Under the pieces are notes generated by a model that was given only the letters and a program-made list of their open reading frames with translations, was not told the origin of the DNA and made no database searches. A stretch of 56,571 bases of DNA from Pseudomonadota bacterium (lineage in GTDB: Bacteria; Desulfobacterota; Desulfobulbia; Desulfobulbales; Desulfocapsaceae), in assembly GCA_018820855.1 (NCBI GenBank), contig JAHJNL010000072.1:1-56571 (forward strand). Direction: 5' to 3'. The translations under genes and the position numbers were made by a program. Shown here piece after piece: positions 1-56,571 of the stretch (position 1 is its first letter; the number at the start of each line of letters is the position of its first letter).

Positions 1-129
1 GAAGTTAGAAAAGAAGCAAGTGCGTGGCAGGAACATAGAAACAATAAAAATGCTAAAGTGAATTGGCATTTTACTACTGAGAATGCTCGGATAAAATTAC
101 TGCGTCTTTATCCGACACATGAGAGTTGA
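1..129 (+). CDS. IS630-family transposase, C-terminal end (cut by window edge)
   Basis: Reading in frame from base 1 gives 42 residues ending in TGA at 127-129. The tail contains VNWHFTTENARIKLLRLYP, which resembles the conserved C-terminus of IS630/Tc1-mariner-type DDE transposases (VNWQFTTxDARIKLxRLYP). Only this tail is present; the catalytic DDE core lies outside the window, so it cannot be judged whether the copy is intact. No terminal inverted repeat was identified with confidence downstream. It fits the accessory character of the first 4 kb. Confidence 0.6.
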   Translation, partial: EVRKEASAWQEHRNNKNAKVNWHFTTENARIKLLRLYPTHES

Positions 130-153
130 CGAGACACTAGTTTCCTGTAACAC
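126..153 (+). promoter_or_regulatory. possible sigma-70-type promoter for the Nif11 peptide gene
   Basis: TTGACG at 126-131 and TAACAC at 148-153 are separated by 16 bp, about 20 bp before the start codon at 175. The -10 match is weak, so this is only a candidate. Confidence 0.22.
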
Positions 154-174
154 GAAACAACGAAGGCAAAAGAC

Positions 175-483
175 ATGTCAACAGAAAACGCCAAAGCGCT
201 TCTCGCAAAAGCGAGCAACGATCCGGAATTATTTGAGATACTTAACAGTGCAGATAACGAAGGGTTTGAGCAGATTGCAAAAGAGGCGGGATTTCCCTGC
301 AAGGTTGAAGATGTCCACGAGGTCTTAAAGTCATCGGAAGAGCGAACGGATGAGGAACTTGATAGTGTCGTAGGAGGGACCGCGAATGTCTACCGACAAA
401 GCTACAACGATCTTAACAAGTTCCGCCGACTGCCGCCAGGATCAACACTTATTTTTCCGCCAATCATTCCCGAAACGGAATAA
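175..483 (+). CDS. Nif11-type leader peptide, RiPP precursor candidate
   Basis: This 102-residue protein starts at an ATG preceded by GAAGG. Residues 1-68 match the Nif11-like leader family (TIGR03798 type): an N-terminal MSTENAKALLAKASNDPEL segment, a helix containing IAKEAGF, and an acidic stretch ending in the double-glycine motif VVGG at 65-68, where a C39 peptidase/ABC transporter would normally cut. The predicted core, residues 69-102, has no cysteine and is rich in proline, tyrosine and asparagine (RRLPPGS, IFPPIIP). That argues against a lanthionine or Cys-derived azole product. No modification enzyme or transporter lies within the window, so it is either an orphan precursor, modified in trans, or its cluster lies to the left. 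The leader assignment is firm; a RiPP product is inferred. Confidence 0.75.
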   Translation: MSTENAKALLAKASNDPELFEILNSADNEGFEQIAKEAGFPCKVEDVHEVLKSSEERTDEELDSVVGGTANVYRQSYNDLNKFRRLPPGSTLIFPPIIPETE

Positions 484-569
484 GCTAAGGCCGCAAGGAA
501 AATGGTAACGACCTAATATTACAGAGAAAGATATACTTAGCTAAATCTGCCACATTTGCATATCATATA

Positions 570-698
570 ATGAATGACAGTCGGTTTCTTGTTATCACTC
601 ACACAAAGTATGATATCCAGTTAGAAACGAGATGGTTAAATGGAGAATTCCTATTTAATCGTCTTCAGCTGGAAGGATATCCAGTTTCCGGATACTAA
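570..698 (+). CDS. possible 42-residue small ORF
   Basis: An ATG at 570 opens a 42-codon frame ending in TAA at 696-698. The product is rich in aromatic and charged residues (ETRWLNGEFLFNRLQLEGY) and has no membrane segment. No convincing ribosome binding site precedes it and no family was recognised. It lies in the gap between the Nif11 peptide and the VOC gene and may be a chance frame or a decayed gene. Confidence 0.2.
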   Translation: MNDSRFLVITHTKYDIQLETRWLNGEFLFNRLQLEGYPVSGY

Positions 699-759
699 CT
701 TGTTATGCTCAAAAACTTTTAATCATACAAAAACTGAATAGATAAATTTGAGGTTTTGA

Positions 760-1164
760 ATGACGATTATGATACACTATTGGACTCATGACGTAGAAAA
801 GATCATGAAATACTATATTGAAAAGCTCGCCTTTGATCTGGAATATCGGCAACCATCCGATAACGCGGCCAATTTTTGTATTCTGAAAATGGTGGACTCT
901 AAGATTATGTTCGCTATCGCGCCATCACCTCAAGTCCCGTTGGATCGGAAAGATAATTTAGTTCTTCAAAACATCAACAAAAGAACTGGTAGTCCCGGGC
1001 TTATTTCAGTTTATATTGGCATAAATAATATCAATGAGTATTTCGAGAAGGTCAAAAATAATAAAGCCGAGATTATAGAACCTATGTGGGATACGCCTTG
1101 GAATCTTCGACAATTTTCCGTTCTTGATCCGGATGAAAATATTACTACATTTTTTTCCGAATAA
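760..1164 (+). CDS. VOC-superfamily (glyoxalase/bleomycin-resistance-like) protein
   Basis: This 134-residue single-domain protein has the vicinal-oxygen-chelate pattern: an N-terminal MIHYWTHDVEKIMKYYIEKLAFDLEYR stretch typical of the first beta-alpha-beta unit, split around YYIEKLAFDLEY, and a C-terminal FSVLDPDENITTFF, matching the usual FxDPDGNxxxF ending. VOC proteins bind a divalent metal and act as isomerases, dioxygenases or resistance proteins; the substrate cannot be told here. The usual first metal ligand may be His6 and the E of the ending is replaced by T-T-F, so catalytic competence is unclear. GAGG precedes the ATG at good spacing. The gene is visibly more A/T-rich than the neighbouring hydrolase and propeller genes, in keeping with transferred DNA. 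Confidence 0.65.
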   Translation: MTIMIHYWTHDVEKIMKYYIEKLAFDLEYRQPSDNAANFCILKMVDSKIMFAIAPSPQVPLDRKDNLVLQNINKRTGSPGLISVYIGINNINEYFEKVKNNKAEIIEPMWDTPWNLRQFSVLDPDENITTFFSE

Positions 1165-1354
1165 GTAAGGGGATCCCCCCCTTCTCTTCATGAGTTCGGT
1201 CAGTAACAGGTTATATTATTGAGTCTCAAACACCTAAAAATCTGGGCTGGCTGCCAAGTGATTTTGTCTTCAAAGCTGGAAATTTTAAGTTTTCCTTTCC
1301 CCGGACCTCGTGCAGTGCACATTTCCGTAGTGGTGTCGTATTAACCTGTTAGGT

Positions 1355-2485
1355 ATGATAGTAGATATGTTCAATAAATCATTAATCAGCGGTATTTTTT
1401 CCTTCTTGCTTCTGCTGCTGGCGGGTAACGCCTGCAGTGAGGCTGAAACACTCTATGCGGGATGGACGGTGGGCGGACCCTCGGGCGGATACGGCACGAT
1501 CCTGCGGTCGACCGACAGCGGGAAGACGTGGATCCGCCAAGGGGCCGGTCAGATCGCGGATGTGCCTCTCTTTGGTGTTTTCGCCGTGGATCCCTACACT
1601 GCCTGGGTGGTAGGAGCTCCGGATGAGAATGGGTACGGGACCATCTATCATACAACTGACGGCGGTGATACGTGGCAGCGCAAGGGCTCCTCGAATACAG
1701 GGTCACCAGACTATGTTCCGGATGTCCTGTTTTTCAAGGTCCACGCCAGGGGTGACGACGTCTGGATCGTTGGCACGGGTACGATCCTCCATACAAGTGA
1801 CGGTGGCGCTACCTGGACGAACCAGGTCCCGGACGAGTACAAGGATGTCGAGCTGCAAGGCGTGTTCGCGCTGGATCATGACACTGTGTGGGTGACTGGA
1901 GGTTTCGACATTGCAGGCCATGGCGTGATCCTCAAAACCACTGACGCCGGCTCGAACTGGACCCGCCAAGGCGGGGTCGATGTTGACAATGTAGAACACC
2001 TCTTGGGCATTTCTGCGGCGGATGCTGATGTCGCTTGGGCGGTAGGCAGTAGCTACAGCGTGTTGAAGACGACCGATGGCGGCACTACCTGGACGAGGGA
2101 TCCAATTTTCTCCGGGTTGGGCGATATCAACGAGGTGTACGCTGTGAGCACCTCGATAGTCTGGGTGGCTACAGATAACAAAATCTTTTGGACCACCGAC
2201 GGCGGCGAGACGTGGGGTAACAGTAGTGATCATGGATTGTCGGGCGACATCGCTTTCATGGGCATTAGCGCCGTAAGTGGCCAGAAAGCTTGGACTTCAT
2301 ACAACAACACTCCTACTCAATCTGGATTCATTGCCTACACGACCGATGGCGGCACGAGCTGGACGAAAGTAGATCGGCTTGATGGCGAAGACCTGCCGGG
2401 TTTGCTGACCATTTCCTTTGCGACCCAGCCGATCTCTACATTCAAATGGAGTCTTTTTGTTCCGGCTCTTACAGGTAAGAAATAG
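1355..2485 (+). CDS. secreted Asp-box / YCF48-like beta-propeller protein
   Basis: This 376-residue protein has a hydrophobic N-terminal signal segment (SGIFSFLLLLLAGNACS), so it is exported. The sequence LAGNAC could be a weak lipobox. Seven Asp-box repeats of the form TTDGGxTW follow at roughly even spacing (STDSGKTW, TTDGGDTW, TSDGGATW, TTDAGSNW, TTDGGTTW, TTDGGETW, TTDGGTSW), as in BNR/sialidase-like and YCF48/photosystem II assembly-like propellers. The motif is structural and does not show glycosidase activity. ATG at 1355 or at 1367 could be the start; the second places the signal sequence closer to the N-terminus. The next gene starts 55 bp downstream on the same strand, so the two may be co-transcribed. 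Its ligand is unknown. Confidence 0.7.
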   Translation: MIVDMFNKSLISGIFSFLLLLLAGNACSEAETLYAGWTVGGPSGGYGTILRSTDSGKTWIRQGAGQIADVPLFGVFAVDPYTAWVVGAPDENGYGTIYHTTDGGDTWQRKGSSNTGSPDYVPDVLFFKVHARGDDVWIVGTGTILHTSDGGATWTNQVPDEYKDVELQGVFALDHDTVWVTGGFDIAGHGVILKTTDAGSNWTRQGGVDVDNVEHLLGISAADADVAWAVGSSYSVLKTTDGGTTWTRDPIFSGLGDINEVYAVSTSIVWVATDNKIFWTTDGGETWGNSSDHGLSGDIAFMGISAVSGQKAWTSYNNTPTQSGFIAYTTDGGTSWTKVDRLDGEDLPGLLTISFATQPISTFKWSLFVPALTGKK

Positions 2486-2540
2486 TGTTGATTGAGAAAT
2501 TTTGGCGGGCTCACATAAGAATTCTGAATGGAGATACTGC

Positions 2541-3821
2541 ATGAAATTTTGGAACGTTAGCTTGACCATTATTACCGGCCTGATGATGGTAGCTGTCGCT
2601 GCCTATGGTGGCAACAACACTGGTCCCCGCGGGAAGGTGATTGGAACCCCGAAGGTAATCGGCAATACCTTGACCGCAGCGCAGCTTGATGCTGCGAACG
2701 GTTTTCTGGAATTGACGGGCAAAGCCAAATGCGATGTCACGGTGATGCAAATCAATTATCAGACACCGGGTGTGCAGCCGGGGGAAATGACCAATGCGTC
2801 TGCAGCTGTTCTGATTCCCGGCGGGCCCGATTGCCCGGGACCATTTCCGCTGATCGCTTTCAGCAGGGGCACACAGCTCGAAAAGGCATACACCAATGCA
2901 GATCCCAATAATGCGGATACCATACTCTTAATGACATTCTTTGCATCCCAGGGTTACGCGGTGGTTGCCACCGATTATCTTGGTTACGCACTTTCCAACT
3001 ATCCGTATCACCCCTATATGCATGCGGACACGGAGGCAAGTGCCATTATTGATTCGATCCGTGCGACGCGAAACGCGGCTTCTTCGTTGGGCTTGACCTT
3101 AAACGGCAAGATCATGGTAGCCGGTTATTCGCAGGGCGGTCATGCCGCAATGGCGGCACAACGTGAAATCGAGCGCGACAATGCGGATGAATTCAACATG
3201 GTTTCGGCTGCTCTCCTTGCCGGACCATACAATGTTTCGAAGGCCCTGATTGATGGCGTTGCGCACCCGATCCTCGGCGAACAGTATTTTGTGCCGTTCC
3301 AGATTATCTCCTGGCAAAAAGTGTATGGGAATCTGTATAGCAATGCGTCTGACGTATTTAATTCACCATACGACAGCTTTATCGAAGGACTTTTGCCGGC
3401 CGTGATCTATCCGGCTGATCTGGGTAAACTGCCGCCGCCGGCAACAGCACCCGCAACAGCCAAGGATACAATCTTCAAACCTTCCTACCTGACTGACCTC
3501 GCCACGAACCCGAACAACCCCACGGTTGTTGCTGCCAAAAAACAGGATCTGTTCGGATGGAATCCCAAGGCGCCGACCACTTTGTGCGGTGGCTTGGAAG
3601 ACCCTGTCGTTTCTTTCAGTATTAATGCTCAACTGGCCTATGATGATTTTACGCGTCGCGGTGTATCCCCTGTTACACTTAAACTGGTGGATGTTGATTC
3701 CAGGATTAAGCGTATGTATGGCAGTAAAGATCATCAGACGTTTATCGATAATTATCATCAAAATTATGAACCGCCATTTTGCTATCAGGAAGCGAAGGAG
3801 CTGTTTGATCAGTACAAATAA
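2541..3821 (+). CDS. secreted alpha/beta hydrolase (secretory-lipase-like)
   Basis: The 426-residue product starts at ATG 2541, which has GGAG eight bases upstream and gives a clean signal peptide (WNVSLTIITGLMMVAVAAYG); a longer frame from 2502 lacks this logic. The nucleophile elbow GYSQGG within VAGYSQGGHAAMAAQ supplies the catalytic serine, and the C-terminal YGSKDHQTF is a good candidate for the histidine of the triad. The region around FSRGT and ATDYLGYAL resembles bacterial and fungal secretory lipases and related esterases. It is likely an exported lipase or esterase. With the complete T2SS locus about 0.4 kb away it is a plausible T2SS cargo, though position alone does not prove this. 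It follows the Asp-box gene on the same strand. Confidence 0.75.
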   Translation: MKFWNVSLTIITGLMMVAVAAYGGNNTGPRGKVIGTPKVIGNTLTAAQLDAANGFLELTGKAKCDVTVMQINYQTPGVQPGEMTNASAAVLIPGGPDCPGPFPLIAFSRGTQLEKAYTNADPNNADTILLMTFFASQGYAVVATDYLGYALSNYPYHPYMHADTEASAIIDSIRATRNAASSLGLTLNGKIMVAGYSQGGHAAMAAQREIERDNADEFNMVSAALLAGPYNVSKALIDGVAHPILGEQYFVPFQIISWQKVYGNLYSNASDVFNSPYDSFIEGLLPAVIYPADLGKLPPPATAPATAKDTIFKPSYLTDLATNPNNPTVVAAKKQDLFGWNPKAPTTLCGGLEDPVVSFSINAQLAYDDFTRRGVSPVTLKLVDVDSRIKRMYGSKDHQTFIDNYHQNYEPPFCYQEAKELFDQYK

Positions 3822-3837
3822 AAAATTGTGTATCTAG

Positions 3838-3966
3838 AGGGATCACCAGGAAAAGACGGAATATATTGCGTTCAACGGCTCAAAGGAAGATACTCAGGCA
3901 TTTGAGAGAGATATCCGTGGAGATGCTGACAGATCAGATCCAGACTTTACAGACCTTCTGCCATAG
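3838..3966 (+). pseudogene. possible 3' remnant of a lost gene
   Basis: A start-less open frame of 42 codons runs from just after an in-frame TAG (3835-3837) to TAG at 3964-3966. The product is hydrophilic and acidic (KEDTQAFERDIRGDADRSD) and looks protein-like rather than random. No family was recognised. It could be the tail of a gene truncated by recombination near the island end, or simple chance. Confidence 0.25.
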
Positions 3967-4013
3967 CTCAAACCCTCTTATAAAAACAAGATATTAAGCA
4001 ACACATCGCATAG

Positions 4014-4058
4014 CTTGGGGGATAATGGTCGGAGATTCGAATCTTCTCGTTCCGACAA
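4014..4058 (+). other. tRNA-Pro 3' fragment, probable attachment-site duplicate
   Basis: The segment reads as the 3' half of a proline tRNA: anticodon-loop-like CTTGGGG (4014-4020, anticodon TGG), stem strand GATAA, five-base variable loop TGGTC, T-arm GGAGA-TTCGAAT-CTTCT (4031-4047), acceptor strand CGTTCCG (4048-4054), A and CAA. Many bacterial tRNA-Pro genes end this way and start CGGAACG. No matching 5' half, D-arm or 5' anticodon stem lies upstream, and the innermost T-stem pair is A-C, so it is not a working tRNA. Integrative elements that use tRNA genes leave such a 3' duplicate at the far end; a strong terminator follows at once. Confidence 0.6.
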
Positions 4059-4098
4059 AAAAAGGGTTTAGAACTATAAAGTTCTAAACCCTTTTTTT
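4057..4098. terminator. strong bidirectional intrinsic terminator
   Basis: A perfect 18-bp inverted repeat (4057-4074 with 4081-4098; core GGGTTTAGAAC) has a six-base loop and is flanked by A7 and T8 runs, so it can terminate transcription on both strands. It directly abuts the tRNA-Pro fragment, as expected for the original terminator of that tRNA gene, and also lies downstream of the minus-strand gspAB genes. Confidence 0.85.
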
Positions 4099-4217
4099 TG
4101 GGTAACGTATTGTAAGGTACCCCGGCGCAGACAAAAAACTGACAACTCTTCAAACAGGAACTGTATAGATTAGACCTGATGGTGGAAATCTGAAAAAAAG
4201 ACACGTGCTCCGCAAAA

Positions 4218-4943
4218 TCAAAACAGCTTCACCCGAAATACAACAGCCCCGTAACGCATTATCACCCCATCTCGCGTAATCTGTTGCAGAGAAAGACCTT
4301 TGCTCACCAGATCACCTTCACGGACAATACGGTTGTTGATGATAATTAACCGTTTTCCTGCATCATCAGCATAGACATGGCCAACAAAGGCAAGCTCAGG
4401 AATCTTGCTCCTGACGGCAGCTGGCAACTCTTCCAGAAGAGGCAAAACTGGTTCCGCAGTCTCCTCCAACAGGGGGAGATCTTCCTGAACTTCCAGCTCC
4501 CTCCCTTGAGTGCTCGCAGACTCGCTGTCTGCAACAGCCGGGGAAACCGAAGTGCCCGTGCCCTTATCCCTGGCCTCGGTCTCTGTCTGACGCACCTCCA
4601 GAGAGTCCTGTTCTAAAATTTCCTGTGAGAGATCGGCCGGGTTTGCAGAGGGAGCAACTTGTACGGGAACCTGAGATGTTTCAGGAGGGGCAGAAACGGA
4701 AGGAGGCAACAAAACCAGTTGCTCCTTGGAGGACTGAGGAAGATCCTCGTCCTGACCCGGCCACCAGAACCAGCCCCCCCCACCGAGAAAAAGTAAAATC
4801 ACAACACCTGTAAGCCATTTTCCATGCGGGTTATGCTCTGATCTATGAACAGGTGGCAGAGAGTGATCGGCCTGAAGATCAGGCACCCCCTCTTTTTTCC
4901 GTTCCTTCTCAGATTTTTTTAGTGCTTCCAGAATGTAGGACAT
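4218..4943 (-). CDS. gspB: GspB-like T2SS assembly protein
   Basis: This 241-residue protein begins MSYILEALKKSEKER, the hallmark N-terminus of GspB/ExeB-type proteins. A single membrane segment follows at about 43-60 (WLTGVVILLFLG), then an acidic, Ser/Glu/Pro-rich periplasmic linker to about 170, and a C-terminal GspB domain (about 174-241) containing PELAFVGHVYAD and GDLVSKGL. GspA and GspB form an inner-membrane complex that helps the secretin cross the peptidoglycan and assemble. The gene lies downstream of gspA on the minus strand with 160 bp between, divergent from the main gsp operon. Its end faces the strong terminator at 4057-4098. Confidence 0.85.
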   Translation of the reverse strand: MSYILEALKKSEKERKKEGVPDLQADHSLPPVHRSEHNPHGKWLTGVVILLFLGGGGWFWWPGQDEDLPQSSKEQLVLLPPSVSAPPETSQVPVQVAPSANPADLSQEILEQDSLEVRQTETEARDKGTGTSVSPAVADSESASTQGRELEVQEDLPLLEETAEPVLPLLEELPAAVRSKIPELAFVGHVYADDAGKRLIIINNRIVREGDLVSKGLSLQQITRDGVIMRYGAVVFRVKLF

Positions 4944-5103
4944 ACAGTGTTTTTTCCCGGAGTCTTTTTCCTATATTATTCACTGATCTCGAGCAAAACT
5001 ATCCAGATAGTTTCACGGAGTTGAACCTTCACTTTTGCTAATGCTTCCACTGGTAGCCATCTTTTGACTGGCGCATTCCCAGAGCGAACATTCTTTTCGA
5101 CTT

Positions 5104-6081
5104 CTATTTTATCTTTTTCACAATATCACCCCAGGATTGGCTCACCAGCTCAGCTGGAATATATCTGGAGAAATAGAAAGTGGCAGCTCCGGCTCCAAAG
5201 ATAAAGAGTAGCAAGGCCATCGACAGCGTTCGGAACAGACTCATTTTGTCTCTCCTTACTCCCCGCCCTCTCACATTTCCCAGCACTTCTCTGGCAGCCT
5301 GGTCAACGACACTCGTCGTTACCAGATACCGTCCTTCCACATATGCTCCGAGCAGTGCGCGATCACAGACAACATTGGTGAGACGGGGAATACCATGGGT
5401 CAATTCGTAGATTCTGCTAATTGCGGCTTCGGAAAATATCTTTTCCCTTTCCCCGGCCACTGCCAGACGATGACGAATGTAGGCAAAAACATCAGTCCTT
5501 TCCAAGGGTAACAGGTGGTAGCGGGAAGTGATGCGTTGGCTGATCTGATCGGCTCCGGAGTTTTCCAGCAGCTGTCTCAATTCACTCTGACCCAGAAGAA
5601 CGATCTTCAATAATTTTTTCCTGTGCGTCTCCAGATTCGTCAAAAGACGGAGCTGCTCAAGGAGGTCAAGGCTCAGGTTCTGCGCCTCATCAATGAGCAG
5701 GGCCGTATTTCTTCCTCTGGCATGGGCGTCGAGGAGATACCGATTAAGGTTGTCGATATAAAACTTCGCGCTTCTCTCCCCTTCAGGCAAAGCAATCTCC
5801 AGTTCATCACAGATGGTTTCCAGGAGTTCAAGGTCAGTAAGGCGAGGATTGACAATAAGGGCAACATCAGTGTTGTCTGGAAGCTGCTCGAGAAGACAGC
5901 GGCACACCGTAGTCTTTCCGGTACCGACATCTCCCGTCAAAAGAATGAAACAGCCGTCACTGCTGATTCCATAGAGAAGATGGGCCAAGGCCTCCCGGTG
6001 CAGCTCGCTCATGTACAGATAGCGGGGGTCAGGGGCAATGGAGAAAGGTTTTTCTTTGAATCCGAAATACGTTGTATACAT
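5104..6081 (-). CDS. gspA: GspA/ExeA-like AAA ATPase of the T2SS, short form
   Basis: Starting at MYTTYFGFKEKPF, the conserved ExeA opening (an ATG nine bases upstream is possible), the product has 325 residues. Walker A is GDVGTGKTT (50-58) and Walker B is LLIDEAQNL (128 on); an ExeA-type AAA fold follows, with the arginine-rich ending ISQRITSRYHL. One membrane segment lies near 285-305, followed by a periplasmic tail of only about 20 residues. Classical ExeA proteins are much longer and carry a C-terminal peptidoglycan-binding domain, which is absent here. Together with GspB it should drive secretin assembly at the inner membrane. It is divergent from gspF, with about 200 bp between the starts. 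Confidence 0.85.
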   Translation of the reverse strand: MYTTYFGFKEKPFSIAPDPRYLYMSELHREALAHLLYGISSDGCFILLTGDVGTGKTTVCRCLLEQLPDNTDVALIVNPRLTDLELLETICDELEIALPEGERSAKFYIDNLNRYLLDAHARGRNTALLIDEAQNLSLDLLEQLRLLTNLETHRKKLLKIVLLGQSELRQLLENSGADQISQRITSRYHLLPLERTDVFAYIRHRLAVAGEREKIFSEAAISRIYELTHGIPRLTNVVCDRALLGAYVEGRYLVTTSVVDQAAREVLGNVRGRGVRRDKMSLFRTLSMALLLFIFGAGAATFYFSRYIPAELVSQSWGDIVKKIK

Positions 6082-6289
6082 CGCTATCAAGGCAAAAGAA
6101 TCAACAGGGAAGCAGATGACCTTGCAGTGAATTGTACAGAAATCATTGGTGAACAGCGTCCATATTCAAGATAATTTTGATGCGTTCACCTCATTTTTCC
6201 TATTTCATGTTGATATTATTTACAGTATTACTACCATAGAAAAGAAATGGACAAGGTTTTTTCAATTTTTTGCCAAAAAACAGCAAAAT

Positions 6290-7513
6290 ATGCCAGTATA
6301 TGAGTACAACGCTCTGGACCAAAAGGGAAAGTCCTGCAAAGGACTTATTGATGCAGACAACGAAAGCAGCGCCCGCAGCAAACTGAGAGCTGCAGGCAAA
6401 TACCCGGTTAGTCTGCGCGAGAGCCTGAACAAAGGAGAAAAGAACAGAAAACAGAGTTTTTCTAACGGCTTATTGTTTGATCGAATCAAATCAGATGAAA
6501 CATATATTTTCACCAGACAACTCGCCACCCTCCTGGGTGCAGGCATCCCCCTGATCAATGCCCTGGCCTCTATTATCGAGCAAAGCAGCAACCCTGCCCT
6601 GAAACGTGTCCTGGCCCAGGTCAGAGATTCTGTCAACGAGGGCTCCACCCTGACCAATGCCCTTGCCCGGCATCCCAAACTCTTCTCAAATATTTACATC
6701 AATATGGTTCGTTCCGGTGAAGCATCAGGTTCCCTGGACATTGTTCTCGAACGACTGGCCGACTTTGGAGAAAAACAAAAGGCCTTACAAGGCAGGCTGA
6801 AAGCAGCCCTGATCTATCCGATATTCATGGCAGTCATCGGAACCGGCATCCTTTTCTTCCTGATCAGTTATATCGTCCCCAATATCACCCGGGTTTTCAC
6901 CGACATGGAACGGGTACTCCCCCTGCCCACCCGGATGCTCATTTTTCTCAGCGATGCCCTGCTCAACTACTGGTGGCTAGGCGTATTGCTACTCCTGGTC
7001 TTCATTTTCAGCATTCGCCTTTTCCTGGCCCAGGAAAAAGGCCGAAGAATCTGGGACAGAATCAAACTCTCTCTCCCCGTTACCGGTTCAGTGACCCGAA
7101 AAATCATCCTGGCCCGCTTTGCCTCCACACTAGGCAGTCTCCTCAACAGCGGAGTTCCTCTGATCACCTCTCTGCAAATTGTCAACAGCATCGTCAACAG
7201 CAGACCGATTGGAGAAGTTATTGAAGAGGCCATGGAGCAGATCCGGAAAGGGAAAAGTATGAGCCACGCCCTTGAATCTTCTGTCTGGTTCCCTCCTATC
7301 TTTATCCAGATGATCGGGGTAGGCGAACAGAGCGGCCAGCTTGAGCCCATGTTGGAAAAGGTTGCTCAGACCTACGAACGAGAGGTGGAGACTGCAATCC
7401 TGGGAATGACCTCTCTCATCGAACCGATCATGATCACGGCAATGGGTGCGGCCGTGGGTTTTGTAGTGCTCTCCATCCTGCTCCCTATCTTCGAAATGAA
7501 CCAGATGATATAA
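6290..7513 (+). CDS. gspF: T2SS inner-membrane platform protein GspF
   Basis: The start at 6290 gives MPVYEYNALDQKGK, the standard GspF opening, and a 407-residue protein of normal length; the open frame extends further upstream but without family similarity. Two T2SSF domains each carry the typical pattern (FTRQLATLLGAGIPL in the first, FASTLGSLLNSGVPL in the second), with three hydrophobic segments around 180, 230 and 380. GspF is the polytopic platform protein that couples the GspE ATPase to pseudopilus assembly. It leads the plus-strand gsp genes and is separated from the next gsp gene by the delta-60 repeat protein. Confidence 0.92.
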   Translation: MPVYEYNALDQKGKSCKGLIDADNESSARSKLRAAGKYPVSLRESLNKGEKNRKQSFSNGLLFDRIKSDETYIFTRQLATLLGAGIPLINALASIIEQSSNPALKRVLAQVRDSVNEGSTLTNALARHPKLFSNIYINMVRSGEASGSLDIVLERLADFGEKQKALQGRLKAALIYPIFMAVIGTGILFFLISYIVPNITRVFTDMERVLPLPTRMLIFLSDALLNYWWLGVLLLLVFIFSIRLFLAQEKGRRIWDRIKLSLPVTGSVTRKIILARFASTLGSLLNSGVPLITSLQIVNSIVNSRPIGEVIEEAMEQIRKGKSMSHALESSVWFPPIFIQMIGVGEQSGQLEPMLEKVAQTYEREVETAILGMTSLIEPIMITAMGAAVGFVVLSILLPIFEMNQMI

Positions 7514-7655
7514 ACAATACCCATAAATATCAAAATATTATGCTAAAAATCTCTCCTCCTCATACCTTAACCTATAAACTTGAATACCCAGCTTTTATTT
7601 GATATAGTATTTGATTATAATTACAAACTTTAATCCTTTACCCAGGTTCCCGGCT

Positions 7656-9815
7656 ATGAAACTCTTCTTGCGAACTTTTTCTCTGCTTCTTCTTACCATG
7701 GCTATACCTGCTCTCTCTCCAGCCCAGGAAAGCCTTGATCCGGATTTTGGCAGCAATGGGCAGCTTACAACAGGCTTCTCCATCTATAACGACGAGGCCT
7801 ATGCAATCGCTGTTCAAACTGACGGCAAGATTCTTGTGGCCGGACAGAGTGAAAACGGAGCAGATACAGATATTGCCCTGGCCCGTTACCTTGTGGACGG
7901 CACTCTGGACACCGACTTCAATACCACCGGTCAGGTGACGATAGCAGTGGGCTCCGGAGACGACAAGGGGCTCGCCCTGGCTGTCCAGGAAGACGGTAAA
8001 ATCCTGGTGGCCGGGACAATGAACAACGGCAGTGACATGGATATTGCCGTTGTCCGTCTGTCTGCAGATGGTCTTCCCGACAGAGACTTTGATCAGGACG
8101 GCCAGATGTCTATTCCTTTGGCAGGCACCGATGACAGCGCCTATGCCGTGCTCCTGCAGAAAGATGGCAAGATTGTCCTTGCCGGCAGCAGTGAAGGAAG
8201 CAATGCAACGCATCTCTTTGTGGCCCGCCTCAACAGCGACGGTTCTCCAGACACTGGCTTCGGCAATACTGGTATCGTTGCAGACACGAATATAAATGAC
8301 TCTGCAGCTTACAGCGCTGCCTTGCGAGAAGACGGCACCATTATTCTTGCCGGCTTTGGTGACAGTGATGGGCAAAAACAGGCAGCACTCTTTTCTTTTC
8401 TGAGTGATGGTAAAATCAACCAGGCCTTTGGCAACCAGGGTATTGGCCTATTAGGGTCAGACAGCGCAAACTCGGTTTTTTATGATCTCACCCTCCTGGA
8501 AGATGGTAATATCCTGGCAGCAGGTTCCATCCAGGAGGAATATTATCGATCGATCCTGCTCGCCCGTTTCACCGCCTCCGGAACAGTGGACCAAGATTTT
8601 AACGAGCAGGGTACGGTTCGAGCCAATCTGGCCACTGACAGTGTCGCCTACGGTCTCGCCATTGCTGCGGATAACAGCATTTATCTTTCCGGATCCAGCA
8701 GTAGCAGCAATCAGGACAAGGATTTTATCCTCCTGCACTATACTGCCTCCGGTCAACCCGTACTCGAATCCACAGAAGCACTGGTGCAGACGGCCGCAAC
8801 AAAATCATCAAGCAGCGAAACCGTTGCCATTTCCCCTCTGCTGGTCGTTGGCAGTATTGACACCGAAGAGGTTGTTGCAGAAGAAGAACCGACCTTCATC
8901 CTTACCGATTTTGAACAGTACGACGATATTGCCAGGGCCATCTCCATCCAGAAAAACGGCAGCATCCTCCTTGCCGGTACTGTAGAAAACGGAAAGGATA
9001 CTGATTTCGGCCTGATCCTTTTCAGTACTGCAGACCTTACGCTGAAGCGTGTGGTGAATGGTATTGACACCTCAGAAGGGTATTACATTGCCACCACACC
9101 ACCAACACTTGTAACCCGTAACAGCGCCGCCAGTGGCGGTTTTCTTGACAGTATCACCACAAACCCTCTTCCCATCAGTGGACGCGGGGTCTGCTACGGG
9201 GTAACCTCTGCCCCTGGCCTCAAAGACGTTACCGGAACAGACCAAACGACAACCACAACCACCGATACAACAAGCACTACTGCAGCCACCACAACACAAA
9301 CTGATGGAAATGCCGCTCTGCCTGTCACTGTAGAAAAGGTTTATGAGGGATGCACCTCAGACGGTTCCGGAATGGGAGAGTTTCGCAGTGATATCCTGAA
9401 TATTACTCCGGATACCCTCTACTATGTCAGAGCCTATGCAGAACTCTCTGACGGTACCGTTATCTATGGCAATGAGCTCCAATTTGAGACCAAGGACGCC
9501 TGCTTTATCGCCACAGCAGCCTATGGCAGCCCCGACAATAGTAATGTTCTGGTTCTCCGACAGTTCCGCGACACATATCTCAAGTCATCAGCGCTGGGAA
9601 GAAAACTGATCAGCAGTTACTATTTTCTTTCTCCCCCTCTTGCACAATTGATTTCCGGACACCCTGCCGCACAAAAGACTGTTCGCATGGCCATTGCCCC
9701 GGTAACAACAATCAGTTATCTGAGCCTGCACCCTGGTTTTGCATTACAACTTTTCTGTCTGCTCTTCATGGGCCTGGGGCTGATCCAGTTTGTTTCCAGC
9801 AGACAGAAGAAATGA
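7656..9815 (+). CDS. secreted delta-60 repeat protein with CFI-box C-terminus
   Basis: The start at 7656 gives a clean signal peptide (FLRTFSLLLLTMAIPALSPAQ) and a 719-residue protein. At least seven repeats of the delta-60 type (TIGR02608) are seen, with cores such as VQTDGKILVAGQ, VQEDGKILVAGT and LQKDGKIVLAGS; the set probably forms a beta-propeller. A Thr-rich linker lies near residue 540, then an extracellular beta-sandwich-like region. The C-terminus has CFIATAAYGS at 616-625, the CFI-box motif, and a final hydrophobic segment (about 693-713) ending in RQKK, which looks like an envelope anchoring or processing signal. Its position inside the gsp locus points to a T2SS-linked surface protein or cargo. 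Function is otherwise unknown. Confidence 0.8.
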   Translation: MKLFLRTFSLLLLTMAIPALSPAQESLDPDFGSNGQLTTGFSIYNDEAYAIAVQTDGKILVAGQSENGADTDIALARYLVDGTLDTDFNTTGQVTIAVGSGDDKGLALAVQEDGKILVAGTMNNGSDMDIAVVRLSADGLPDRDFDQDGQMSIPLAGTDDSAYAVLLQKDGKIVLAGSSEGSNATHLFVARLNSDGSPDTGFGNTGIVADTNINDSAAYSAALREDGTIILAGFGDSDGQKQAALFSFLSDGKINQAFGNQGIGLLGSDSANSVFYDLTLLEDGNILAAGSIQEEYYRSILLARFTASGTVDQDFNEQGTVRANLATDSVAYGLAIAADNSIYLSGSSSSSNQDKDFILLHYTASGQPVLESTEALVQTAATKSSSSETVAISPLLVVGSIDTEEVVAEEEPTFILTDFEQYDDIARAISIQKNGSILLAGTVENGKDTDFGLILFSTADLTLKRVVNGIDTSEGYYIATTPPTLVTRNSAASGGFLDSITTNPLPISGRGVCYGVTSAPGLKDVTGTDQTTTTTTDTTSTTAATTTQTDGNAALPVTVEKVYEGCTSDGSGMGEFRSDILNITPDTLYYVRAYAELSDGTVIYGNELQFETKDACFIATAAYGSPDNSNVLVLRQFRDTYLKSSALGRKLISSYYFLSPPLAQLISGHPAAQKTVRMAIAPVTTISYLSLHPGFALQLFCLLFMGLGLIQFVSSRQKK

Positions 9816-9909
9816 ACAACTCCAGAGGAAAGAAACTGACACTCGTGTCTGGCCCTCCCTCTGTTTGATTGAGATATTCTCAAGCTCTGGTTCCGGCAGG
9901 GGGTGCCAT

Positions 9910-9952
9910 TTTTTTTAAAAGGATACTTTTTCAAAGTATCCTTTTAAAAAAA
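9910..9952. terminator. 20-bp inverted repeat, likely bidirectional terminator
   Basis: Arms 9910-9929 and 9933-9952 pair perfectly around a three-base loop (core GGATACTTT/AAAGTATCC) and are flanked by T and A tracts. It lies 94 bp after the delta-60 gene, in the 335-bp gap before gspG, and would separate gspF plus the delta-60 gene from the gspG-E operon. Nothing else was recognised in this gap. Confidence 0.6.
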
Positions 9953-10150
9953 TCCGCTAAATACATTCCCGGAAACATACTCAGACGTTTACCGCAAGTG
10001 TCCCGCAGGAAACGCCCTCGGGGCATTTAATTGCGAATTGAGAACAAAACAGAGCATCACGCGGAAATTGAAAAAACAACGATTTCCTAAACGAAGCATA
10101 AATGACGAATTCATAAAAGGTCAAATTTCATCATGCAACAGCGAAGTATT

Positions 10151-10600
10151 ATGTCATCAAAAAAACCATCTCTCACAGAACAGGGATTCACCCTTATAGA
10201 ACTGCTTGTCGTTCTCGTCATCATCGGCATTCTTGCCGGATATGTAGGCCCCCGCATCATGGGCCACCCGGAAGAGGCCAAACGGACCATGACCGCGGCT
10301 CAGATCAGCGGCCTGGAAACCGCCCTGGAGTCTTACAGACTGGATAACGGTGCCTACCCCAGTACCGAGCAGGGCCTGCAGGCCTTGATTGAACCTCCTA
10401 CTGCGGGCAAACTCCCACCAAAGTGGCGCGAAGGCGGATACATGAAAAAGGGAGTAGTACCCAAGGATCCCTGGGGAAACGAATATATCTATCTCAGTCC
10501 CGGCAGCCACACTGATTTTGACATCATCTCGTACGGTGCAGACGGAGAATCCGGCGGTGAAGGAACAGATGCGGATATCAACAACTGGGAGATAGAATAA
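10151..10600 (+). CDS. gspG: T2SS major pseudopilin GspG
   Basis: The 149-residue product carries a type III prepilin signal with cleavage in EQG|FTLIELLVVL, so the mature protein begins at Phe. The GspG signature regions follow: YRLDNGAYPSTEQGLQAL, and the calcium-site/C-terminal GADGESGGEGTDADINNW. GspG polymerises into the pseudopilus that pushes cargo through the secretin. An upstream in-frame ATG at 10133 adds six residues and cannot be excluded; neither start has a strong Shine-Dalgarno. It opens the tightly packed gspGHIJKLMNCDE operon, 19 bp before gspH. Confidence 0.95.
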   Translation: MSSKKPSLTEQGFTLIELLVVLVIIGILAGYVGPRIMGHPEEAKRTMTAAQISGLETALESYRLDNGAYPSTEQGLQALIEPPTAGKLPPKWREGGYMKKGVVPKDPWGNEYIYLSPGSHTDFDIISYGADGESGGEGTDADINNWEIE

Positions 10601-10618
10601 TTCTTACAGGAAAGTTCG

Positions 10619-11140
10619 TTGCATAGTCCCTTTACTCGGCAGGGTTTTACCCTCCTGGAACTCCTCATCGTCTGCTTTCTGATCTCCATCAGTCTGGCCC
10701 TGGCCGTTCCCGCCATCCGCAACACCCTGGTGACGGATCAGCTGGCAACAGGATCACGAAAAGTTATCTCGTTGATCAAGAGTGCCCGCAGTAAAGCAGT
10801 AATGACACAGCAACCCTATCTTATTTTCCTTGATCCTGCCGAACAGAGACTCTGGTACCAGGAAGCTACTGGAGAAGAAGGGATAAGAGGAGAAGAATCA
10901 TCCTCTGTCATACATCCATCTATCACCCTCCCCTCCGGTATTCGCATTCTAGACATCAAACAGGAGAGCGGTGACAAAGAACAGAATCCGGTCCAAAATG
11001 GCCTGTGGATCAGCAAACAAGGATATATGGATAAAACAGCCATCCATCTTGGTGACGGGAGTAACAGGACTATCAGCCTGCTAATATCTCCTTTTCTCCA
11101 TACCATTCAGGTCCTCGACGGACCAGTGTATTTTGAATAG
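10619..11140 (+). CDS. gspH: T2SS minor pseudopilin GspH
   Basis: A TTG start at 10619 with AGGAAAG just upstream gives a 173-residue protein. The prepilin motif is RQG|FTLLELLIVCFLI, and the N-terminal helix is followed by a GspH-type domain with KVISLIKSARSKAVMTQQPY, the usual region for minor pseudopilins of the H/FimT type. It helps initiate or cap the pseudopilus. No ATG fits as well, so the TTG start is preferred. The gap to gspI is 15 bp. Confidence 0.88.
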   Translation: MHSPFTRQGFTLLELLIVCFLISISLALAVPAIRNTLVTDQLATGSRKVISLIKSARSKAVMTQQPYLIFLDPAEQRLWYQEATGEEGIRGEESSSVIHPSITLPSGIRILDIKQESGDKEQNPVQNGLWISKQGYMDKTAIHLGDGSNRTISLLISPFLHTIQVLDGPVYFE

Positions 11141-11155
11141 GGTTGCGCCCCATCT

Positions 11156-11563
11156 ATGAACCTTTCGAAAAGAACTTTCTCCGGTAAGGCAACAGGTTTT
11201 ACCCTGCTTGAAGTCATGATTGCAGTAGCCATTCTTGCCATTTCCCTGACCAGTCTCTTTGGCTCCCAGTCCAAAAGTGTGGCTCTGGCCACAGAAACCC
11301 GTTTCAACACCCAGGCCCCTCTTCTGGCTCAGATGCGGCTGACAGAAATCCTGTCAGAAGACGAGAGCATTGCCGGAGAAGGAGATTTCGGTGAGAATTT
11401 TCCGGGCTTCCAGTGGACGTTGAGTGTTGAAGATGCCACCTTCGGAGAATCTGAGATCCTGCAACAGCTGGATGGTGAGCTGCAACACCTTACCCTGACA
11501 GTTTCATGGGGAGACGGTGTCTACAGCTATCGTCTTGACAGTTTCCAGGCGAAGAACCCATGA
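11156..11563 (+). CDS. gspI: T2SS minor pseudopilin GspI
   Basis: This 135-residue protein has the prepilin motif ATG|FTLLEVMIAVAILAIS and is of normal GspI length. GspI forms the initiating I-J-K tip complex of the pseudopilus in known systems. Its stop codon overlaps the gspJ start by four bases (ATGA), which supports translational coupling and the gene order I-J-K. The C-terminal part (FQWTLSVEDA ... LTLTVSW) fits the small beta-sheet domain of GspI. Confidence 0.9.
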   Translation: MNLSKRTFSGKATGFTLLEVMIAVAILAISLTSLFGSQSKSVALATETRFNTQAPLLAQMRLTEILSEDESIAGEGDFGENFPGFQWTLSVEDATFGESEILQQLDGELQHLTLTVSWGDGVYSYRLDSFQAKNP

Positions 11564-12240
11564 GTCCACAATGCAGCGACCACTTTTCAAAACAGGGTTT
11601 CACCCTGCTCGAAATCCTGATGGCCATCGCCATTTTTGCCATTGTCATTTCCATGGCCTACGGCTCTTACAATGCCACCTTTCACATCATCAATGGAGCC
11701 GGCGCACAGGCAGAGATCTACTCCAAAGCCAGGACTGCCATGGAAAGAATCCAGGAAGATCTGGAATCCTTTTTCCCTGGAGAAAATATGGAATTCACAG
11801 GAACAAGCGAATCAACTGGGGGATACCGGGCCGACACCCTGCGCTTCACTTCCACTGCCCAGATACGCCTGTATCCCAATCAAGCCCCCAGAGGTGATAC
11901 CATCATCCACTATCAGGCTCAGACTGATCCTGAAACCGGGACTCTCCTCCTCTACCGTTCTGAGTTGCCGGTGCTGCCAGGGACGTCAGATACAGAGACA
12001 AAAGACGATGATGACCTTGGACTTTTGCTCTGTGACCAATTGCTGGAAGTAGCCTTTGACTACAGAAACGCCGACGGTCAGGATGTTGAGGACTGGGGAG
12101 ATGGCGAAGCTACAACGACATCTGCCTCCCTGCCTGAACGAATTACCATCACTCTCCGCTTTGCAGATGGACAAGAAGAGACGAAAGGCACTCTGTTTAA
12201 GACTGCCCTCACCCTTCCTGGGATGAAGAAGAAACAATGA
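11560..12240 (+). CDS. gspJ: T2SS minor pseudopilin GspJ
   Basis: The 226-residue protein has the prepilin motif KQG|FTLLEILMAIAIFAIV, followed by the GspJ-like segment KARTAMERIQEDLESFFPG and a mixed beta domain with DTLRFTS and LLLYRSELP. Length and position between gspI and gspK fit GspJ, which bridges I and K at the pseudopilus tip. It overlaps both neighbours by four bases. Confidence 0.9.
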   Translation: MSPQCSDHFSKQGFTLLEILMAIAIFAIVISMAYGSYNATFHIINGAGAQAEIYSKARTAMERIQEDLESFFPGENMEFTGTSESTGGYRADTLRFTSTAQIRLYPNQAPRGDTIIHYQAQTDPETGTLLLYRSELPVLPGTSDTETKDDDDLGLLLCDQLLEVAFDYRNADGQDVEDWGDGEATTTSASLPERITITLRFADGQEETKGTLFKTALTLPGMKKKQ

Positions 12241-13268
12241 GACAGGTCCTTGACAACCACAGAGGCATGGCCCTGCTCCTGGTTATCAGTCTGGTGAGTG
12301 TGCTGGCCATCGTCACCCTGCAGTTCAACAGAGAGATGCGTCAGGATTATGTTGCATCTGCCAGCCTCCGCAATAGTGTCAGACTCGGAGTGATAGTCAG
12401 GTCCGGCACGACTCTGGCCGAACTGATCCTCCTTAAAGATCAAGAAGAGAACAATTTTGATTCTCTCCATGATTCCTGGGCCCTTCTGAGCGAAGAGGAT
12501 CTTTCTTTACTTTTTGCCCCGGAAACCCTTGAACTTGCGGTTAGTGATGAAGGCGGAAAGTTCCAGATAAATGCCATGGTCACTCGCAAGAAACAAGGTC
12601 AGGTTTCAACCAGCACCAATGACAAGCAGCAAGTACAGCATGAGATTGATGTCCGCAACATCCTCTGGCGATTGCTGCGGGCCGAACCATATCTTGTCGA
12701 AGACGGAGAGGCCAGAGGAATCATTGATGCCCTGATAGACTGGATGGATGGAGGAGACGGAGACGGAGAAGAGGAATATGGCGCCGAGGACAACTATTAC
12801 CGTTCGCTGGATCCCCCCTATTCCTGCAAAAACGGGCCGGTGGAATCCATTGAAGAACTTCTTCTGGTCAAGGGAATTACTCGCGACCTACTCTACGGCA
12901 CAGACGAACGTCCTCCCCTGGCACCGCTGCTCACGGCCTGGGAAAACGACGGTAAAATCAATATCAATACTGCAGACCCTCTTCTTCTTCAATCACTGAA
13001 TCAAGGCATGGACAAAGAAATAGCAGAGGCCATGATCTCCTACCGCGAAGATGAAAACAACAGGGAACTGCTGGCCTCCAAAGAATGGTACAAAAATGTT
13101 CCTTCTTTTCCCGGCGATATTGAGTTACAAAAGGATCTGATAAAAACTAAAAGTAATTTTTTCAAAATCGAGGCCACAGCTGGCTTCGAGACACAGAAAA
13201 AAAAGGTTACAGCAACAGTTGAGCGCCAAGACAACGCAATTTTTCTCCTGAGATGGGACAGCAATTAA
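12237..13268 (+). CDS. gspK: T2SS minor pseudopilin GspK
   Basis: This 343-residue protein starts with a prepilin-like segment NHRG|MALLLVISLVSVLAIV; the residue after the cleavage glycine is Met and there is no Glu at +5, typical of GspK. The large globular domain contains the GspK pattern ALIDWMDGGDGD and a helix-hairpin-helix-like region INTADPLLLQSL. GspK caps the pseudopilus tip. The acidic EDNYYRSL following the DWMDGD motif matches the calcium-binding region of the family. Confidence 0.9.
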   Translation: MRQVLDNHRGMALLLVISLVSVLAIVTLQFNREMRQDYVASASLRNSVRLGVIVRSGTTLAELILLKDQEENNFDSLHDSWALLSEEDLSLLFAPETLELAVSDEGGKFQINAMVTRKKQGQVSTSTNDKQQVQHEIDVRNILWRLLRAEPYLVEDGEARGIIDALIDWMDGGDGDGEEEYGAEDNYYRSLDPPYSCKNGPVESIEELLLVKGITRDLLYGTDERPPLAPLLTAWENDGKININTADPLLLQSLNQGMDKEIAEAMISYREDENNRELLASKEWYKNVPSFPGDIELQKDLIKTKSNFFKIEATAGFETQKKKVTATVERQDNAIFLLRWDSN

Positions 13269-13272
13269 CGTA

Positions 13273-14769
13273 ATGGCACATCGAATCCTCTCCATAGACC
13301 TGCAAAGTGATCTGCTGACAGCAGTGATCCTGGACGGCGAAAGAAACCATGAAATCCTCGCCTCCACTGTTGTGGTGACAGGAAGCAGACTCCCCGAAGA
13401 GGTCATCGGTGAGCTGACAACTGGAATGGACAGTAAGGATTGCCGGTGTTTTCTCTCCCTAGGCGCTTCGTTCTTCTCTTTCCGGAATCTCATCCTGCCC
13501 TTTTCCGACCGGAAGTCTATCGATAAGATCCTCCCCTTTGAACTTGAAGAAAGCACGGCGAGCCCCATCGACACCATGCTCATTGATTCCATGGTCTACA
13601 GGGGGGAAGAAGAAACGGAAGTCATTGCCGCTATGATAGACCGCAAGACCCTGTCCGAGTGGTATGCAGCATTGCAGCAGGCAAAAATCTCTCCTGAAGT
13701 CATAACACTATCCGGTCTCCCCACTCTTTCCAGCATCCGAGAAAACGGTCACCCCCCGGAAGAATTCATCTTTCTGGACTTAAGACTGGAAAACGGTGCG
13801 CTTTTCCTGATCTCCTCAAACAAGCTGCAACTAATCAGGCCCCTGGTCTTTGATGCAGGACGAAAAGCTGGCTTCACCTTTGATAAAGAGAATGGAGAAA
13901 TTCATATCCAGAGGCCTGAACATGGTGCTGAATCCTTTCGTGAACTTGCTCTGGCGGTAAGACAGACTCTGGTGTCCCTCTCCCTTTCTACCCCCCTGGA
14001 AAACCTTCCCATTTATATCGACGGAAGTTCAGGATTGGCACAATCAGCAACCTCATGGCTGGAGGCCGCCTTTAATAGACCCTGCCTCATCTGCGGGCGT
14101 GCCGGGTTGCTTCCTCTCCCTTCCCCGCTGCCCGCGCAAACCGAGGGGCATGCCCGTCTCCTGACTTCCTGCCTAAGCCTTGGCATGCAGGGAGGAAAAG
14201 CGAAAACAGCCTTCAATTTCAGTAAGGAAGAGTTTGCCCCTCACAGGGGTCTGGCCAGCTATCGTAACCTGCAGAGACTGATCGCCTTACCTCTTATCGC
14301 TTTCCTGCTCCTTACCCTTGGCTATTTATGGTACAACACCAACGTCCTCAAAAAAGAGCAGGAAGCTCTGGTAACCGAAATTCGCGGAGTTTTCACAGAG
14401 ACATTACCAGAAGTGAGCCGAATTGTAGACCCCCTGCAACAGCTGCAGGTGGCCATCGACAAAAGCAAGCTCACATCAACAGAGGGTGCGGGCACCACTC
14501 TCCCCTACACGGTACTCAATGTCCTACACGAAATCTCCACACGCATCCCCTCATCCCTGGACGTCCGTCTCACCCGCCTGGTTTACGAAAGCAAGGGACT
14601 GCGCCTCATGGGCATCACCGACACCTTTAATACCGTGGATAATCTGAAAAAAGACCTCGAACAATCACCGAACTTTACTGGCGTGACTATCAGTTCCGCC
14701 AACTTGAACCCCAAGGACAGCAAGATCCGTTTTGAATTGAGAGTAGACTGTGGAGGCAGCACACCATGA
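13273..14769 (+). CDS. gspL: T2SS inner-membrane protein GspL (PilM/PilN-like)
   Basis: The 498-residue protein has a cytoplasmic actin-like half opening with RILSIDLQSDLLTAVIL, one membrane segment near 336-355 (LIALPLIAFLLLTLGYLWY), and a periplasmic ferredoxin-like half containing NVLHEISTRIP and VRLTRLVYESKGLRLMG, which resembles PilN/GspL. GspL recruits the ATPase GspE to the inner membrane and pairs with GspM. It starts four bases after gspK ends and overlaps gspM by four. Confidence 0.85.
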   Translation: MAHRILSIDLQSDLLTAVILDGERNHEILASTVVVTGSRLPEEVIGELTTGMDSKDCRCFLSLGASFFSFRNLILPFSDRKSIDKILPFELEESTASPIDTMLIDSMVYRGEEETEVIAAMIDRKTLSEWYAALQQAKISPEVITLSGLPTLSSIRENGHPPEEFIFLDLRLENGALFLISSNKLQLIRPLVFDAGRKAGFTFDKENGEIHIQRPEHGAESFRELALAVRQTLVSLSLSTPLENLPIYIDGSSGLAQSATSWLEAAFNRPCLICGRAGLLPLPSPLPAQTEGHARLLTSCLSLGMQGGKAKTAFNFSKEEFAPHRGLASYRNLQRLIALPLIAFLLLTLGYLWYNTNVLKKEQEALVTEIRGVFTETLPEVSRIVDPLQQLQVAIDKSKLTSTEGAGTTLPYTVLNVLHEISTRIPSSLDVRLTRLVYESKGLRLMGITDTFNTVDNLKKDLEQSPNFTGVTISSANLNPKDSKIRFELRVDCGGSTP

Positions 14770-15347
14770 GTCCTTCCCCTTTGTCCGCTATCATTCAAAC
14801 CCTGATCGAAAAAACTGGGTGGGATCGCATGGCCAAGCGTGAAAAAATCATGATATGCGCCCTTGTGCTCTTTGCCACTGCTCTCCTCATCTTTCATTTC
14901 ATTTTTTCTCCCATCCTTGATTCCCGGCAGCGCCTGCAGAAATCCTTGATCAACAAGAAGGTAGAACTCCAGAAAATCCGCACTCTGCAGAAAGAGTATC
15001 AGGCCCTTCAATACCAGACAGGGGATATTCAGGAACGAATAACCAATAGGCCTAAAACATTCACCCTCTTTTCCTTTATAGAACAGCAGGCTACTGCGGC
15101 CAAAATCAAAGAGCAGATCAGTTATCTCAAACCCAGTGAGGTGGAAGGAGATGGTCCCCTGAACGAGTCAAGGGTGGACATGAAACTGCAGAGGATCACT
15201 CTTGCAGATCTTGTCAATTTTCTCAAGGGGGTAGAATCACGCAATAATGCAGTTTTCATCAATCGGATCTCCATCCAGGAACATGGCAAAGACGAAGGCT
15301 ACGTGAATGCCGTGATCCAGATTATCACCTTTAGAGAAGCATCATGA
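14766..15347 (+). CDS. gspM: T2SS inner-membrane protein GspM
   Basis: This 193-residue protein has a short cytoplasmic start, one membrane segment at about 30-50 (IMICALVLFATALLIFHFIF), a coiled-coil-like stretch (QRLQKSLINKKVELQKIRTL, 20 residues), and a small periplasmic ferredoxin-like domain with VNFLKGVESRNNAVFINRIS. This is the GspM/PilO architecture. It is the partner of GspL in the assembly platform. Four-base overlaps on both sides confirm its place in the operon. Confidence 0.85.
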   Translation: MSPSPLSAIIQTLIEKTGWDRMAKREKIMICALVLFATALLIFHFIFSPILDSRQRLQKSLINKKVELQKIRTLQKEYQALQYQTGDIQERITNRPKTFTLFSFIEQQATAAKIKEQISYLKPSEVEGDGPLNESRVDMKLQRITLADLVNFLKGVESRNNAVFINRISIQEHGKDEGYVNAVIQIITFREAS

Positions 15348-16234
15348 ATTTTTTCAGAAACAAAGTTATTCTTTTTTTCAGCCTGATCCTCTACACTCTG
15401 CTCCTGACAGCCACCCTGCTCTACATCCGTTTTCCTGCAGAAAAGCTCAAGATATCCTGTCAATACAGACTGGAACAGTTGCTGCCCCGGACTCATTGCT
15501 CCATTGGCCAACTGAGCTACCGCTTCCCCTTCAGTCTGGTAGCCCAAAAAATACAATTCAGCAGCAGTGTGGGAGAAGGCACCCCGCTCGTCACCATAGA
15601 TCAGGCAAGCATTACCCCGGTCCTGGCAAGTCCAAAATCTCGTTTCCTGGTCACCCTCAGCGCCTGCGGCGGTAACCATGATTTCACCCTGATTCTTAAC
15701 CGTACCGATCATGAATTCAGTCTCAAGGATATTCGTATTACAGAACTCGACCTGTCCAAGCTCCCCTTTCTCCATCAGGCCACAGCAAGAGAAATCATTG
15801 GCAGTCTCGAAGGAAACGGAACATATCATGGTATCTGGAAAAATGATAAATACGAGACCGAAGGCCATGGAACAATTACGCTGAGCAAAGGTAGCTTCAG
15901 CCTGCTTTATCCTATTCTCTCTCTCAAAAAAATCGATCTCAAAAAATTAGAAACGGATATCACTTTTCAGGGAGGCAACCTGAAGTTCGAGAAAGGAACC
16001 TTCAATGGGCAGGAGCTAAAAGGAAATTTTTCTGGTAGCCTTGGACTGAATTCAGGATTGGGAACATCCACCCTCTCTTTTCAAGGAAACCTTGACCCCC
16101 TGCCTCCCCTCTTAAAAACGAGCAAGCATGCGAAAAACATGGTAATTCTCCTGAAGAAACGACATAATCGAAATGGTCTACCCTTTCGTCTTGATGGGAT
16201 AGTACAAAAACCGATCTTCAGTTTTGACTCCTGA
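15344..16234 (+). CDS. gspN: GspN-type T2SS protein
   Basis: The 296-residue protein has one N-terminal membrane segment (VILFFSLILYTLLLTATLLY) and a long beta-rich, AsmA-like periplasmic region with repeated short strands such as GTYHGIWKNDKYETEGHGTI. Length, topology and operon position match the deltaproteobacterial GspN family (TIGR04411 type). Its role in secretion is not well defined. The assignment rests mostly on architecture and context, because GspN sequences diverge widely. Confidence 0.75.
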   Translation: MNFFRNKVILFFSLILYTLLLTATLLYIRFPAEKLKISCQYRLEQLLPRTHCSIGQLSYRFPFSLVAQKIQFSSSVGEGTPLVTIDQASITPVLASPKSRFLVTLSACGGNHDFTLILNRTDHEFSLKDIRITELDLSKLPFLHQATAREIIGSLEGNGTYHGIWKNDKYETEGHGTITLSKGSFSLLYPILSLKKIDLKKLETDITFQGGNLKFEKGTFNGQELKGNFSGSLGLNSGLGTSTLSFQGNLDPLPPLLKTSKHAKNMVILLKKRHNRNGLPFRLDGIVQKPIFSFDS

Positions 16235-16247
16235 TCCCTAAAACAGC

Positions 16248-17012
16248 ATGGCTAACCGTCTCTCTATCATTGGCTTCTTTGTCCTCGCAACTTTGCTGGC
16301 CGCTGGCAGTGTCGAGTTCTTCTATCGATCCCTGGACCAGGCCTTGATTGTAGAAAATCAACCGTCAGCAATGGTAAGCTCAGAGCCTGCCCGCACGAAT
16401 ACCGCTACTGCTCCGTCTCCTGCCAAGCCCTCAAGACAGGCGACTAACGGAAAGGATTACTCAATTATCGCCAAACGCAGCCTTTTCGGTAAAATCAAGA
16501 AGGAAGAAAGTAAGGTCGCTCCTGCACCGACCCCTGTTCTGGAAGCAACATCCCTGGATCTTACTCTTCTCGGAACCATCAGCGGCGGGTCCAACGATCA
16601 GCGGGCCATTATCCAGGACAAAAGAAAAAAAACTCAGGATATCTATTATCAGGGCGACGCCGTAGGACCGGCTCTGATAAAAGAAATTCTCCGCGGCCAG
16701 GTCATACTCACGGTAAGAGGCAAAGACGAGATCCTGCTCATGAAAGAACCAAAGAGTCCTCCCTCTGCAGGAAGAATCGCTCTGCCACCGCCTAGTGTTA
16801 ATGATTATGTGGCTGAAGAGCCGGAACCTATTGAAGAAGAAATTATTGAATCCGAGCCCCCGCCAGAAGAAGCAGATTCAGAACAGAATGAACTCGTTCC
16901 CGGAGATGAGGTTGAAGGCAGGCCAGGTGAACAAGATCAACGCCCCGGTCCTTCCTCTATCCCACGAAAAGTCTCTTTTAAAAAGAAAAACAATCAGGTA
17001 GCTGAACCATGA
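16248..17012 (+). CDS. gspC: T2SS inner-membrane protein GspC, PDZ-less
   Basis: The 254-residue protein has a membrane segment at about 7-27, a linker with the conserved DYSIIAKRSLFG motif, and a homology-region domain (LDLTLLGTISGG ... QDIYYQGDAVG ... VILTVRGKDEILLM) that contacts the GspD N0 domain. In place of the usual C-terminal PDZ or coiled coil there is a Pro/Glu-rich acidic tail (from about residue 185) ending in a basic SFKKKNNQ. GspC links the inner-membrane platform to the secretin and can contribute to cargo choice. It overlaps gspD by four bases. Confidence 0.85.
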   Translation: MANRLSIIGFFVLATLLAAGSVEFFYRSLDQALIVENQPSAMVSSEPARTNTATAPSPAKPSRQATNGKDYSIIAKRSLFGKIKKEESKVAPAPTPVLEATSLDLTLLGTISGGSNDQRAIIQDKRKKTQDIYYQGDAVGPALIKEILRGQVILTVRGKDEILLMKEPKSPPSAGRIALPPPSVNDYVAEEPEPIEEEIIESEPPPEEADSEQNELVPGDEVEGRPGEQDQRPGPSSIPRKVSFKKKNNQVAEP

Positions 17013-19309
17013 TCTACAGACCCATCAAAAATCTTTCCGAAAGAATCAGAGCCCTGTCCCTGATCCTTCTCTGTTTCACTTTGACTCTTGTCCCCTGTCT
17101 GGCAAAAAGTGCTGAACCAGATCTTTCCGTGCCTCCAGCCCAGGCCGGATCCCAGCGCTTTATTACCATTGACTTTGACAATGTGGACATCCTCCTCTTT
17201 ATCAAATATATCAGTGAACTCACGGGAAAAAACTTCATTATCGACAAAACGGTAAAAGGAAGTGTCTCAATCATCTCACCTACCAAGATTTCCGAAGAGG
17301 AGGCCTACCGAGTTTTTGAGTCAGTCCTTGATGTCAACGGATTCACCACGGTTCAGGCCGGTTCAATGATCAAGATTATGCCTTCGGTCAGAGCCCGTAC
17401 CGAAAATATTGACACCTTAAGCCATGGAAGAGCTTCTGACCCGGAAGACAGGATCGTCACCCAACTCATCCCCCTCGTCCACACCACTCCGGACGAGATG
17501 AAAAAGGTACTGGCGCCCCTGGTTTCCAAGACCTCGGTGGTCATCGCCCATACCCAGTCCGGGATGCTGATCGTCACGGATACCCTCTCCAATATCCAGA
17601 AACTGCTGTCCATCATTGAGACCATTGATGTTGATTACAGCAGCGATGAACTGGAGGTGGTGCCCCTGGAAAATGCCACGGCCACCACCTTGGCCACCAC
17701 CATCAATGACATCTTCCAACGCACCGGTGTACCCAAAAAAGGGGGAAGCACTTCCACCGGTATCAAAGTGGTTGCCTATGAACGAATCAATGCCCTGATC
17801 ATTCTGGCAGGCCCGGGTGACATCCTCCGCGTCAAACGACTGATTGCCATGCTCGACACCCCACCTGAACAGGGTGAAGGGAATATCCAGGTGGTTTATC
17901 TCCAGCACGCAACGGCCAAGGATCTCGCTGCTGTCCTCACCAATCTCCCGGGCCAACAGGCCGACGCCGCCAATCCCACTAAAACACCGGCCATCTCTAA
18001 AGATGTCAAAATAATGCCTGACGAGGAGACTAATGCCCTTATTATCACCGCCTCCCGATCCGAATTCAAGGTCCTGGAAAGCGTGATTAAGAAACTGGAT
18101 ATCCCGCGCCGCATGGTCTACCTTGAGGCACTCATCTTAGAGGTCAATACAGACACTACTTTTGACGTAGGGGTCAATTGGCTGGGAGCAGGATCTTTTG
18201 CTGATAACACCGGTGCCCTGGTCACCGGTTGGGGAGGAAGTGACGGATTTGCAATGGACGGAGCCATCAGTACCAATACGGCTGGTGCTGTCTCCGTAGG
18301 CACCGGTTTTACCATGGGAATTCTGAAACAGGGTATACAAATTGGAGGAATCACCTTCCCCAATATTGCCGCAGTCCTTAAGGCCTATAAAAGCGATTCC
18401 AATATCAACATCATCGCCACCCCGCAAATCCTGACTACGGATAATAAAAAGGCCGAAATCAGCGTCGGTGAAAATCGTCCTTACCTCACCAAAACTTCCG
18501 AAGCAGACAGCGGTACCGGATATCAAAATTATGAATATAAAGATATAGCCACCAAACTGATCATTACTCCACAGATCAACCAGGCCGACACCCTGCGCCT
18601 GGAAATATCTACCGAAGTCAGTAAACTCAATAACAGTGCTTCCGAGGTTGACCGTCCAGTAACCTTCAAACGGACTGCCGATACCACTGTTCTGGTCCAG
18701 GATAAGGATACCATTGTCATTGGCGGAATTATCGGCCACGATGCCACGGAATCCGATTGGAAGATTCCTCTTCTCGGCGATATCCCTATCCTCGGTTGGT
18801 TGTTCAAGACCCACAATACAACCCATTTGAAGACCAACATGTTCATCTTCATCACCCCCCATATCATTAAAAATCCTGCAGATATTGCCCGGGTGACTCT
18901 GACCAAAGAAGAACAACTGGACAAAGTCATGCCCCAGGTCAAGGAAGAGCTGCATCGACAAGTCAACCTCGACCATGCCATGAGCCTCTCCGACATCGGC
19001 TTTCAGAGGCTACAGGAAAAACGGTATGATGAAGCGAAAAGTTTTTTCAATGAGGCCCTGGATATAAATCCCAACTATCCCTATGCTCTGATGAACCTCG
19101 GAGTCATTTGCGAGCAGGAGGGCAAGACGACAGAGGCCATCAATTATTACCAGCAAGTCGTGGACAAGATAATGGATAAAACGACTGGCGGGCCTAAGGG
19201 TGGAGGCCCCACGGCCACAAACCTCCTGAATCTCTGTCGACAAAACATTGAGCGACTGCAAAAGAAGCAACAGGACACCTGGCCCTATCAGGAAAGCAAT
19301 GACATGTGA
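17009..19309 (+). CDS. gspD: T2SS outer-membrane secretin GspD with C-terminal TPR extension
   Basis: This 766-residue protein has a signal peptide (SLILLCFTLTLVPCLAKS), an N0 domain (ITIDFDNVDILLFIKYISELT is split around VDILLFIK), N1-N3 ring domains, and the secretin domain with the canonical VGENRPY and WKIPLLGDIPILGWLF motifs. After the secretin core, from about residue 650, it carries a tetratricopeptide-like region (LSDIGFQRLQEKRYDEAKS, then YALMNLGVICEQEGKTTEA), which is not part of standard GspD. The secretin forms the outer-membrane channel. The TPR tail would lie on the periplasmic side and might bind a partner or replace a pilotin-binding S-domain; that is inference. Confidence 0.93.
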   Translation: MIYRPIKNLSERIRALSLILLCFTLTLVPCLAKSAEPDLSVPPAQAGSQRFITIDFDNVDILLFIKYISELTGKNFIIDKTVKGSVSIISPTKISEEEAYRVFESVLDVNGFTTVQAGSMIKIMPSVRARTENIDTLSHGRASDPEDRIVTQLIPLVHTTPDEMKKVLAPLVSKTSVVIAHTQSGMLIVTDTLSNIQKLLSIIETIDVDYSSDELEVVPLENATATTLATTINDIFQRTGVPKKGGSTSTGIKVVAYERINALIILAGPGDILRVKRLIAMLDTPPEQGEGNIQVVYLQHATAKDLAAVLTNLPGQQADAANPTKTPAISKDVKIMPDEETNALIITASRSEFKVLESVIKKLDIPRRMVYLEALILEVNTDTTFDVGVNWLGAGSFADNTGALVTGWGGSDGFAMDGAISTNTAGAVSVGTGFTMGILKQGIQIGGITFPNIAAVLKAYKSDSNINIIATPQILTTDNKKAEISVGENRPYLTKTSEADSGTGYQNYEYKDIATKLIITPQINQADTLRLEISTEVSKLNNSASEVDRPVTFKRTADTTVLVQDKDTIVIGGIIGHDATESDWKIPLLGDIPILGWLFKTHNTTHLKTNMFIFITPHIIKNPADIARVTLTKEEQLDKVMPQVKEELHRQVNLDHAMSLSDIGFQRLQEKRYDEAKSFFNEALDINPNYPYALMNLGVICEQEGKTTEAINYYQQVVDKIMDKTTGGPKGGGPTATNLLNLCRQNIERLQKKQQDTWPYQESNDM

Positions 19310-19354
19310 CAGCTTGAACTGACGATAACCTGTATAAACGTACACTTTCATATC

Positions 19355-21040
19355 ATGCAACACGCCACAAGTTTTTTCACAGAAAGGCTGGGGATCCCCG
19401 GCGAATCTGTTCACCAGGCCCTGGAACTTCAAAAGGAAAAGGGAGGGACACTGGTACGGATACTGGTGCGTCAAAACATGGTGGATGAAATTGAACTGCT
19501 CAAAAAACTTGGCAAGGAAATGGGAATGGATCAGACCATCTCCCTGCCCCCCGAAATCCAGACCGACTTTACCGCCTCCATCCCCATTGCCTTTTTGAAG
19601 AAACATATCATGGTACCGGTGGCCGTCGGCGATGACGCCTTTATCGCTATCAATGACCCCTTCAACTTCCAGGCCCTGGACGACCTCCGCCGTCTCCTGG
19701 GCTGGGTAGGGGTTCGCCCGGTGCTCTGTCCCCAGGCCGCTATTGTCTCGGCCATCAACTTTGCCTACGACATGACCCAGAACACGGCAGAGGAAGTAAT
19801 GCAGGACATTGATGAAGAAGACCCGGAAGCACTGTTCTCCGAAATAGAAGAAACCGGAGATCTCCTCGACGACACCAGTGACTCACCAGTGATACGCCTG
19901 GTCAATCTCATGTTTTCCCAAGCCGTCCGAGATAATGCCTCAGATATCCATATCGAACCCTACCAGAACTCGTTAAAGGTCAGACAACGACTGGACGGCA
20001 TCCTCTACGACATGCTCAACCCGCCCAAACATGTACAGTCCGCACTGATCTCCAGAATCAAGATAATGGCCAATCTCAACATTGCGGAGAAACGTCTTCC
20101 TCAGGACGGCCGAATAGAACTCAAAGTTGCCAACAAGGATGTTGACATCCGTGTCTCCACTCTGCCCACGGCTTTTGGCGAGCGGGTGGTACTCCGCCTT
20201 CTCGACAAGTCTTCGGTATTGATTTCGCTTACTGATCTCGGCATGCCTGAGGACCGTTTCATCCCTTTCTCAGAACAGATCAGGGCGGCCAATGGAATTG
20301 TTCTGGTTACAGGTCCCACGGGCAGTGGAAAGACCACCACCCTCTATGCGGCCCTCACCTCCATCAACAACACTGACATCAATATCATCACCGTTGAAGA
20401 CCCCATAGAATACCGAATCAGCGGTATTGGCCAGGTACAGATCAACCCTAAGATCAACCTTACTTTTGCCTCGGGTCTTCGCTCCATCGTTCGTCAGGAT
20501 CCCGATGTTATCCTGGTGGGAGAGATTCGTGACACGGAGACCGCCAAGATTGCCATCCAGTCTGCCCTCACCGGTCACCTGGTCTTCTCCACCCTGCACA
20601 CCAACGATGCGTCCAGTGCCATCACCCGCCTCATTGACATGGGTATCGAACCGTTTCTCCTTTCCTCCTCCATCAATGCCATCCTGGCCCAGCGCTTGGT
20701 GCGCATAATCTGTCCCCACTGCAAGGAAGGGTACATCCCGGATCCCGTAGCCATCAAAAAACTCGGTCTCACTCCGGAAGAAGTGGAAGGGAAACTGGTC
20801 TACCGTGGACAAGGTTGTCCCAAGTGTCATTACACCGGATTCAAGGGGCGCTGCGGCATCTTTGAACTGTTGCTCATGGACCAGGCCATGAAACATCTGG
20901 TTCTGAGCACTGCCAATGCCAACGCAATCAAGGACCAAGCCGTCAAAAACGGGATGATCACCCTGCGCCGTGACGGTGCCGACAAGGTGCTGAAAGGTAT
21001 CACCACCATTGAAGAAGTGTACCGTGTTTCTCAGGAATAG
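19355..21040 (+). CDS. gspE: T2SS cytoplasmic ATPase GspE
   Basis: The 561-residue protein has a GspE N-terminal domain (LGIPGESVHQALELQKEKGG), then the ATPase core with IHIEPYQNSLKVRQRLDG, Walker A GPTGSGKTTT near residue 319, Asp-box and His-box motifs (VEDPIEY, LHTNDASSAITRL), and the tetracysteine zinc element (CPHC near 451 and CPKC near 489). It hydrolyses ATP at the inner face of the membrane to drive pseudopilus growth through GspF and GspL. It closes the operon, 45 bp after gspD. Confidence 0.95.
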   Translation: MQHATSFFTERLGIPGESVHQALELQKEKGGTLVRILVRQNMVDEIELLKKLGKEMGMDQTISLPPEIQTDFTASIPIAFLKKHIMVPVAVGDDAFIAINDPFNFQALDDLRRLLGWVGVRPVLCPQAAIVSAINFAYDMTQNTAEEVMQDIDEEDPEALFSEIEETGDLLDDTSDSPVIRLVNLMFSQAVRDNASDIHIEPYQNSLKVRQRLDGILYDMLNPPKHVQSALISRIKIMANLNIAEKRLPQDGRIELKVANKDVDIRVSTLPTAFGERVVLRLLDKSSVLISLTDLGMPEDRFIPFSEQIRAANGIVLVTGPTGSGKTTTLYAALTSINNTDINIITVEDPIEYRISGIGQVQINPKINLTFASGLRSIVRQDPDVILVGEIRDTETAKIAIQSALTGHLVFSTLHTNDASSAITRLIDMGIEPFLLSSSINAILAQRLVRIICPHCKEGYIPDPVAIKKLGLTPEEVEGKLVYRGQGCPKCHYTGFKGRCGIFELLLMDQAMKHLVLSTANANAIKDQAVKNGMITLRRDGADKVLKGITTIEEVYRVSQE

Positions 21041-21062
21041 TGGAAAGAATGATGCGAAACTG

Positions 21063-21101
21063 CCCTGCAGGAAGATCTAAGGATATTGACAGGGTTTTTT
21101 T
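21063..21101 (+). terminator. candidate terminator after gspE
   Basis: A short stem CCCTG/CAGGG (21063-21067 with 21090-21094) is followed directly by seven T residues, 23 bp after the gspE stop. The stem is only five base pairs with a long loop, so it is a weak candidate. Confidence 0.35.
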
Positions 21102-21212
21102 AAAAAACCAGTTCATCCTCGTTGAAGTATCAGACAGTCTCAGCTCTCTAACTGTGATCAAGGATTGAGGTTGCACAACTAAGCTAACCATTCTGAGTTA
21201 CTTAATAAAAAC

Positions 21213-21764
21213 ATGGTCCGTCTCTTTACCGCCATAGACCTGCCCGGGGAGCAGAAGAGATCACTGCATGAGATGGTGCAGACGCTCTCCGGAATACGTG
21301 TCACCCCGGTGGCACAGCTGCACCTGACCCTGAATTTTATCGGCGAAGCAGATGCTACACTCTTCCGTAAACTGCGTGAAGAATGCCTGACCATCACGAT
21401 GCCACCCTTTTCTTTGCGCCTTGAGGGGGTAGCGACCTTTCCATCCCACGGCAGACCGCGTATACTCTGGGCCGGGCTCGCACCCTGCCCACCATTGATA
21501 CAACTCCAGCAACTTCTCAAAAAAATACTTCTAGATGCAGGAATCAGTCAGGAAAAAAGGCCCTTTCATCCCCATATTACTCTGGCCAGAATCAAAAGCA
21601 ACTCTCGGACAGATCTATCCTCCTTCTGTCAGAACCACGCCCAGTTAACCTTTCCACCGTTTACAGTGACTGACTTCCATCTCTATTCGAGTAACCTCAC
21701 CAAAACAGGGGCAACGCATAACCTGGAACAGAGTTTCAAACTACAAGGAGACGCAGAAGAGTAA
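21213..21764 (+). CDS. thpR: RNA 2',3'-cyclic phosphodiesterase (2H family, ThpR)
   Basis: This 183-residue protein has both 2H-phosphoesterase motifs: HLTLNFIG (about residue 36) and HPHITLARIK (about 119). The opening VRLFTAIDLP and the length are typical of ThpR/LigT proteins. These enzymes hydrolyse RNA 2',3'-cyclic phosphate ends and can join tRNA halves through 2'-5' bonds in vitro. It is a stand-alone cytoplasmic enzyme with no obvious operon partner; the downstream gene is convergent. Confidence 0.88.
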   Translation: MVRLFTAIDLPGEQKRSLHEMVQTLSGIRVTPVAQLHLTLNFIGEADATLFRKLREECLTITMPPFSLRLEGVATFPSHGRPRILWAGLAPCPPLIQLQQLLKKILLDAGISQEKRPFHPHITLARIKSNSRTDLSSFCQNHAQLTFPPFTVTDFHLYSSNLTKTGATHNLEQSFKLQGDAEE

Positions 21765-21802
21765 AGAAAATACCTGCTGAGAGAGGCGATATGAGCTTTA
21801 GC

Positions 21803-21857
21803 CATGAGAGAAGAGAGTTCGTTACTCGTGGCCCGTTGCTGAAAGTCATCTCTCATG
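21803..21857. repeat. 9-bp inverted repeat downstream of thpR
   Basis: CATGAGAGA (21803-21811) and TCTCTCATG (21849-21857) can pair across a 37-base loop. A second small hairpin, TTCAGGC-AAA-GCCTGAA, lies at 21951-21967, close to the end of the convergent diguanylate cyclase gene. Neither has a convincing T run; they may help end transcription of the two convergent genes. Confidence 0.3.
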
Positions 21858-21974
21858 AGGGGTGAACCAGACATAACTCAAGACAATATTTCAACATTCC
21901 GTAACAAGTTACTTCCACAATATTTTCACATGGACGACTGCCCATCCGTTTTCAGGCAAAGCCTGAAGCCACGA

Positions 21975-24248
21975 CTACACCATGTTCTTCTTCCCTCGTT
22001 TTGCCTGGTACATTTTCTCATCTGCCCGATTCATCAACTGCTCGAGACTGTCATTTTCCCTTAACCTGGCAATTCCAAAACTGAGCGACATCTGAAAAGA
22101 CAGTTCCCCCTTAACATTTATCTCATCCACGGCTTCAACTATTCGCCTGGAAATAGCCTCTTTACTGTTGGTTCCGGACTGACAACTGGTGAATACAGCA
22201 AACTCATCACCACCCAGACGAGAGACAACATCAGGTTGGCGAAACATTTTCTTCAGGAGCAAAGCGGTAGATCGTATGGCAAGGTCACCCGCTTTATGTC
22301 CCTGCAGGTCATTGATCGTCTTGAGATTATCAACATCAATGTAAGTGACAAAGGCATCCTGATTGCTACGCCGAACAGCGGCGAGTTGTTTTTCAGCAAA
22401 GAGTAAAAATCCACGACGGTTAAATATAGTTGTCAATTCATCGGTAATGGCAATATCTCTGAGCTTCTGCTCCATCTTTCTAAAGAGGGTAATATCCTGA
22501 AAATCTTCAACAAACCCTGTAAAGTCCCCATTCCTGTTACGAAGAGAAGCTGCAGTCACAATGCATTCAATGTCTCTATCCGGCGTCATTTTTTTCTGCA
22601 TTTTCGTTTTAAAGCTTCCGGCACCAGAGGCGAGACGATTCAGAGGACAACTCTTAGTTCTACAGTTCGGCCCAGGCAGGATTTCATAGCACTTTTTCCC
22701 GACAATCTCTTCCGCAGTTTTGCACACCATGTCGCAAAAGGCCTTGTTGACCTTGCGAATAACATGATTGGCGTCGACAATACGCATACCGTTGGCTGCA
22801 GTATTGAAAACCTGATTCAGTTCCATATGAGATTCAAGAAGCAGGTTTTCTGCTTCTTTTCTCACTGAGATATCAAAGGCAGATCCGACCAGAAAAAGAA
22901 CTCTGCCGCTGCGGTCAAGCAAGGGAGCCTTATGGACAACCAAGGTGTGATAATCTCCGTCTGCAAAGTCACAGATCATCTCCTGTCTGACCACCGCTTT
23001 TTTTCTCAGAACTTCTCTATCCATCTGTTGTTCAACCTCAGCTTGCCCCCCCCATATATGACCAGTACGCTTATGATCTATTATGTCCTTTGGCAGGCCA
23101 AGCATCTCCCTAAAGGCGCTATTACATCCGGAGAATACACCTTCCGGAGTTTTAAACCAAACTGGTGAAGGAATCGCCTCCATCAACTGCTGCTGGAAAC
23201 GAATCTGTTCTGTTTTTTGTTTATGGACCAGGAAGTAAAGATATAAAAACACACAGAGAAGAGTTCCAAGAACAAGATGGATCATATGGGCTTTTTGCCG
23301 AATGGCCCGGAGAACAGTATCACGTTCATAGCTGATGAGATACCCTACCCCTTCGCCATCGATATCGTTGATCGGAATAAAGATGACGAGATAGTCTTGG
23401 CCGGATAGATGAACAGATTCAGCGAATTTTTGTTGTCTTGCAGCTTTTTCTTCGATATGACCAAACAACTGCCTGTTAATCTTTGCCACGTCAGTATTAT
23501 CAAGATGTCCTTCATGATTAGACTCATGAAAGAGCAGATCTTCCTGTTCATAGCAATACTTTCCAAGGAGAGAACTGCTCACATAATGACTGTTAGAGTC
23601 CTTTATGAGTTTTTTGTCCAAGACCTCCTTCTTTAGCAGAAGATAGTATTCGCTGTTGAACACTTCCTGCAGAAAATTTTCAACGGTATAAAAAGGAACT
23701 CCCAATTCCACTGTGCCCAGATGGACAGCGCCTTGTTTTATGGGGAATACATAGCGAAAGGCATGATCGTCTTTTCCTATTTCAAAACCCTCAACATATC
23801 GCTGCTCGGTGTTTGCCAGACGAACCGATTCACGAAAAGGAAAAAGCTGATCGCCAAACTTTTCCGGGAGATGAAGACGCAAAAAACTGGTACCATCCGG
23901 AAAGTGAAAATGGACCTGCTTAAACCCTAGCGCAAGTAACCTTTGATAGGCAGGTGAAAGACGCTGATAAAGGCGGTTCCTGAGTTCATCTCGCCTATGG
24001 GGATAATTCCGAGCCTCAGCATAAAGGTTTACGATATCCTCTGAGCCAAAAACTTCATACATAACAATTTCAGCCTCCCGGGCAAAGGAATTGAGGACAA
24101 ACCTGAATTCTTTATCTTGACTGATCAGGTGCTGCTGGATATAGAACTCGGCATCCTGTTTTTTTTCTCTGCTGACCATGATAAAGAGAATGGCCTGAAA
24201 GAGGATAAAAATAGCACCACAGGTAAGGCCTGAACGCAATTTTTTCAT
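21975..24248 (-). CDS. membrane PAS-PAS-GGDEF diguanylate cyclase
   Basis: Starting at MKKLRSGLTCGAIF (24248), the 757-residue protein has a membrane segment at about 6-28, a large periplasmic sensory domain of cache-like size, a second membrane segment (HLVLGTLLCVFLYLYFLV), two PAS domains (AIPSPVWFKTPEGVFSGCN; NTAANGMRIVDANHVIRKV) and a GGDEF domain. The active-site loop is intact (RLGGDEFAVF; GGDEF at 679-683), and RQPD five residues before it is a canonical inhibitory I-site, so it should make cyclic di-GMP under product inhibition. The second PAS contains a Cys-rich insertion (CRTKSCPL). The open frame extends 39 codons upstream, but the chosen start gives a proper N-terminal signal anchor. 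No EAL domain is present. Confidence 0.88.
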   Translation of the reverse strand: MKKLRSGLTCGAIFILFQAILFIMVSREKKQDAEFYIQQHLISQDKEFRFVLNSFAREAEIVMYEVFGSEDIVNLYAEARNYPHRRDELRNRLYQRLSPAYQRLLALGFKQVHFHFPDGTSFLRLHLPEKFGDQLFPFRESVRLANTEQRYVEGFEIGKDDHAFRYVFPIKQGAVHLGTVELGVPFYTVENFLQEVFNSEYYLLLKKEVLDKKLIKDSNSHYVSSSLLGKYCYEQEDLLFHESNHEGHLDNTDVAKINRQLFGHIEEKAARQQKFAESVHLSGQDYLVIFIPINDIDGEGVGYLISYERDTVLRAIRQKAHMIHLVLGTLLCVFLYLYFLVHKQKTEQIRFQQQLMEAIPSPVWFKTPEGVFSGCNSAFREMLGLPKDIIDHKRTGHIWGGQAEVEQQMDREVLRKKAVVRQEMICDFADGDYHTLVVHKAPLLDRSGRVLFLVGSAFDISVRKEAENLLLESHMELNQVFNTAANGMRIVDANHVIRKVNKAFCDMVCKTAEEIVGKKCYEILPGPNCRTKSCPLNRLASGAGSFKTKMQKKMTPDRDIECIVTAASLRNRNGDFTGFVEDFQDITLFRKMEQKLRDIAITDELTTIFNRRGFLLFAEKQLAAVRRSNQDAFVTYIDVDNLKTINDLQGHKAGDLAIRSTALLLKKMFRQPDVVSRLGGDEFAVFTSCQSGTNSKEAISRRIVEAVDEINVKGELSFQMSLSFGIARLRENDSLEQLMNRADEKMYQAKRGKKNMV

Positions 24249-24563
24249 AACACCTGATAATCCACAAGAAAATTCAGTGGTTGTTCCGAGAGAACCTACC
24301 GCCCATATGCTCCATATATAGTGTAGCATCAAACAATTTGAATCAGAAAGAGAAAAGTCACACAATCCTCTTAAGCTGTAACTTTTTAAAAATAGAGTAA
24401 TAAATAACGAGTTCCTGAATAGATACAGTCATTATTATAATGACATGCTTTAGCACTCACTTTCAGTGACCTAAAAAAATGTCCACATGTTGCAAAGGAT
24501 AAAACGTTAGGACTTCTTTCCCTGAACCCTTTGCACTTTTTTTACCTTATCGACGTTCGTTGC

Positions 24564-24592
24564 TTGACAGAATATTTTTTTTTAAGTATTTT
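24564..24592 (+). promoter_or_regulatory. candidate sigma-70-type promoter upstream of ffh
   Basis: TTGACA (24564-24569) and TATTTT (24587-24592) are separated by 17 bp in a very A/T-rich region. They lie in the 482-bp gap between the divergent cyclase and ffh genes. A small hairpin TACCCG-CAAA-CGGGTA (24698-24713) sits just before the ffh start. Nothing else was recognised in this gap. Confidence 0.45.
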
Positions 24593-24730
24593 TAATGATT
24601 TTTCGATGATATTTTATCTGCTTGGTTCAGAATGGTTTTAATTTACCTGTCTGACACTAGAAGAATATTTTTTTATTAACAGAAAATCAATTAGTTACCC
24701 GCAAACGGGTACCAATGGCGATTACCTGAT

Positions 24731-26083
24731 ATGTTTGACAATCTAACAGACCGGCTAGAGGGAGTATTCAAGAAGCTCCGTGGTACCGGAAAATTAACCG
24801 AAGAGAATATCCAGGAATCCATGAGCGAAGTGCGCATGGCCCTTCTTGAGGCAGACGTTAACTTTCAGGTCGTCAAACAATTTATTGCCAAGACAACAGA
24901 AAAATCGATAGGGCTTGAGGTTACCAAGACCCTTTCGCCAGGACAGCAGGTCATCAAGGTGGTTCACGATGAACTTGTTGAACTCCTCGGTGGAAATACT
25001 GAACAGATTCGACTGGACGGACGTCAGCCGGTCACGATCATGATGGCAGGTCTCCAGGGGTCAGGTAAAACCACCACCTCAGGCAAGCTTGCCAAAATGC
25101 TGAAAGAGAAAGGGAGAACCCCCTATCTGGTTCCAGCTGACATCTATCGCCCGGCTGCCATTGAACAGCTGCAGATACTGGGAGAGCAACTGGGAATTCC
25201 GGTTCACCCCTCTACCACTGACATCAAACCAGTTGATATCTGTCGCCAAGCCATGGTGGCAGCCGATAAAAACGGCTATGACACCCTGATCTTTGATACG
25301 GCCGGTCGTCTGCACGTTGACGAAGAGCTCATGAATGAGCTCAAGGACATTCAACGTTCCATTCATCTTTCCGAAGTCCTCTTTGTTGCGGACGCCATGA
25401 CCGGACAGGACGCGGTCACGGTTGCCGATAAGTTTAATCAAGATCTCGAGATCAGCGGTGTAGTCCTGACCAAGATGGAAGGTGATGCCAGGGGCGGTGC
25501 AGCACTCTCCATCAAAAATGTGACCGGCAAACCCATCAAGTTCATCGGTATCGGTGAAGGACTTGACGCTCTGGAAATATTCCACCCCGACCGTATGGCC
25601 TCGAGAATTCTGGGAATGGGCGACGTGCTCACCCTGATCGAGAAGGCAGAAGCAGTTGTTGACAGGAAAGAAGCCGATAAACTTGCCAAAAAGCTGCGGC
25701 AGTCCACATTTACCTTGGAAGATTTCCTGGGCCAGATCCAGCAGATCAAAAAGATGGGTTCCCTGGAACAGATCCTCGATATGATCCCTGGAATCAACAA
25801 GCTCAAACAGCTTAAAAACGCTCCTAAACCTGACGAAAAGGAGCTGGCCAAAACCGAGGCCATCATCCGTTCCATGACCAGGAAAGAACGTCAAAACCAT
25901 ACAATCATCAACGGAAGCCGGAGACAGCGTATCGCTACCGGTTCCGGAACCTCGGTCTCGGATGTGAATCGCGTTATCAAGAGTTACGCGGCCATGCTCA
26001 AGATGATGAAAAAGATGCGAGGAAAACCCGGACTCGTCACCGGTAAAAAGCGACGAAAGATGCCTAAGGGCATGCGAAAATAA
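24731..26083 (+). CDS. ffh: signal recognition particle protein Ffh (SRP54)
   Basis: This 450-residue protein has the N-domain opening MFDNLTDRLEGVFKKLRG, GTPase motifs GLQGSGKTTTSGKLA, DTAGRLHVDE and TKMEGDARGGAALS, and a methionine-rich M domain (MLKMMKKMRG, ending in basic KKRRKMPKGMRK). It binds 4.5S RNA and nascent signal sequences and delivers them to FtsY at the membrane. No clear Shine-Dalgarno precedes the start, but the N-terminus aligns with the family. It heads the translation-related cluster; rpsP follows 100 bp later. Confidence 0.97.
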   Translation: MFDNLTDRLEGVFKKLRGTGKLTEENIQESMSEVRMALLEADVNFQVVKQFIAKTTEKSIGLEVTKTLSPGQQVIKVVHDELVELLGGNTEQIRLDGRQPVTIMMAGLQGSGKTTTSGKLAKMLKEKGRTPYLVPADIYRPAAIEQLQILGEQLGIPVHPSTTDIKPVDICRQAMVAADKNGYDTLIFDTAGRLHVDEELMNELKDIQRSIHLSEVLFVADAMTGQDAVTVADKFNQDLEISGVVLTKMEGDARGGAALSIKNVTGKPIKFIGIGEGLDALEIFHPDRMASRILGMGDVLTLIEKAEAVVDRKEADKLAKKLRQSTFTLEDFLGQIQQIKKMGSLEQILDMIPGINKLKQLKNAPKPDEKELAKTEAIIRSMTRKERQNHTIINGSRRQRIATGSGTSVSDVNRVIKSYAAMLKMMKKMRGKPGLVTGKKRRKMPKGMRK

Positions 26084-26183
26084 ATAAGAATTTTCCAGTC
26101 TCAATGGCTGGAAAAGTATGGCATAAAGCCTGATTCATAGGAACCAAAATACGGTTTCACCTAACCCGGAGGATTTATCTGGA

Positions 26184-26432
26184 ATGGCAGTTCGAATTCG
26201 TTTAACCAGACTTGGCAGGAAGAAAAAACCTTTCTATCGTATCGTTGTTGCTGATAGTGAGTGTAAACGTGATGGAAAATTTCTGGATGTTGTCGGCACT
26301 TACGATCCCCTTCAGAATCCAGTCGTCATTGTTGTCAATGACGAGAAACTTCAGAATTGGCTTGGCAGAGGTGCCGTGCCCACTACGACAGTGAAGAGTA
26401 TTCTGAAAAAGAAAGCTCCGGTAACTGAGTAA
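26184..26432 (+). CDS. rpsP: 30S ribosomal protein bS16
   Basis: The 82-residue protein begins with AVRIRLTRLGRKKKPFYRIVVAD, seen here as VRIRLTRLGRKKKPFYRIVV, the bS16 signature. A strong GGAGG lies before the start. It is a 30S body protein. The order rpsP-khpA-rimM-trmD-rplS is conserved in many bacteria; khpA begins six bases after its stop. Confidence 0.97.
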   Translation: MAVRIRLTRLGRKKKPFYRIVVADSECKRDGKFLDVVGTYDPLQNPVVIVVNDEKLQNWLGRGAVPTTTVKSILKKKAPVTE

Positions 26433-26438
26433 CAGACC

Positions 26439-26669
26439 ATGCAGGAACTGATCTCTTTTATTGCCAGATCACTGGTTGACAATCCCGATGGTGTGCAGGT
26501 GACTGTCACGGAAGAAGATGATACTCTAGTCGTTGACTTGGCTGTTGATAAAGATGACCTTGGCAAAGTGATCGGAAAACAGGGCAGAACAGCGCGGGCC
26601 ATGCGGTCCCTTCTCTCTGCTACTGCCGGAAAGGAAGACAAAAAATCTCGTCTCAATATCTTAGAATAG
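26439..26669 (+). CDS. khpA: KH-domain RNA-binding protein KhpA
   Basis: This 76-residue protein consists of a single KH domain with the GxxG loop in GKVIGKQGRTARAMR. It belongs to the YlqC/KhpA family that sits between rpsP and rimM in many genomes. KhpA binds RNA broadly and in some bacteria partners with KhpB. The position, length and loop make the assignment safe; the RNA targets here are unknown. Confidence 0.93.
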   Translation: MQELISFIARSLVDNPDGVQVTVTEEDDTLVVDLAVDKDDLGKVIGKQGRTARAMRSLLSATAGKEDKKSRLNILE

Positions 26670-26681
26670 CTTCCGGAAAAA

Positions 26682-27233
26682 ATGGCAGATAGTTTTTCCT
26701 TTCCGAAAGACGATTATGTACTGATCGGGAAAATAGCCAAAGCCCATGGATTAAAGGGTGAGGTGAAGATCATGAGCTTTTCCGGACAGCCACAGAATAT
26801 CGGACTGTACCGGCATGTGGTCCTGATCTCAGAACAGGGAAGACTTACGCCTCCTTTCACAATTGCAAAATCACGGATTGGAAACAAGGAGGCCATTGTC
26901 GCTATCGAGGGTATTAACGATCGTAACAGTGCAGAGAGCCTCTGCGGATACGGCGTTCTTGTTCGCAAAGACGAGCTTCCGCAGCTCGATGGAGATGAGT
27001 TTTACCTCCACGAACTGGAAGGGTTACGTGTCACCACTGATGACGGTCAATACCTGGGCAGAGTCCATTCCTTTCTCAACAATGGCGCCCAGGATATTCT
27101 CGTTGTCATGAAAGGGAATGACGAGTTTCTAATCCCTCTCATTCCCGGCATGATTGTGGATCGAAATAAGGAAGAGATGATAATTGCACCGCCACCGGGA
27201 CTGATTGACATCAACTCCGGTGAGAAGGAATAG
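26682..27233 (+). CDS. rimM: 16S rRNA processing protein RimM
   Basis: This 183-residue protein has the RimM N-terminal barrel ([17 protein letters not shown]) and the C-terminal PRC-barrel region ([19 protein letters not shown] ... [13 protein letters not shown]). RimM assists maturation of the 30S head and interacts with uS19. It lies 12 bases after khpA and 14 before trmD. Confidence 0.95.
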
Positions 27234-27247
27234 GGACAGCCCCCCTT

Positions 27248-28006
27248 GTGATTTTTGACATACTGACCATCTTTCCTGATTTACTTGAGTCACCTTTGAA
27301 TGAGTCCATCATTCGTCGGGCGAAAGAGGCAGGGCAGGTCCGGATTGAGATCACCAATATCCGGGAATTTGCTGAAGATAAACATTCCATGACCGATGAC
27401 AGACCTTTTGGCGGTGGTGAAGGAATGGTTATGAAGCCGGAACCCCTGACTGCAGCTTTACAATCGGTCAGGAACAAAAACGGATTGGGTCGTGTTGTTC
27501 TGCTCAGTCCCCAGGGACGGCCATACAATCAGGAAGTAGCTGTCGAACTGAGTAAGGAAAAACACATCATTTTGGTCTGTGGCCGCTATGAGGGTGTAGA
27601 CGAGAGGTTCAGAGCTGCTGAAGTAGAAGACGAAATATCCATTGGTGACTACATTCTCACCGGTGGAGAACTGGCAGCCATGGTCATTATAGACTCAATA
27701 ACCAGGCTGCTCCCTGGAGTTCTGGGATGCGCAGGCTCTGCTGAAAAAGACACCTTCAGCAGACAGTTACTCAAACATCCGCAGTACACCAGACCAAGAG
27801 AATTTGCAGGCCAAGAGGTACCGGAGATACTGCTTTCCGGAGATCACGAACGCATTGAGAAGTATCGTTTTCTTGAGTCTGTTTGCAGAACCATGGATCG
27901 TCGTCCAGACCTCCTGCAAAAAGTGTTATTCAGCAAAGCCGAGATCAAGTTGCTAAAAAGACATCAACTCTACGAGAGGGTAAAAGCGTTGCAGAAGGAG
28001 CAATGA
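27248..28006 (+). CDS. trmD: tRNA (guanine-N1)-methyltransferase TrmD
   Basis: The 252-residue protein starts at GTG (27248) and has the TrmD motifs [41 protein letters not shown] and [15 protein letters not shown], which form the SPOUT trefoil knot that binds S-adenosylmethionine. It methylates G37 of tRNAs to prevent frameshifting. Its TGA overlaps the ATG of the next gene (ATGA), indicating coupled translation. Confidence 0.96.
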
Positions 28007-28581
28007 GCTTGAGCAATACTGGTATAGACATTGTTCTTGTTCATCACCCAGTGATCAATAAAGTTGGAGAGACTATCGGTTCTGCCGTAACAAATCTTGA
28101 TCTTCACGATATTGCCCGGGCTGCAAAGACATTTGGTGTTGACAACTACTATATTGTTACGCCATATACAGACCAGCAGGGACTGGTCGATGAGATACTT
28201 GAGCACTGGAAAAGCGGTCATGGCGCCAGCTATAACCCCGCCCGGAAAGAAGCACTTGAGCTGGTGAGTGTGGCAGACAGCCTGGAAACTGTCATCGACA
28301 GAATTACGACCATGCGCGGGAGCAAACCACTCCTGCTCACCACCAGTGCTCAGAGGCAAAATAAAAGCTTGAGTTATCAAGAAGTCTGCGGCAAAATCAA
28401 GAAAGGGGAATCAATCCTTCTCCTCTTTGGCACGGCACACGGTATGGCCCCGCAGGTCATGGACATGGCAGATTACACCCTGCCACCTGTGGGAGGCAAC
28501 ACAGGATATAACCATCTTTCCGTACGCTCAGCCGTATCGATCATACTTGATCGCCTGCTAGGCAACCGGGATGAGAATTAA
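28003..28581 (+). CDS. SPOUT-type RNA methyltransferase (PF09936-like)
   Basis: This 192-residue protein starts at the ATG overlapping the trmD stop. It resembles the SAM-dependent RNA methyltransferase family PF09936, found between trmD and rplS in deltaproteobacteria and relatives. The N-terminal [20 protein letters not shown] and the C-terminal knot region ([20 protein letters not shown], then [14 protein letters not shown]) support this. The RNA target is not known. The genetic context makes a tRNA or rRNA substrate likely. Confidence 0.82.
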
Positions 28582-28639
28582 TAGTAGTAATGCAAAGAAA
28601 AAAAACAAGCATCATAACCGACAAACAACGGGAAATATC

Positions 28640-28993
28640 ATGAGCACAATTATCGACAGAATTGAAATGGAGCAGATGCGCCAGGATCACCCGGATTTTC
28701 GCCCAGGTGATACAGTTAAGGTTTACATTCGCATCATTGAGGGAAACAAAGAGCGTGTCCAGATCTTTCAGGGCGTAGTCATCAAACGCAGCAAAGGAAT
28801 GATGGACGCTTCTTATAGCGTTCGTAAAATTTCCCACGGTGTTGGCGTTGAAAAAACCTTTGCCCTGCACAACCCACGCATTGAAAAAATCGAGGTTGTC
28901 AGCCGAGGACGCGTCCGTCGTTCACGCCTCTACTACCTGCGCGACAGACGTGGTAAAGCCGCACGTATCCGCGAGCGCGGTCTTGTCCGCTGA
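28640..28993 (+). CDS. rplS: 50S ribosomal protein bL19
   Basis: This 117-residue protein has the bL19 pattern: [48 protein letters not shown] and the basic [20 protein letters not shown]. The start at 28640 gives the normal length. bL19 lies at the subunit interface. Its 3' end overlaps the proposed TTG start of rnhB by 11 bases. Confidence 0.97.
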
Positions 28994-29672
28994 TAAGCAG
29001 CGCACAGCTACATCCCAGGTAAGGATAGAAAAATTTCTATCCTTACCTGCTTCTTCTCAGAAGGACAATTATCATCTCGAACGTAACCTGCTGCAACAGG
29101 GGTATTCTGTTATTGCAGGTCTTGACGAGGTCGGCAGAGGCCCCTTGGCCGGACCAGTTGTTGCTGCAGCCGTTATTCTTCCTGAAGACTGTCAGCATTC
29201 CCTCTTTATCGACTCTAAAAAACTCTCTGCCAAAAAAAGAGAGCTGCTCTTTACTCATCTTCAGGAAATACCAGCCCGTATCGGTATCGGCACGGTCTCC
29301 CATCAAACCATAGACAGGATTAATATCCTTCAGGCATCACTGCTGGCCATGAAACGTGCTGTGGAAGACTTGACAGGCCAAAGTTATCCTCCCGACTTCC
29401 TTCTGGTGGACGGAAAATTTCCTGTCCCACTGGGAATCTCTCAACAGCCTCTTATAAAAGGGGAAACCCATTCTGCCTCCATTGCCGCTGCCTCCATTGC
29501 TGCCAAGGTGACCCGAGACCTCCTGATGGAAGAGCTTCACCAACAGTTTCCCTGCTATAATTTTCAATGCAACAAGGGCTACCCGACAAAGGAGCATCGT
29601 CAAGCCGTTAAAGAACATGGGATCTGTCCTTATCATCGCCTGAGCTTCAAAGGGGTCAAAGAGTTTGTCTGA
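28983..29672 (+). CDS. rnhB: ribonuclease HII
   Basis: The protein has the RNase HII motifs [14 protein letters not shown] (catalytic Asp and Glu), [14 protein letters not shown] and [14 protein letters not shown], and ends at 29672. It removes misincorporated ribonucleotides and RNA primers from DNA. The start is uncertain: no ATG or GTG occurs between the rplS end and the conserved domain. TTG at 28983 is the nearest usable codon, giving 229 residues and an 11-base overlap with rplS. The frame between this start and the conserved core encodes a perfect 16-bp hairpin (29016-29049). The stop overlaps the TTG start of the following yraN-like gene. Confidence 0.9.
29016..29049. promoter_or_regulatory. 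perfect 16-bp hairpin inside the 5' end of rnhB
   Basis: CAGGTAAGGATAGAAA (29016-29031) and its exact reverse complement (29034-29049) are separated by two bases. No T tract follows, so it is not a classic terminator. It lies between rplS and the conserved part of rnhB and could act as an mRNA processing or 3'-end-stabilising site for the ribosomal-protein transcript, or slow translation of rnhB. Confidence 0.6.
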
Positions 29673-30042
29673 GGCTCGAATCAATCTAGGCAAACGAGGT
29701 GAAGATCTGGCAGCCCACCATCTTATGCAACTGGGATTCTCCATTCTTGCACGAAATTACAGGCAAAAAACAGGAGAAATTGATATCATAGCCCGTGATG
29801 GTGATTGTCTGGTTTTTGTTGAGGTTAAAACCAGAAAGAGCCTGCGCTTTGGCCAACCATTTGAGGCAGTGACTACAAAAAAACAAGCCCAGCTTTCAAG
29901 AGTTGCCCTCGACTATCTGAGTCGGAACAAACTCCTTGACCAGCCCGCCCGTTTTGATGTTATTTCCATACTGCTTGCAGATGACGGCAAAGCAGATATT
30001 GAACATCTACCCAACTGTTTTGAACTGGCGTCCGGCTTTTAA
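29665..30042 (+). CDS. YraN/UPF0102 family nuclease-like protein
   Basis: From a TTG start at 29665, overlapping the rnhB stop, the product has 125 residues. It matches the YraN family: LGKRGEDLAAHHLMQLGF, then GEIDIIARDGDCLVFVEVKTR with the D-(E/V)-V-K pattern of restriction-endonuclease-like folds. The family is usually next to rnhB. The biological role is unclear. Confidence 0.88.
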   Translation: MSEARINLGKRGEDLAAHHLMQLGFSILARNYRQKTGEIDIIARDGDCLVFVEVKTRKSLRFGQPFEAVTTKKQAQLSRVALDYLSRNKLLDQPARFDVISILLADDGKADIEHLPNCFELASGF

Positions 30043-30229
30043 GACACGTAATAACCAAAGAATTTCAGATGACAAAAGTTAAGAAACCAACAACCTTGTG
30101 AGTAGAAAAATAAATTTCCAGAACTCTCTACAGTCATGATTCATTCCTTCATTGGAGATTGAACCACGGAATTTTCATTTCCCTGAATGTTCGATCTTCG
30201 ATGTTTATCTCAAATATAATGTGCCTTTC

Positions 30230-31231
30230 ATGCTTCCTCTTGCCATAACCATGGGCTGCCCTGCCGGCATTGGCCCAGAGATCATTCTCAAATATTTCAG
30301 TCTTACCCATGCTCATGAGCGCCCGGCAGCTGTCGTAATCGGCGATTGCTCTGTCCTGCGCTATTATGCTGAGAGGTTTAAATCTGATGTCTCCATCCGC
30401 CCTTGGGCTCCGGGCAACCCGGTTAAGCAAGACGATGGAGTTATCCCCGTACTCGAGACCTCCACTCTTTTGCCGCAGGATATTCATCCAGGTCACCCCT
30501 CAAAAAAGACCGCAGTGGCCATGGCTGATGCCATTATTGCTGCTGTCGGAGGAATCCAGAAATCAATTTTTTCTGCGCTCTGCACCTGCCCGATCTCAAA
30601 AAAAGCACTCCAGGAGAGTGGTCACCACTATCCCGGTCATACGGAGATGCTTGCGGCTCTCACAGCATCTTCCAGCCAAGTAATGATGATGGCAGGCAGT
30701 TCCCTGCGTATCACCCTGGCTACCATCCACTGCGCCCTAGCTCAGGTCCCGGAACTCCTGCAAGAAGAATCGCTGGTTGACCTCTTCACCACCACCCACC
30801 AAAGCCTGCATGTTGATTTTGACATTGCTGCGCCCAAGATAGCCGTGGCCGCCCTTAATCCCCATGCCGGGGAAGGAGGTATGTTTGGCAAAGAAGAAGA
30901 ACAGATCATTGTGCCAGCAATGGAGCGGGCAAAAAATAAAGGAATAGATTTGCACGGGCCCTTTCCACCTGATACCGTTTTTTTCAAAGCCGCACAGGGA
31001 GAATATGATGCAGTAGTCTGCATGTACCACGATCAGGGCCTGATTCCTTTCAAACTCCTTCACTTCAAAGACGGAGTTAATGTCACTCTCGGTCTGCCCA
31101 TTGTTCGAACTTCTGTTGACCATGGTACGGCTTATGATATAGCAGGCAAGTCCATTGCCGATCCGGCAAGCCTCAGGGCTGCAGTGAAGCTGGCTGGCAT
31201 TATTGCAGGAAATCGCGCCCGGACAAAATAG
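30230..31231 (+). CDS. pdxA: 4-hydroxythreonine-4-phosphate dehydrogenase
   Basis: The start at 30230 gives a 333-residue protein opening LPLAITMGCPAGIGPEI, as in PdxA. A TTG 78 bases upstream is in frame but adds residues outside the family. Metal and substrate motifs seen are GHTEMLA, NPHAGEGGMFG and MYHDQGLIPFK. The enzyme oxidises 4-phosphohydroxy-L-threonine in the DXP-dependent branch of pyridoxal phosphate synthesis. It is followed by tmk after 28 bp. The start lacks a good Shine-Dalgarno. Confidence 0.93.
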   Translation: MLPLAITMGCPAGIGPEIILKYFSLTHAHERPAAVVIGDCSVLRYYAERFKSDVSIRPWAPGNPVKQDDGVIPVLETSTLLPQDIHPGHPSKKTAVAMADAIIAAVGGIQKSIFSALCTCPISKKALQESGHHYPGHTEMLAALTASSSQVMMMAGSSLRITLATIHCALAQVPELLQEESLVDLFTTTHQSLHVDFDIAAPKIAVAALNPHAGEGGMFGKEEEQIIVPAMERAKNKGIDLHGPFPPDTVFFKAAQGEYDAVVCMYHDQGLIPFKLLHFKDGVNVTLGLPIVRTSVDHGTAYDIAGKSIADPASLRAAVKLAGIIAGNRARTK

Positions 31232-31259
31232 TCCAGTCTCAGCTAATTAAGGATGTCAC

Positions 31260-31874
31260 ATGTCAGAAAAGAGAACCGGCCTACTCATTGTCTTTGAAGG
31301 TACTGACGGGACCGGTAAGTCCACCCAGCTCCAGCTTTTGGCGCAAGCCCTTCGAGATAAGGGCTGGCCGGTGCTGATCACCTATGAGCCCACCGATGGC
31401 GTGTACGGCAAACAGATCCGCGAGCTCTATGCTCATCGTGACACCGTCAGCCGTGAAGAAGAGCTCAACCTGTTTCTCGCAGATCGGCGAGAACATGTGG
31501 AGCAACTACTTACTCCTGCCCTGAAGAGCGGAAAGATCGTCCTCTGTGACCGCTATTATCTTTCAACCGTCGCCTACCAGGGTGCAGCCGGGCTTGATCC
31601 AGAGATTATCCTTGCCCGCAATGGCTTTGCTCCGGTACCTGATCTGGCCCTTCTCTTTCATGCCCCCATTCATACCGGGGTCAAACGTATTACTCAGGGA
31701 CGTGGAGAAGAACTGAATGATTTTGAAAAAGAAGACTATCTCCAACAGGTGGCCACAATGTTCGCACAAATAAACCTTCCCTTTATCCGCAGAATCGATG
31801 CGGCCCGCAGTATCGAGGCCATTCATTGTGATGTCCTTAACCTTGTTCAACCTCTTCTTGAGAAACTGCAATGA
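31260..31874 (+). CDS. tmk: thymidylate kinase
   Basis: This 204-residue protein has the P-loop FEGTDGTGKSTQ, the DRYYLSTVAYQG substrate motif and a LID-like segment RGEELNDFE. It phosphorylates dTMP to dTDP in the dTTP pathway. AAGG precedes the ATG. Its stop overlaps the start of the TPR lipoprotein gene by four bases, so the two are translated together. Confidence 0.95.
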   Translation: MSEKRTGLLIVFEGTDGTGKSTQLQLLAQALRDKGWPVLITYEPTDGVYGKQIRELYAHRDTVSREEELNLFLADRREHVEQLLTPALKSGKIVLCDRYYLSTVAYQGAAGLDPEIILARNGFAPVPDLALLFHAPIHTGVKRITQGRGEELNDFEKEDYLQQVATMFAQINLPFIRRIDAARSIEAIHCDVLNLVQPLLEKLQ

Positions 31875-33625
31875 TATCAGTAGGTCGTCTTAGCAACAAT
31901 TTCCTTTTCCTCTTCTGCACCCTGCTGCTTCTCCTGGGAGGCTGTACAACCACTCCTCTGTCCAATCAATCACTCCAGCAACAGCACCTTGACCTTGAGG
32001 AAGAGGATGCAGTTACCGGGGAAGAACAGGTGGATATAGCCTGTTCTTATTTTTATTTTCTCTGGGCGTGCCATGCGGAAAACAACAAAGAGTATAATGA
32101 GGCCCAGGAAGCATATGAAAAAGCATTGATCTGCGACCCCGACTCCCGCTACGTCCTGCGTAAGCTTCCTCTCCTGTTGATCAAGATGGGAAAATACCAG
32201 GGAGCAGCCCAGTGGCTGCGCAAAATAATCGCCGATAACCCTGATGATATTCAAGACAGACTCCTCCTCGCCCGTCTTGATGTGCGCAACAATGAAATTG
32301 AAGAGGCGATCCAACTGTACAAGGAAATTATTGAACTCACTCCTGAAGATGAAACCGTTCTCCTGCGCCTCGGATTCATTTACTCGCAGCAAAATCGCTA
32401 TAACGAGGCTGAAAAGACCTTCAGGCAGGCCCTGGCCCAGAACCATGAATCCCTCTTTGCTCATCTTTACCTGGCCCGTCTAGCCACCCAGAAAGGAGAT
32501 TATATAGGGGCGGCCACATGGTATGAAAAGGCCCTGGATCTCAACTGGTCTGCCGACCTTGCCATTGAACTCGCAGAATTTTTTGGCGTTCTTGGCAAAT
32601 ACGATCGCGTGGAAGCCCTCTATCGCTCTGTTCTGGAGCAGACCCCTGATGATGAACAGGCCAGCCTTGGTTTGGTCCATACCCTGCTCCTCCAGGATCG
32701 CGAAGAAGATGCTCTGCAAGAATTGCGACGTTTACGGGAACTCAGTCAAGAGCCAGAGCATATAGATATGATCATCAGCCGTCTCTTTCTTCGTTCCGGG
32801 AAACTTGACGAGGCAGCAGAGATTCTGGAACCTATAGTCCAGGATAACGAATCATCTGAAGCTGCCTATATGCTCGCCGTCATTCGCTATGAAAAAAAGA
32901 ATTTCACGCAGGCCTTGGAGATTTTGCAAAAGATTTTGCCTGATTCCGACTCCTATCAGGATAGCATTTCGCTGCAGGTACGCATTCTCCTTGAAGAAAA
33001 ACAAGAGCATCAGGCTATTGCAATGCTCAAACAGATCTTGACAGATGAAGTAGGCAACACCCCAGCCCTTTATGCCCTTCTGGCCTCTCTCTATATGGAG
33101 CAAAACCAGATAGAAGAGGGCTATAAGACCATTCAGGACGCACTGAACAGATATCCTGACAATGAACAACTCTACTTTGAGTATGGTCTTCTCCTCGAAC
33201 AGGATGGTAAACAGCAGCAGGCAATAGTCAGCATGGAAAAGGTCCTTGAGTTACAGCCGGATCATGCAGAGGCCTTGAATTATCTTGGCTATACCTGGGC
33301 AGATAATAATGTCAATCTGGAAAAAGCCCTGCAATACATTCAACAATCCCTCACCTTAAAACCAAACAATGGCTTTATCCGAGACAGCTTGGGCTGGGTC
33401 TATTTCCGTTTGGGGAAACTGGACAAGGCTGTTGAAGAAATTCTTGGTGCCCTGGAACTGGAACCTGATGACCCCAATATTTATGAGCATCTTGGTGATA
33501 TCTATCGAGCACAAGGCAAAAACGAAGACGCCAGGAAAGCTTATCAAAAAGCCGGAGAACTCTTTGTTGATCAAGACAAAAAGCTCCGCATTCAGGAAAA
33601 AACAGATGGACTTCAGGGAGAATAA
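31871..33625 (+). CDS. TPR-repeat outer-envelope lipoprotein
   Basis: The 584-residue protein has a lipoprotein signal with the lipobox LLGGC (Cys25), followed by tandem tetratricopeptide repeats over almost the whole length, for example YNEAQEAYEKALICDPDS, YNEAEKTFRQALAQNHES and LDKAVEEILGALELEPDDPN. TPR solenoids act as protein-binding scaffolds. The next gene encodes another lipoprotein and overlaps it by 20 bases, so the pair probably acts in envelope assembly. No catalytic domain is seen. Confidence 0.85.
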   Translation: MISVGRLSNNFLFLFCTLLLLLGGCTTTPLSNQSLQQQHLDLEEEDAVTGEEQVDIACSYFYFLWACHAENNKEYNEAQEAYEKALICDPDSRYVLRKLPLLLIKMGKYQGAAQWLRKIIADNPDDIQDRLLLARLDVRNNEIEEAIQLYKEIIELTPEDETVLLRLGFIYSQQNRYNEAEKTFRQALAQNHESLFAHLYLARLATQKGDYIGAATWYEKALDLNWSADLAIELAEFFGVLGKYDRVEALYRSVLEQTPDDEQASLGLVHTLLLQDREEDALQELRRLRELSQEPEHIDMIISRLFLRSGKLDEAAEILEPIVQDNESSEAAYMLAVIRYEKKNFTQALEILQKILPDSDSYQDSISLQVRILLEEKQEHQAIAMLKQILTDEVGNTPALYALLASLYMEQNQIEEGYKTIQDALNRYPDNEQLYFEYGLLLEQDGKQQQAIVSMEKVLELQPDHAEALNYLGYTWADNNVNLEKALQYIQQSLTLKPNNGFIRDSLGWVYFRLGKLDKAVEEILGALELEPDDPNIYEHLGDIYRAQGKNEDARKAYQKAGELFVDQDKKLRIQEKTDGLQGE

Positions 33626-34445
33626 AAAAGAGCGGCGTGGAGCATCTCTTCTTTTAGCAGCCGTACTTCTCATCCTTTTTCTCGGAGGATGCGCCAGGCA
33701 ACATTGGAACGAAAGGCTTGAAGAGGAAGAGGCAGCAGAGGTTGCAAAAATCGTTCATCTCATGCAGGAAGAGAGCAGAACCTGCTCCAGCAGTATTGAC
33801 GCAACTGCCCTGATCTTCTGGAAGAGTCCACTAGAGGAAAGCGCTATTGAGGGATATCTGCAGCTGCTCTCCCCCTCTTTTTTTAAATTCGTAATAAATA
33901 ATCCGCTAGGCCAGCCACTTTACGCCATTTCCAGTAACGGGGAGACGTTCCAATCCCTGCACATAGCTCAACAGAAACATATTCGTGGAAATATACGCGC
34001 CCTTGCCCTGCGAAACGACATCCCGCCCAGCCTTGTGGGGGGCAACTGGTTTGCCTATCTTAGCGGGCGCCTTCCGGAGCTATCGGTGGAGATAGAAGAA
34101 ATAAACCGAGATACATCCAGCCAAACCATCTGGGTGCATCTGTCCAATCTTACCTCTTCAGGTGAAGCAGAAAAGGTCTATCTCCATCTTGCCCCTGCCA
34201 AAAAACAGGTCCTGGGATATCTAGTACTTGATCAAGAAGGCAAAACCCTTGCTGAAATTTCTTACCAGGAGCAAAAAGAAGAAAGCGATCTCTGCACCCC
34301 CCGGAAAAATATTACAGTCACCAGCCTCCCATGGGGGGCTGAGCTCAGAGTTGAACTCAAAGATATCAGAACCGACACCCAGTTTCAGGAGGATGATTTC
34401 ACTTTACCAGTTCCTCCCGGTTACACAACTCAGCTCCAGCCCTGA
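33606..34445 (+). CDS. LolB/DUF4292-like lipoprotein
   Basis: Starting at MDFRENKKER (33606), the 279-residue product has a lipobox LGGC (Cys29). The rest is a beta-rich domain resembling LolB/LppX/DUF4292 half-barrels, with LSPSFFKFVINNPLGQPLY and VLGYLVLDQEGKTLAEISY as typical strands. Such proteins bind or transfer lipoproteins or lipids at the outer membrane. The similarity is inferred from the pattern and is tentative. It overlaps the TPR lipoprotein by 20 bases, and its stop codon directly abuts the stop of the convergent AMIN gene. Confidence 0.6.
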   Translation: MDFRENKKERRGASLLLAAVLLILFLGGCARQHWNERLEEEEAAEVAKIVHLMQEESRTCSSSIDATALIFWKSPLEESAIEGYLQLLSPSFFKFVINNPLGQPLYAISSNGETFQSLHIAQQKHIRGNIRALALRNDIPPSLVGGNWFAYLSGRLPELSVEIEEINRDTSSQTIWVHLSNLTSSGEAEKVYLHLAPAKKQVLGYLVLDQEGKTLAEISYQEQKEESDLCTPRKNITVTSLPWGAELRVELKDIRTDTQFQEDDFTLPVPPGYTTQLQP

Positions 34446-35471
34446 TCAGTTTTGAGGTATGGTTGGCTGACTGCTGTCAAGAGAGTCATAGGAGTTGACG
34501 ATTATGACAAAGAGGTTGTTTTCTTTGAAGAAGACCTGCTGCAAATCATAGTTTTTATTGGGGACAAGCTCCAGCGTTACCTGTACCCGATCAGGATCGA
34601 AAAATTCCTCCACCCTGATACGATCCACGTATTCACCATGACTGGCCAGATCCTTCACCACCTCATCAGCCAGTCTTGTACCGGGAAAATCACAGATGAC
34701 ACGAGGGATCCCATCCTCCTGGCCGCTAACCGTTGGAGGATAAAAACCATTGAGCTTAAAGAGGGCCATTTCCCCATTATTGGAGGTATTCTCAAATGAA
34801 ACATCACTCAGCAGTGGGTCCGGAGCAGGTTCGCCTACTTCCTCCGCCTTTGCCCCCTCTTCCGCGACCGGTGACTCAAGCTGAGGAGCGGAAGACTTTT
34901 GTACCTCTAATTCGGCAACCTCATTTTCAGTCCGATCGCCTGCTTTCACTGCTTCCTCTGCAACGGCTTCGACCGCAACCACCTCTTTCTGGGCTGGGAA
35001 TTGTGGCGACTCTTCTTTTTCAGGAGTTGCAGAGACAAGCGGTTCCACTGCTTTCTGGGGAAGACCTGCCGGAACGAGCTGAATAGTCAGGATATTTTCA
35101 TCTCTATCAAACTTCTGCTCAAAATGATACTCTCCGGAAGGAACAAGATCGATCACCACTCTGGTCTTATCGGGATGAACCCCGATACGTATTTTCTGGA
35201 CCATTGTACCGTTGGCAAGGATATTTGACGGAACCCTCCTGCTCGGACGTGTTCCCAAGAAGTCAAAGACAACACGGGGATTTTCGCCCTTCAGAGCAAA
35301 GACCTTGGGGAGATGCGGACCATTAAGATGAAAGATTACAGATGCACTGCTTCCATCATTTTCCAGGTAACTCACTTCCTCAATTAGGGCATCAGCCGCT
35401 TTTGCAGGACCGGAAATGAAAAAAAACAGAAAAAAAACAACCAGAGAAAAAACAGTATTCCGACTCTTCAT
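34446..35471 (-). CDS. periplasmic protein with two AMIN domains
   Basis: The 341-residue protein has a signal peptide ending in PAKA and two AMIN-type beta domains: residues about 30-125 (SASVIFHLNGPHLPKVFAL ... VVFDFLGTR ... IRIGVHPDKTRVVIDL) and about 240-335 (MALFKLNGFYPPTV ... VICDFPGTRL ... VQVTLELVP). An acidic Glu/Ala/Val-rich linker joins them. AMIN domains bind peptidoglycan or localise amidases and secretins; no amidase catalytic domain is present. It is convergent with the LolB-like gene and begins a 370-bp gap upstream of the radical SAM gene. Confidence 0.8.
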   Translation of the reverse strand: MKSRNTVFSLVVFFLFFFISGPAKAADALIEEVSYLENDGSSASVIFHLNGPHLPKVFALKGENPRVVFDFLGTRPSRRVPSNILANGTMVQKIRIGVHPDKTRVVIDLVPSGEYHFEQKFDRDENILTIQLVPAGLPQKAVEPLVSATPEKEESPQFPAQKEVVAVEAVAEEAVKAGDRTENEVAELEVQKSSAPQLESPVAEEGAKAEEVGEPAPDPLLSDVSFENTSNNGEMALFKLNGFYPPTVSGQEDGIPRVICDFPGTRLADEVVKDLASHGEYVDRIRVEEFFDPDRVQVTLELVPNKNYDLQQVFFKENNLFVIIVNSYDSLDSSQPTIPQN

Positions 35472-35841
35472 AAAAGATAAACTCGTTAAAAGTTAAAAAA
35501 TCGTCAGGATTAACCAGATAAGCGCCAGACTTCGAAAAGCTTCAGCTACGCAGCTTACGAATAAAAAAACACTACTGATCACGTAACTCATACAGCAGTA
35601 ACTGAAAATTCATAACAGGAACGCAGAAAACTATTTTTTACAACTCCATCATAAAAAAGAGACCTTAGTTAAACATAACATGTTATTTTTTCAGGAACAA
35701 ATCAGATACTTTTCTGAATACATCATCCTGTCTTGAAAAGTCAACCTATTTTCAGTAAATGAGAATGGCTTTACTCTCAACAAAACCGGGCGATTCCCAC
35801 TGAAGAAACAACTTTATCAGTGAGCAGCCCTAACAATAACC
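35472..35841. other. 370-bp intergenic region, one weak promoter candidate
   Basis: This A/T-rich gap separates two divergent genes. TTGAAA (35733-35738) and TAAATG (35756-35761), 17 bp apart, could serve the radical SAM gene, but the -10 match is poor. No RNA gene, repeat or further ORF was seen. Confidence 0.3.
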
Positions 35842-38424
35842 ATGAGACCTACTCATATGACACGTAATTTCGAACAAAGAAACACCTTACCTTTTGTCAA
35901 TAAACCTGGACGTTACCTAGGACTTGAATACAATTCTAAAAACAAAGAATGGGAGCAATGCTCCCTGTCCTGCGCTCTTGTCTTCCCCGATCTCTATGAG
36001 ATAGGGATGTCTCACCAGGGACTGCAGATCCTCTACCATCTTCTCAATAAGCAGGAAGGAATCCTGGCTGATCGCTGTTACTGCCCGGATAAAGACATGG
36101 AAGCCCTCCTTCGTGAAAAAGACCTTCCTCTCTGCTCCCTGGAAAGCGGTCGCTCCCTCCTTGAATTCGACCTCGTGGGCATTACCCTGCCCTATGAACT
36201 CTGCTATACCAACATCCTTACCATACTTGATCTGGCCCGCATCCCTCTCCGTGCGCAACAGCGCAGCGAAGGAATGCCTATTATTCTGGGAGGAGGTTCC
36301 TGTGGCCTGAACCCGGAACCTGTGGCTGATTTTTTTGACGCTGTCCTCCTTGGTGACGGGGAAGAGGCCATTGTTGAGATTGCCGATTGTATCCGCCTCT
36401 GCAAAAAAGAACAACAATCCAGAACAGAGACCCTGGAGCAGCTTGCAGCAATCCCAGGAGTATATATCCCCTCATTGTACCGCCCCACCTATAAAGATGA
36501 TGGTACAATCGCTGAAATCACCCCTCTTAATCCGCAGTTTCTCACTGTTCGCAGAAGGGTTCTGGCAGACCTGTCTCAAATAGACCACCTCCTCCACCCT
36601 CTTGTTCCCAACGGTAAAATCGTCCATGACCGTCTTGGCGTAGAAATCGCCAGAGGCTGCACCCGAGGCTGTCGTTTCTGTCAGGCAGGGATCATTTACC
36701 GACCTGTGCGTGAACGAAGCCCGGATCAGATCTTTGATATTGCCAAACAGGGTATAGAAAACTCCGGCTTTAATGAGCTTGCCCTCCTTTCACTTTCCAC
36801 TGGTGATTACTCCTGTCTGTCAACGCTCCTCCCACAACTCATGGATCGCTTTGCCTCACGAGTTGTATCCGTTTCCATGCCCTCCATGCGAGTGGGCACC
36901 CTGACTCAGGAAGTGATGGATCAGATAAAACGGGTGCGGAAAACCGGTTTCACCCTTGCTCCTGAAGCAGGCAGTGAACGGTTGCGCAGGGTCATCAACA
37001 AAGGGATCACCGAAGAAGACCTGCTCACCACCAGCCGCGATGCCTTTCGTCTGGGCTGGAAGATAATGAAACTCTACTTCATGATCGGCTTACCCAGTGA
37101 GACTCCTGAAGATGTAGATGCCATTGTAGATCTGGCCAAGCTGACCAAACTGGTCGGTGCACAGACCGGAAACAGCCGCCTTCAGATCAACGTCAGCGTG
37201 GGAACCTTTGTCCCCAAACCCCACACCCCGTTCCAGTGGGAAAAACAGATCAGTATGGCTGAGAGTCGGGAAAAAATCGCTCGTTTAAAGGCAATCCTGC
37301 CACGAAAGGGTATGAAGCTGAAATGGCACGACCCGGAACAGAGTTTCCTGGAAGGAGTGTTCTCCCGCGGCGACAGAAGGTTGGCAAATCTCCTGGAAAC
37401 AGCCTGGAACAAAGGAGCCCGGCTGGATGCCTGGTCTGATCACTTTGATCTCGCCCTCTGGCAGGAGGCTGCACTGGCATGTGAACTGTCTCTGGATGCT
37501 TTCCTGCGCCCCAGAGGTCATGATGAGATCCTGCCCTGGCAGCACCTGGACAGTGGTGTCGACACCAGCTTTCTCCTGGAGGAGCTTGAAAAGGCGCACG
37601 CCGAGGCCTATACCCCTGACTGTCGTTACCACGGCTGCCAGCAGTGTGGACTCTGCGATTTCAAACTGATCAAACCCATTGTCCAGCAAAAGAAAACGAA
37701 CCAGGAGGCAACTGTCTCCCCGGAAAAAAGCAGCAATCGCCAAACTACAGCAATCAACTCGCATTCTGAAGAAGACAGGCACTTTCGCTATACCGTCACC
37801 TATTCGCGATTAGGAGATATCTGTTATCTTGGGCACCTGGAGATTCTGCAGCTCATCTTTCGCGCCCTGCGCCGGGCAAAAATCCGTACCAATTTTTCCC
37901 AGGGCTTCAATCCCTCCCCCAAGGTCTCTTTTGGCCCGGCCTTACCTGTCGGTACCCAGAGTGAGGCCGAATTTTTTATCATGGATCTCCCTGAACCCCT
38001 GACCGATATACAAGCCGTGCAATCGCGTCTGAACGACCAGCTGGTCGGCGGACTGCATGTGGAAGCGATCACTCTCAGTGACGGCTCTGTTCCCCAACAG
38101 CTTCTCACTAGCTACCGTATCCGTTTGGATCTGGCGCTGACTGAAGAGCATAAAGACAGGCTCAGACAGTTTTTGGACCTGGACACGTTTTCCCTTGAAC
38201 GCACTCGTAAGGGGAAGACCAAAGAGATCAACATTCGGCCTCTGATAGGCAAACTTCAGGTCGAAGGAAATGATACTATCTATCTGGAAATGATCAGCAA
38301 GGCAACTGAGGCCGGAGTAAAGCCTCTTGAGGCCCTGGCAGCAATCCTGACAATAGATCAGAAGCAACTGCTCAGTGCAGTACTTATCAAGACCGGATGG
38401 AAAGAACTGAGAGAAGACAAATAG
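35842..38424 (+). CDS. fused TIGR03960 radical SAM / TIGR03936 (DUF2344) protein
   Basis: This 860-residue protein has a B12-binding-like N-terminal region (ALVFPDLYEIGMSHQGLQIL; GITLPYELCYTNILTILDLA), a radical SAM core with CTRGCRFC (Cys273, 277, 280), PEAGSERLRRVINKG, a Cys-rich segment (YHGCQQCGLCDF) and a C-terminal DUF2344 domain from about residue 650 (YTVTYSRLGDICYLGHLEIL; NFSQGFNPSPKVSFGPALPVG). This fusion is common in anaerobic bacteria. The reaction is unknown; a tRNA modification role has been proposed for relatives. It begins at ATG 35842, with another in-frame ATG at 35857. Confidence 0.9.
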   Translation: MRPTHMTRNFEQRNTLPFVNKPGRYLGLEYNSKNKEWEQCSLSCALVFPDLYEIGMSHQGLQILYHLLNKQEGILADRCYCPDKDMEALLREKDLPLCSLESGRSLLEFDLVGITLPYELCYTNILTILDLARIPLRAQQRSEGMPIILGGGSCGLNPEPVADFFDAVLLGDGEEAIVEIADCIRLCKKEQQSRTETLEQLAAIPGVYIPSLYRPTYKDDGTIAEITPLNPQFLTVRRRVLADLSQIDHLLHPLVPNGKIVHDRLGVEIARGCTRGCRFCQAGIIYRPVRERSPDQIFDIAKQGIENSGFNELALLSLSTGDYSCLSTLLPQLMDRFASRVVSVSMPSMRVGTLTQEVMDQIKRVRKTGFTLAPEAGSERLRRVINKGITEEDLLTTSRDAFRLGWKIMKLYFMIGLPSETPEDVDAIVDLAKLTKLVGAQTGNSRLQINVSVGTFVPKPHTPFQWEKQISMAESREKIARLKAILPRKGMKLKWHDPEQSFLEGVFSRGDRRLANLLETAWNKGARLDAWSDHFDLALWQEAALACELSLDAFLRPRGHDEILPWQHLDSGVDTSFLLEELEKAHAEAYTPDCRYHGCQQCGLCDFKLIKPIVQQKKTNQEATVSPEKSSNRQTTAINSHSEEDRHFRYTVTYSRLGDICYLGHLEILQLIFRALRRAKIRTNFSQGFNPSPKVSFGPALPVGTQSEAEFFIMDLPEPLTDIQAVQSRLNDQLVGGLHVEAITLSDGSVPQQLLTSYRIRLDLALTEEHKDRLRQFLDLDTFSLERTRKGKTKEINIRPLIGKLQVEGNDTIYLEMISKATEAGVKPLEALAAILTIDQKQLLSAVLIKTGWKELREDK

Positions 38425-38543
38425 AAATGACTCAGGCAGATTTCCTCTGTTCGCTTCGGAAATCCTGTTGCCTCTACCTCTCTCTCTATGGTAGGAATAT
38501 GAAACTGTACTGATTAAGGGAGTGAAGGAAAAGACAGCAAGAT

Positions 38544-38574
38544 CCAGATAAAATAAGTGTCTGTTTTTATCTGG
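38544..38574. terminator. hairpin downstream of the radical SAM gene
   Basis: CCAGATAAAA (38544-38553) pairs with TTTTATCTGG (38565-38574) across an 11-base loop, 120 bp after the stop. It has no long T run after the stem, so it may be a weak terminator or an mRNA-stabilising element. Confidence 0.4.
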
Positions 38575-38594
38575 ACAGGTCAAAATGCTGTCAA

Positions 38595-38642
38595 TTGCCT
38601 TGGTGGGCCTTCAGCCTCTTGGTTGACCCACCTGAACATTTG
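38595..38642 (+). promoter_or_regulatory. possible Trp-codon leader and hairpin before trpB2
   Basis: In the 306-bp gap before trpB2, a frame opening with TTG at 38595 has tandem Trp codons (TGG TGG, 38601-38606). These codons lie in the 5' arm of a stem GGTGGG/CCCACC (38602-38607 with 38637-38642). This recalls a trp attenuator leader, but no Shine-Dalgarno or terminator T run is visible. Confidence 0.22.
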
Positions 38643-38730
38643 AAAAATATGTCAATAACTGTGAACCGGTATCTGCCCTCCGCCTGTGTGACGACAGATA
38701 TATAGACTTTGATTTTAAAAGGAGCCCGAC

Positions 38731-40077
38731 ATGACAACCAAAAAAATAGTCCTTCGCGACGACGAGATGCCGACCCAATGGTACAACGTAGCGCCTGACA
38801 TTCCAAATGGACTGCTTCCTCCTCTGGATCCGGAAACCAAAGAACCAATGGGACCTGAAAAACTTGGTGCCATCTTTCCCATGTCCCTGCTTGAGCAGGA
38901 AATGTCCGGTGAACGGTTCATTGATATCCCGGAAGAAGTTCTTGATGTCCTGAAGATATGGCGCCCCTCTCCTCTGGTTCGTGCCAGAAATCTGGAGCAG
39001 GCACTGGGCACCAAGGCCAAGATCTACTTCAAGAATGAGGGTGTCTCTCCGGTGGGATCGCACAAGCCGAACTCTGCCGTTCCCCAGGCCTACTACAATG
39101 CCAAAGAAGGCATCAAACGTCTTGCCACTGAAACAGGTGCCGGTCAGTGGGGCTGCGCCCTTTCTTTTGCCACCCAGAAGTTTGGACTCGAGTGCAAAGT
39201 TTACATGGTACGCGTCTCCTTTGACCAGAAGCCCTACAGAAAATCAATGATGCAAACCTTTGGTGCTGATATCGTATCAAGCCCCAGCCAAGACACCCAT
39301 ATCGGCCGTCAGATCCAAGCAGAGTACCCTGATACCGCAGGTTCCCTCGGCATTGCCATCTCCGAGGCCATCGAGGATGCCGCCAGCCGGGAAGACACCA
39401 ACTATGCTTTGGGCTCTGTGCTCAACCATGTTATCCTGCATCAGTCCATCATCGGTCTTGAGGCCAAGAAACAGATGGAAATCGCAGGTGATTATCCCGA
39501 TGTCATCATCGGCTGCTGCGGTGGCGGGTCAAACTTTGCCGGCCTGGCCGTTCCTTACATCCCCGACTATCTGGATGGCAAAAAGATCCGCTTTGTCGGG
39601 GTAGAGCCGGCCTCCTGCCCCTCACTTACCATGGGCAGACTGGCATACGACTTCGGCGACGTGGCTCAGACCACGCCCTTGCTCAATATGTACACTCTGG
39701 GACACGACTTCATTCCTCCTGGAATTCACGCCGGTGGCCTCCGTTACCATGGTATGGCTCCCATTGTCTCAGCACTGGTTCGTGAAAAGATCATTGACCC
39801 AATCAAGGTCCACCAACTCGAATGTTTCGAGGCTGGTGTCCTCTTTGCCAGGACAGAGGGAATCATCCCGGCACCTGAGACATGCCATGCCATCCGCGGT
39901 GCCATTATCGAAGCCACACGTGATAAGAATGACCCAAAAACCATTCTCTTCAACTTTTCCGGTCACGGTCTCATTGACATGGCCTCCTACGACAAATACT
40001 TTTCCGGGGATCTCCGCAACTATGATTACCCGAAAGAGGCCATTGAAGCATCCATGGCCAAACTGCCGAAGATCTGA
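38731..40077 (+). CDS. tryptophan synthase beta-like enzyme, TrpB2 type
   Basis: The 448-residue protein belongs to the TrpB2 subfamily. It has the longer N-terminus ([24 protein letters not shown]) and the PLP-binding lysine in GSHKPNSA (Lys112), followed by [11 protein letters not shown] and the phosphate-binding loop [10 protein letters not shown]. TrpB2 enzymes make tryptophan from indole and serine, often without the alpha subunit. No trpA or other trp gene is nearby, so it probably salvages indole or works with a remote trp operon. A strong AAAAGGAG precedes the ATG. Confidence 0.9.
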
Positions 40078-40100
40078 TTTCTTCTCTTTTCTCTTCCTTT

Positions 40101-40135
40101 CATTCGTATCTTCCGTAACCCGGAAAATACGAATG
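40101..40135 (+). promoter_or_regulatory. hairpin covering the ribosome binding site and start of the PBP4-like gene
   Basis: CATTCGTATCTTCCG (40101-40115) pairs with CGGAAAATACGAATG (40121-40135) with one mismatch and a five-base loop. The 3' arm contains the GGAA ribosome-binding region and ends exactly with the ATG of the carboxypeptidase gene. The 5' arm begins 23 bp after the trpB2 stop. Confidence 0.5.
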
Positions 40136-41362
40136 GGAGCGAGTCGACTGCGCCAGGCACAGGTTTCTACACTTGGAGCAGTCTTTCTCGCCCTTCTCCT
40201 CAGTCTCTGTAGCCAGCCCAGCAAGGCTCAAGAGATTTCAGGCCTGCAAAAAGATGTCATCCACGGCGGCTATGCCCTGAGCAAAAACGGAAAAATTTCC
40301 GTGTCAAGGAATCTGGAGAAAACCTTTATTCCGGCCTCAACCATTAAACTCATCACCAGTCTGGCCGCCCTGAAAGTTCTCGGTCCGGATTATCGTTTCA
40401 CCACTCGTCTCTTTTTCGACACAGAACAGAATCTTTATATCCAGGGTTCGGGAGATCCCTTCCTGGTTTCTGAAAAAGTTACCTCCATTGCCAAATTAGT
40501 GGCAGAGCAGGGAATAACGGAGATACGGAACCTGATTCTCGATGACTCTGACTTTGCCCCGGAAGGGGATATTGTCGATGGGTCTGCGAATTCCCAAAAC
40601 CCCTATGATGCCAACTGCTCTGCCCTGGGAGTCAACTTTAACACCCTGCCCCTGCGTGTCATCCATAACTCAAAAGTCAGTTCCCCTGAACCACAGACAC
40701 CCTATCTGCCCCTGATGGGAAGGATTGGCAAAGGTCTGCAGAACGGTCATCACCGAGTAAATATCAGTGCCTTTCCTGACCAGGGCTCCCTTTCCAATAC
40801 TCTTCGCTATTGCGGTGAATTGTTTCAAGTGACACTCAGGCAACAAGGTGTAAAGATGACAGGGGAAATCAAACAGGGGAAAATTCCTCCTGAAACCCTG
40901 CCTCTCTTGCAATATGTTGCCCCGGAAACGGTCAGCGACCTGGTGCGTTCCTGCCTGCTCTCTTCCAGCAACTTCATGGCCAATCAGCTCTATCTCGCCA
41001 TCGGCAGTGCCAGATACGGCGTTCCGGCCACTTGGAAAAAAAGTCAGATGACTGTCAATGCCTTTATCCGTGACCATCTCCATCTCCGGGAAAACCAGGT
41101 CACCATGGTCGAAGGTTCTGGATTATCATCAAAAAACCGCATCAGTCCGGAGGCCATGATCAAGGTTCTGGAAAGCTTTAAACCCTACGCATCTCTTATC
41201 CCGCTAAAATACGGGGTACGTATGAAATCCGGAACCCTTACAGATGTGTACTGTTATGCCGGCTATTTCAATAGCGGTCAAACCCTGAATCCCTTTGTTA
41301 TCCTTCTCAACCAGAAAGCTAACCGCAGGGATCAAGTGCTAACGGCCCTTTACCATTTATAA
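40133..41362 (+). CDS. dacB: D-alanyl-D-alanine carboxypeptidase/endopeptidase, PBP4 (peptidase S13) type
   Basis: Starting at MGASRLRQ (40133), the 409-residue product has a signal peptide ending near SKAQ. Catalytic motifs are PASTIKL (Ser69-x-x-Lys72), SSN (278-280) and KSG (365-367). The order and spacing match the S13 family, which trims or cleaves peptidoglycan cross-links in the periplasm. It is somewhat shorter than Escherichia coli PBP4. The start codon sits at the base of a long hairpin (40101-40135), so its translation may be restrained. The reading frame is open further upstream inside trpB2, but this is not coding there. Confidence 0.88.
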   Translation: MGASRLRQAQVSTLGAVFLALLLSLCSQPSKAQEISGLQKDVIHGGYALSKNGKISVSRNLEKTFIPASTIKLITSLAALKVLGPDYRFTTRLFFDTEQNLYIQGSGDPFLVSEKVTSIAKLVAEQGITEIRNLILDDSDFAPEGDIVDGSANSQNPYDANCSALGVNFNTLPLRVIHNSKVSSPEPQTPYLPLMGRIGKGLQNGHHRVNISAFPDQGSLSNTLRYCGELFQVTLRQQGVKMTGEIKQGKIPPETLPLLQYVAPETVSDLVRSCLLSSSNFMANQLYLAIGSARYGVPATWKKSQMTVNAFIRDHLHLRENQVTMVEGSGLSSKNRISPEAMIKVLESFKPYASLIPLKYGVRMKSGTLTDVYCYAGYFNSGQTLNPFVILLNQKANRRDQVLTALYHL

Positions 41363-41385
41363 TCCCAATCTCTGCCACAAGAAAA

Positions 41386-41434
41386 CCCCAGCAAATTTAT
41401 TTGACAAAATAAATTTTTTTACGCCTTGCTGGGG
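41386..41434 (+). terminator. two-part hairpin after the PBP4-like gene
   Basis: An outer stem CCCCAGCAA/TTGCTGGGG (41386-41394, 41426-41434) encloses an inner A/T stem AAATTTATTT/AAATAAATTT (41393-41402, 41407-41416) followed by T residues. It lies 24 bp after the stop and probably ends transcription. Apart from this and the -24/-12 candidate at 41682, nothing was recognised in the 425-bp gap. Confidence 0.55.
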
Positions 41435-41681
41435 ATCGTTCTCCTTATCAATTTTATATTTCCCCCCCCAAAAAAACTCTTTTTACTCCTTCCATTTCCA
41501 CCCATAATCGCCTAGAATAACAAACTATAAAGAGATATATGTTATTCTTTCAATTAGTTCTACTTATTTCTTTTCCCCTTTTCCCATGAGAAATATGCTT
41601 TTATTTTTTTGCACCACATTAAAACAAACACCATTTCAACTTTTCATACAAATTCAAACGCATACAAGATCTCTCCATTTT

Positions 41682-41697
41682 AGGCATACATTTTGCT
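41682..41697 (+). promoter_or_regulatory. candidate sigma-54 promoter for the seleno-rhodanese
   Basis: AGGCATACATTTTGCT has GG at 41683-41684 and GC at 41695-41696, the exact -24/-12 spacing, with TTGC at the -12 element. It would give a 5' leader of about 80 bases. The -24 box differs from TGGCAC at two positions. Confidence 0.35.
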
Positions 41698-41787
41698 TAT
41701 GATATCAGCATATGTCCTGTTGACCTGCACAAGTACTACCGGACAACGTGGTCCAAACACAATTTTCAGATCCAGAGGAGAGTAAGT

Positions 41788-43125
41788 ATGAAGAAAACCA
41801 TGACTCGATTTATACCTTTTTTCATCATGGCATCATTTTTGGTGACAGGATGTAATCAGAATATCAAATCAACCACTACTGCTGCCAAACCTTCAGTAAG
41901 CACCGAGGCCAAGAAAGATCAAGGTCCGGTCTATAAAGGAAAAGTGGTAGGAAAATCAAACAAGGCCAAGCAAATATCCATAGAAGTCGGTAAAGACAAA
42001 GATGCCAAAACCGTCATGGTCAGTTTCGACGACAAGACCAAGGGCCTTGAATATGCCGCTGCAGGGGAAGGAGCTATCATCGCTTACGAAATGCGTGATG
42101 GTGTCCCTTTTGCTACCGTGATCAAACCAAAACTTGCCACATTGCCTCCCGGTGTAACAGTTATCACCCCGACCGAGGTGAAAACCCTGATTGACAGCAA
42201 CAAGGACTTCCTGCTGGTTGATTCACGCCCTGGAAACCGATACTCCGCATCACATCTTCCCGGTGCTGTTTCCATCCCTGTATGTGAGATGCAGGAACTC
42301 CTGCAAAATCTTCCTAAAGAGAAAGATAAGCTTCTCATCTTTTACTGTGGAGGGCCCACATGAGGCATGAGCACAAAGTCCGCCGGTCAGGCGGTCAAAG
42401 CTGGTTATAAAAATATTCGTGTAATGCTCGCCGGCGAACCTGCCTGGGTCAAGGCAGGCTATCCGACCTATGCCAACTATGGTTGGGTCTGCCGCGGCAA
42501 CATTGTCCTCATTGATCTGCGCTCCGCTGAAAAAGATGCCGCAGCCCGTATTCCTCGATCAGTGAGCATGCCCTTTGCCGATTTTGCTGACAACTACGAC
42601 GAGATTCCCATCAAAGCCCCTGTGGTCCTCTACTCTGACAAGGACGAAGAAACCACTGCGGCTATGAAAATTCTCCATGATAATGGCTATAAAAAAGTTT
42701 CCCTGGTGGAAGGGAATTTCCTCGGTTGGAAACGGGTCGGTGGTTCTTTAGAAAAAGGACCGGTAGTCACAGATGTTCGCTGGAAAAGAATTCTTGCCGA
42801 AGGCGAAGTCTCTGTGGCAGAGTTTGAAAGGGCCCTGGCCGACCCGAAAGTAGCGACAATTCTTGATGTCAGAACCAAAGCTGAGGTCGCCAGTGGCAAA
42901 TTCCCAAGTTCTCAGCACATTCCTCTTGACGAACTCTGCAAAGACATGGACCAGTTCGTATGTAAAATCAGAGACTTACAAAAAGACGAAAAGATCTACA
43001 TCCACTGCACCACTGGTGCCAGAGCGGAAATGGCCTATAAGGAGCTGAAAAAACGCGACTTCAATGCCTTTTATCTGGTGGCCGAAGTGGACTGCAAAGG
43101 CAATGATTGCAGCATAGAAGAGTAA
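41788..43125 (+). CDS. selenocysteine-containing multi-domain rhodanese lipoprotein (TGA at 42361-42363 read as Sec)
   Basis: The 445-residue product needs readthrough of TGA at 42361-42363 (residue 192). Both sides are one rhodanese domain: before the TGA comes LIFYCGGPT, after it GMSTKSAGQAVKAGYKN, matching the usual YCGGPTCGLSxKSA with Sec in place of Cys. A SECIS-like hairpin follows (42380-42394). The N-terminus is a lipoprotein signal with LVTGC (Cys22), so it is an envelope protein. A small beta domain (about 45-115) precedes domain 1 (about 125-230). Domain 2 (about 240-335) has no Cys at its active loop (LYSDKDEET), and domain 3 (about 345-445) has YIHCTTGAR (Cys407). It probably handles sulfane sulfur. 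GAGGAG precedes the ATG. A strong terminator follows. Confidence 0.85.
42380..42394 (+). promoter_or_regulatory. bacterial SECIS-like hairpin
   Basis: CCGCC (42380-42384) pairs with GGCGG (42390-42394) around the loop GGTCA, starting 16 bases after the TGA. A GGU in the apical loop at about this distance is the hallmark of SelB-binding SECIS elements such as that of Escherichia coli fdhF. A U-U mismatch flanks the stem. Confidence 0.75.
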
Positions 43126-43170
43126 TTTTCCCAACCATCCTGAGTCGTTTCCAAGGACCGGGACTTGCTT

Positions 43171-43217
43171 AAGCGGAAGAGGGAGTGTGCTACACATTGC
43201 CTCTTCCGCTTTTTTTT
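43171..43217 (+). terminator. strong intrinsic terminator after the seleno-rhodanese
   Basis: AAGCGGAAGAGG (43171-43182) pairs perfectly with CCTCTTCCGCTT (43200-43211), followed by a run of T up to 43217. It is 46 bp after the stop. The gene is therefore probably monocistronic. Confidence 0.9.
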
Positions 43218-43218
43218 A

Positions 43219-43547
43219 TTATTCCATAGTATTATTTCAATTCCGGCTTCTCTTTTTTTCCCTCCCCGTATCTATTCTCCGGGGGTTATCACCCGCAGAA
43301 CGATGAGTAACGTCAGAGACCCATTTCAGTTTTTTTTACCTTTGTCGAAACTCTCTCCACCTTCGCTGCACACATAGGCCAAGACCTTCATTTTTCTTTA
43401 CTTATCGTGGCGAGATAGATACCATTGGAGATAAGCTGAACAGATAGGCTTACCTTAAGAATCAACAAAACAATCCACCGAGAAAAGGATACAGAAATCG
43501 CTGAGCAGCTCTACGCACACCAGCATCAGCAATGCACAGGATCAGGC
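43219..43547. other. 329-bp intergenic region without recognised features
   Basis: Between the terminator and the FapA gene no convincing promoter, RNA gene, repeat or ORF was seen. Confidence 0.5.
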
Positions 43548-45299
43548 ATGGAAAATGGCAACATAGAGACATCACAGAAAAAAAAATATTTAGAACCCAC
43601 TCTTCATTTTACCAGAAAACGACTACTCGTAGGTGAAGGTGACACCGCAGAAAAAATCATCATTTCAGAACTGGTCAAAAAAGATCAGCCCTTGCTTTCC
43701 TTTCCGGATTTCGCAAACTATTCAGAGAAAGGATACGAAAAAAGTCCTCTCCGGTCCGGAAGAAATACCCATTTTTCTGAAGATGAAAACACACTGTTAG
43801 CCGACACCATCGGCTACCCAAGGATAGATATCATGGAACCGGAAGAGGGTGAAGAACCGACTCTCCTGGTTTCACTCATCCCTCTGGTCAAGGTGTCAGT
43901 CGATCAGATGGAGGCCACCCTCATCCTCCACCCTCCGGTACCCAACGGTTTTTCCACCCAGAGCGCACCACTTCCTGAGCTGCTCCAGGAAGCCGGTATC
44001 CTTTTCGGAATTGACCAATCAGCTCTTAACCAGGCGCAGGAGATTATTCAGACCGGCTACAATGATTTCATCGATCTTCCCATCGCACACGGCAAAGTTC
44101 CGGAACCTGGTGTCGATGCCTATCTCCGCTTTGAACTGGAGATAGGTCCCATTGCCGGTCGTATCCTGGACGACAACAGTATCGATTTTCGGGAACGGAG
44201 GATCATGATCGGCGTCCACGCTGGCGAACTTCTGGCCACTAAAATACCTGCAGTTGCCGGAACACCTGGAATCAATGTCCGGGGCCAGGAAATTGAGCCC
44301 GAAGGAGGAAAAGATATCAAGGTCAAGGTTGCCAACGACGCTGCCTTTTCTGAAGAAACCGGTGAGGCAAGAGCCACCAAAGACGGAATTCTCACTGTAG
44401 TCAAAGACTCGGTAATCAAGGTCTGCTCCAGGCAGGAGATTCCCGGAGACGTGGATTACACCACCGGTCACATCAACTCACTAAACTGTGTGACCATCCG
44501 CGGTTCAGTCCAGCCCGGCTTCAAAGTGAGCACAGGCGGGGATCTCGAAATCGGCAAAGAAGTGATGTCCGCGACTATCTCCTCCGAGGCAAACGTGGTT
44601 ATCAAAGGTGGCATTACCGGAAAAAAGACCACGATCAAAGCCTTTGGCGATGTCGACATTAATTTCATTGAACAGGGTACAATCGACTCCGGAGGCATTG
44701 TTGTCATACGGAAACAGACCTATTACAGTAATGTCTCGGCAGCCGGCGATATTCGCTGTCGGCCAGGCACAACTATCATTGGAGGCCGTCTGGTAGCCGG
44801 AGGACAACTGACTGTGGCAAATGTAGGATCAGAAAACTGCGAACCAGCCCTGCTTGCCGCAGGCGTTGATGTCGAACGGCTTGGCCTGCAGGAAGAATTA
44901 AGACAGGACATTCGTCAACAGCAGGATGAGATCATCCAGTGGCTGCAACGTTATGGAGGCAACACCCGCTCCAAGAAAATTCGAAAAATGGAAGCCAAGG
45001 TGGATGAGACCAAGATGAAACTGCTCAAGCTGAATCTCATCCCAGGGACAGGACTTTATTCCCGAGTCGGCACCCCCACGGAAACCAGCGCAACCGACGG
45101 AGATGATCAGGAGATAGAGGCCAGAACACTCAGTATCGACAAAATCCATATTGACGTCTCTGGAACCATATACGCAGGAACGGAACTCAGGGTCGGCAAC
45201 CGCAGTCTGGTCTTAACTAACAATGTCACCAATCGACGCTTTAAGCTGAACCAGAATCTCAAACAGATAATCGCAGCTCCCTTGAAAGGAAAACACTGA
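43548..45299 (+). CDS. FapA/DUF342 family protein
   Basis: The 583-residue protein has the DUF342/FapA central region: ELEIGPIAGRILDDNSIDF, HAGELLATKIPAVAGTPGINV, GQEIEPEGGKDIKV, and a polymer-forming beta-helix-like part (NCVTIRGSVQPGFKVSTGGD; GGIVVIRKQTYYSNVSAAGD). A coiled-coil-like segment (about 440-490) follows. FapA proteins can affect flagellar assembly or cell shape in some bacteria, but no flagellar gene is nearby, so the role is open. It is cytoplasmic by sequence: no signal peptide is seen. A GGATC-like stretch, not a clear Shine-Dalgarno, precedes the ATG. Confidence 0.85.
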   Translation: MENGNIETSQKKKYLEPTLHFTRKRLLVGEGDTAEKIIISELVKKDQPLLSFPDFANYSEKGYEKSPLRSGRNTHFSEDENTLLADTIGYPRIDIMEPEEGEEPTLLVSLIPLVKVSVDQMEATLILHPPVPNGFSTQSAPLPELLQEAGILFGIDQSALNQAQEIIQTGYNDFIDLPIAHGKVPEPGVDAYLRFELEIGPIAGRILDDNSIDFRERRIMIGVHAGELLATKIPAVAGTPGINVRGQEIEPEGGKDIKVKVANDAAFSEETGEARATKDGILTVVKDSVIKVCSRQEIPGDVDYTTGHINSLNCVTIRGSVQPGFKVSTGGDLEIGKEVMSATISSEANVVIKGGITGKKTTIKAFGDVDINFIEQGTIDSGGIVVIRKQTYYSNVSAAGDIRCRPGTTIIGGRLVAGGQLTVANVGSENCEPALLAAGVDVERLGLQEELRQDIRQQQDEIIQWLQRYGGNTRSKKIRKMEAKVDETKMKLLKLNLIPGTGLYSRVGTPTETSATDGDDQEIEARTLSIDKIHIDVSGTIYAGTELRVGNRSLVLTNNVTNRRFKLNQNLKQIIAAPLKGKH

Positions 45300-45403
45300 T
45301 TTTTGTATAATCTTATCAGCACTCCTCCTTCGCAAAACCCGTCTGCTGCATGGAACATGCTGCAGAGCCATCAGGCCGATCACAGGAACCCTGAAAGAAA
45401 ATA

Positions 45404-45464
45404 CCCTTGTGCTGCAGACATGGTATTGCTATGCTTTTGCAGTACGAAGGGTTAAGCACAAGGG
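45404..45464. repeat. structured inverted repeat upstream of sbcD
   Basis: CCCTTGTGCT (45404-45413) and AGCACAAGGG (45455-45464) pair over a 41-base loop that can itself fold. It lies 105 bp after the FapA gene and 49 bp before sbcD. It could be a terminator without a T run, or a regulatory leader for sbcCD. Confidence 0.4.
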
Positions 45465-45512
45465 GAATTCCCTGATGGTCACTGTAACAATTCTTTTCCT
45501 AAACAGATTCCA

Positions 45513-46739
45513 ATGAAAATCCTTCACACCTCAGACTGGCATCTAGGCCATAAACTCTATGGGAAGCAGCGTTATCAGGAATTTTCCCTTTTCCTTGACT
45601 GGCTGGCCACTGTTATTGAGGAGCAGAAGATTGAGGCCCTGCTTATAGCCGGTGACATCTTTGACGGGCAGACTCCTTCCAATCGGGTCCTGGAAATCTA
45701 TTATCGTTTTCTCTCCCATATTTCGCGCTCCCCCTGCCGTCATGTGATCATCATCGGAGGCAACCATGACTCCCCTACTCTGCTCAATGCCCCTCAGGAA
45801 CTCCTCCGTTTTCTCGACATCCATGTCATTGGCAGAGTACCTGAAAACCTGGAAGATGAGATCATCCTCTTACGGGATGACCTCAACAGGCCTGAATTAA
45901 TGATCCTTGCCGTTCCCTATCTTCGTGACAGGGATCTCAGGTCAACTGATGCCGGAGAGAGCCTGCACGATAAGGAAAAGAAACTCCTGTCAGGGATACA
46001 GGACCATTATTCGAAACTTTACGAACTTGCCCGGAAGCAACAGAAAAGTCTGGAGAATCATGTCCCTCTTGTGGCCATGGGCCATCTCTTCTGTCAAGGC
46101 GGCACTACCAGTCAGGGTGACGGTGTTCGCGAACTCTATGTGGGTTCTCTGGTGCATGTGGGCCTTGACACCTTTCCTGCAGAGATCGATTATCTGGCCC
46201 TGGGACACCTTCACCTACCGCAAAAAGTCAAAAAGCAGGAGAACAGGCGATACTCCGGAGCACCTCTCGCCATGAGCTTTAATGAGGCTCACAAACAAAA
46301 ATGTGTCCTTGCGGTGACACTTGCGCCGAGATTCACAGTGGATGAGATTCCAGTCCCCTGCTTTCAAGCCCTGCAAACCATCACCGGAGACCTTGTCCAG
46401 ATCCTTGAGGCAATAAAGCACCTGAAAGAAAAAAAGCAATCCATCCTGCTTGAAATCAACTACTCCGGGCAAGCCCTCCTTGACGATCTGCAGGAGCAGG
46501 TTTATACAGCTGTAGCTGACAGCCCTCTGGAGGTCCTGCGCATCTACAACAAACGGATCTATGATCATATACTGCAGCAAACTTCTGAGATCAAGACTCT
46601 GGAAGAACTCTCCCCGATCCAGGTCTTCCGGCAGTGTCTCGATATGCATGAAATTGACGATGACCAGCAACAGGAAATGCTGCTGACCTTTGAAACAGCT
46701 CTTGCGGCCCTGCAAAATGAAGACAGCTCCCTGGAATAG
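45513..46739 (+). CDS. sbcD: nuclease subunit SbcD (Mre11-like)
   Basis: This 408-residue protein has the calcineurin-like phosphoesterase motifs HTSDWHLGH, AGDIFDG, GGNHDS, GHLF and GHLHLPQ, in the order and spacing of SbcD/Mre11. With SbcC it forms an ATP-driven Mn-dependent nuclease that cuts hairpins and blocked DNA ends. The next gene, sbcC, starts six bases after its stop. Confidence 0.95.
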   Translation: MKILHTSDWHLGHKLYGKQRYQEFSLFLDWLATVIEEQKIEALLIAGDIFDGQTPSNRVLEIYYRFLSHISRSPCRHVIIIGGNHDSPTLLNAPQELLRFLDIHVIGRVPENLEDEIILLRDDLNRPELMILAVPYLRDRDLRSTDAGESLHDKEKKLLSGIQDHYSKLYELARKQQKSLENHVPLVAMGHLFCQGGTTSQGDGVRELYVGSLVHVGLDTFPAEIDYLALGHLHLPQKVKKQENRRYSGAPLAMSFNEAHKQKCVLAVTLAPRFTVDEIPVPCFQALQTITGDLVQILEAIKHLKEKKQSILLEINYSGQALLDDLQEQVYTAVADSPLEVLRIYNKRIYDHILQQTSEIKTLEELSPIQVFRQCLDMHEIDDDQQQEMLLTFETALAALQNEDSSLE

Positions 46740-46745
46740 TCAAAC

Positions 46746-49700
46746 ATGAAGATCCTGCAGATCCGCTTTCAGAATCTCAACTCACTGGCCGGGGCCTGGC
46801 ATATTGACTTCACCGACCCGGCCTATAGCGAGAACAGTCTCTTTGCAATCACCGGCCCCACTGGTGCCGGCAAATCTACTCTCCTCGATGCTATCTGCCT
46901 GGCACTGTATGGCCGCACCCCGCGCCTTGCCAAAATAAGCAAGACATCCAACGAGATCATGAGCAGACAAACCGGCTTCTGTTTTGCGGAGGTCGAATTT
47001 GAGACTGTGAAAGGGCACTTCCGCTGCCACTGGTCCCAGCACCGATCAAGACAGCAGGCAAGCGGCGAACTGCAACAGCCCAAACATGAGATTGCCGATG
47101 CCGCAACCAGCACCATACTGGAGAGTCAAATACGCAATGTCGCAAACAGAGTGGAAGAAGTCACCGGAATGGATTTTGACCGTTTTACCCGTTCCACCCT
47201 CCTCGCTCAAGGGGGATTTGCCGCCTTTCTCCAGGCCTCACCAGACAATCGCGCTCCTATCCTCGAACAGATAACAGGAACTGAAATCTACTCCCGTCTT
47301 TCCATCAAGGTCCACGAACTTCGAGGAGATGAACAGGCCAAGCTCCAGGAAATGGAGCAGACACTTGCCCACATCACCCTTCTCAGCCCCAGTGAGGAAG
47401 AAGAACTACTGAAAATCGTCCGTGACAGAGAACAGCAAAGCGAATTGGGTAAGAGAGGGACGGCTGACACAAGACAAAAACTTGACTGGCTCAACATGCT
47501 GACAAGACTCAAGAAGGAGATAGAGGAATATAACAGGCAACTTCAGGTCATAACTGCTGAAGAAAATGATTCTGCGGCTGAACTGAAGCGACTTCCATCT
47601 GCTCTGGCAGCCCGCGAAATCGAACCGGTTTACCAAGAATACAAAACGCTCGTCACCAGTCAGGACAAAGACACGGTTGAAATCAAGCATCTTGGTTCCA
47701 GTTTGCATGACCTCCTTAGTTTGCAGAAAAAGGCTGACGATGGTTGCCGAAACGGTGAAAAAGAACTGCAGCAGGCTGAGATGGAGGAAAAAAGCGGAGA
47801 GACGCTGATCAAACAGGTACAAGAGTTAGATCTTCGTCTCCAGGCTGCAGAAGAACAACTCCTGGAACGCACTACCATTCTGACAGACCTTTATCGTCAG
47901 CAACAGGAAGAAGTTGCTGCCCTCAAGACCCTTGAGCAAAACCTTGCCCTGGAAGAAATAAGAAAAAAGAAACTGTGCTTCTTTTTCAAGCAACAGGCCG
48001 GAGACGAGAAGCTTGTAGAAGATTTTTCAGCTCTTCAGATCGAAATCAGTTCCATTTTCAACCTTCAGGCTCGAGGTATGGCACATGCCGAAGCAAGGAA
48101 AAAGGCGGAACAGGACACGCTGAAAAAAAAGCAGTCCGCAATCCAGCTTGCCTCGGAAGAAGCTCCTCTGCAGAAAAAAATTTCAGCCATCGAACAGGTT
48201 GTCAATGGACTGAAGCAGGAAAGGAGTCAGCTCCTCCAGGGTAGAGATGCCGAATCACTGCAACAGGATCTGTTTTCTGTCCAATCCCTCGAAAAAACAG
48301 TGAAAACTCTCCTCCTCCTTATTGAGGAGAAAGATGTTCATACTCAGGAAATCGACTCACTGGACAGGCAGTTACTCCAGGCTGCCAGCAGAACAAGAGA
48401 ACTCAACACAGCACTGCATCAGGTCGGCAAGGAGATATCGGCTCGACAGAACGAGGTCGAACTCCTGGAAAAAAGCCTGTTCCTCCTTGCCCGCATTCAG
48501 AGCCTGGAAGCAGAACGCAACCGTCTTCAGGATGGCACCCCCTGCCCGCTCTGCGGTGCCACCACTCACCCCTACAGCCAGGAAAACATCCCTGCAATCT
48601 CTGCAGAAGAGACCAGGCTGCAGGAGACAAAAACAGCACTGATCACCCTTGAGAAAAAGAGCACTGAACTGACAGGACTGGGTATAGTCTGCCGCGAACA
48701 GCAGAAAAATTTAAGCAGTCGCCGCAAAGAGTTAACAGAAGACCTGGCCAAAAAAGAAAAGACATTAGAGCAGGTGCTTGCCAACCTTGAGCTTCCGCCT
48801 CTAAAACAAATTAATCTGCAGGAGATCCAAGAGAGAGAGCAGAGCCTGAAACTGCAGGAAAGAACTCTACAGAAGAATTTCGATCGATTGAAAGAAATTA
48901 ATAAGGAACTTGCCGGTGTTGAAGAAAAAGGAAAAGAGCTGATCAAAACACAGCAAAATCTCGAAAGAAATATCCTCAATTTTAACCACCAACTCTCCTC
49001 TGCCAATCAGGAGCAACAGCGGCTCCTGCAGGAAGAAAGAGTCCTTTGCGCGGAACTGGAAAAGACAACAGGTTCTCTTTTCTATAAACTTGCCTCTTAC
49101 AAGATCAGGGAGCCTTCTCCTGATAAACTCCCTGCCATCCTGGAAGAGCTTGGCAAAAGAACAGAAGAGTGGAAAAAGAAAAAAGAAGAAGATACGCAGG
49201 TTGACGCCCTGATTCTGACTCTTGGCGCCAAACGCAGTCACCAACAGGAACTTCTTGAAAAACTGACGGTACAGGCAGCAGAGCAAGACGCACAACAGAG
49301 CAAGACTAAGGAAACGGTCGCCACCTGTAAAGAAAGCAGGAGCAAATTATTTGGCTGCAAAAACACAGGAGAAGAGGCAAAACGGCTGGAATCAGCTGTC
49401 ATGAACGCACGCAAAAAGCTGGCACAGAAAAGCAAAGAATGCGCTGACATCACCAACAAAATCATAGCTGCCCGTACACTGCAGGAGAGATTGGAATCCG
49501 AGTGTCATAACCGCCTGCAGAAGATACAAAAGCAGAAGAAGAGACTGGACCAGGCCCTCAAGTCCTCCTCATTTGCAGATCTGCATCAATTTCTCGCAGC
49601 CAGACTCCAGCCTCAGGAACTGGACAAACTTCTTGAGCTGCAACACAGTCTGCAGGTGAGAAAGACTAAATATCAAACCTTGCGGGAAGACAAGGAAAAC

Positions 49701-50420
49701 GCTCTCCGCAAAGAGGAGACAAAGCGACTTTGCACAGAGGAAAGCCAGGAACTGACACAAAAACTTGTCGAGCAGGAAAAACAGTTGGCACAGCTCCTTG
49801 AACAAGCTGGTGCAGCTCGGGAGAAGATGAAGAATAATGATATAGACAAAGAAAGGGCCGCTGCAAGACTGGCGTTTATCGAAACCCAAAAGAAAACAGT
49901 GGGCCGCTGGAACAGACTGCACATGCTCATCGGCTCTGCCGACGGCAAGAAATTCAGAAACTTTGCTCAGGGACTCACCTTTGAAATGATGATCAGCCAT
50001 GCGAACTCCGCTCTCGGCCACATGAACAACCGTTATATCCTGGTCCGAGACCGTAACCTGCCTCTTGATCTCAACGTCATCGACACCTATCAGGCAGGCG
50101 AAGTGAGATCCACCAGAAACCTCTCGGGCGGAGAATCATTTCTTGTCAGTCTCTCCCTGGCTCTGGGGCTCTCCCGTATGGCCAGTAATAATGTACGGGT
50201 AGACTCCCTCTTCCTCGATGAAGGGTTTGGCACACTTGACGAAGAGACCCTGGAAGCAGCACTCGACGCCCTCTCTCAGCTTCGTGAGGACAACAAGCTC
50301 ATCGGTATTATCTCCCATGTGGGGGCGCTCAAAGAACGAATCCCCCTGCAAATCGAAATCACCCCTGGTAGCGGCGGCAGAAGCACAGCCAAGGGCCCTG
50401 GAGTGACAAAGGACAATTGA
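46746..50420 (+). CDS. sbcC: nuclease-associated ATPase SbcC (Rad50-like)
   Basis: The 1224-residue protein has Walker A GPTGAGKSTLLDAICLALYG near the N-terminus, long coiled coils on both sides of a zinc-hook motif CPLC (Cys600 and Cys603), and a C-terminal ATPase lobe with the ABC signature NLSGGESFLVSLSLALG and Walker B SLFLDEGFGTLDEE. The zinc hook joins two SbcC arms to tether DNA. The length and hook position fit full-length SbcC. A small membrane-protein gene starts at the stop codon (TGATG). Confidence 0.96.
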   Translation: MKILQIRFQNLNSLAGAWHIDFTDPAYSENSLFAITGPTGAGKSTLLDAICLALYGRTPRLAKISKTSNEIMSRQTGFCFAEVEFETVKGHFRCHWSQHRSRQQASGELQQPKHEIADAATSTILESQIRNVANRVEEVTGMDFDRFTRSTLLAQGGFAAFLQASPDNRAPILEQITGTEIYSRLSIKVHELRGDEQAKLQEMEQTLAHITLLSPSEEEELLKIVRDREQQSELGKRGTADTRQKLDWLNMLTRLKKEIEEYNRQLQVITAEENDSAAELKRLPSALAAREIEPVYQEYKTLVTSQDKDTVEIKHLGSSLHDLLSLQKKADDGCRNGEKELQQAEMEEKSGETLIKQVQELDLRLQAAEEQLLERTTILTDLYRQQQEEVAALKTLEQNLALEEIRKKKLCFFFKQQAGDEKLVEDFSALQIEISSIFNLQARGMAHAEARKKAEQDTLKKKQSAIQLASEEAPLQKKISAIEQVVNGLKQERSQLLQGRDAESLQQDLFSVQSLEKTVKTLLLLIEEKDVHTQEIDSLDRQLLQAASRTRELNTALHQVGKEISARQNEVELLEKSLFLLARIQSLEAERNRLQDGTPCPLCGATTHPYSQENIPAISAEETRLQETKTALITLEKKSTELTGLGIVCREQQKNLSSRRKELTEDLAKKEKTLEQVLANLELPPLKQINLQEIQEREQSLKLQERTLQKNFDRLKEINKELAGVEEKGKELIKTQQNLERNILNFNHQLSSANQEQQRLLQEERVLCAELEKTTGSLFYKLASYKIREPSPDKLPAILEELGKRTEEWKKKKEEDTQVDALILTLGAKRSHQQELLEKLTVQAAEQDAQQSKTKETVATCKESRSKLFGCKNTGEEAKRLESAVMNARKKLAQKSKECADITNKIIAARTLQERLESECHNRLQKIQKQKKRLDQALKSSSFADLHQFLAARLQPQELDKLLELQHSLQVRKTKYQTLREDKENALRKEETKRLCTEESQELTQKLVEQEKQLAQLLEQAGAAREKMKNNDIDKERAAARLAFIETQKKTVGRWNRLHMLIGSADGKKFRNFAQGLTFEMMISHANSALGHMNNRYILVRDRNLPLDLNVIDTYQAGEVRSTRNLSGGESFLVSLSLALGLSRMASNNVRVDSLFLDEGFGTLDEETLEAALDALSQLREDNKLIGIISHVGALKERIPLQIEITPGSGGRSTAKGPGVTKDN

Positions 50421-50701
50421 TGAACTGCTGCCAAAAATTATTCCACCGTTATTCTTCCCGCAACCGGGCTGTCATCTGTCTCAGATGGATTAACCCCATA
50501 CGCATTCTGGTGATAGCCAGTCTCCTCTGTCACCTGCTCTATAAAATCGTCTGGCCCCCGCCACCATTTGCAGGCATCATAACCCTTATTCACATCTTTC
50601 TCGCCTTTCTCCTCCTGGCCGAGTGCCGACGAAGCGTCCGTTTCCACAATTCAGTCAAAGAATGGGAGGCCCTGGAGGCCAGACGAAAAGAACTTCTCTG
50701 A
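50420..50701 (+). CDS. small membrane protein of unknown function
   Basis: This 93-residue protein starts at the ATG overlapping the sbcC stop (TGATG), so it is probably translated with sbcC. Two hydrophobic segments are seen (IRILVIASLLCHLLYKIVW and GIITLIHIFLAFLLLAEC), followed by a charged C-terminus (WEALEARRKELL). No family was recognised. A TTG three bases upstream is an alternative start. Confidence 0.5.
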   Translation: MNCCQKLFHRYSSRNRAVICLRWINPIRILVIASLLCHLLYKIVWPPPPFAGIITLIHIFLAFLLLAECRRSVRFHNSVKEWEALEARRKELL

Positions 50702-50919
50702 TTCATCATTGCTCACCCCAGTCTTCAACCATTTGCAGGCTCTTCTGGAAATGGTCCGATCAGGACAATTACTCAAAAACAGACACAAGGTCTCCTCGTT
50801 AAATAGATTTTTTTTTCAAAATACTCAAATTGTGTTTCATGATTATTGTTTCAATGTGATACGATGTCATATTCACACATACCTTCAAATGATCCTTTAA
50901 TTCAATTCTGAGGCTGCAA

Positions 50920-52083
50920 GTGCGCACTATGAATATGAAAACAAATGAGGATATATGCTGCTCTTCCGAAGTAGCCAGGGGCCGTAATTGCTGTAATCCG
51001 CATAAAAGATGTCACACCAGTACCTGGGAACAACTGTTTAACGCCATACAGGATCCTGTTCTAGTGGTTCGCCCGGATGGGATTATCATTGAGGCCAACG
51101 ATGCCACCCTGCATGCAGCCCAAAAAAGCAGGAAAGAAGTTGTTGGTCAGGGAATCTGCAAGATTGTTCATGGCGGCAAGTGGCCGCATATCAAATGTCC
51201 TTTGGAGGAATTTCTTAAAACCTGTACTCCAAAAGTTGAAGATACGCGCCTTCCCGGATTCTTTGGCGAATATTCTGTTACCATCTCACCTGTCAAAGAG
51301 ATGGATGGCAAAATAGATAAAATCATGCTCATTGCCAGAGAGCTCACAAGTGATGAAATTCAAAAGGTGGATTCCATCAGGACAGCCAAACTTGCTGCCA
51401 TAGGTGAGCTTGCTGCAGGCGTTGCCCATGAGGTCAACAATCCAATTACCGGGATTATCAACTTTGCCCAAATTCTTCTGGATAATTACGATCTTGACCC
51501 TGCTGGTATTACTATTGTCCAGAAGATTATTGATGAAGGCGATCGGATAGCCTCTATTACCCACAATTTGCTCTCTTTTGCACGGGCAGACGGTTGTGAA
51601 CGGGAGCCCGTCAATCCTGTAGAAGTCGTCAAAGAGTGTCTTACACTCGTTCAGCACCAACTCAAGATGGACGGAATCATGGTAGTGACTGAGTACCCCC
51701 CAAATGACTCTTTCATTATCGCTGATTTCGGTCAGTTACAGCAAGTACTGTTAAATCTTATCAGTAACAGCCGCTATGCCTTAAACGCAAGATACCCGGG
51801 TACTGATCCCCAGAAAATAATTAAAATCTCCTGTCTTAAGAAGGAAGATAAAGAGCATCCTGTTTACCGATTAATTGTAAAGGATTATGGAACCGGCCTG
51901 CCCCAGTCTATCCTGGAACGCATTTTTGAACCCTTTTTTACCACTAAGCCCCCTGGTGAGGGAACAGGACTGGGACTCAGTATCAGTTATGGAATTATAA
52001 AAGATCATGGAGGCGACCTGCACGTTAACTCAATTCTGGACAAATTTACTGAAATGATCATTGAACTTCCAAGCAAGATATAA
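50920..52083 (+). CDS. PAS-domain sensor histidine kinase with Cys-rich N-terminus
   Basis: From the GTG at 50920 (GAGG six bases upstream) the product has 387 residues; ATG codons at 50929 and 50935 are alternatives. Residues 13-32 hold five cysteines and two histidines (CC at 13-14, CC at 24-25, C31). A PAS domain ([20 protein letters not shown]) contains a further Cys pair ([11 protein letters not shown]). The kinase core has the H-box GVAHEVNNP (His170), N-box [10 protein letters not shown] and G-boxes DYGTGLP and [10 protein letters not shown], as in NtrB-like kinases. No membrane segment is seen, so it is a cytoplasmic sensor. The regulator gene begins five bases after its stop. Confidence 0.9.
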
Positions 52084-52087
52084 GGTT

Positions 52088-53887
52088 ATGGAAAAAAATC
52101 TCTATTCTTCAAAAATTCTCATTGTTGATGATGAGGAATCCATCAGACAGACCTTTGAGATATTCCTTACATCCGCAGGATATCAGTTTGTCAAAACCGT
52201 AGCTACTTTTGATGAAGCTATGGAGACAATGGCCCTGATATCATACGATTTAATTATCAGCGACATAGTACTGATCGGACCTTGCGGGACAGATCTACTC
52301 CAAAAAACAAGAGAATCCGGGGTCAAGTGTCCGGTTATTATGATCACGGGATTTCCCAATCTCGAGTCTGCCGCCAAGTCTGTCCGACATGGAGCCTTTG
52401 ATTATATATCAAAGCCGGTAAACAAAGAGACCCTTCTGCGTTTTACCAGACAGGCCCTTCAACACTGGTATCTGGAAAACAAAGCCAGGCACCTGCAGCG
52501 GGAAAATGAAAAGTATCGACGCTACCTGGAAACAATTTTTCGTTCGGTCAGCGATGCGATCATTACTGTTGATGCCAACATGCATATTGTTCAACTCAAT
52601 GAGACGGCAGAACAATGGCTGAGGGAAAAAGGGATAAAAGGCATCTCTGATCTTGAACATCTGCCTCTTGAACATCTGCCTCTTGAGGTAAGTTTTGCCT
52701 GTCTCGACGATGTCCGCAATGTTTTACAGCATGGAAGCGAGGTAAGAAAGCACCTGATTGAATGCCATACTCCCAATAACAAAACAAAGATGTTCAGCGT
52801 CAATGCCTCTCCTTTACGGGGGGAAGATGAGGAATTTCAGGGTGTTGTAATCGTAGCCAGAGACCTTACCATTGATGAGCCTCAAGAAATCAATAAAATC
52901 CGCAATCGTTTCCATGGCTATGTAGGCCCTAGCCCAGTCATGCAAGAGGTATATAAGCTCATCGAAAACATTGGCAAGGTCGATACTGCCGTTCTCATCA
53001 CAGGCGAGTCCGGAACCGGTAAAGAACTGGCTGCGGAGGCACTCCACGCAGAGAGCTCACGGCGTGACAAACCGCTCATCAAGATGGATTGCGTCTCTGT
53101 TGCCGAAAATCTCCTGGAAAGTGAGCTCTTTGGTCATCGTAAAGGAGCCTTTACCGGTGCAGACAGAGACAGACCCGGCAGATTGCTTCAAGCCGACGGC
53201 GGAACGCTGTTTCTTGATGAAATTGGTGATATTTCGCCTCGGACACAACTACTTCTTTTGCGTTTTTTACAGGAAAAAACCTTTACCCCGGTTGGCCAGG
53301 ATAAACCGATACAGGTCGATGTCCGAGTCATAGCCGCCACCAACGCCGACTTACAGGAAATGGTAAAACAGGGGAAATTCCGGGAGGATCTCTATTATCG
53401 TCTTAAAGTCATTGAAGTTAAGCTTCCTCCTCTGCGCGAGCGAACCATTGGTATCCCACTGCTTGCCAAGCATTTTCTTGAACTCTTCCGCAAGCAACTT
53501 GGCAAAAAGATTGCTACAGTCTCGGACCAGGCACTTGAGTGCATGTCTCGATATTCCTGGCCAGGCAATGTCCGCGAGTTGAGACATGTCATGGAAAGGG
53601 CCTGTGTTCTCTGTAATGGTCCGGTTCTGCTGTTAAAACATCTCCCTGAAGAGTTACAGAGACCAATCGTCAGGGAGGTTCATCCTACAGCCGTTTCTCC
53701 TCCTCCTATTCCTCAAAACAATTTACCAACAGCGTTTGCAGCAAACATTCACTATCTGCCGGAAGATATGAAGATCATAAAGGCTCTCAGGCAAGTAAAT
53801 GGCAACAAGGCAAAGGCTGCCAAACTTCTTGGAGTTGCCCGCTCCACACTTTACAGACAGATGCAACGGTACAATATAGAAGATTAA
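52088..53887 (+). CDS. sigma-54-dependent response regulator (REC-PAS-AAA-Fis)
   Basis: Starting at MEKNLYSSKILIVDDEES, the 599-residue protein has a receiver domain with the phospho-acceptor Asp59 (LIISDIV), a PAS domain (about 145-265), an AAA+ domain with Walker A GESGTGKE (306 on) and the sigma-54 contact loop GAFTGA (353-358), and a C-terminal Fis-type helix-turn-helix (ALRQVNGNKAKAAKLLGVAR). It should be phosphorylated by the adjacent kinase and activate RpoN promoters by binding upstream enhancers. The HLPLE unit near residue 200 is duplicated by a 15-bp tandem repeat at 52652-52686. The next 625 bp contain a fitting enhancer array and promoter. Confidence 0.94.
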   Translation: MEKNLYSSKILIVDDEESIRQTFEIFLTSAGYQFVKTVATFDEAMETMALISYDLIISDIVLIGPCGTDLLQKTRESGVKCPVIMITGFPNLESAAKSVRHGAFDYISKPVNKETLLRFTRQALQHWYLENKARHLQRENEKYRRYLETIFRSVSDAIITVDANMHIVQLNETAEQWLREKGIKGISDLEHLPLEHLPLEVSFACLDDVRNVLQHGSEVRKHLIECHTPNNKTKMFSVNASPLRGEDEEFQGVVIVARDLTIDEPQEINKIRNRFHGYVGPSPVMQEVYKLIENIGKVDTAVLITGESGTGKELAAEALHAESSRRDKPLIKMDCVSVAENLLESELFGHRKGAFTGADRDRPGRLLQADGGTLFLDEIGDISPRTQLLLLRFLQEKTFTPVGQDKPIQVDVRVIAATNADLQEMVKQGKFREDLYYRLKVIEVKLPPLRERTIGIPLLAKHFLELFRKQLGKKIATVSDQALECMSRYSWPGNVRELRHVMERACVLCNGPVLLLKHLPEELQRPIVREVHPTAVSPPPIPQNNLPTAFAANIHYLPEDMKIIKALRQVNGNKAKAAKLLGVARSTLYRQMQRYNIED

Positions 53888-54253
53888 TGCCTTGTAACTG
53901 ATCTTCCTCCAGTCCATGGTGTCCGACCTGCGGCCATGCCCTTGCTTCGCTCAAGGACAACGCAAAAATGTCTTTGAACCTTCAAAAGCCAAAACCTGCT
54001 TCGGCAACATCGATACACAAGCAATGAGACACTCCGAAAGAGTTGATTTACTCCTTTTTCTCTTCCCGGACTTTCTTAACATGTCCGAATAAAGGGGTCA
54101 GGAAACAGAACACCTGTTTTTTTCCTGTTCTTCCTCTCATCTCAGCAATTTTCCCCAGACCTTCACCGGGTATCATTTTCATACAAAAGACTGATTCAAA
54201 TCAAACACTAAAAAGAGACCTGTTCCACTGCCTATCACAAAAAGTGTAGCCCC

Positions 54254-54303
54254 GAGACACTTTTGGGACACAAACGGGACACTGGCGGAACACAATGGGA
54301 CAC
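54254..54303 (+). repeat. five GGGACAC-type direct repeats with one-turn spacing
   Basis: Copies are GAGACAC (54254), GGGACAC (54265), GGGACAC (54276), GGAACAC (54287) and GGGACAC (54297), with start-to-start steps of 11, 11, 11 and 10 bp. All therefore face the same side of the helix. They lie about 135-185 bp upstream of the sigma-54 promoter at 54438, the usual distance for enhancer sites. A further GAGACAC is at 54025 and a reverse TGTCTC at 54315. The remaining 625-bp gap holds no recognised gene. Confidence 0.7.
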
Positions 54304-54437
54304 AACAAGAAACCTGTCTCACTCATGCTACAATGAGGAAATCTCGCTGTAACATTTTCCACATTCTTATTGTTTATTCATAACAAAACAATAGGTTACT
54401 TAAGTGAACATCTAGCACAAAAACATTACTCAAACTT

Positions 54438-54453
54438 TGGCACGCATTATGCA
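54438..54453 (+). promoter_or_regulatory. sigma-54 (-24/-12) promoter of the twin small-protein genes
   Basis: TGGCACGCATTATGCA matches the RpoN consensus TGGCAC-N5-TTGCA at all but one position, with exact GG-GC spacing. Transcription would start near 54465, about 50 bases before the first small gene. An A/T-rich inverted repeat ATTGTTT/AAACAAT (54369-54392) lies between it and the enhancer repeats. Confidence 0.82.
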
Positions 54454-54512
54454 ATGTTGCATGTACGAATCAAACAGAAACACAATCTCTTCAATCAAAA
54501 AAAGGAGATACC

Positions 54513-54737
54513 ATGAGTGAAACAATTCTCAGTAAAGAACGAAGTCAGGCCGGAATTCAGGAAAACTCTACAGCCACCGTTTCCACAGAAATTGATAAGC
54601 TAATAATTGGCACTATTGCTGCCTTTACCGGAATTGTCGGACTGTGGAGCGTAGCCTGCCTCATGAGCGCTATGTTTCAGGCAGGTGGACCTCTGCAGCT
54701 GGTCGCTGGCTATTTCAAGGCTTTGGCCGGCATGTAA
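54513..54737 (+). CDS. small single-span membrane protein A (paralogue of B)
   Basis: This 74-residue protein follows an ideal AAAGGAG site. A polar N-terminus of about 29 residues, rich in Ser, Thr and Glu, precedes one membrane segment (about 30-55, IIGTIAAFTGIVGLWSVACL) and a short amphipathic tail with FQAGGPLQLV, ending in AGM. By hand alignment it shares 48 of 74 positions with the next gene, without gaps; identity is nearly complete from residue 42 to 64. No known family was recognised. It is the first gene after the sigma-54 promoter at 54438. Confidence 0.85.
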   Translation: MSETILSKERSQAGIQENSTATVSTEIDKLIIGTIAAFTGIVGLWSVACLMSAMFQAGGPLQLVAGYFKALAGM

Positions 54738-54799
54738 GTACAAAAACAATCTGAGAGACAACTTCAGTTATCTATACAATTCAAAAAGAGGTAACGACA

Positions 54800-55024
54800 A
54801 TGGAAGATAGAGTACTCAGCAAACAGCAAACCAAAACCACAGTCCATGAGGACTCAACAAGCACTGTTTCGCACGAGGTGGACAAGGTTATTATTGGTAG
54901 TATTGCTGCTTTTGCAGGTGTTGTTGGGCTTTGGAGTTTGGCCTGTCTCGCCAGTGCCATGTTCCAGGCAGGGGGACCACTGCAGCTTGTTGGCGGTTGG
55001 TTTAAAGCTGTTAGTGGCATGTGA
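54800..55024 (+). CDS. small single-span membrane protein B (paralogue of A)
   Basis: This 74-residue protein has AAGAGG upstream and the same layout as its neighbour: a variable polar N-terminus, a membrane segment (IIGSIAAFAGVVGLWSLACL), and the conserved SAMFQAGGPLQLV with a final SGM. The invariant W45, C49 and GGP motif suggest a specific packing or partner surface. The gene arose by tandem duplication with 62 bp between copies. A terminator lies 56 bp after the stop, so the pair forms a transcription unit that may be read through into ftsH at a lower level. Confidence 0.85.
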   Translation: MEDRVLSKQQTKTTVHEDSTSTVSHEVDKVIIGSIAAFAGVVGLWSLACLASAMFQAGGPLQLVGGWFKAVSGM

Positions 55025-55080
55025 CATCCGCTAAGAAGGTCAGCATGGGAAGAAAACGGGTAATATAAAGAGTGGAAGAC

Positions 55081-55124
55081 ATAAAAGAAGCCGGCTGGAT
55101 TTGCATCCTCCCGGCTTCTTTTAT
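55081..55124 (+). terminator. intrinsic terminator after the twin small genes
   Basis: ATAAAAGAAGCCGG (55081-55094) pairs perfectly with CCGGCTTCTTTTAT (55111-55124), and flanking GAAG/CTTC can extend the stem. It has T-rich sequence on the 3' arm and separates the small genes from ftsH. Confidence 0.75.
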
Positions 55125-55249
55125 ATACTCTTCACAGGGAGATCTCTTGAAATTAAGTTCTACAATCAACTGGCTGACAGGTCCTTTGTCCGATTGTAAC
55201 GATTTCATATCTTGTTCCCTCTCTATCAATGTCACGACTGCCTTAGCAG

Positions 55250-55265
55250 TGGCACTCTTTTTGAA
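55250..55265 (+). promoter_or_regulatory. possible sigma-54-like promoter upstream of ftsH
   Basis: TGGCACTCTTTTTGAA has a perfect -24 box and correct spacing, but the -12 element reads TTGA instead of TTGC. It lies 33 bp before the ftsH start, after the terminator. The missing GC makes it doubtful. Confidence 0.3.
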
Positions 55266-55297
55266 AACCTCTTTTCATTTCCGGAGACGTAAAAACC

Positions 55298-56571
55298 ATG
55301 GCCATGCTTGCCCGTAACCTCCTCGTCTGTTTTCTGTTTTCCATGTTAGCCATGTTCATGGCACTACTCTGGTTTATGGAACACCGACACCCAACTCAGG
55401 ACTACAGCGAAGTTATTGAGCGCTTAAACAACAATCAAATTGTCAAACTTGAATTTACCGGTAACAGGGTCGCTTTTACGGATCGAGATGATCATACTTT
55501 TGTGACAACTGTTCCGGATGTCAGCAAGTTTCTCGAAAGAGTTCAGGAAAAGCATATTCGCGTTATTGTCAAAGAGGACCGGTTCAACCTGATTTACATG
55601 ACTATCATTTCGGTGTTCGTGGTCGTGTTGATCATGGTGGCCTGGTGGTCTTTACAGCGCAACAAAAAAGAAGATAGCAAATTCGCAAGTGATAAGCTGG
55701 TCAGTCTGAGCGGAAAAGAGCTCGGTATTACCTTCAAAGATATTGCAGGAATCTCTGAAGCCAAAGAAGAATTGATGGAAGTCGTCACCTTTCTTAAATA
55801 TCCCGCTAATTTCAAAAAAGTCGGAGCAACTATTCCCAGGGGTATCCTGCTTCAGGGCCCGCCGGGAACCGGTAAAACAATGCTGTCAAAAGCTGTTGCC
55901 GGTGAGGCAGGTGTGCCGTTTTACAGTTTCAGCGGTTCTGACTTTGTTGAAATGTTTGTAGGAGTCGGTGCCTCAAGGGTCAGAGATCTTTTCAAAGAGG
56001 CAAAAGAAAACGCTCCCTGCATTGTCTTTATTGATGAAATTGATGCCGTTGGTGCCAGCAGGACCAGTGGCTCATCAGCAGGAGGTCAGGAAGAAAGGGG
56101 GCAGACGCTCAATGCCCTGCTCGTTGAAATGGACGGCTTTGCCACAGAAGACACCATTGTAGTGCTGGCAGCCACGAACAGGCCTGACATCCTTGATTCA
56201 GCCCTGAAACGTCCTGGCAGGTTTGATCGACAGATCAACATACTGCCCCCTGATGTGAAGGGAAGAAAACAGATTCTGGAGGTACATGGCCGAAAGGTGG
56301 CACTACATCCTGAGGTCGAATTTGAGGACCTGGCCAAGGCAACTCCTGGTTTTACAGGTGCAGAGCTTGCAAACCTCGTCAATGAAGCCGCTTTGATGGC
56401 AGCCAGGAAAGGAAGAGACCAGATTGTCAATGAAGATTTTGAAAAGGCCCGTGACCGTATCCTCATGGGAGTTGAACGTAAAGGAATGGTAATGAGTGAT
56501 ACCGACCGGAAAATCCTTGCCTACCATGAGGCTGGCCATGGAATTCTTGCCAAAAAGCTGCCTCACTCCGA
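55298..56571 (+). CDS. ftsH: FtsH-family membrane AAA protease (3' end cut by window)
   Basis: The frame is open from ATG 55298 to the window end (424 residues). It has a membrane segment at about 5-26, a small periplasmic domain (about 27-95), a second membrane segment ([17 protein letters not shown]), Walker A GPPGTGKT (from Gly187), Walker [10 protein letters not shown], the second-region-of-homology [19 protein letters not shown], and the zinc site HEAGH (410-414). FtsH extracts and degrades membrane and short-lived soluble proteins. GGAG lies 11 bases upstream of the start; a second ATG is two codons in. The segment [18 protein letters not shown] departs from the usual GRQRG...DEREQ, which suggests a paralogue rather than the main housekeeping FtsH. 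Confidence 0.95.

Follow-up and report, generated by a model that had tools for sequence, protein, structure and literature searches.

Small membrane proteins under predicted sigma-54 control, linked to an FtsH subfamily and redox-complex genes in the Desulfobulbales

Small membrane proteins associated with the protease FtsH are known from several systems. The phage-shock (Psp) response includes sigma-54-driven small inner-membrane proteins and involves FtsH, cyanobacterial HLIP/Scp proteins are one-helix proteins that act with FtsH, and small membrane partners act on FtsH in other systems. The locus described here, from a member of the Desulfocapsaceae (order Desulfobulbales), resembles the Psp response in having small membrane proteins (SPs) with sigma-54-type promoters and a link to FtsH. 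However, its control is of the two-component type, its regulator scores 261.5 of 443.55 and 222.4 of 529 bits against PspF models, and no Psp model matches any of 31 SP family members. A second parallel is with HLIP/Scp: here too, one-helix membrane proteins are present in several copies, close to a specialised FtsH and an energy-transducing complex, but the regulation and lineage differ and the SPs have no Pfam or NCBIfam match to such a family. Among the titles, abstract openings and matched passages covered by a literature search, no description of an SP-FtsH system was found.

The window, meaning the whole stretch of DNA analysed (56,571 nucleotides, contig C58), carries these features, the last of which continues on contig C62:

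50920..52083, + strand: PAS histidine kinase (Pfam PAS_4, HisKA, HATPase_c; start GTG at 50920 or ATG at 50929)
52088..53887, + strand: NtrC-type sigma-54 response regulator (Pfam receiver, PAS, sigma-54 AAA and HTH_8, a Fis-type HTH; GAFTGA found)
54254..54303, + strand: enhancer-like array of five G[GA][GA]ACAC heptamers, spaced 11, 11, 11 and 10 bp
54438..54453, + strand: predicted sigma-54 promoter, TGGCACGCATTATGCA, 11/12 consensus positions
54513..54737, + strand: SP1, 74 aa, one hydrophobic stretch (ORF; family alignment A3)
54800..55024, + strand: SP2, 74-aa paralogue of SP1 (65% identity in pairwise comparison)
55086..55119, + strand: terminator-like hairpin (-20.4 kcal/mol) followed by TTTATATA, between SP2 and ftsH
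55298..56571 (window end), + strand: 5' part of an ftsH gene belonging to the SP-linked subfamily (TIGR01241, E 3.9e-161)
L098 15833-16579 (contig C62), minus strand: remainder of ftsH

A preliminary description of this DNA had proposed a sigma-54 activator, an enhancer-like repeat array, a near-consensus RpoN promoter at 54438, twin 74-residue membrane proteins and an FtsH-type protease. All five are recovered above: the activator has the receiver, GAFTGA-bearing AAA domain and HTH of an NtrC-type protein, and AAA and M41 domains, the latter with HExxH, are found across the window and C62. Its Cys-rich PAS kinase stands in part. The PAS domain carries a conserved C-x3-H-x5-H-x2-C-x8-C set, its columns retained in 26, 26, 24, 26 and 23 of 26 aligned kinases, but the N-terminal Cys stretch was rejected as a conserved redox-sensing feature, its columns being kept in only 4-13 of the 26. 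The pair is similar to AtoSC, ZraSR and NtrBC: in NCBIfam the kinase matches AtoS best, and the regulator matches AtoC first and NtrC second. However, each protein lies below the cut-off of all 25 models listed for it, and a membrane pseudo-kinase is encoded 3' of the pair.

The array comprises GAGACAC at 54254, GGGACAC at 54265 and 54276, GGAACAC at 54287 and GGGACAC at 54297. Across 13 loci, GGGACA occurs at 50 sites, against a mean of 1.6 in 200 shuffles, and pairs at exactly 11 bp number 22, against 0 in all shuffles. The heptamer GGGACAC alone is not enriched in the whole window (9 found, 5.7 expected). The only perfect GGGACAN5GGGACA match in the 4.8-Mb genome lies in the array, with about 0.6 expected by chance from simple arithmetic; allowing one mismatch gave 18 matches against 31 for a reversed control, so that this search gives no information from excess, and besides the perfect match two of the 18 also fall in the array. 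For the promoter, TGGCACGN5TGCA has a single match in the whole window, at 54438 (0.01 expected), and TGGCACGN5TGCW has eight in the genome against none in the control. Promoter and array are retained together in all 12 named relatives. More broadly, judged on sequence only, a sigma-54-like site (score at least 12.5 of 14) precedes 101 of 122 SP groups, a set that excludes groups with less than 200 nt upstream and for which profile matches served to estimate the start codons. SP genes distant from any FtsH mostly have such promoters too, which suggests a wider regulon. The circuit that had been called self-contained may be so for the GGGACAC array, but other SP genes are dispersed and, judged by eye, have a second enhancer pattern in common with a separate FtsH cluster.

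The SP family was defined by a length of 64-77 aa, G-x-W-x3-C within the hydrophobic stretch, a GP pair and a C-terminal A-x2-G. These features were found together with invariant M1, C49, G59 and G73 in 31 members, and G43, W45, P60 and A70 are conserved in at least 90% of them. An AlphaFold model of SP2 (mean pLDDT 64) has a long helix, a break at GGP and a short C-terminal helix, and net charge does not settle the topology. The hydrophilic N-tail has an estimated median of 29 residues; FtsH needs a tail of about 20 residues to grip a substrate, so the SPs would be long enough. None of the 31 members matched a Pfam family, and none matched an NCBIfam model convincingly; the HmcD model NF045712 (34-bit cut-off) gave no hit at E 0.01 or better. 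Several weak candidates were set aside: HdeD for SP1 (E 0.016, 15 of 189 bits), a polyprenyltransferase matched by one of 31 SPs (E 0.0073) and phrog_10090, of unknown function, matched by two of 31 (E 0.00089). Neither the SP family (alignment A3) nor a two-helix (2-TM) protein encoded beside some SP genes had a credible relative of solved structure (best E 0.8 and 0.19). Terminator-like hairpins occur in 37 of the 50 gaps that separate an SP or 2-TM gene from ftsH, with 0.10 expected from shuffles.

The two contigs share a 141-nt exact end overlap. The window's FtsH scores 537.8 bits against TIGR01241, below the 600-bit cut-off because the gene is cut by the contig end; AAA, lid and the start of M41 with HEAGH lie in the window, and M41 positions 1-189 on C62. 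Its N-terminal membrane anchor was read by eye, FtsH_ext scoring 24.1 against a 25.5-bit cut-off. While its AAA domain and HEAGH-bearing M41 domain are those of an FtsH, SP-linked FtsHs form a separate clade, with 21 other FtsHs outside it, in trees from quick searches with SH-aLRT support only. The window's protein falls within this clade and is 93% identical to the L006 FtsH over 424 columns; three profile rows labelled SP-linked (L058_8940, L166_623, L188_2842) branch far off, outside it. A C-terminal Cys motif, part of a Cys-rich tail, is present in 38 of 57 members of the main SP-linked subclade and in 0 of the 21 others.

Beyond ftsH, C62 continues with four genes on the same strand, encoding a membrane pseudo-kinase (P305), a NapC/NrfH-like cytochrome, a ferredoxin and an NrfD-type protein, and the closed SP-FtsH circuit of the preliminary description therefore does not hold. 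P305 is membrane-anchored, with a modelled helical periplasmic domain and a DHp-like hairpin in which Asn replaces the phospho-acceptor His (in 23 of 23 rows shown); no ATPase domain was found. Fold searches gave a weak match to NarQ fragments (probability 0.99, E 0.15 or worse) and placed TTYH proteins first by E-value, at low TM-score.

These neighbours invite comparison with the Hmc-type (NrfD-like) transmembrane redox complexes that sulfate reducers possess, made here for HmcA-D. The L005 homologue of the operon has FeS, NrfD-like and multihaem genes 3' of the SPs and ftsH. However, its NapC/NrfH-like cytochrome matches NrfH best and HmcA not at all, its FeS protein is nearer NrfC, then DsrO, than HmcB (79.6 of 420 bits), and its NrfD-type protein reaches 38.8 of 550 bits against HmcC, so that no HmcA, HmcB or HmcC equivalog is present; the locus also includes FtsH, the SPs and a sigma-54 system. 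One SP does lie in an Hmc-like cluster. In the same genome as the window, cluster L047 encodes an HmcB-like protein (E 2.8e-119) and an HmcC-like one (E 1.5e-108), each below its equivalog cut-off, and a 2-TM protein (7235-7549) whose C-terminal half is HmcD-like (E 2.1e-4, 21.2 bits against the 34-bit cut-off). Of six 2-TM proteins compared with the SP profile by their N-terminal halves, two matched (E 4.7e-6 and 2.2e-5), two were borderline (0.03-0.04), one had no match and that of L047 was not significantly SP-like (E 5.7).

Of 116 genomes sampled from the order, 77 carry SPs; judged by the names of relatives, the order includes sulfur-cycling anaerobes. The order kinase-regulator-SP-FtsH-P305-(NapC)-(FeS)-(NrfD) recurs in the named relatives and others, with some members absent in places, and SP-FtsH order is kept in 11 of 12 named relatives, the twelfth contig ending before ftsH. 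For wider counts, 105 SP regions were defined, one was dropped as overlapped by another, and the 104 fetched were joined by 18 further ones. Among the matches listed, this gave 124 SP clusters, with at least G142:C296, G205:C155 and G357:C119 left out, L005-L016 not among them, no SP above threshold in L198, and the seed's close relatives over-represented. Within 9 kb, FtsH accompanies 77 of these clusters, a sigma-54 regulator 71, and a NapC-like, FeS or NrfD-like gene 75; a 2-TM protein lies beside 33. The link of SPs to FtsH and regulator expected from the preliminary description is therefore conserved in related genomes, and SPs do not, overall, occur mostly without either. Its two SPs are one case of a range, with one to six SPs beside the regulator across clusters. 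An exception to the FtsH link is G422, of the same genus (two contigs), with FtsH within 9 kb in two of eight clusters (6 of 13 genes examined, of 14 matches). Neither FtsH nor a 2-TM protein is near 35 of the 124 clusters (22 of 85 with flanks of at least 6 kb), several of which also lack all three redox families, and the commonest neighbour family of FtsH-less clusters occurs in six genomes.

The reading favoured here, with somewhat less than even confidence, is that NrfD/Hmc-type redox complexes have the SPs as small, inducible partners and that a dedicated FtsH turns these SPs over. The soluble kinase, probably with P305, would detect the condition of the envelope or quinone pool and then phosphorylate the regulator, which would bind the helically phased GGGACAC array and fire the sigma-54 promoter. 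The hairpin 3' of SP2 would keep most transcripts short and leave the SPs in excess, and read-through or a second promoter would supply FtsH, P305, the cytochrome, the ferredoxin and the NrfD-type subunit. The SPs would most likely belong to the membrane complex as small subunits made on induction, or protect it as partners, and the FtsH subfamily may remove them along with damaged or unassembled subunits. This redox-partner reading is supported by the gene order, the redox neighbours (75/124), the FtsH clade and M41 counts, the hairpins (37/50), the 2-TM proteins with SP-like N-terminal and, in L047, HmcD-like C-terminal halves, the FtsH Cys motif (38/57), the SP tail length and the P305 Asn (23/23). 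It is weakened by redox partners that vary between cluster types, the 35 clusters without FtsH or 2-TM protein, the lack of a convincing HmcD or other NCBIfam match among the 31 SPs, the L047 2-TM protein, low M41 counts in some SP-positive genomes and the weak P305-NarQ match.

An alternative, which we regard as unlikely, is that the SPs act on the dedicated FtsH as adaptors or inhibitors; once induced, they would divert or restrain it and then be degraded. Of the 124 clusters, 61 have FtsH within 3 kb, the SPs have a hydrophilic N-tail, and the SP-linked FtsH clade is accompanied by co-occurrence of SPs and M41 proteins. At least three M41 matches were found in 62 of 75 SP-positive genomes and 0 of 21 SP-negative ones; these are matches, not genes, include split genes, fragments and distant M41 proteins, and come from a hand-chosen sample (75 of 77 SP-positive genomes, G088 and G145 being out, and 21 of 39 SP-negative) in which related genomes are not independent. 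In a subset, matches better than 1e-50 numbered at least three in 26 of 28 SP-positive genomes (G376 and G475 had two each) and 0 of eight SP-negative ones. However, 13 of the 75 SP-positive genomes yield no more than two M41 matches (eight are in family f109, five of those less than 90% complete), 47 of 124 clusters have no FtsH within 9 kb, and the SP in the Hmc-like cluster also counts against this reading.

Less probable still, the SPs may be abundant structural stress proteins that shape the membrane or stabilise lipids, with FtsH and the redox genes merely co-regulated. Up to 14 SP copies per genome, unlinked SP units, sigma-54-like promoters and terminator-like hairpins would fit, but co-regulation alone does not require a distinct FtsH subfamily that tracks the SPs. 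Small membrane peptides give feedback on some kinases, and the SPs might similarly be ligands of P305 or the kinase that shut the response off, an improbable reading: P305 is within 9 kb of 46 clusters and a kinase like the window's of 48, but 78 and 76 of 124 clusters, respectively, have none at that distance, and up to six SPs by one regulator would be unusual for a feedback peptide. A chance neighbourhood of kinase-regulator pair, small ORFs and FtsH is negligible given the conserved order, sequence footprints and FtsH clade, with no supporting point found.

The order of the genes, the promoter with its array, the hairpin, the FtsH clade and the co-occurrence are all read from sequence, and the SP-FtsH-redox gene set suggests that membrane redox complexes are managed by a system not yet described. 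In the redox-partner reading's fullest form, held more tentatively, it could be an undescribed response in which multicopy, sigma-54-driven one-helix SPs with an invariant membrane Cys serve NrfD/Hmc-type redox complexes as guards or as exchangeable small subunits, under the surveillance of a Cys-tailed FtsH subfamily that has evolved with them, and with a split sensor of soluble kinase and membrane pseudo-kinase as the readout.

The SP family is widespread in one order (77 of 116 sampled genomes), yet its 31 examined members lack a convincing family match. Its regulator-enhancer pairs, with GGGACAC, GCAACAC and a third pattern, lend themselves naturally to tests of activator specificity. The link of SPs to FtsH offers an entry point to why some bacteria hold several FtsHs, and, through its separate clade and quinone-redox genes, to how anaerobes maintain their respiratory membrane complexes.

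All elements named in the preliminary description lie on one strand of the window, in the order:

50920-52083, + strand, PAS kinase (Pfam: PAS, HisKA and HATPase-type domains, no others)
52088-53887, + strand, sigma-54 regulator
54254-54303, + strand, heptamer array
54438-54453, + strand, predicted sigma-54 promoter
54513-54737, + strand, putative small membrane protein SP1
54800-55024, + strand, putative small membrane protein SP2
55298 to the window end, + strand, FtsH gene

The genome (4.82 Mb in 106 contigs, the window being contig C58) extends this locus, as the C58 end shares 141 identical bases with the end of contig C62. C62 carries the remainder of ftsH, followed on the same strand by a 309-aa membrane pseudo-kinase (P305) and proteins of 490, 258 and 389 aa, which are NapC-like, FeS and NrfD-like by profile matches (domain names taken from homologues in the relative L005). 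A 94-aa hydrophobic ORF lies at window positions 50417-50701, after a gene judged SbcC-like by eye; ORFs of 93 aa occupy the equivalent place in L005 (4064-4345) and the relative L006 (3945-4226), and that of L005 had no Pfam match and a best NCBIfam match of only E 0.26.

SP1 and SP2 are paralogous, as proposed (65% identity). In an alignment of 31 family members, M1, C49, G59 and G73 are invariant and G43, W45, P60 and A70 are at least 90% kept. Scanned singly, none of these 31 proteins matched Pfam at E 0.01; NCBIfam gave one weak match, and two of the proteins matched an uncharacterised PHROG. An AlphaFold model from 22 sequences (mean pLDDT 64) predicts a long helix that is broken at GGP and followed by a short one. 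The family is present in 77 of 116 genomes of the order and in 21 of 395 phylum genomes. The window's own genome has 13 copies: two in the window, five on contig C49 in a second cluster of the kinase-regulator-SP-FtsH type, one near a third FtsH (also C49), two on C90 and three on C104. The second cluster (L048, G000:C49:62001-81000) continues with P305, cytochrome and NrfD genes. Among the papers listed, no title or abstract opening describes such proteins with FtsH, most subscription papers being outside the coverage. In the main text of the D. vulgaris sigma-54 regulome paper (PMC4641369), FtsH, Hmc and 'small membrane' are absent, and the D. sulfexigens genome paper (PMC3739170) does not mention FtsH, Hmc, sigma or NrfD.

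A genome-contig scan yielded 12 related loci, all from MAGs, with titles naming Desulfocapsa or Desulfobulbaceae (six), Candidatus Desulfobia pelagia (one) or broader groups (five). SP genes are followed by FtsH and P305 in 11 of these, the contig of L013 stopping at the SPs. Kinase and regulator are both upstream in nine, and L007, L008 and L015 start too late for a full view of them. A sigma-54 site matching at 9-11 of 12 positions is found in all 12 and the window, 65-90 nt upstream of the first SP start (distances in L013 and L016 remeasured from their SP starts). The 13 upstream regions also contain 50 GGGACA sites, compared with 1.6 after shuffling; 22 pairs have a spacing of exactly 11 bp, against none in any of 200 shuffles. 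The promoter pattern TGGCACGN5TGCA has a single match in the window (0.01 expected). The perfect 17-mer array pair occurs in the window's genome solely at this locus; with ~0.6 expected by chance, this means that no other perfect pair exists there and is not in itself significant. Seven more TGGCACGN5TGCW sites elsewhere in this genome (L090-L093, L095-L097) are possibly other sigma-54 promoters.

Scanning 260 nt upstream of 122 SP groups (60 shuffles per group) detected a sigma-54-like site scoring at least 12.5 of 14 in 101. Such sites precede 41/42 groups with a regulator directly upstream, 14/14 unlinked SP/2-TM units (2-TM being a companion protein), 25/35 with FtsH but no adjacent regulator and 21/31 in none of these sets. 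A mean of 7.3 of 60 shuffles reached the observed score overall. Set by set, in the order given, the means were 1.5, 0.2, 11.4 and 13.8, with the groups without a site driving them up. Seven loci (L147, L148, L149, L161, L170, L176 and L186) have SP pairs or triplets with no FtsH or 2-TM protein within 9 kb, and their sigma-54-like site ends in GGCA, not TGCA. By eye, GCAACAC repeats mark the second cluster type of the same-genus genome G422, and a CAACACTT...CCACAC/CTACAC pattern is common, in the window's genome, to the third cluster type and to unlinked units. Since these enhancer patterns differ between cluster types, different SP sets seem to be owned by different regulator types, with one set dispersed.

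Of 124 sampled SP clusters (235 genes, 61 genomes), 77 have FtsH within 9 kb, 71 a sigma-54 regulator, 46 P305, 75 a member of one or more of three redox families and 33 a 2-TM protein; 35 have neither a 2-TM protein nor FtsH in this range. Where both flanks span 6 kb or more (85 clusters), 55 have FtsH and 54 a regulator. Chance FtsH proximity should be a few percent, as estimated from the 3-8 matches to the FtsH peptidase domain (M41) per 2-5 Mb genome. At least three M41 matches (matches, not genes) occur in 62/75 SP-positive versus 0/21 SP-negative genomes, the other 13 SP-positive genomes having 0-2. A hairpin and T-run separate the SP or 2-TM gene from ftsH in 37 of 50 gaps (0.10 expected).

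The SP-linked FtsHs form their own subfamily. In a 102-row tree, one clade of 78 rows (SH-aLRT 99) unites 77 of the 80 SP-linked rows with L214, an FtsH whose genome has an SP array ~14 kb away from it, and 21 other FtsHs (housekeeping and other paralogues, including those of SP-lacking genomes) fall outside. The remaining three SP-linked rows (L058_8940, L166_623 and L188_2842) are separate and far outside the FtsH tree; these are distant proteins near SP genes caught by the FtsH profile. The window's partial FtsH, left out of this tree, was placed in a second, within a 79-row clade (SH-aLRT 100) and closest to L006, L008 and L005. A C-x10-35-CxxC-x4-9-C tail is carried by 38/57 FtsHs of the main subclade, 0/21 of the 2-TM-linked subclade and 0/21 others. 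A fragment at G000:C72:1690-1884 matches part of the M41 domain, with an internal stop.

The kinase had been described as Cys-rich. Its N-terminal cysteines are kept in only 4-13 of 26 kinases, but the PAS Cys/His set is conserved (C-x3-H-x5-H-x2-C-x8-C, columns kept in 26, 26, 24, 26 and 23). P305 aligns to the kinase DHp stretch (33% over 51 aa), with Asn replacing the phospho-acceptor His in all 23 rows printed; the 24 printed kinase rows that show the motif keep the His. P305 is modelled as a helical bundle that includes a DHp-like hairpin (mean pLDDT 68), and fold matches include NarQ fragments (probability 0.99 but E 0.15). Kinase and P305 may together form a split sensor.

At L047, which holds the own genome's third cluster, neighbours are HmcB-like (397.8 bits, cut-off 420) and HmcC-like (363.5, cut-off 550). 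The 2-TM protein there, of 104 aa, has an HmcD-like end (21.2, cut-off 34). An IS1595-like transposase (L047:14527-15441) lies between the ftsH and sigma-54 regulator of this cluster. The SP profile matched the N-terminal half of six 2-TM proteins clearly in two cases (both L060) and weakly in two, and not significantly in those of L047 and L050. The tie of SPs to redox complexes is weaker than their ties to FtsH and to sigma-54 promoters. Given the 2-TM/HmcD bridge and the redox neighbours, the favoured reading, suggestive rather than firm, is that SPs may act as small partners of NrfD-type complexes.
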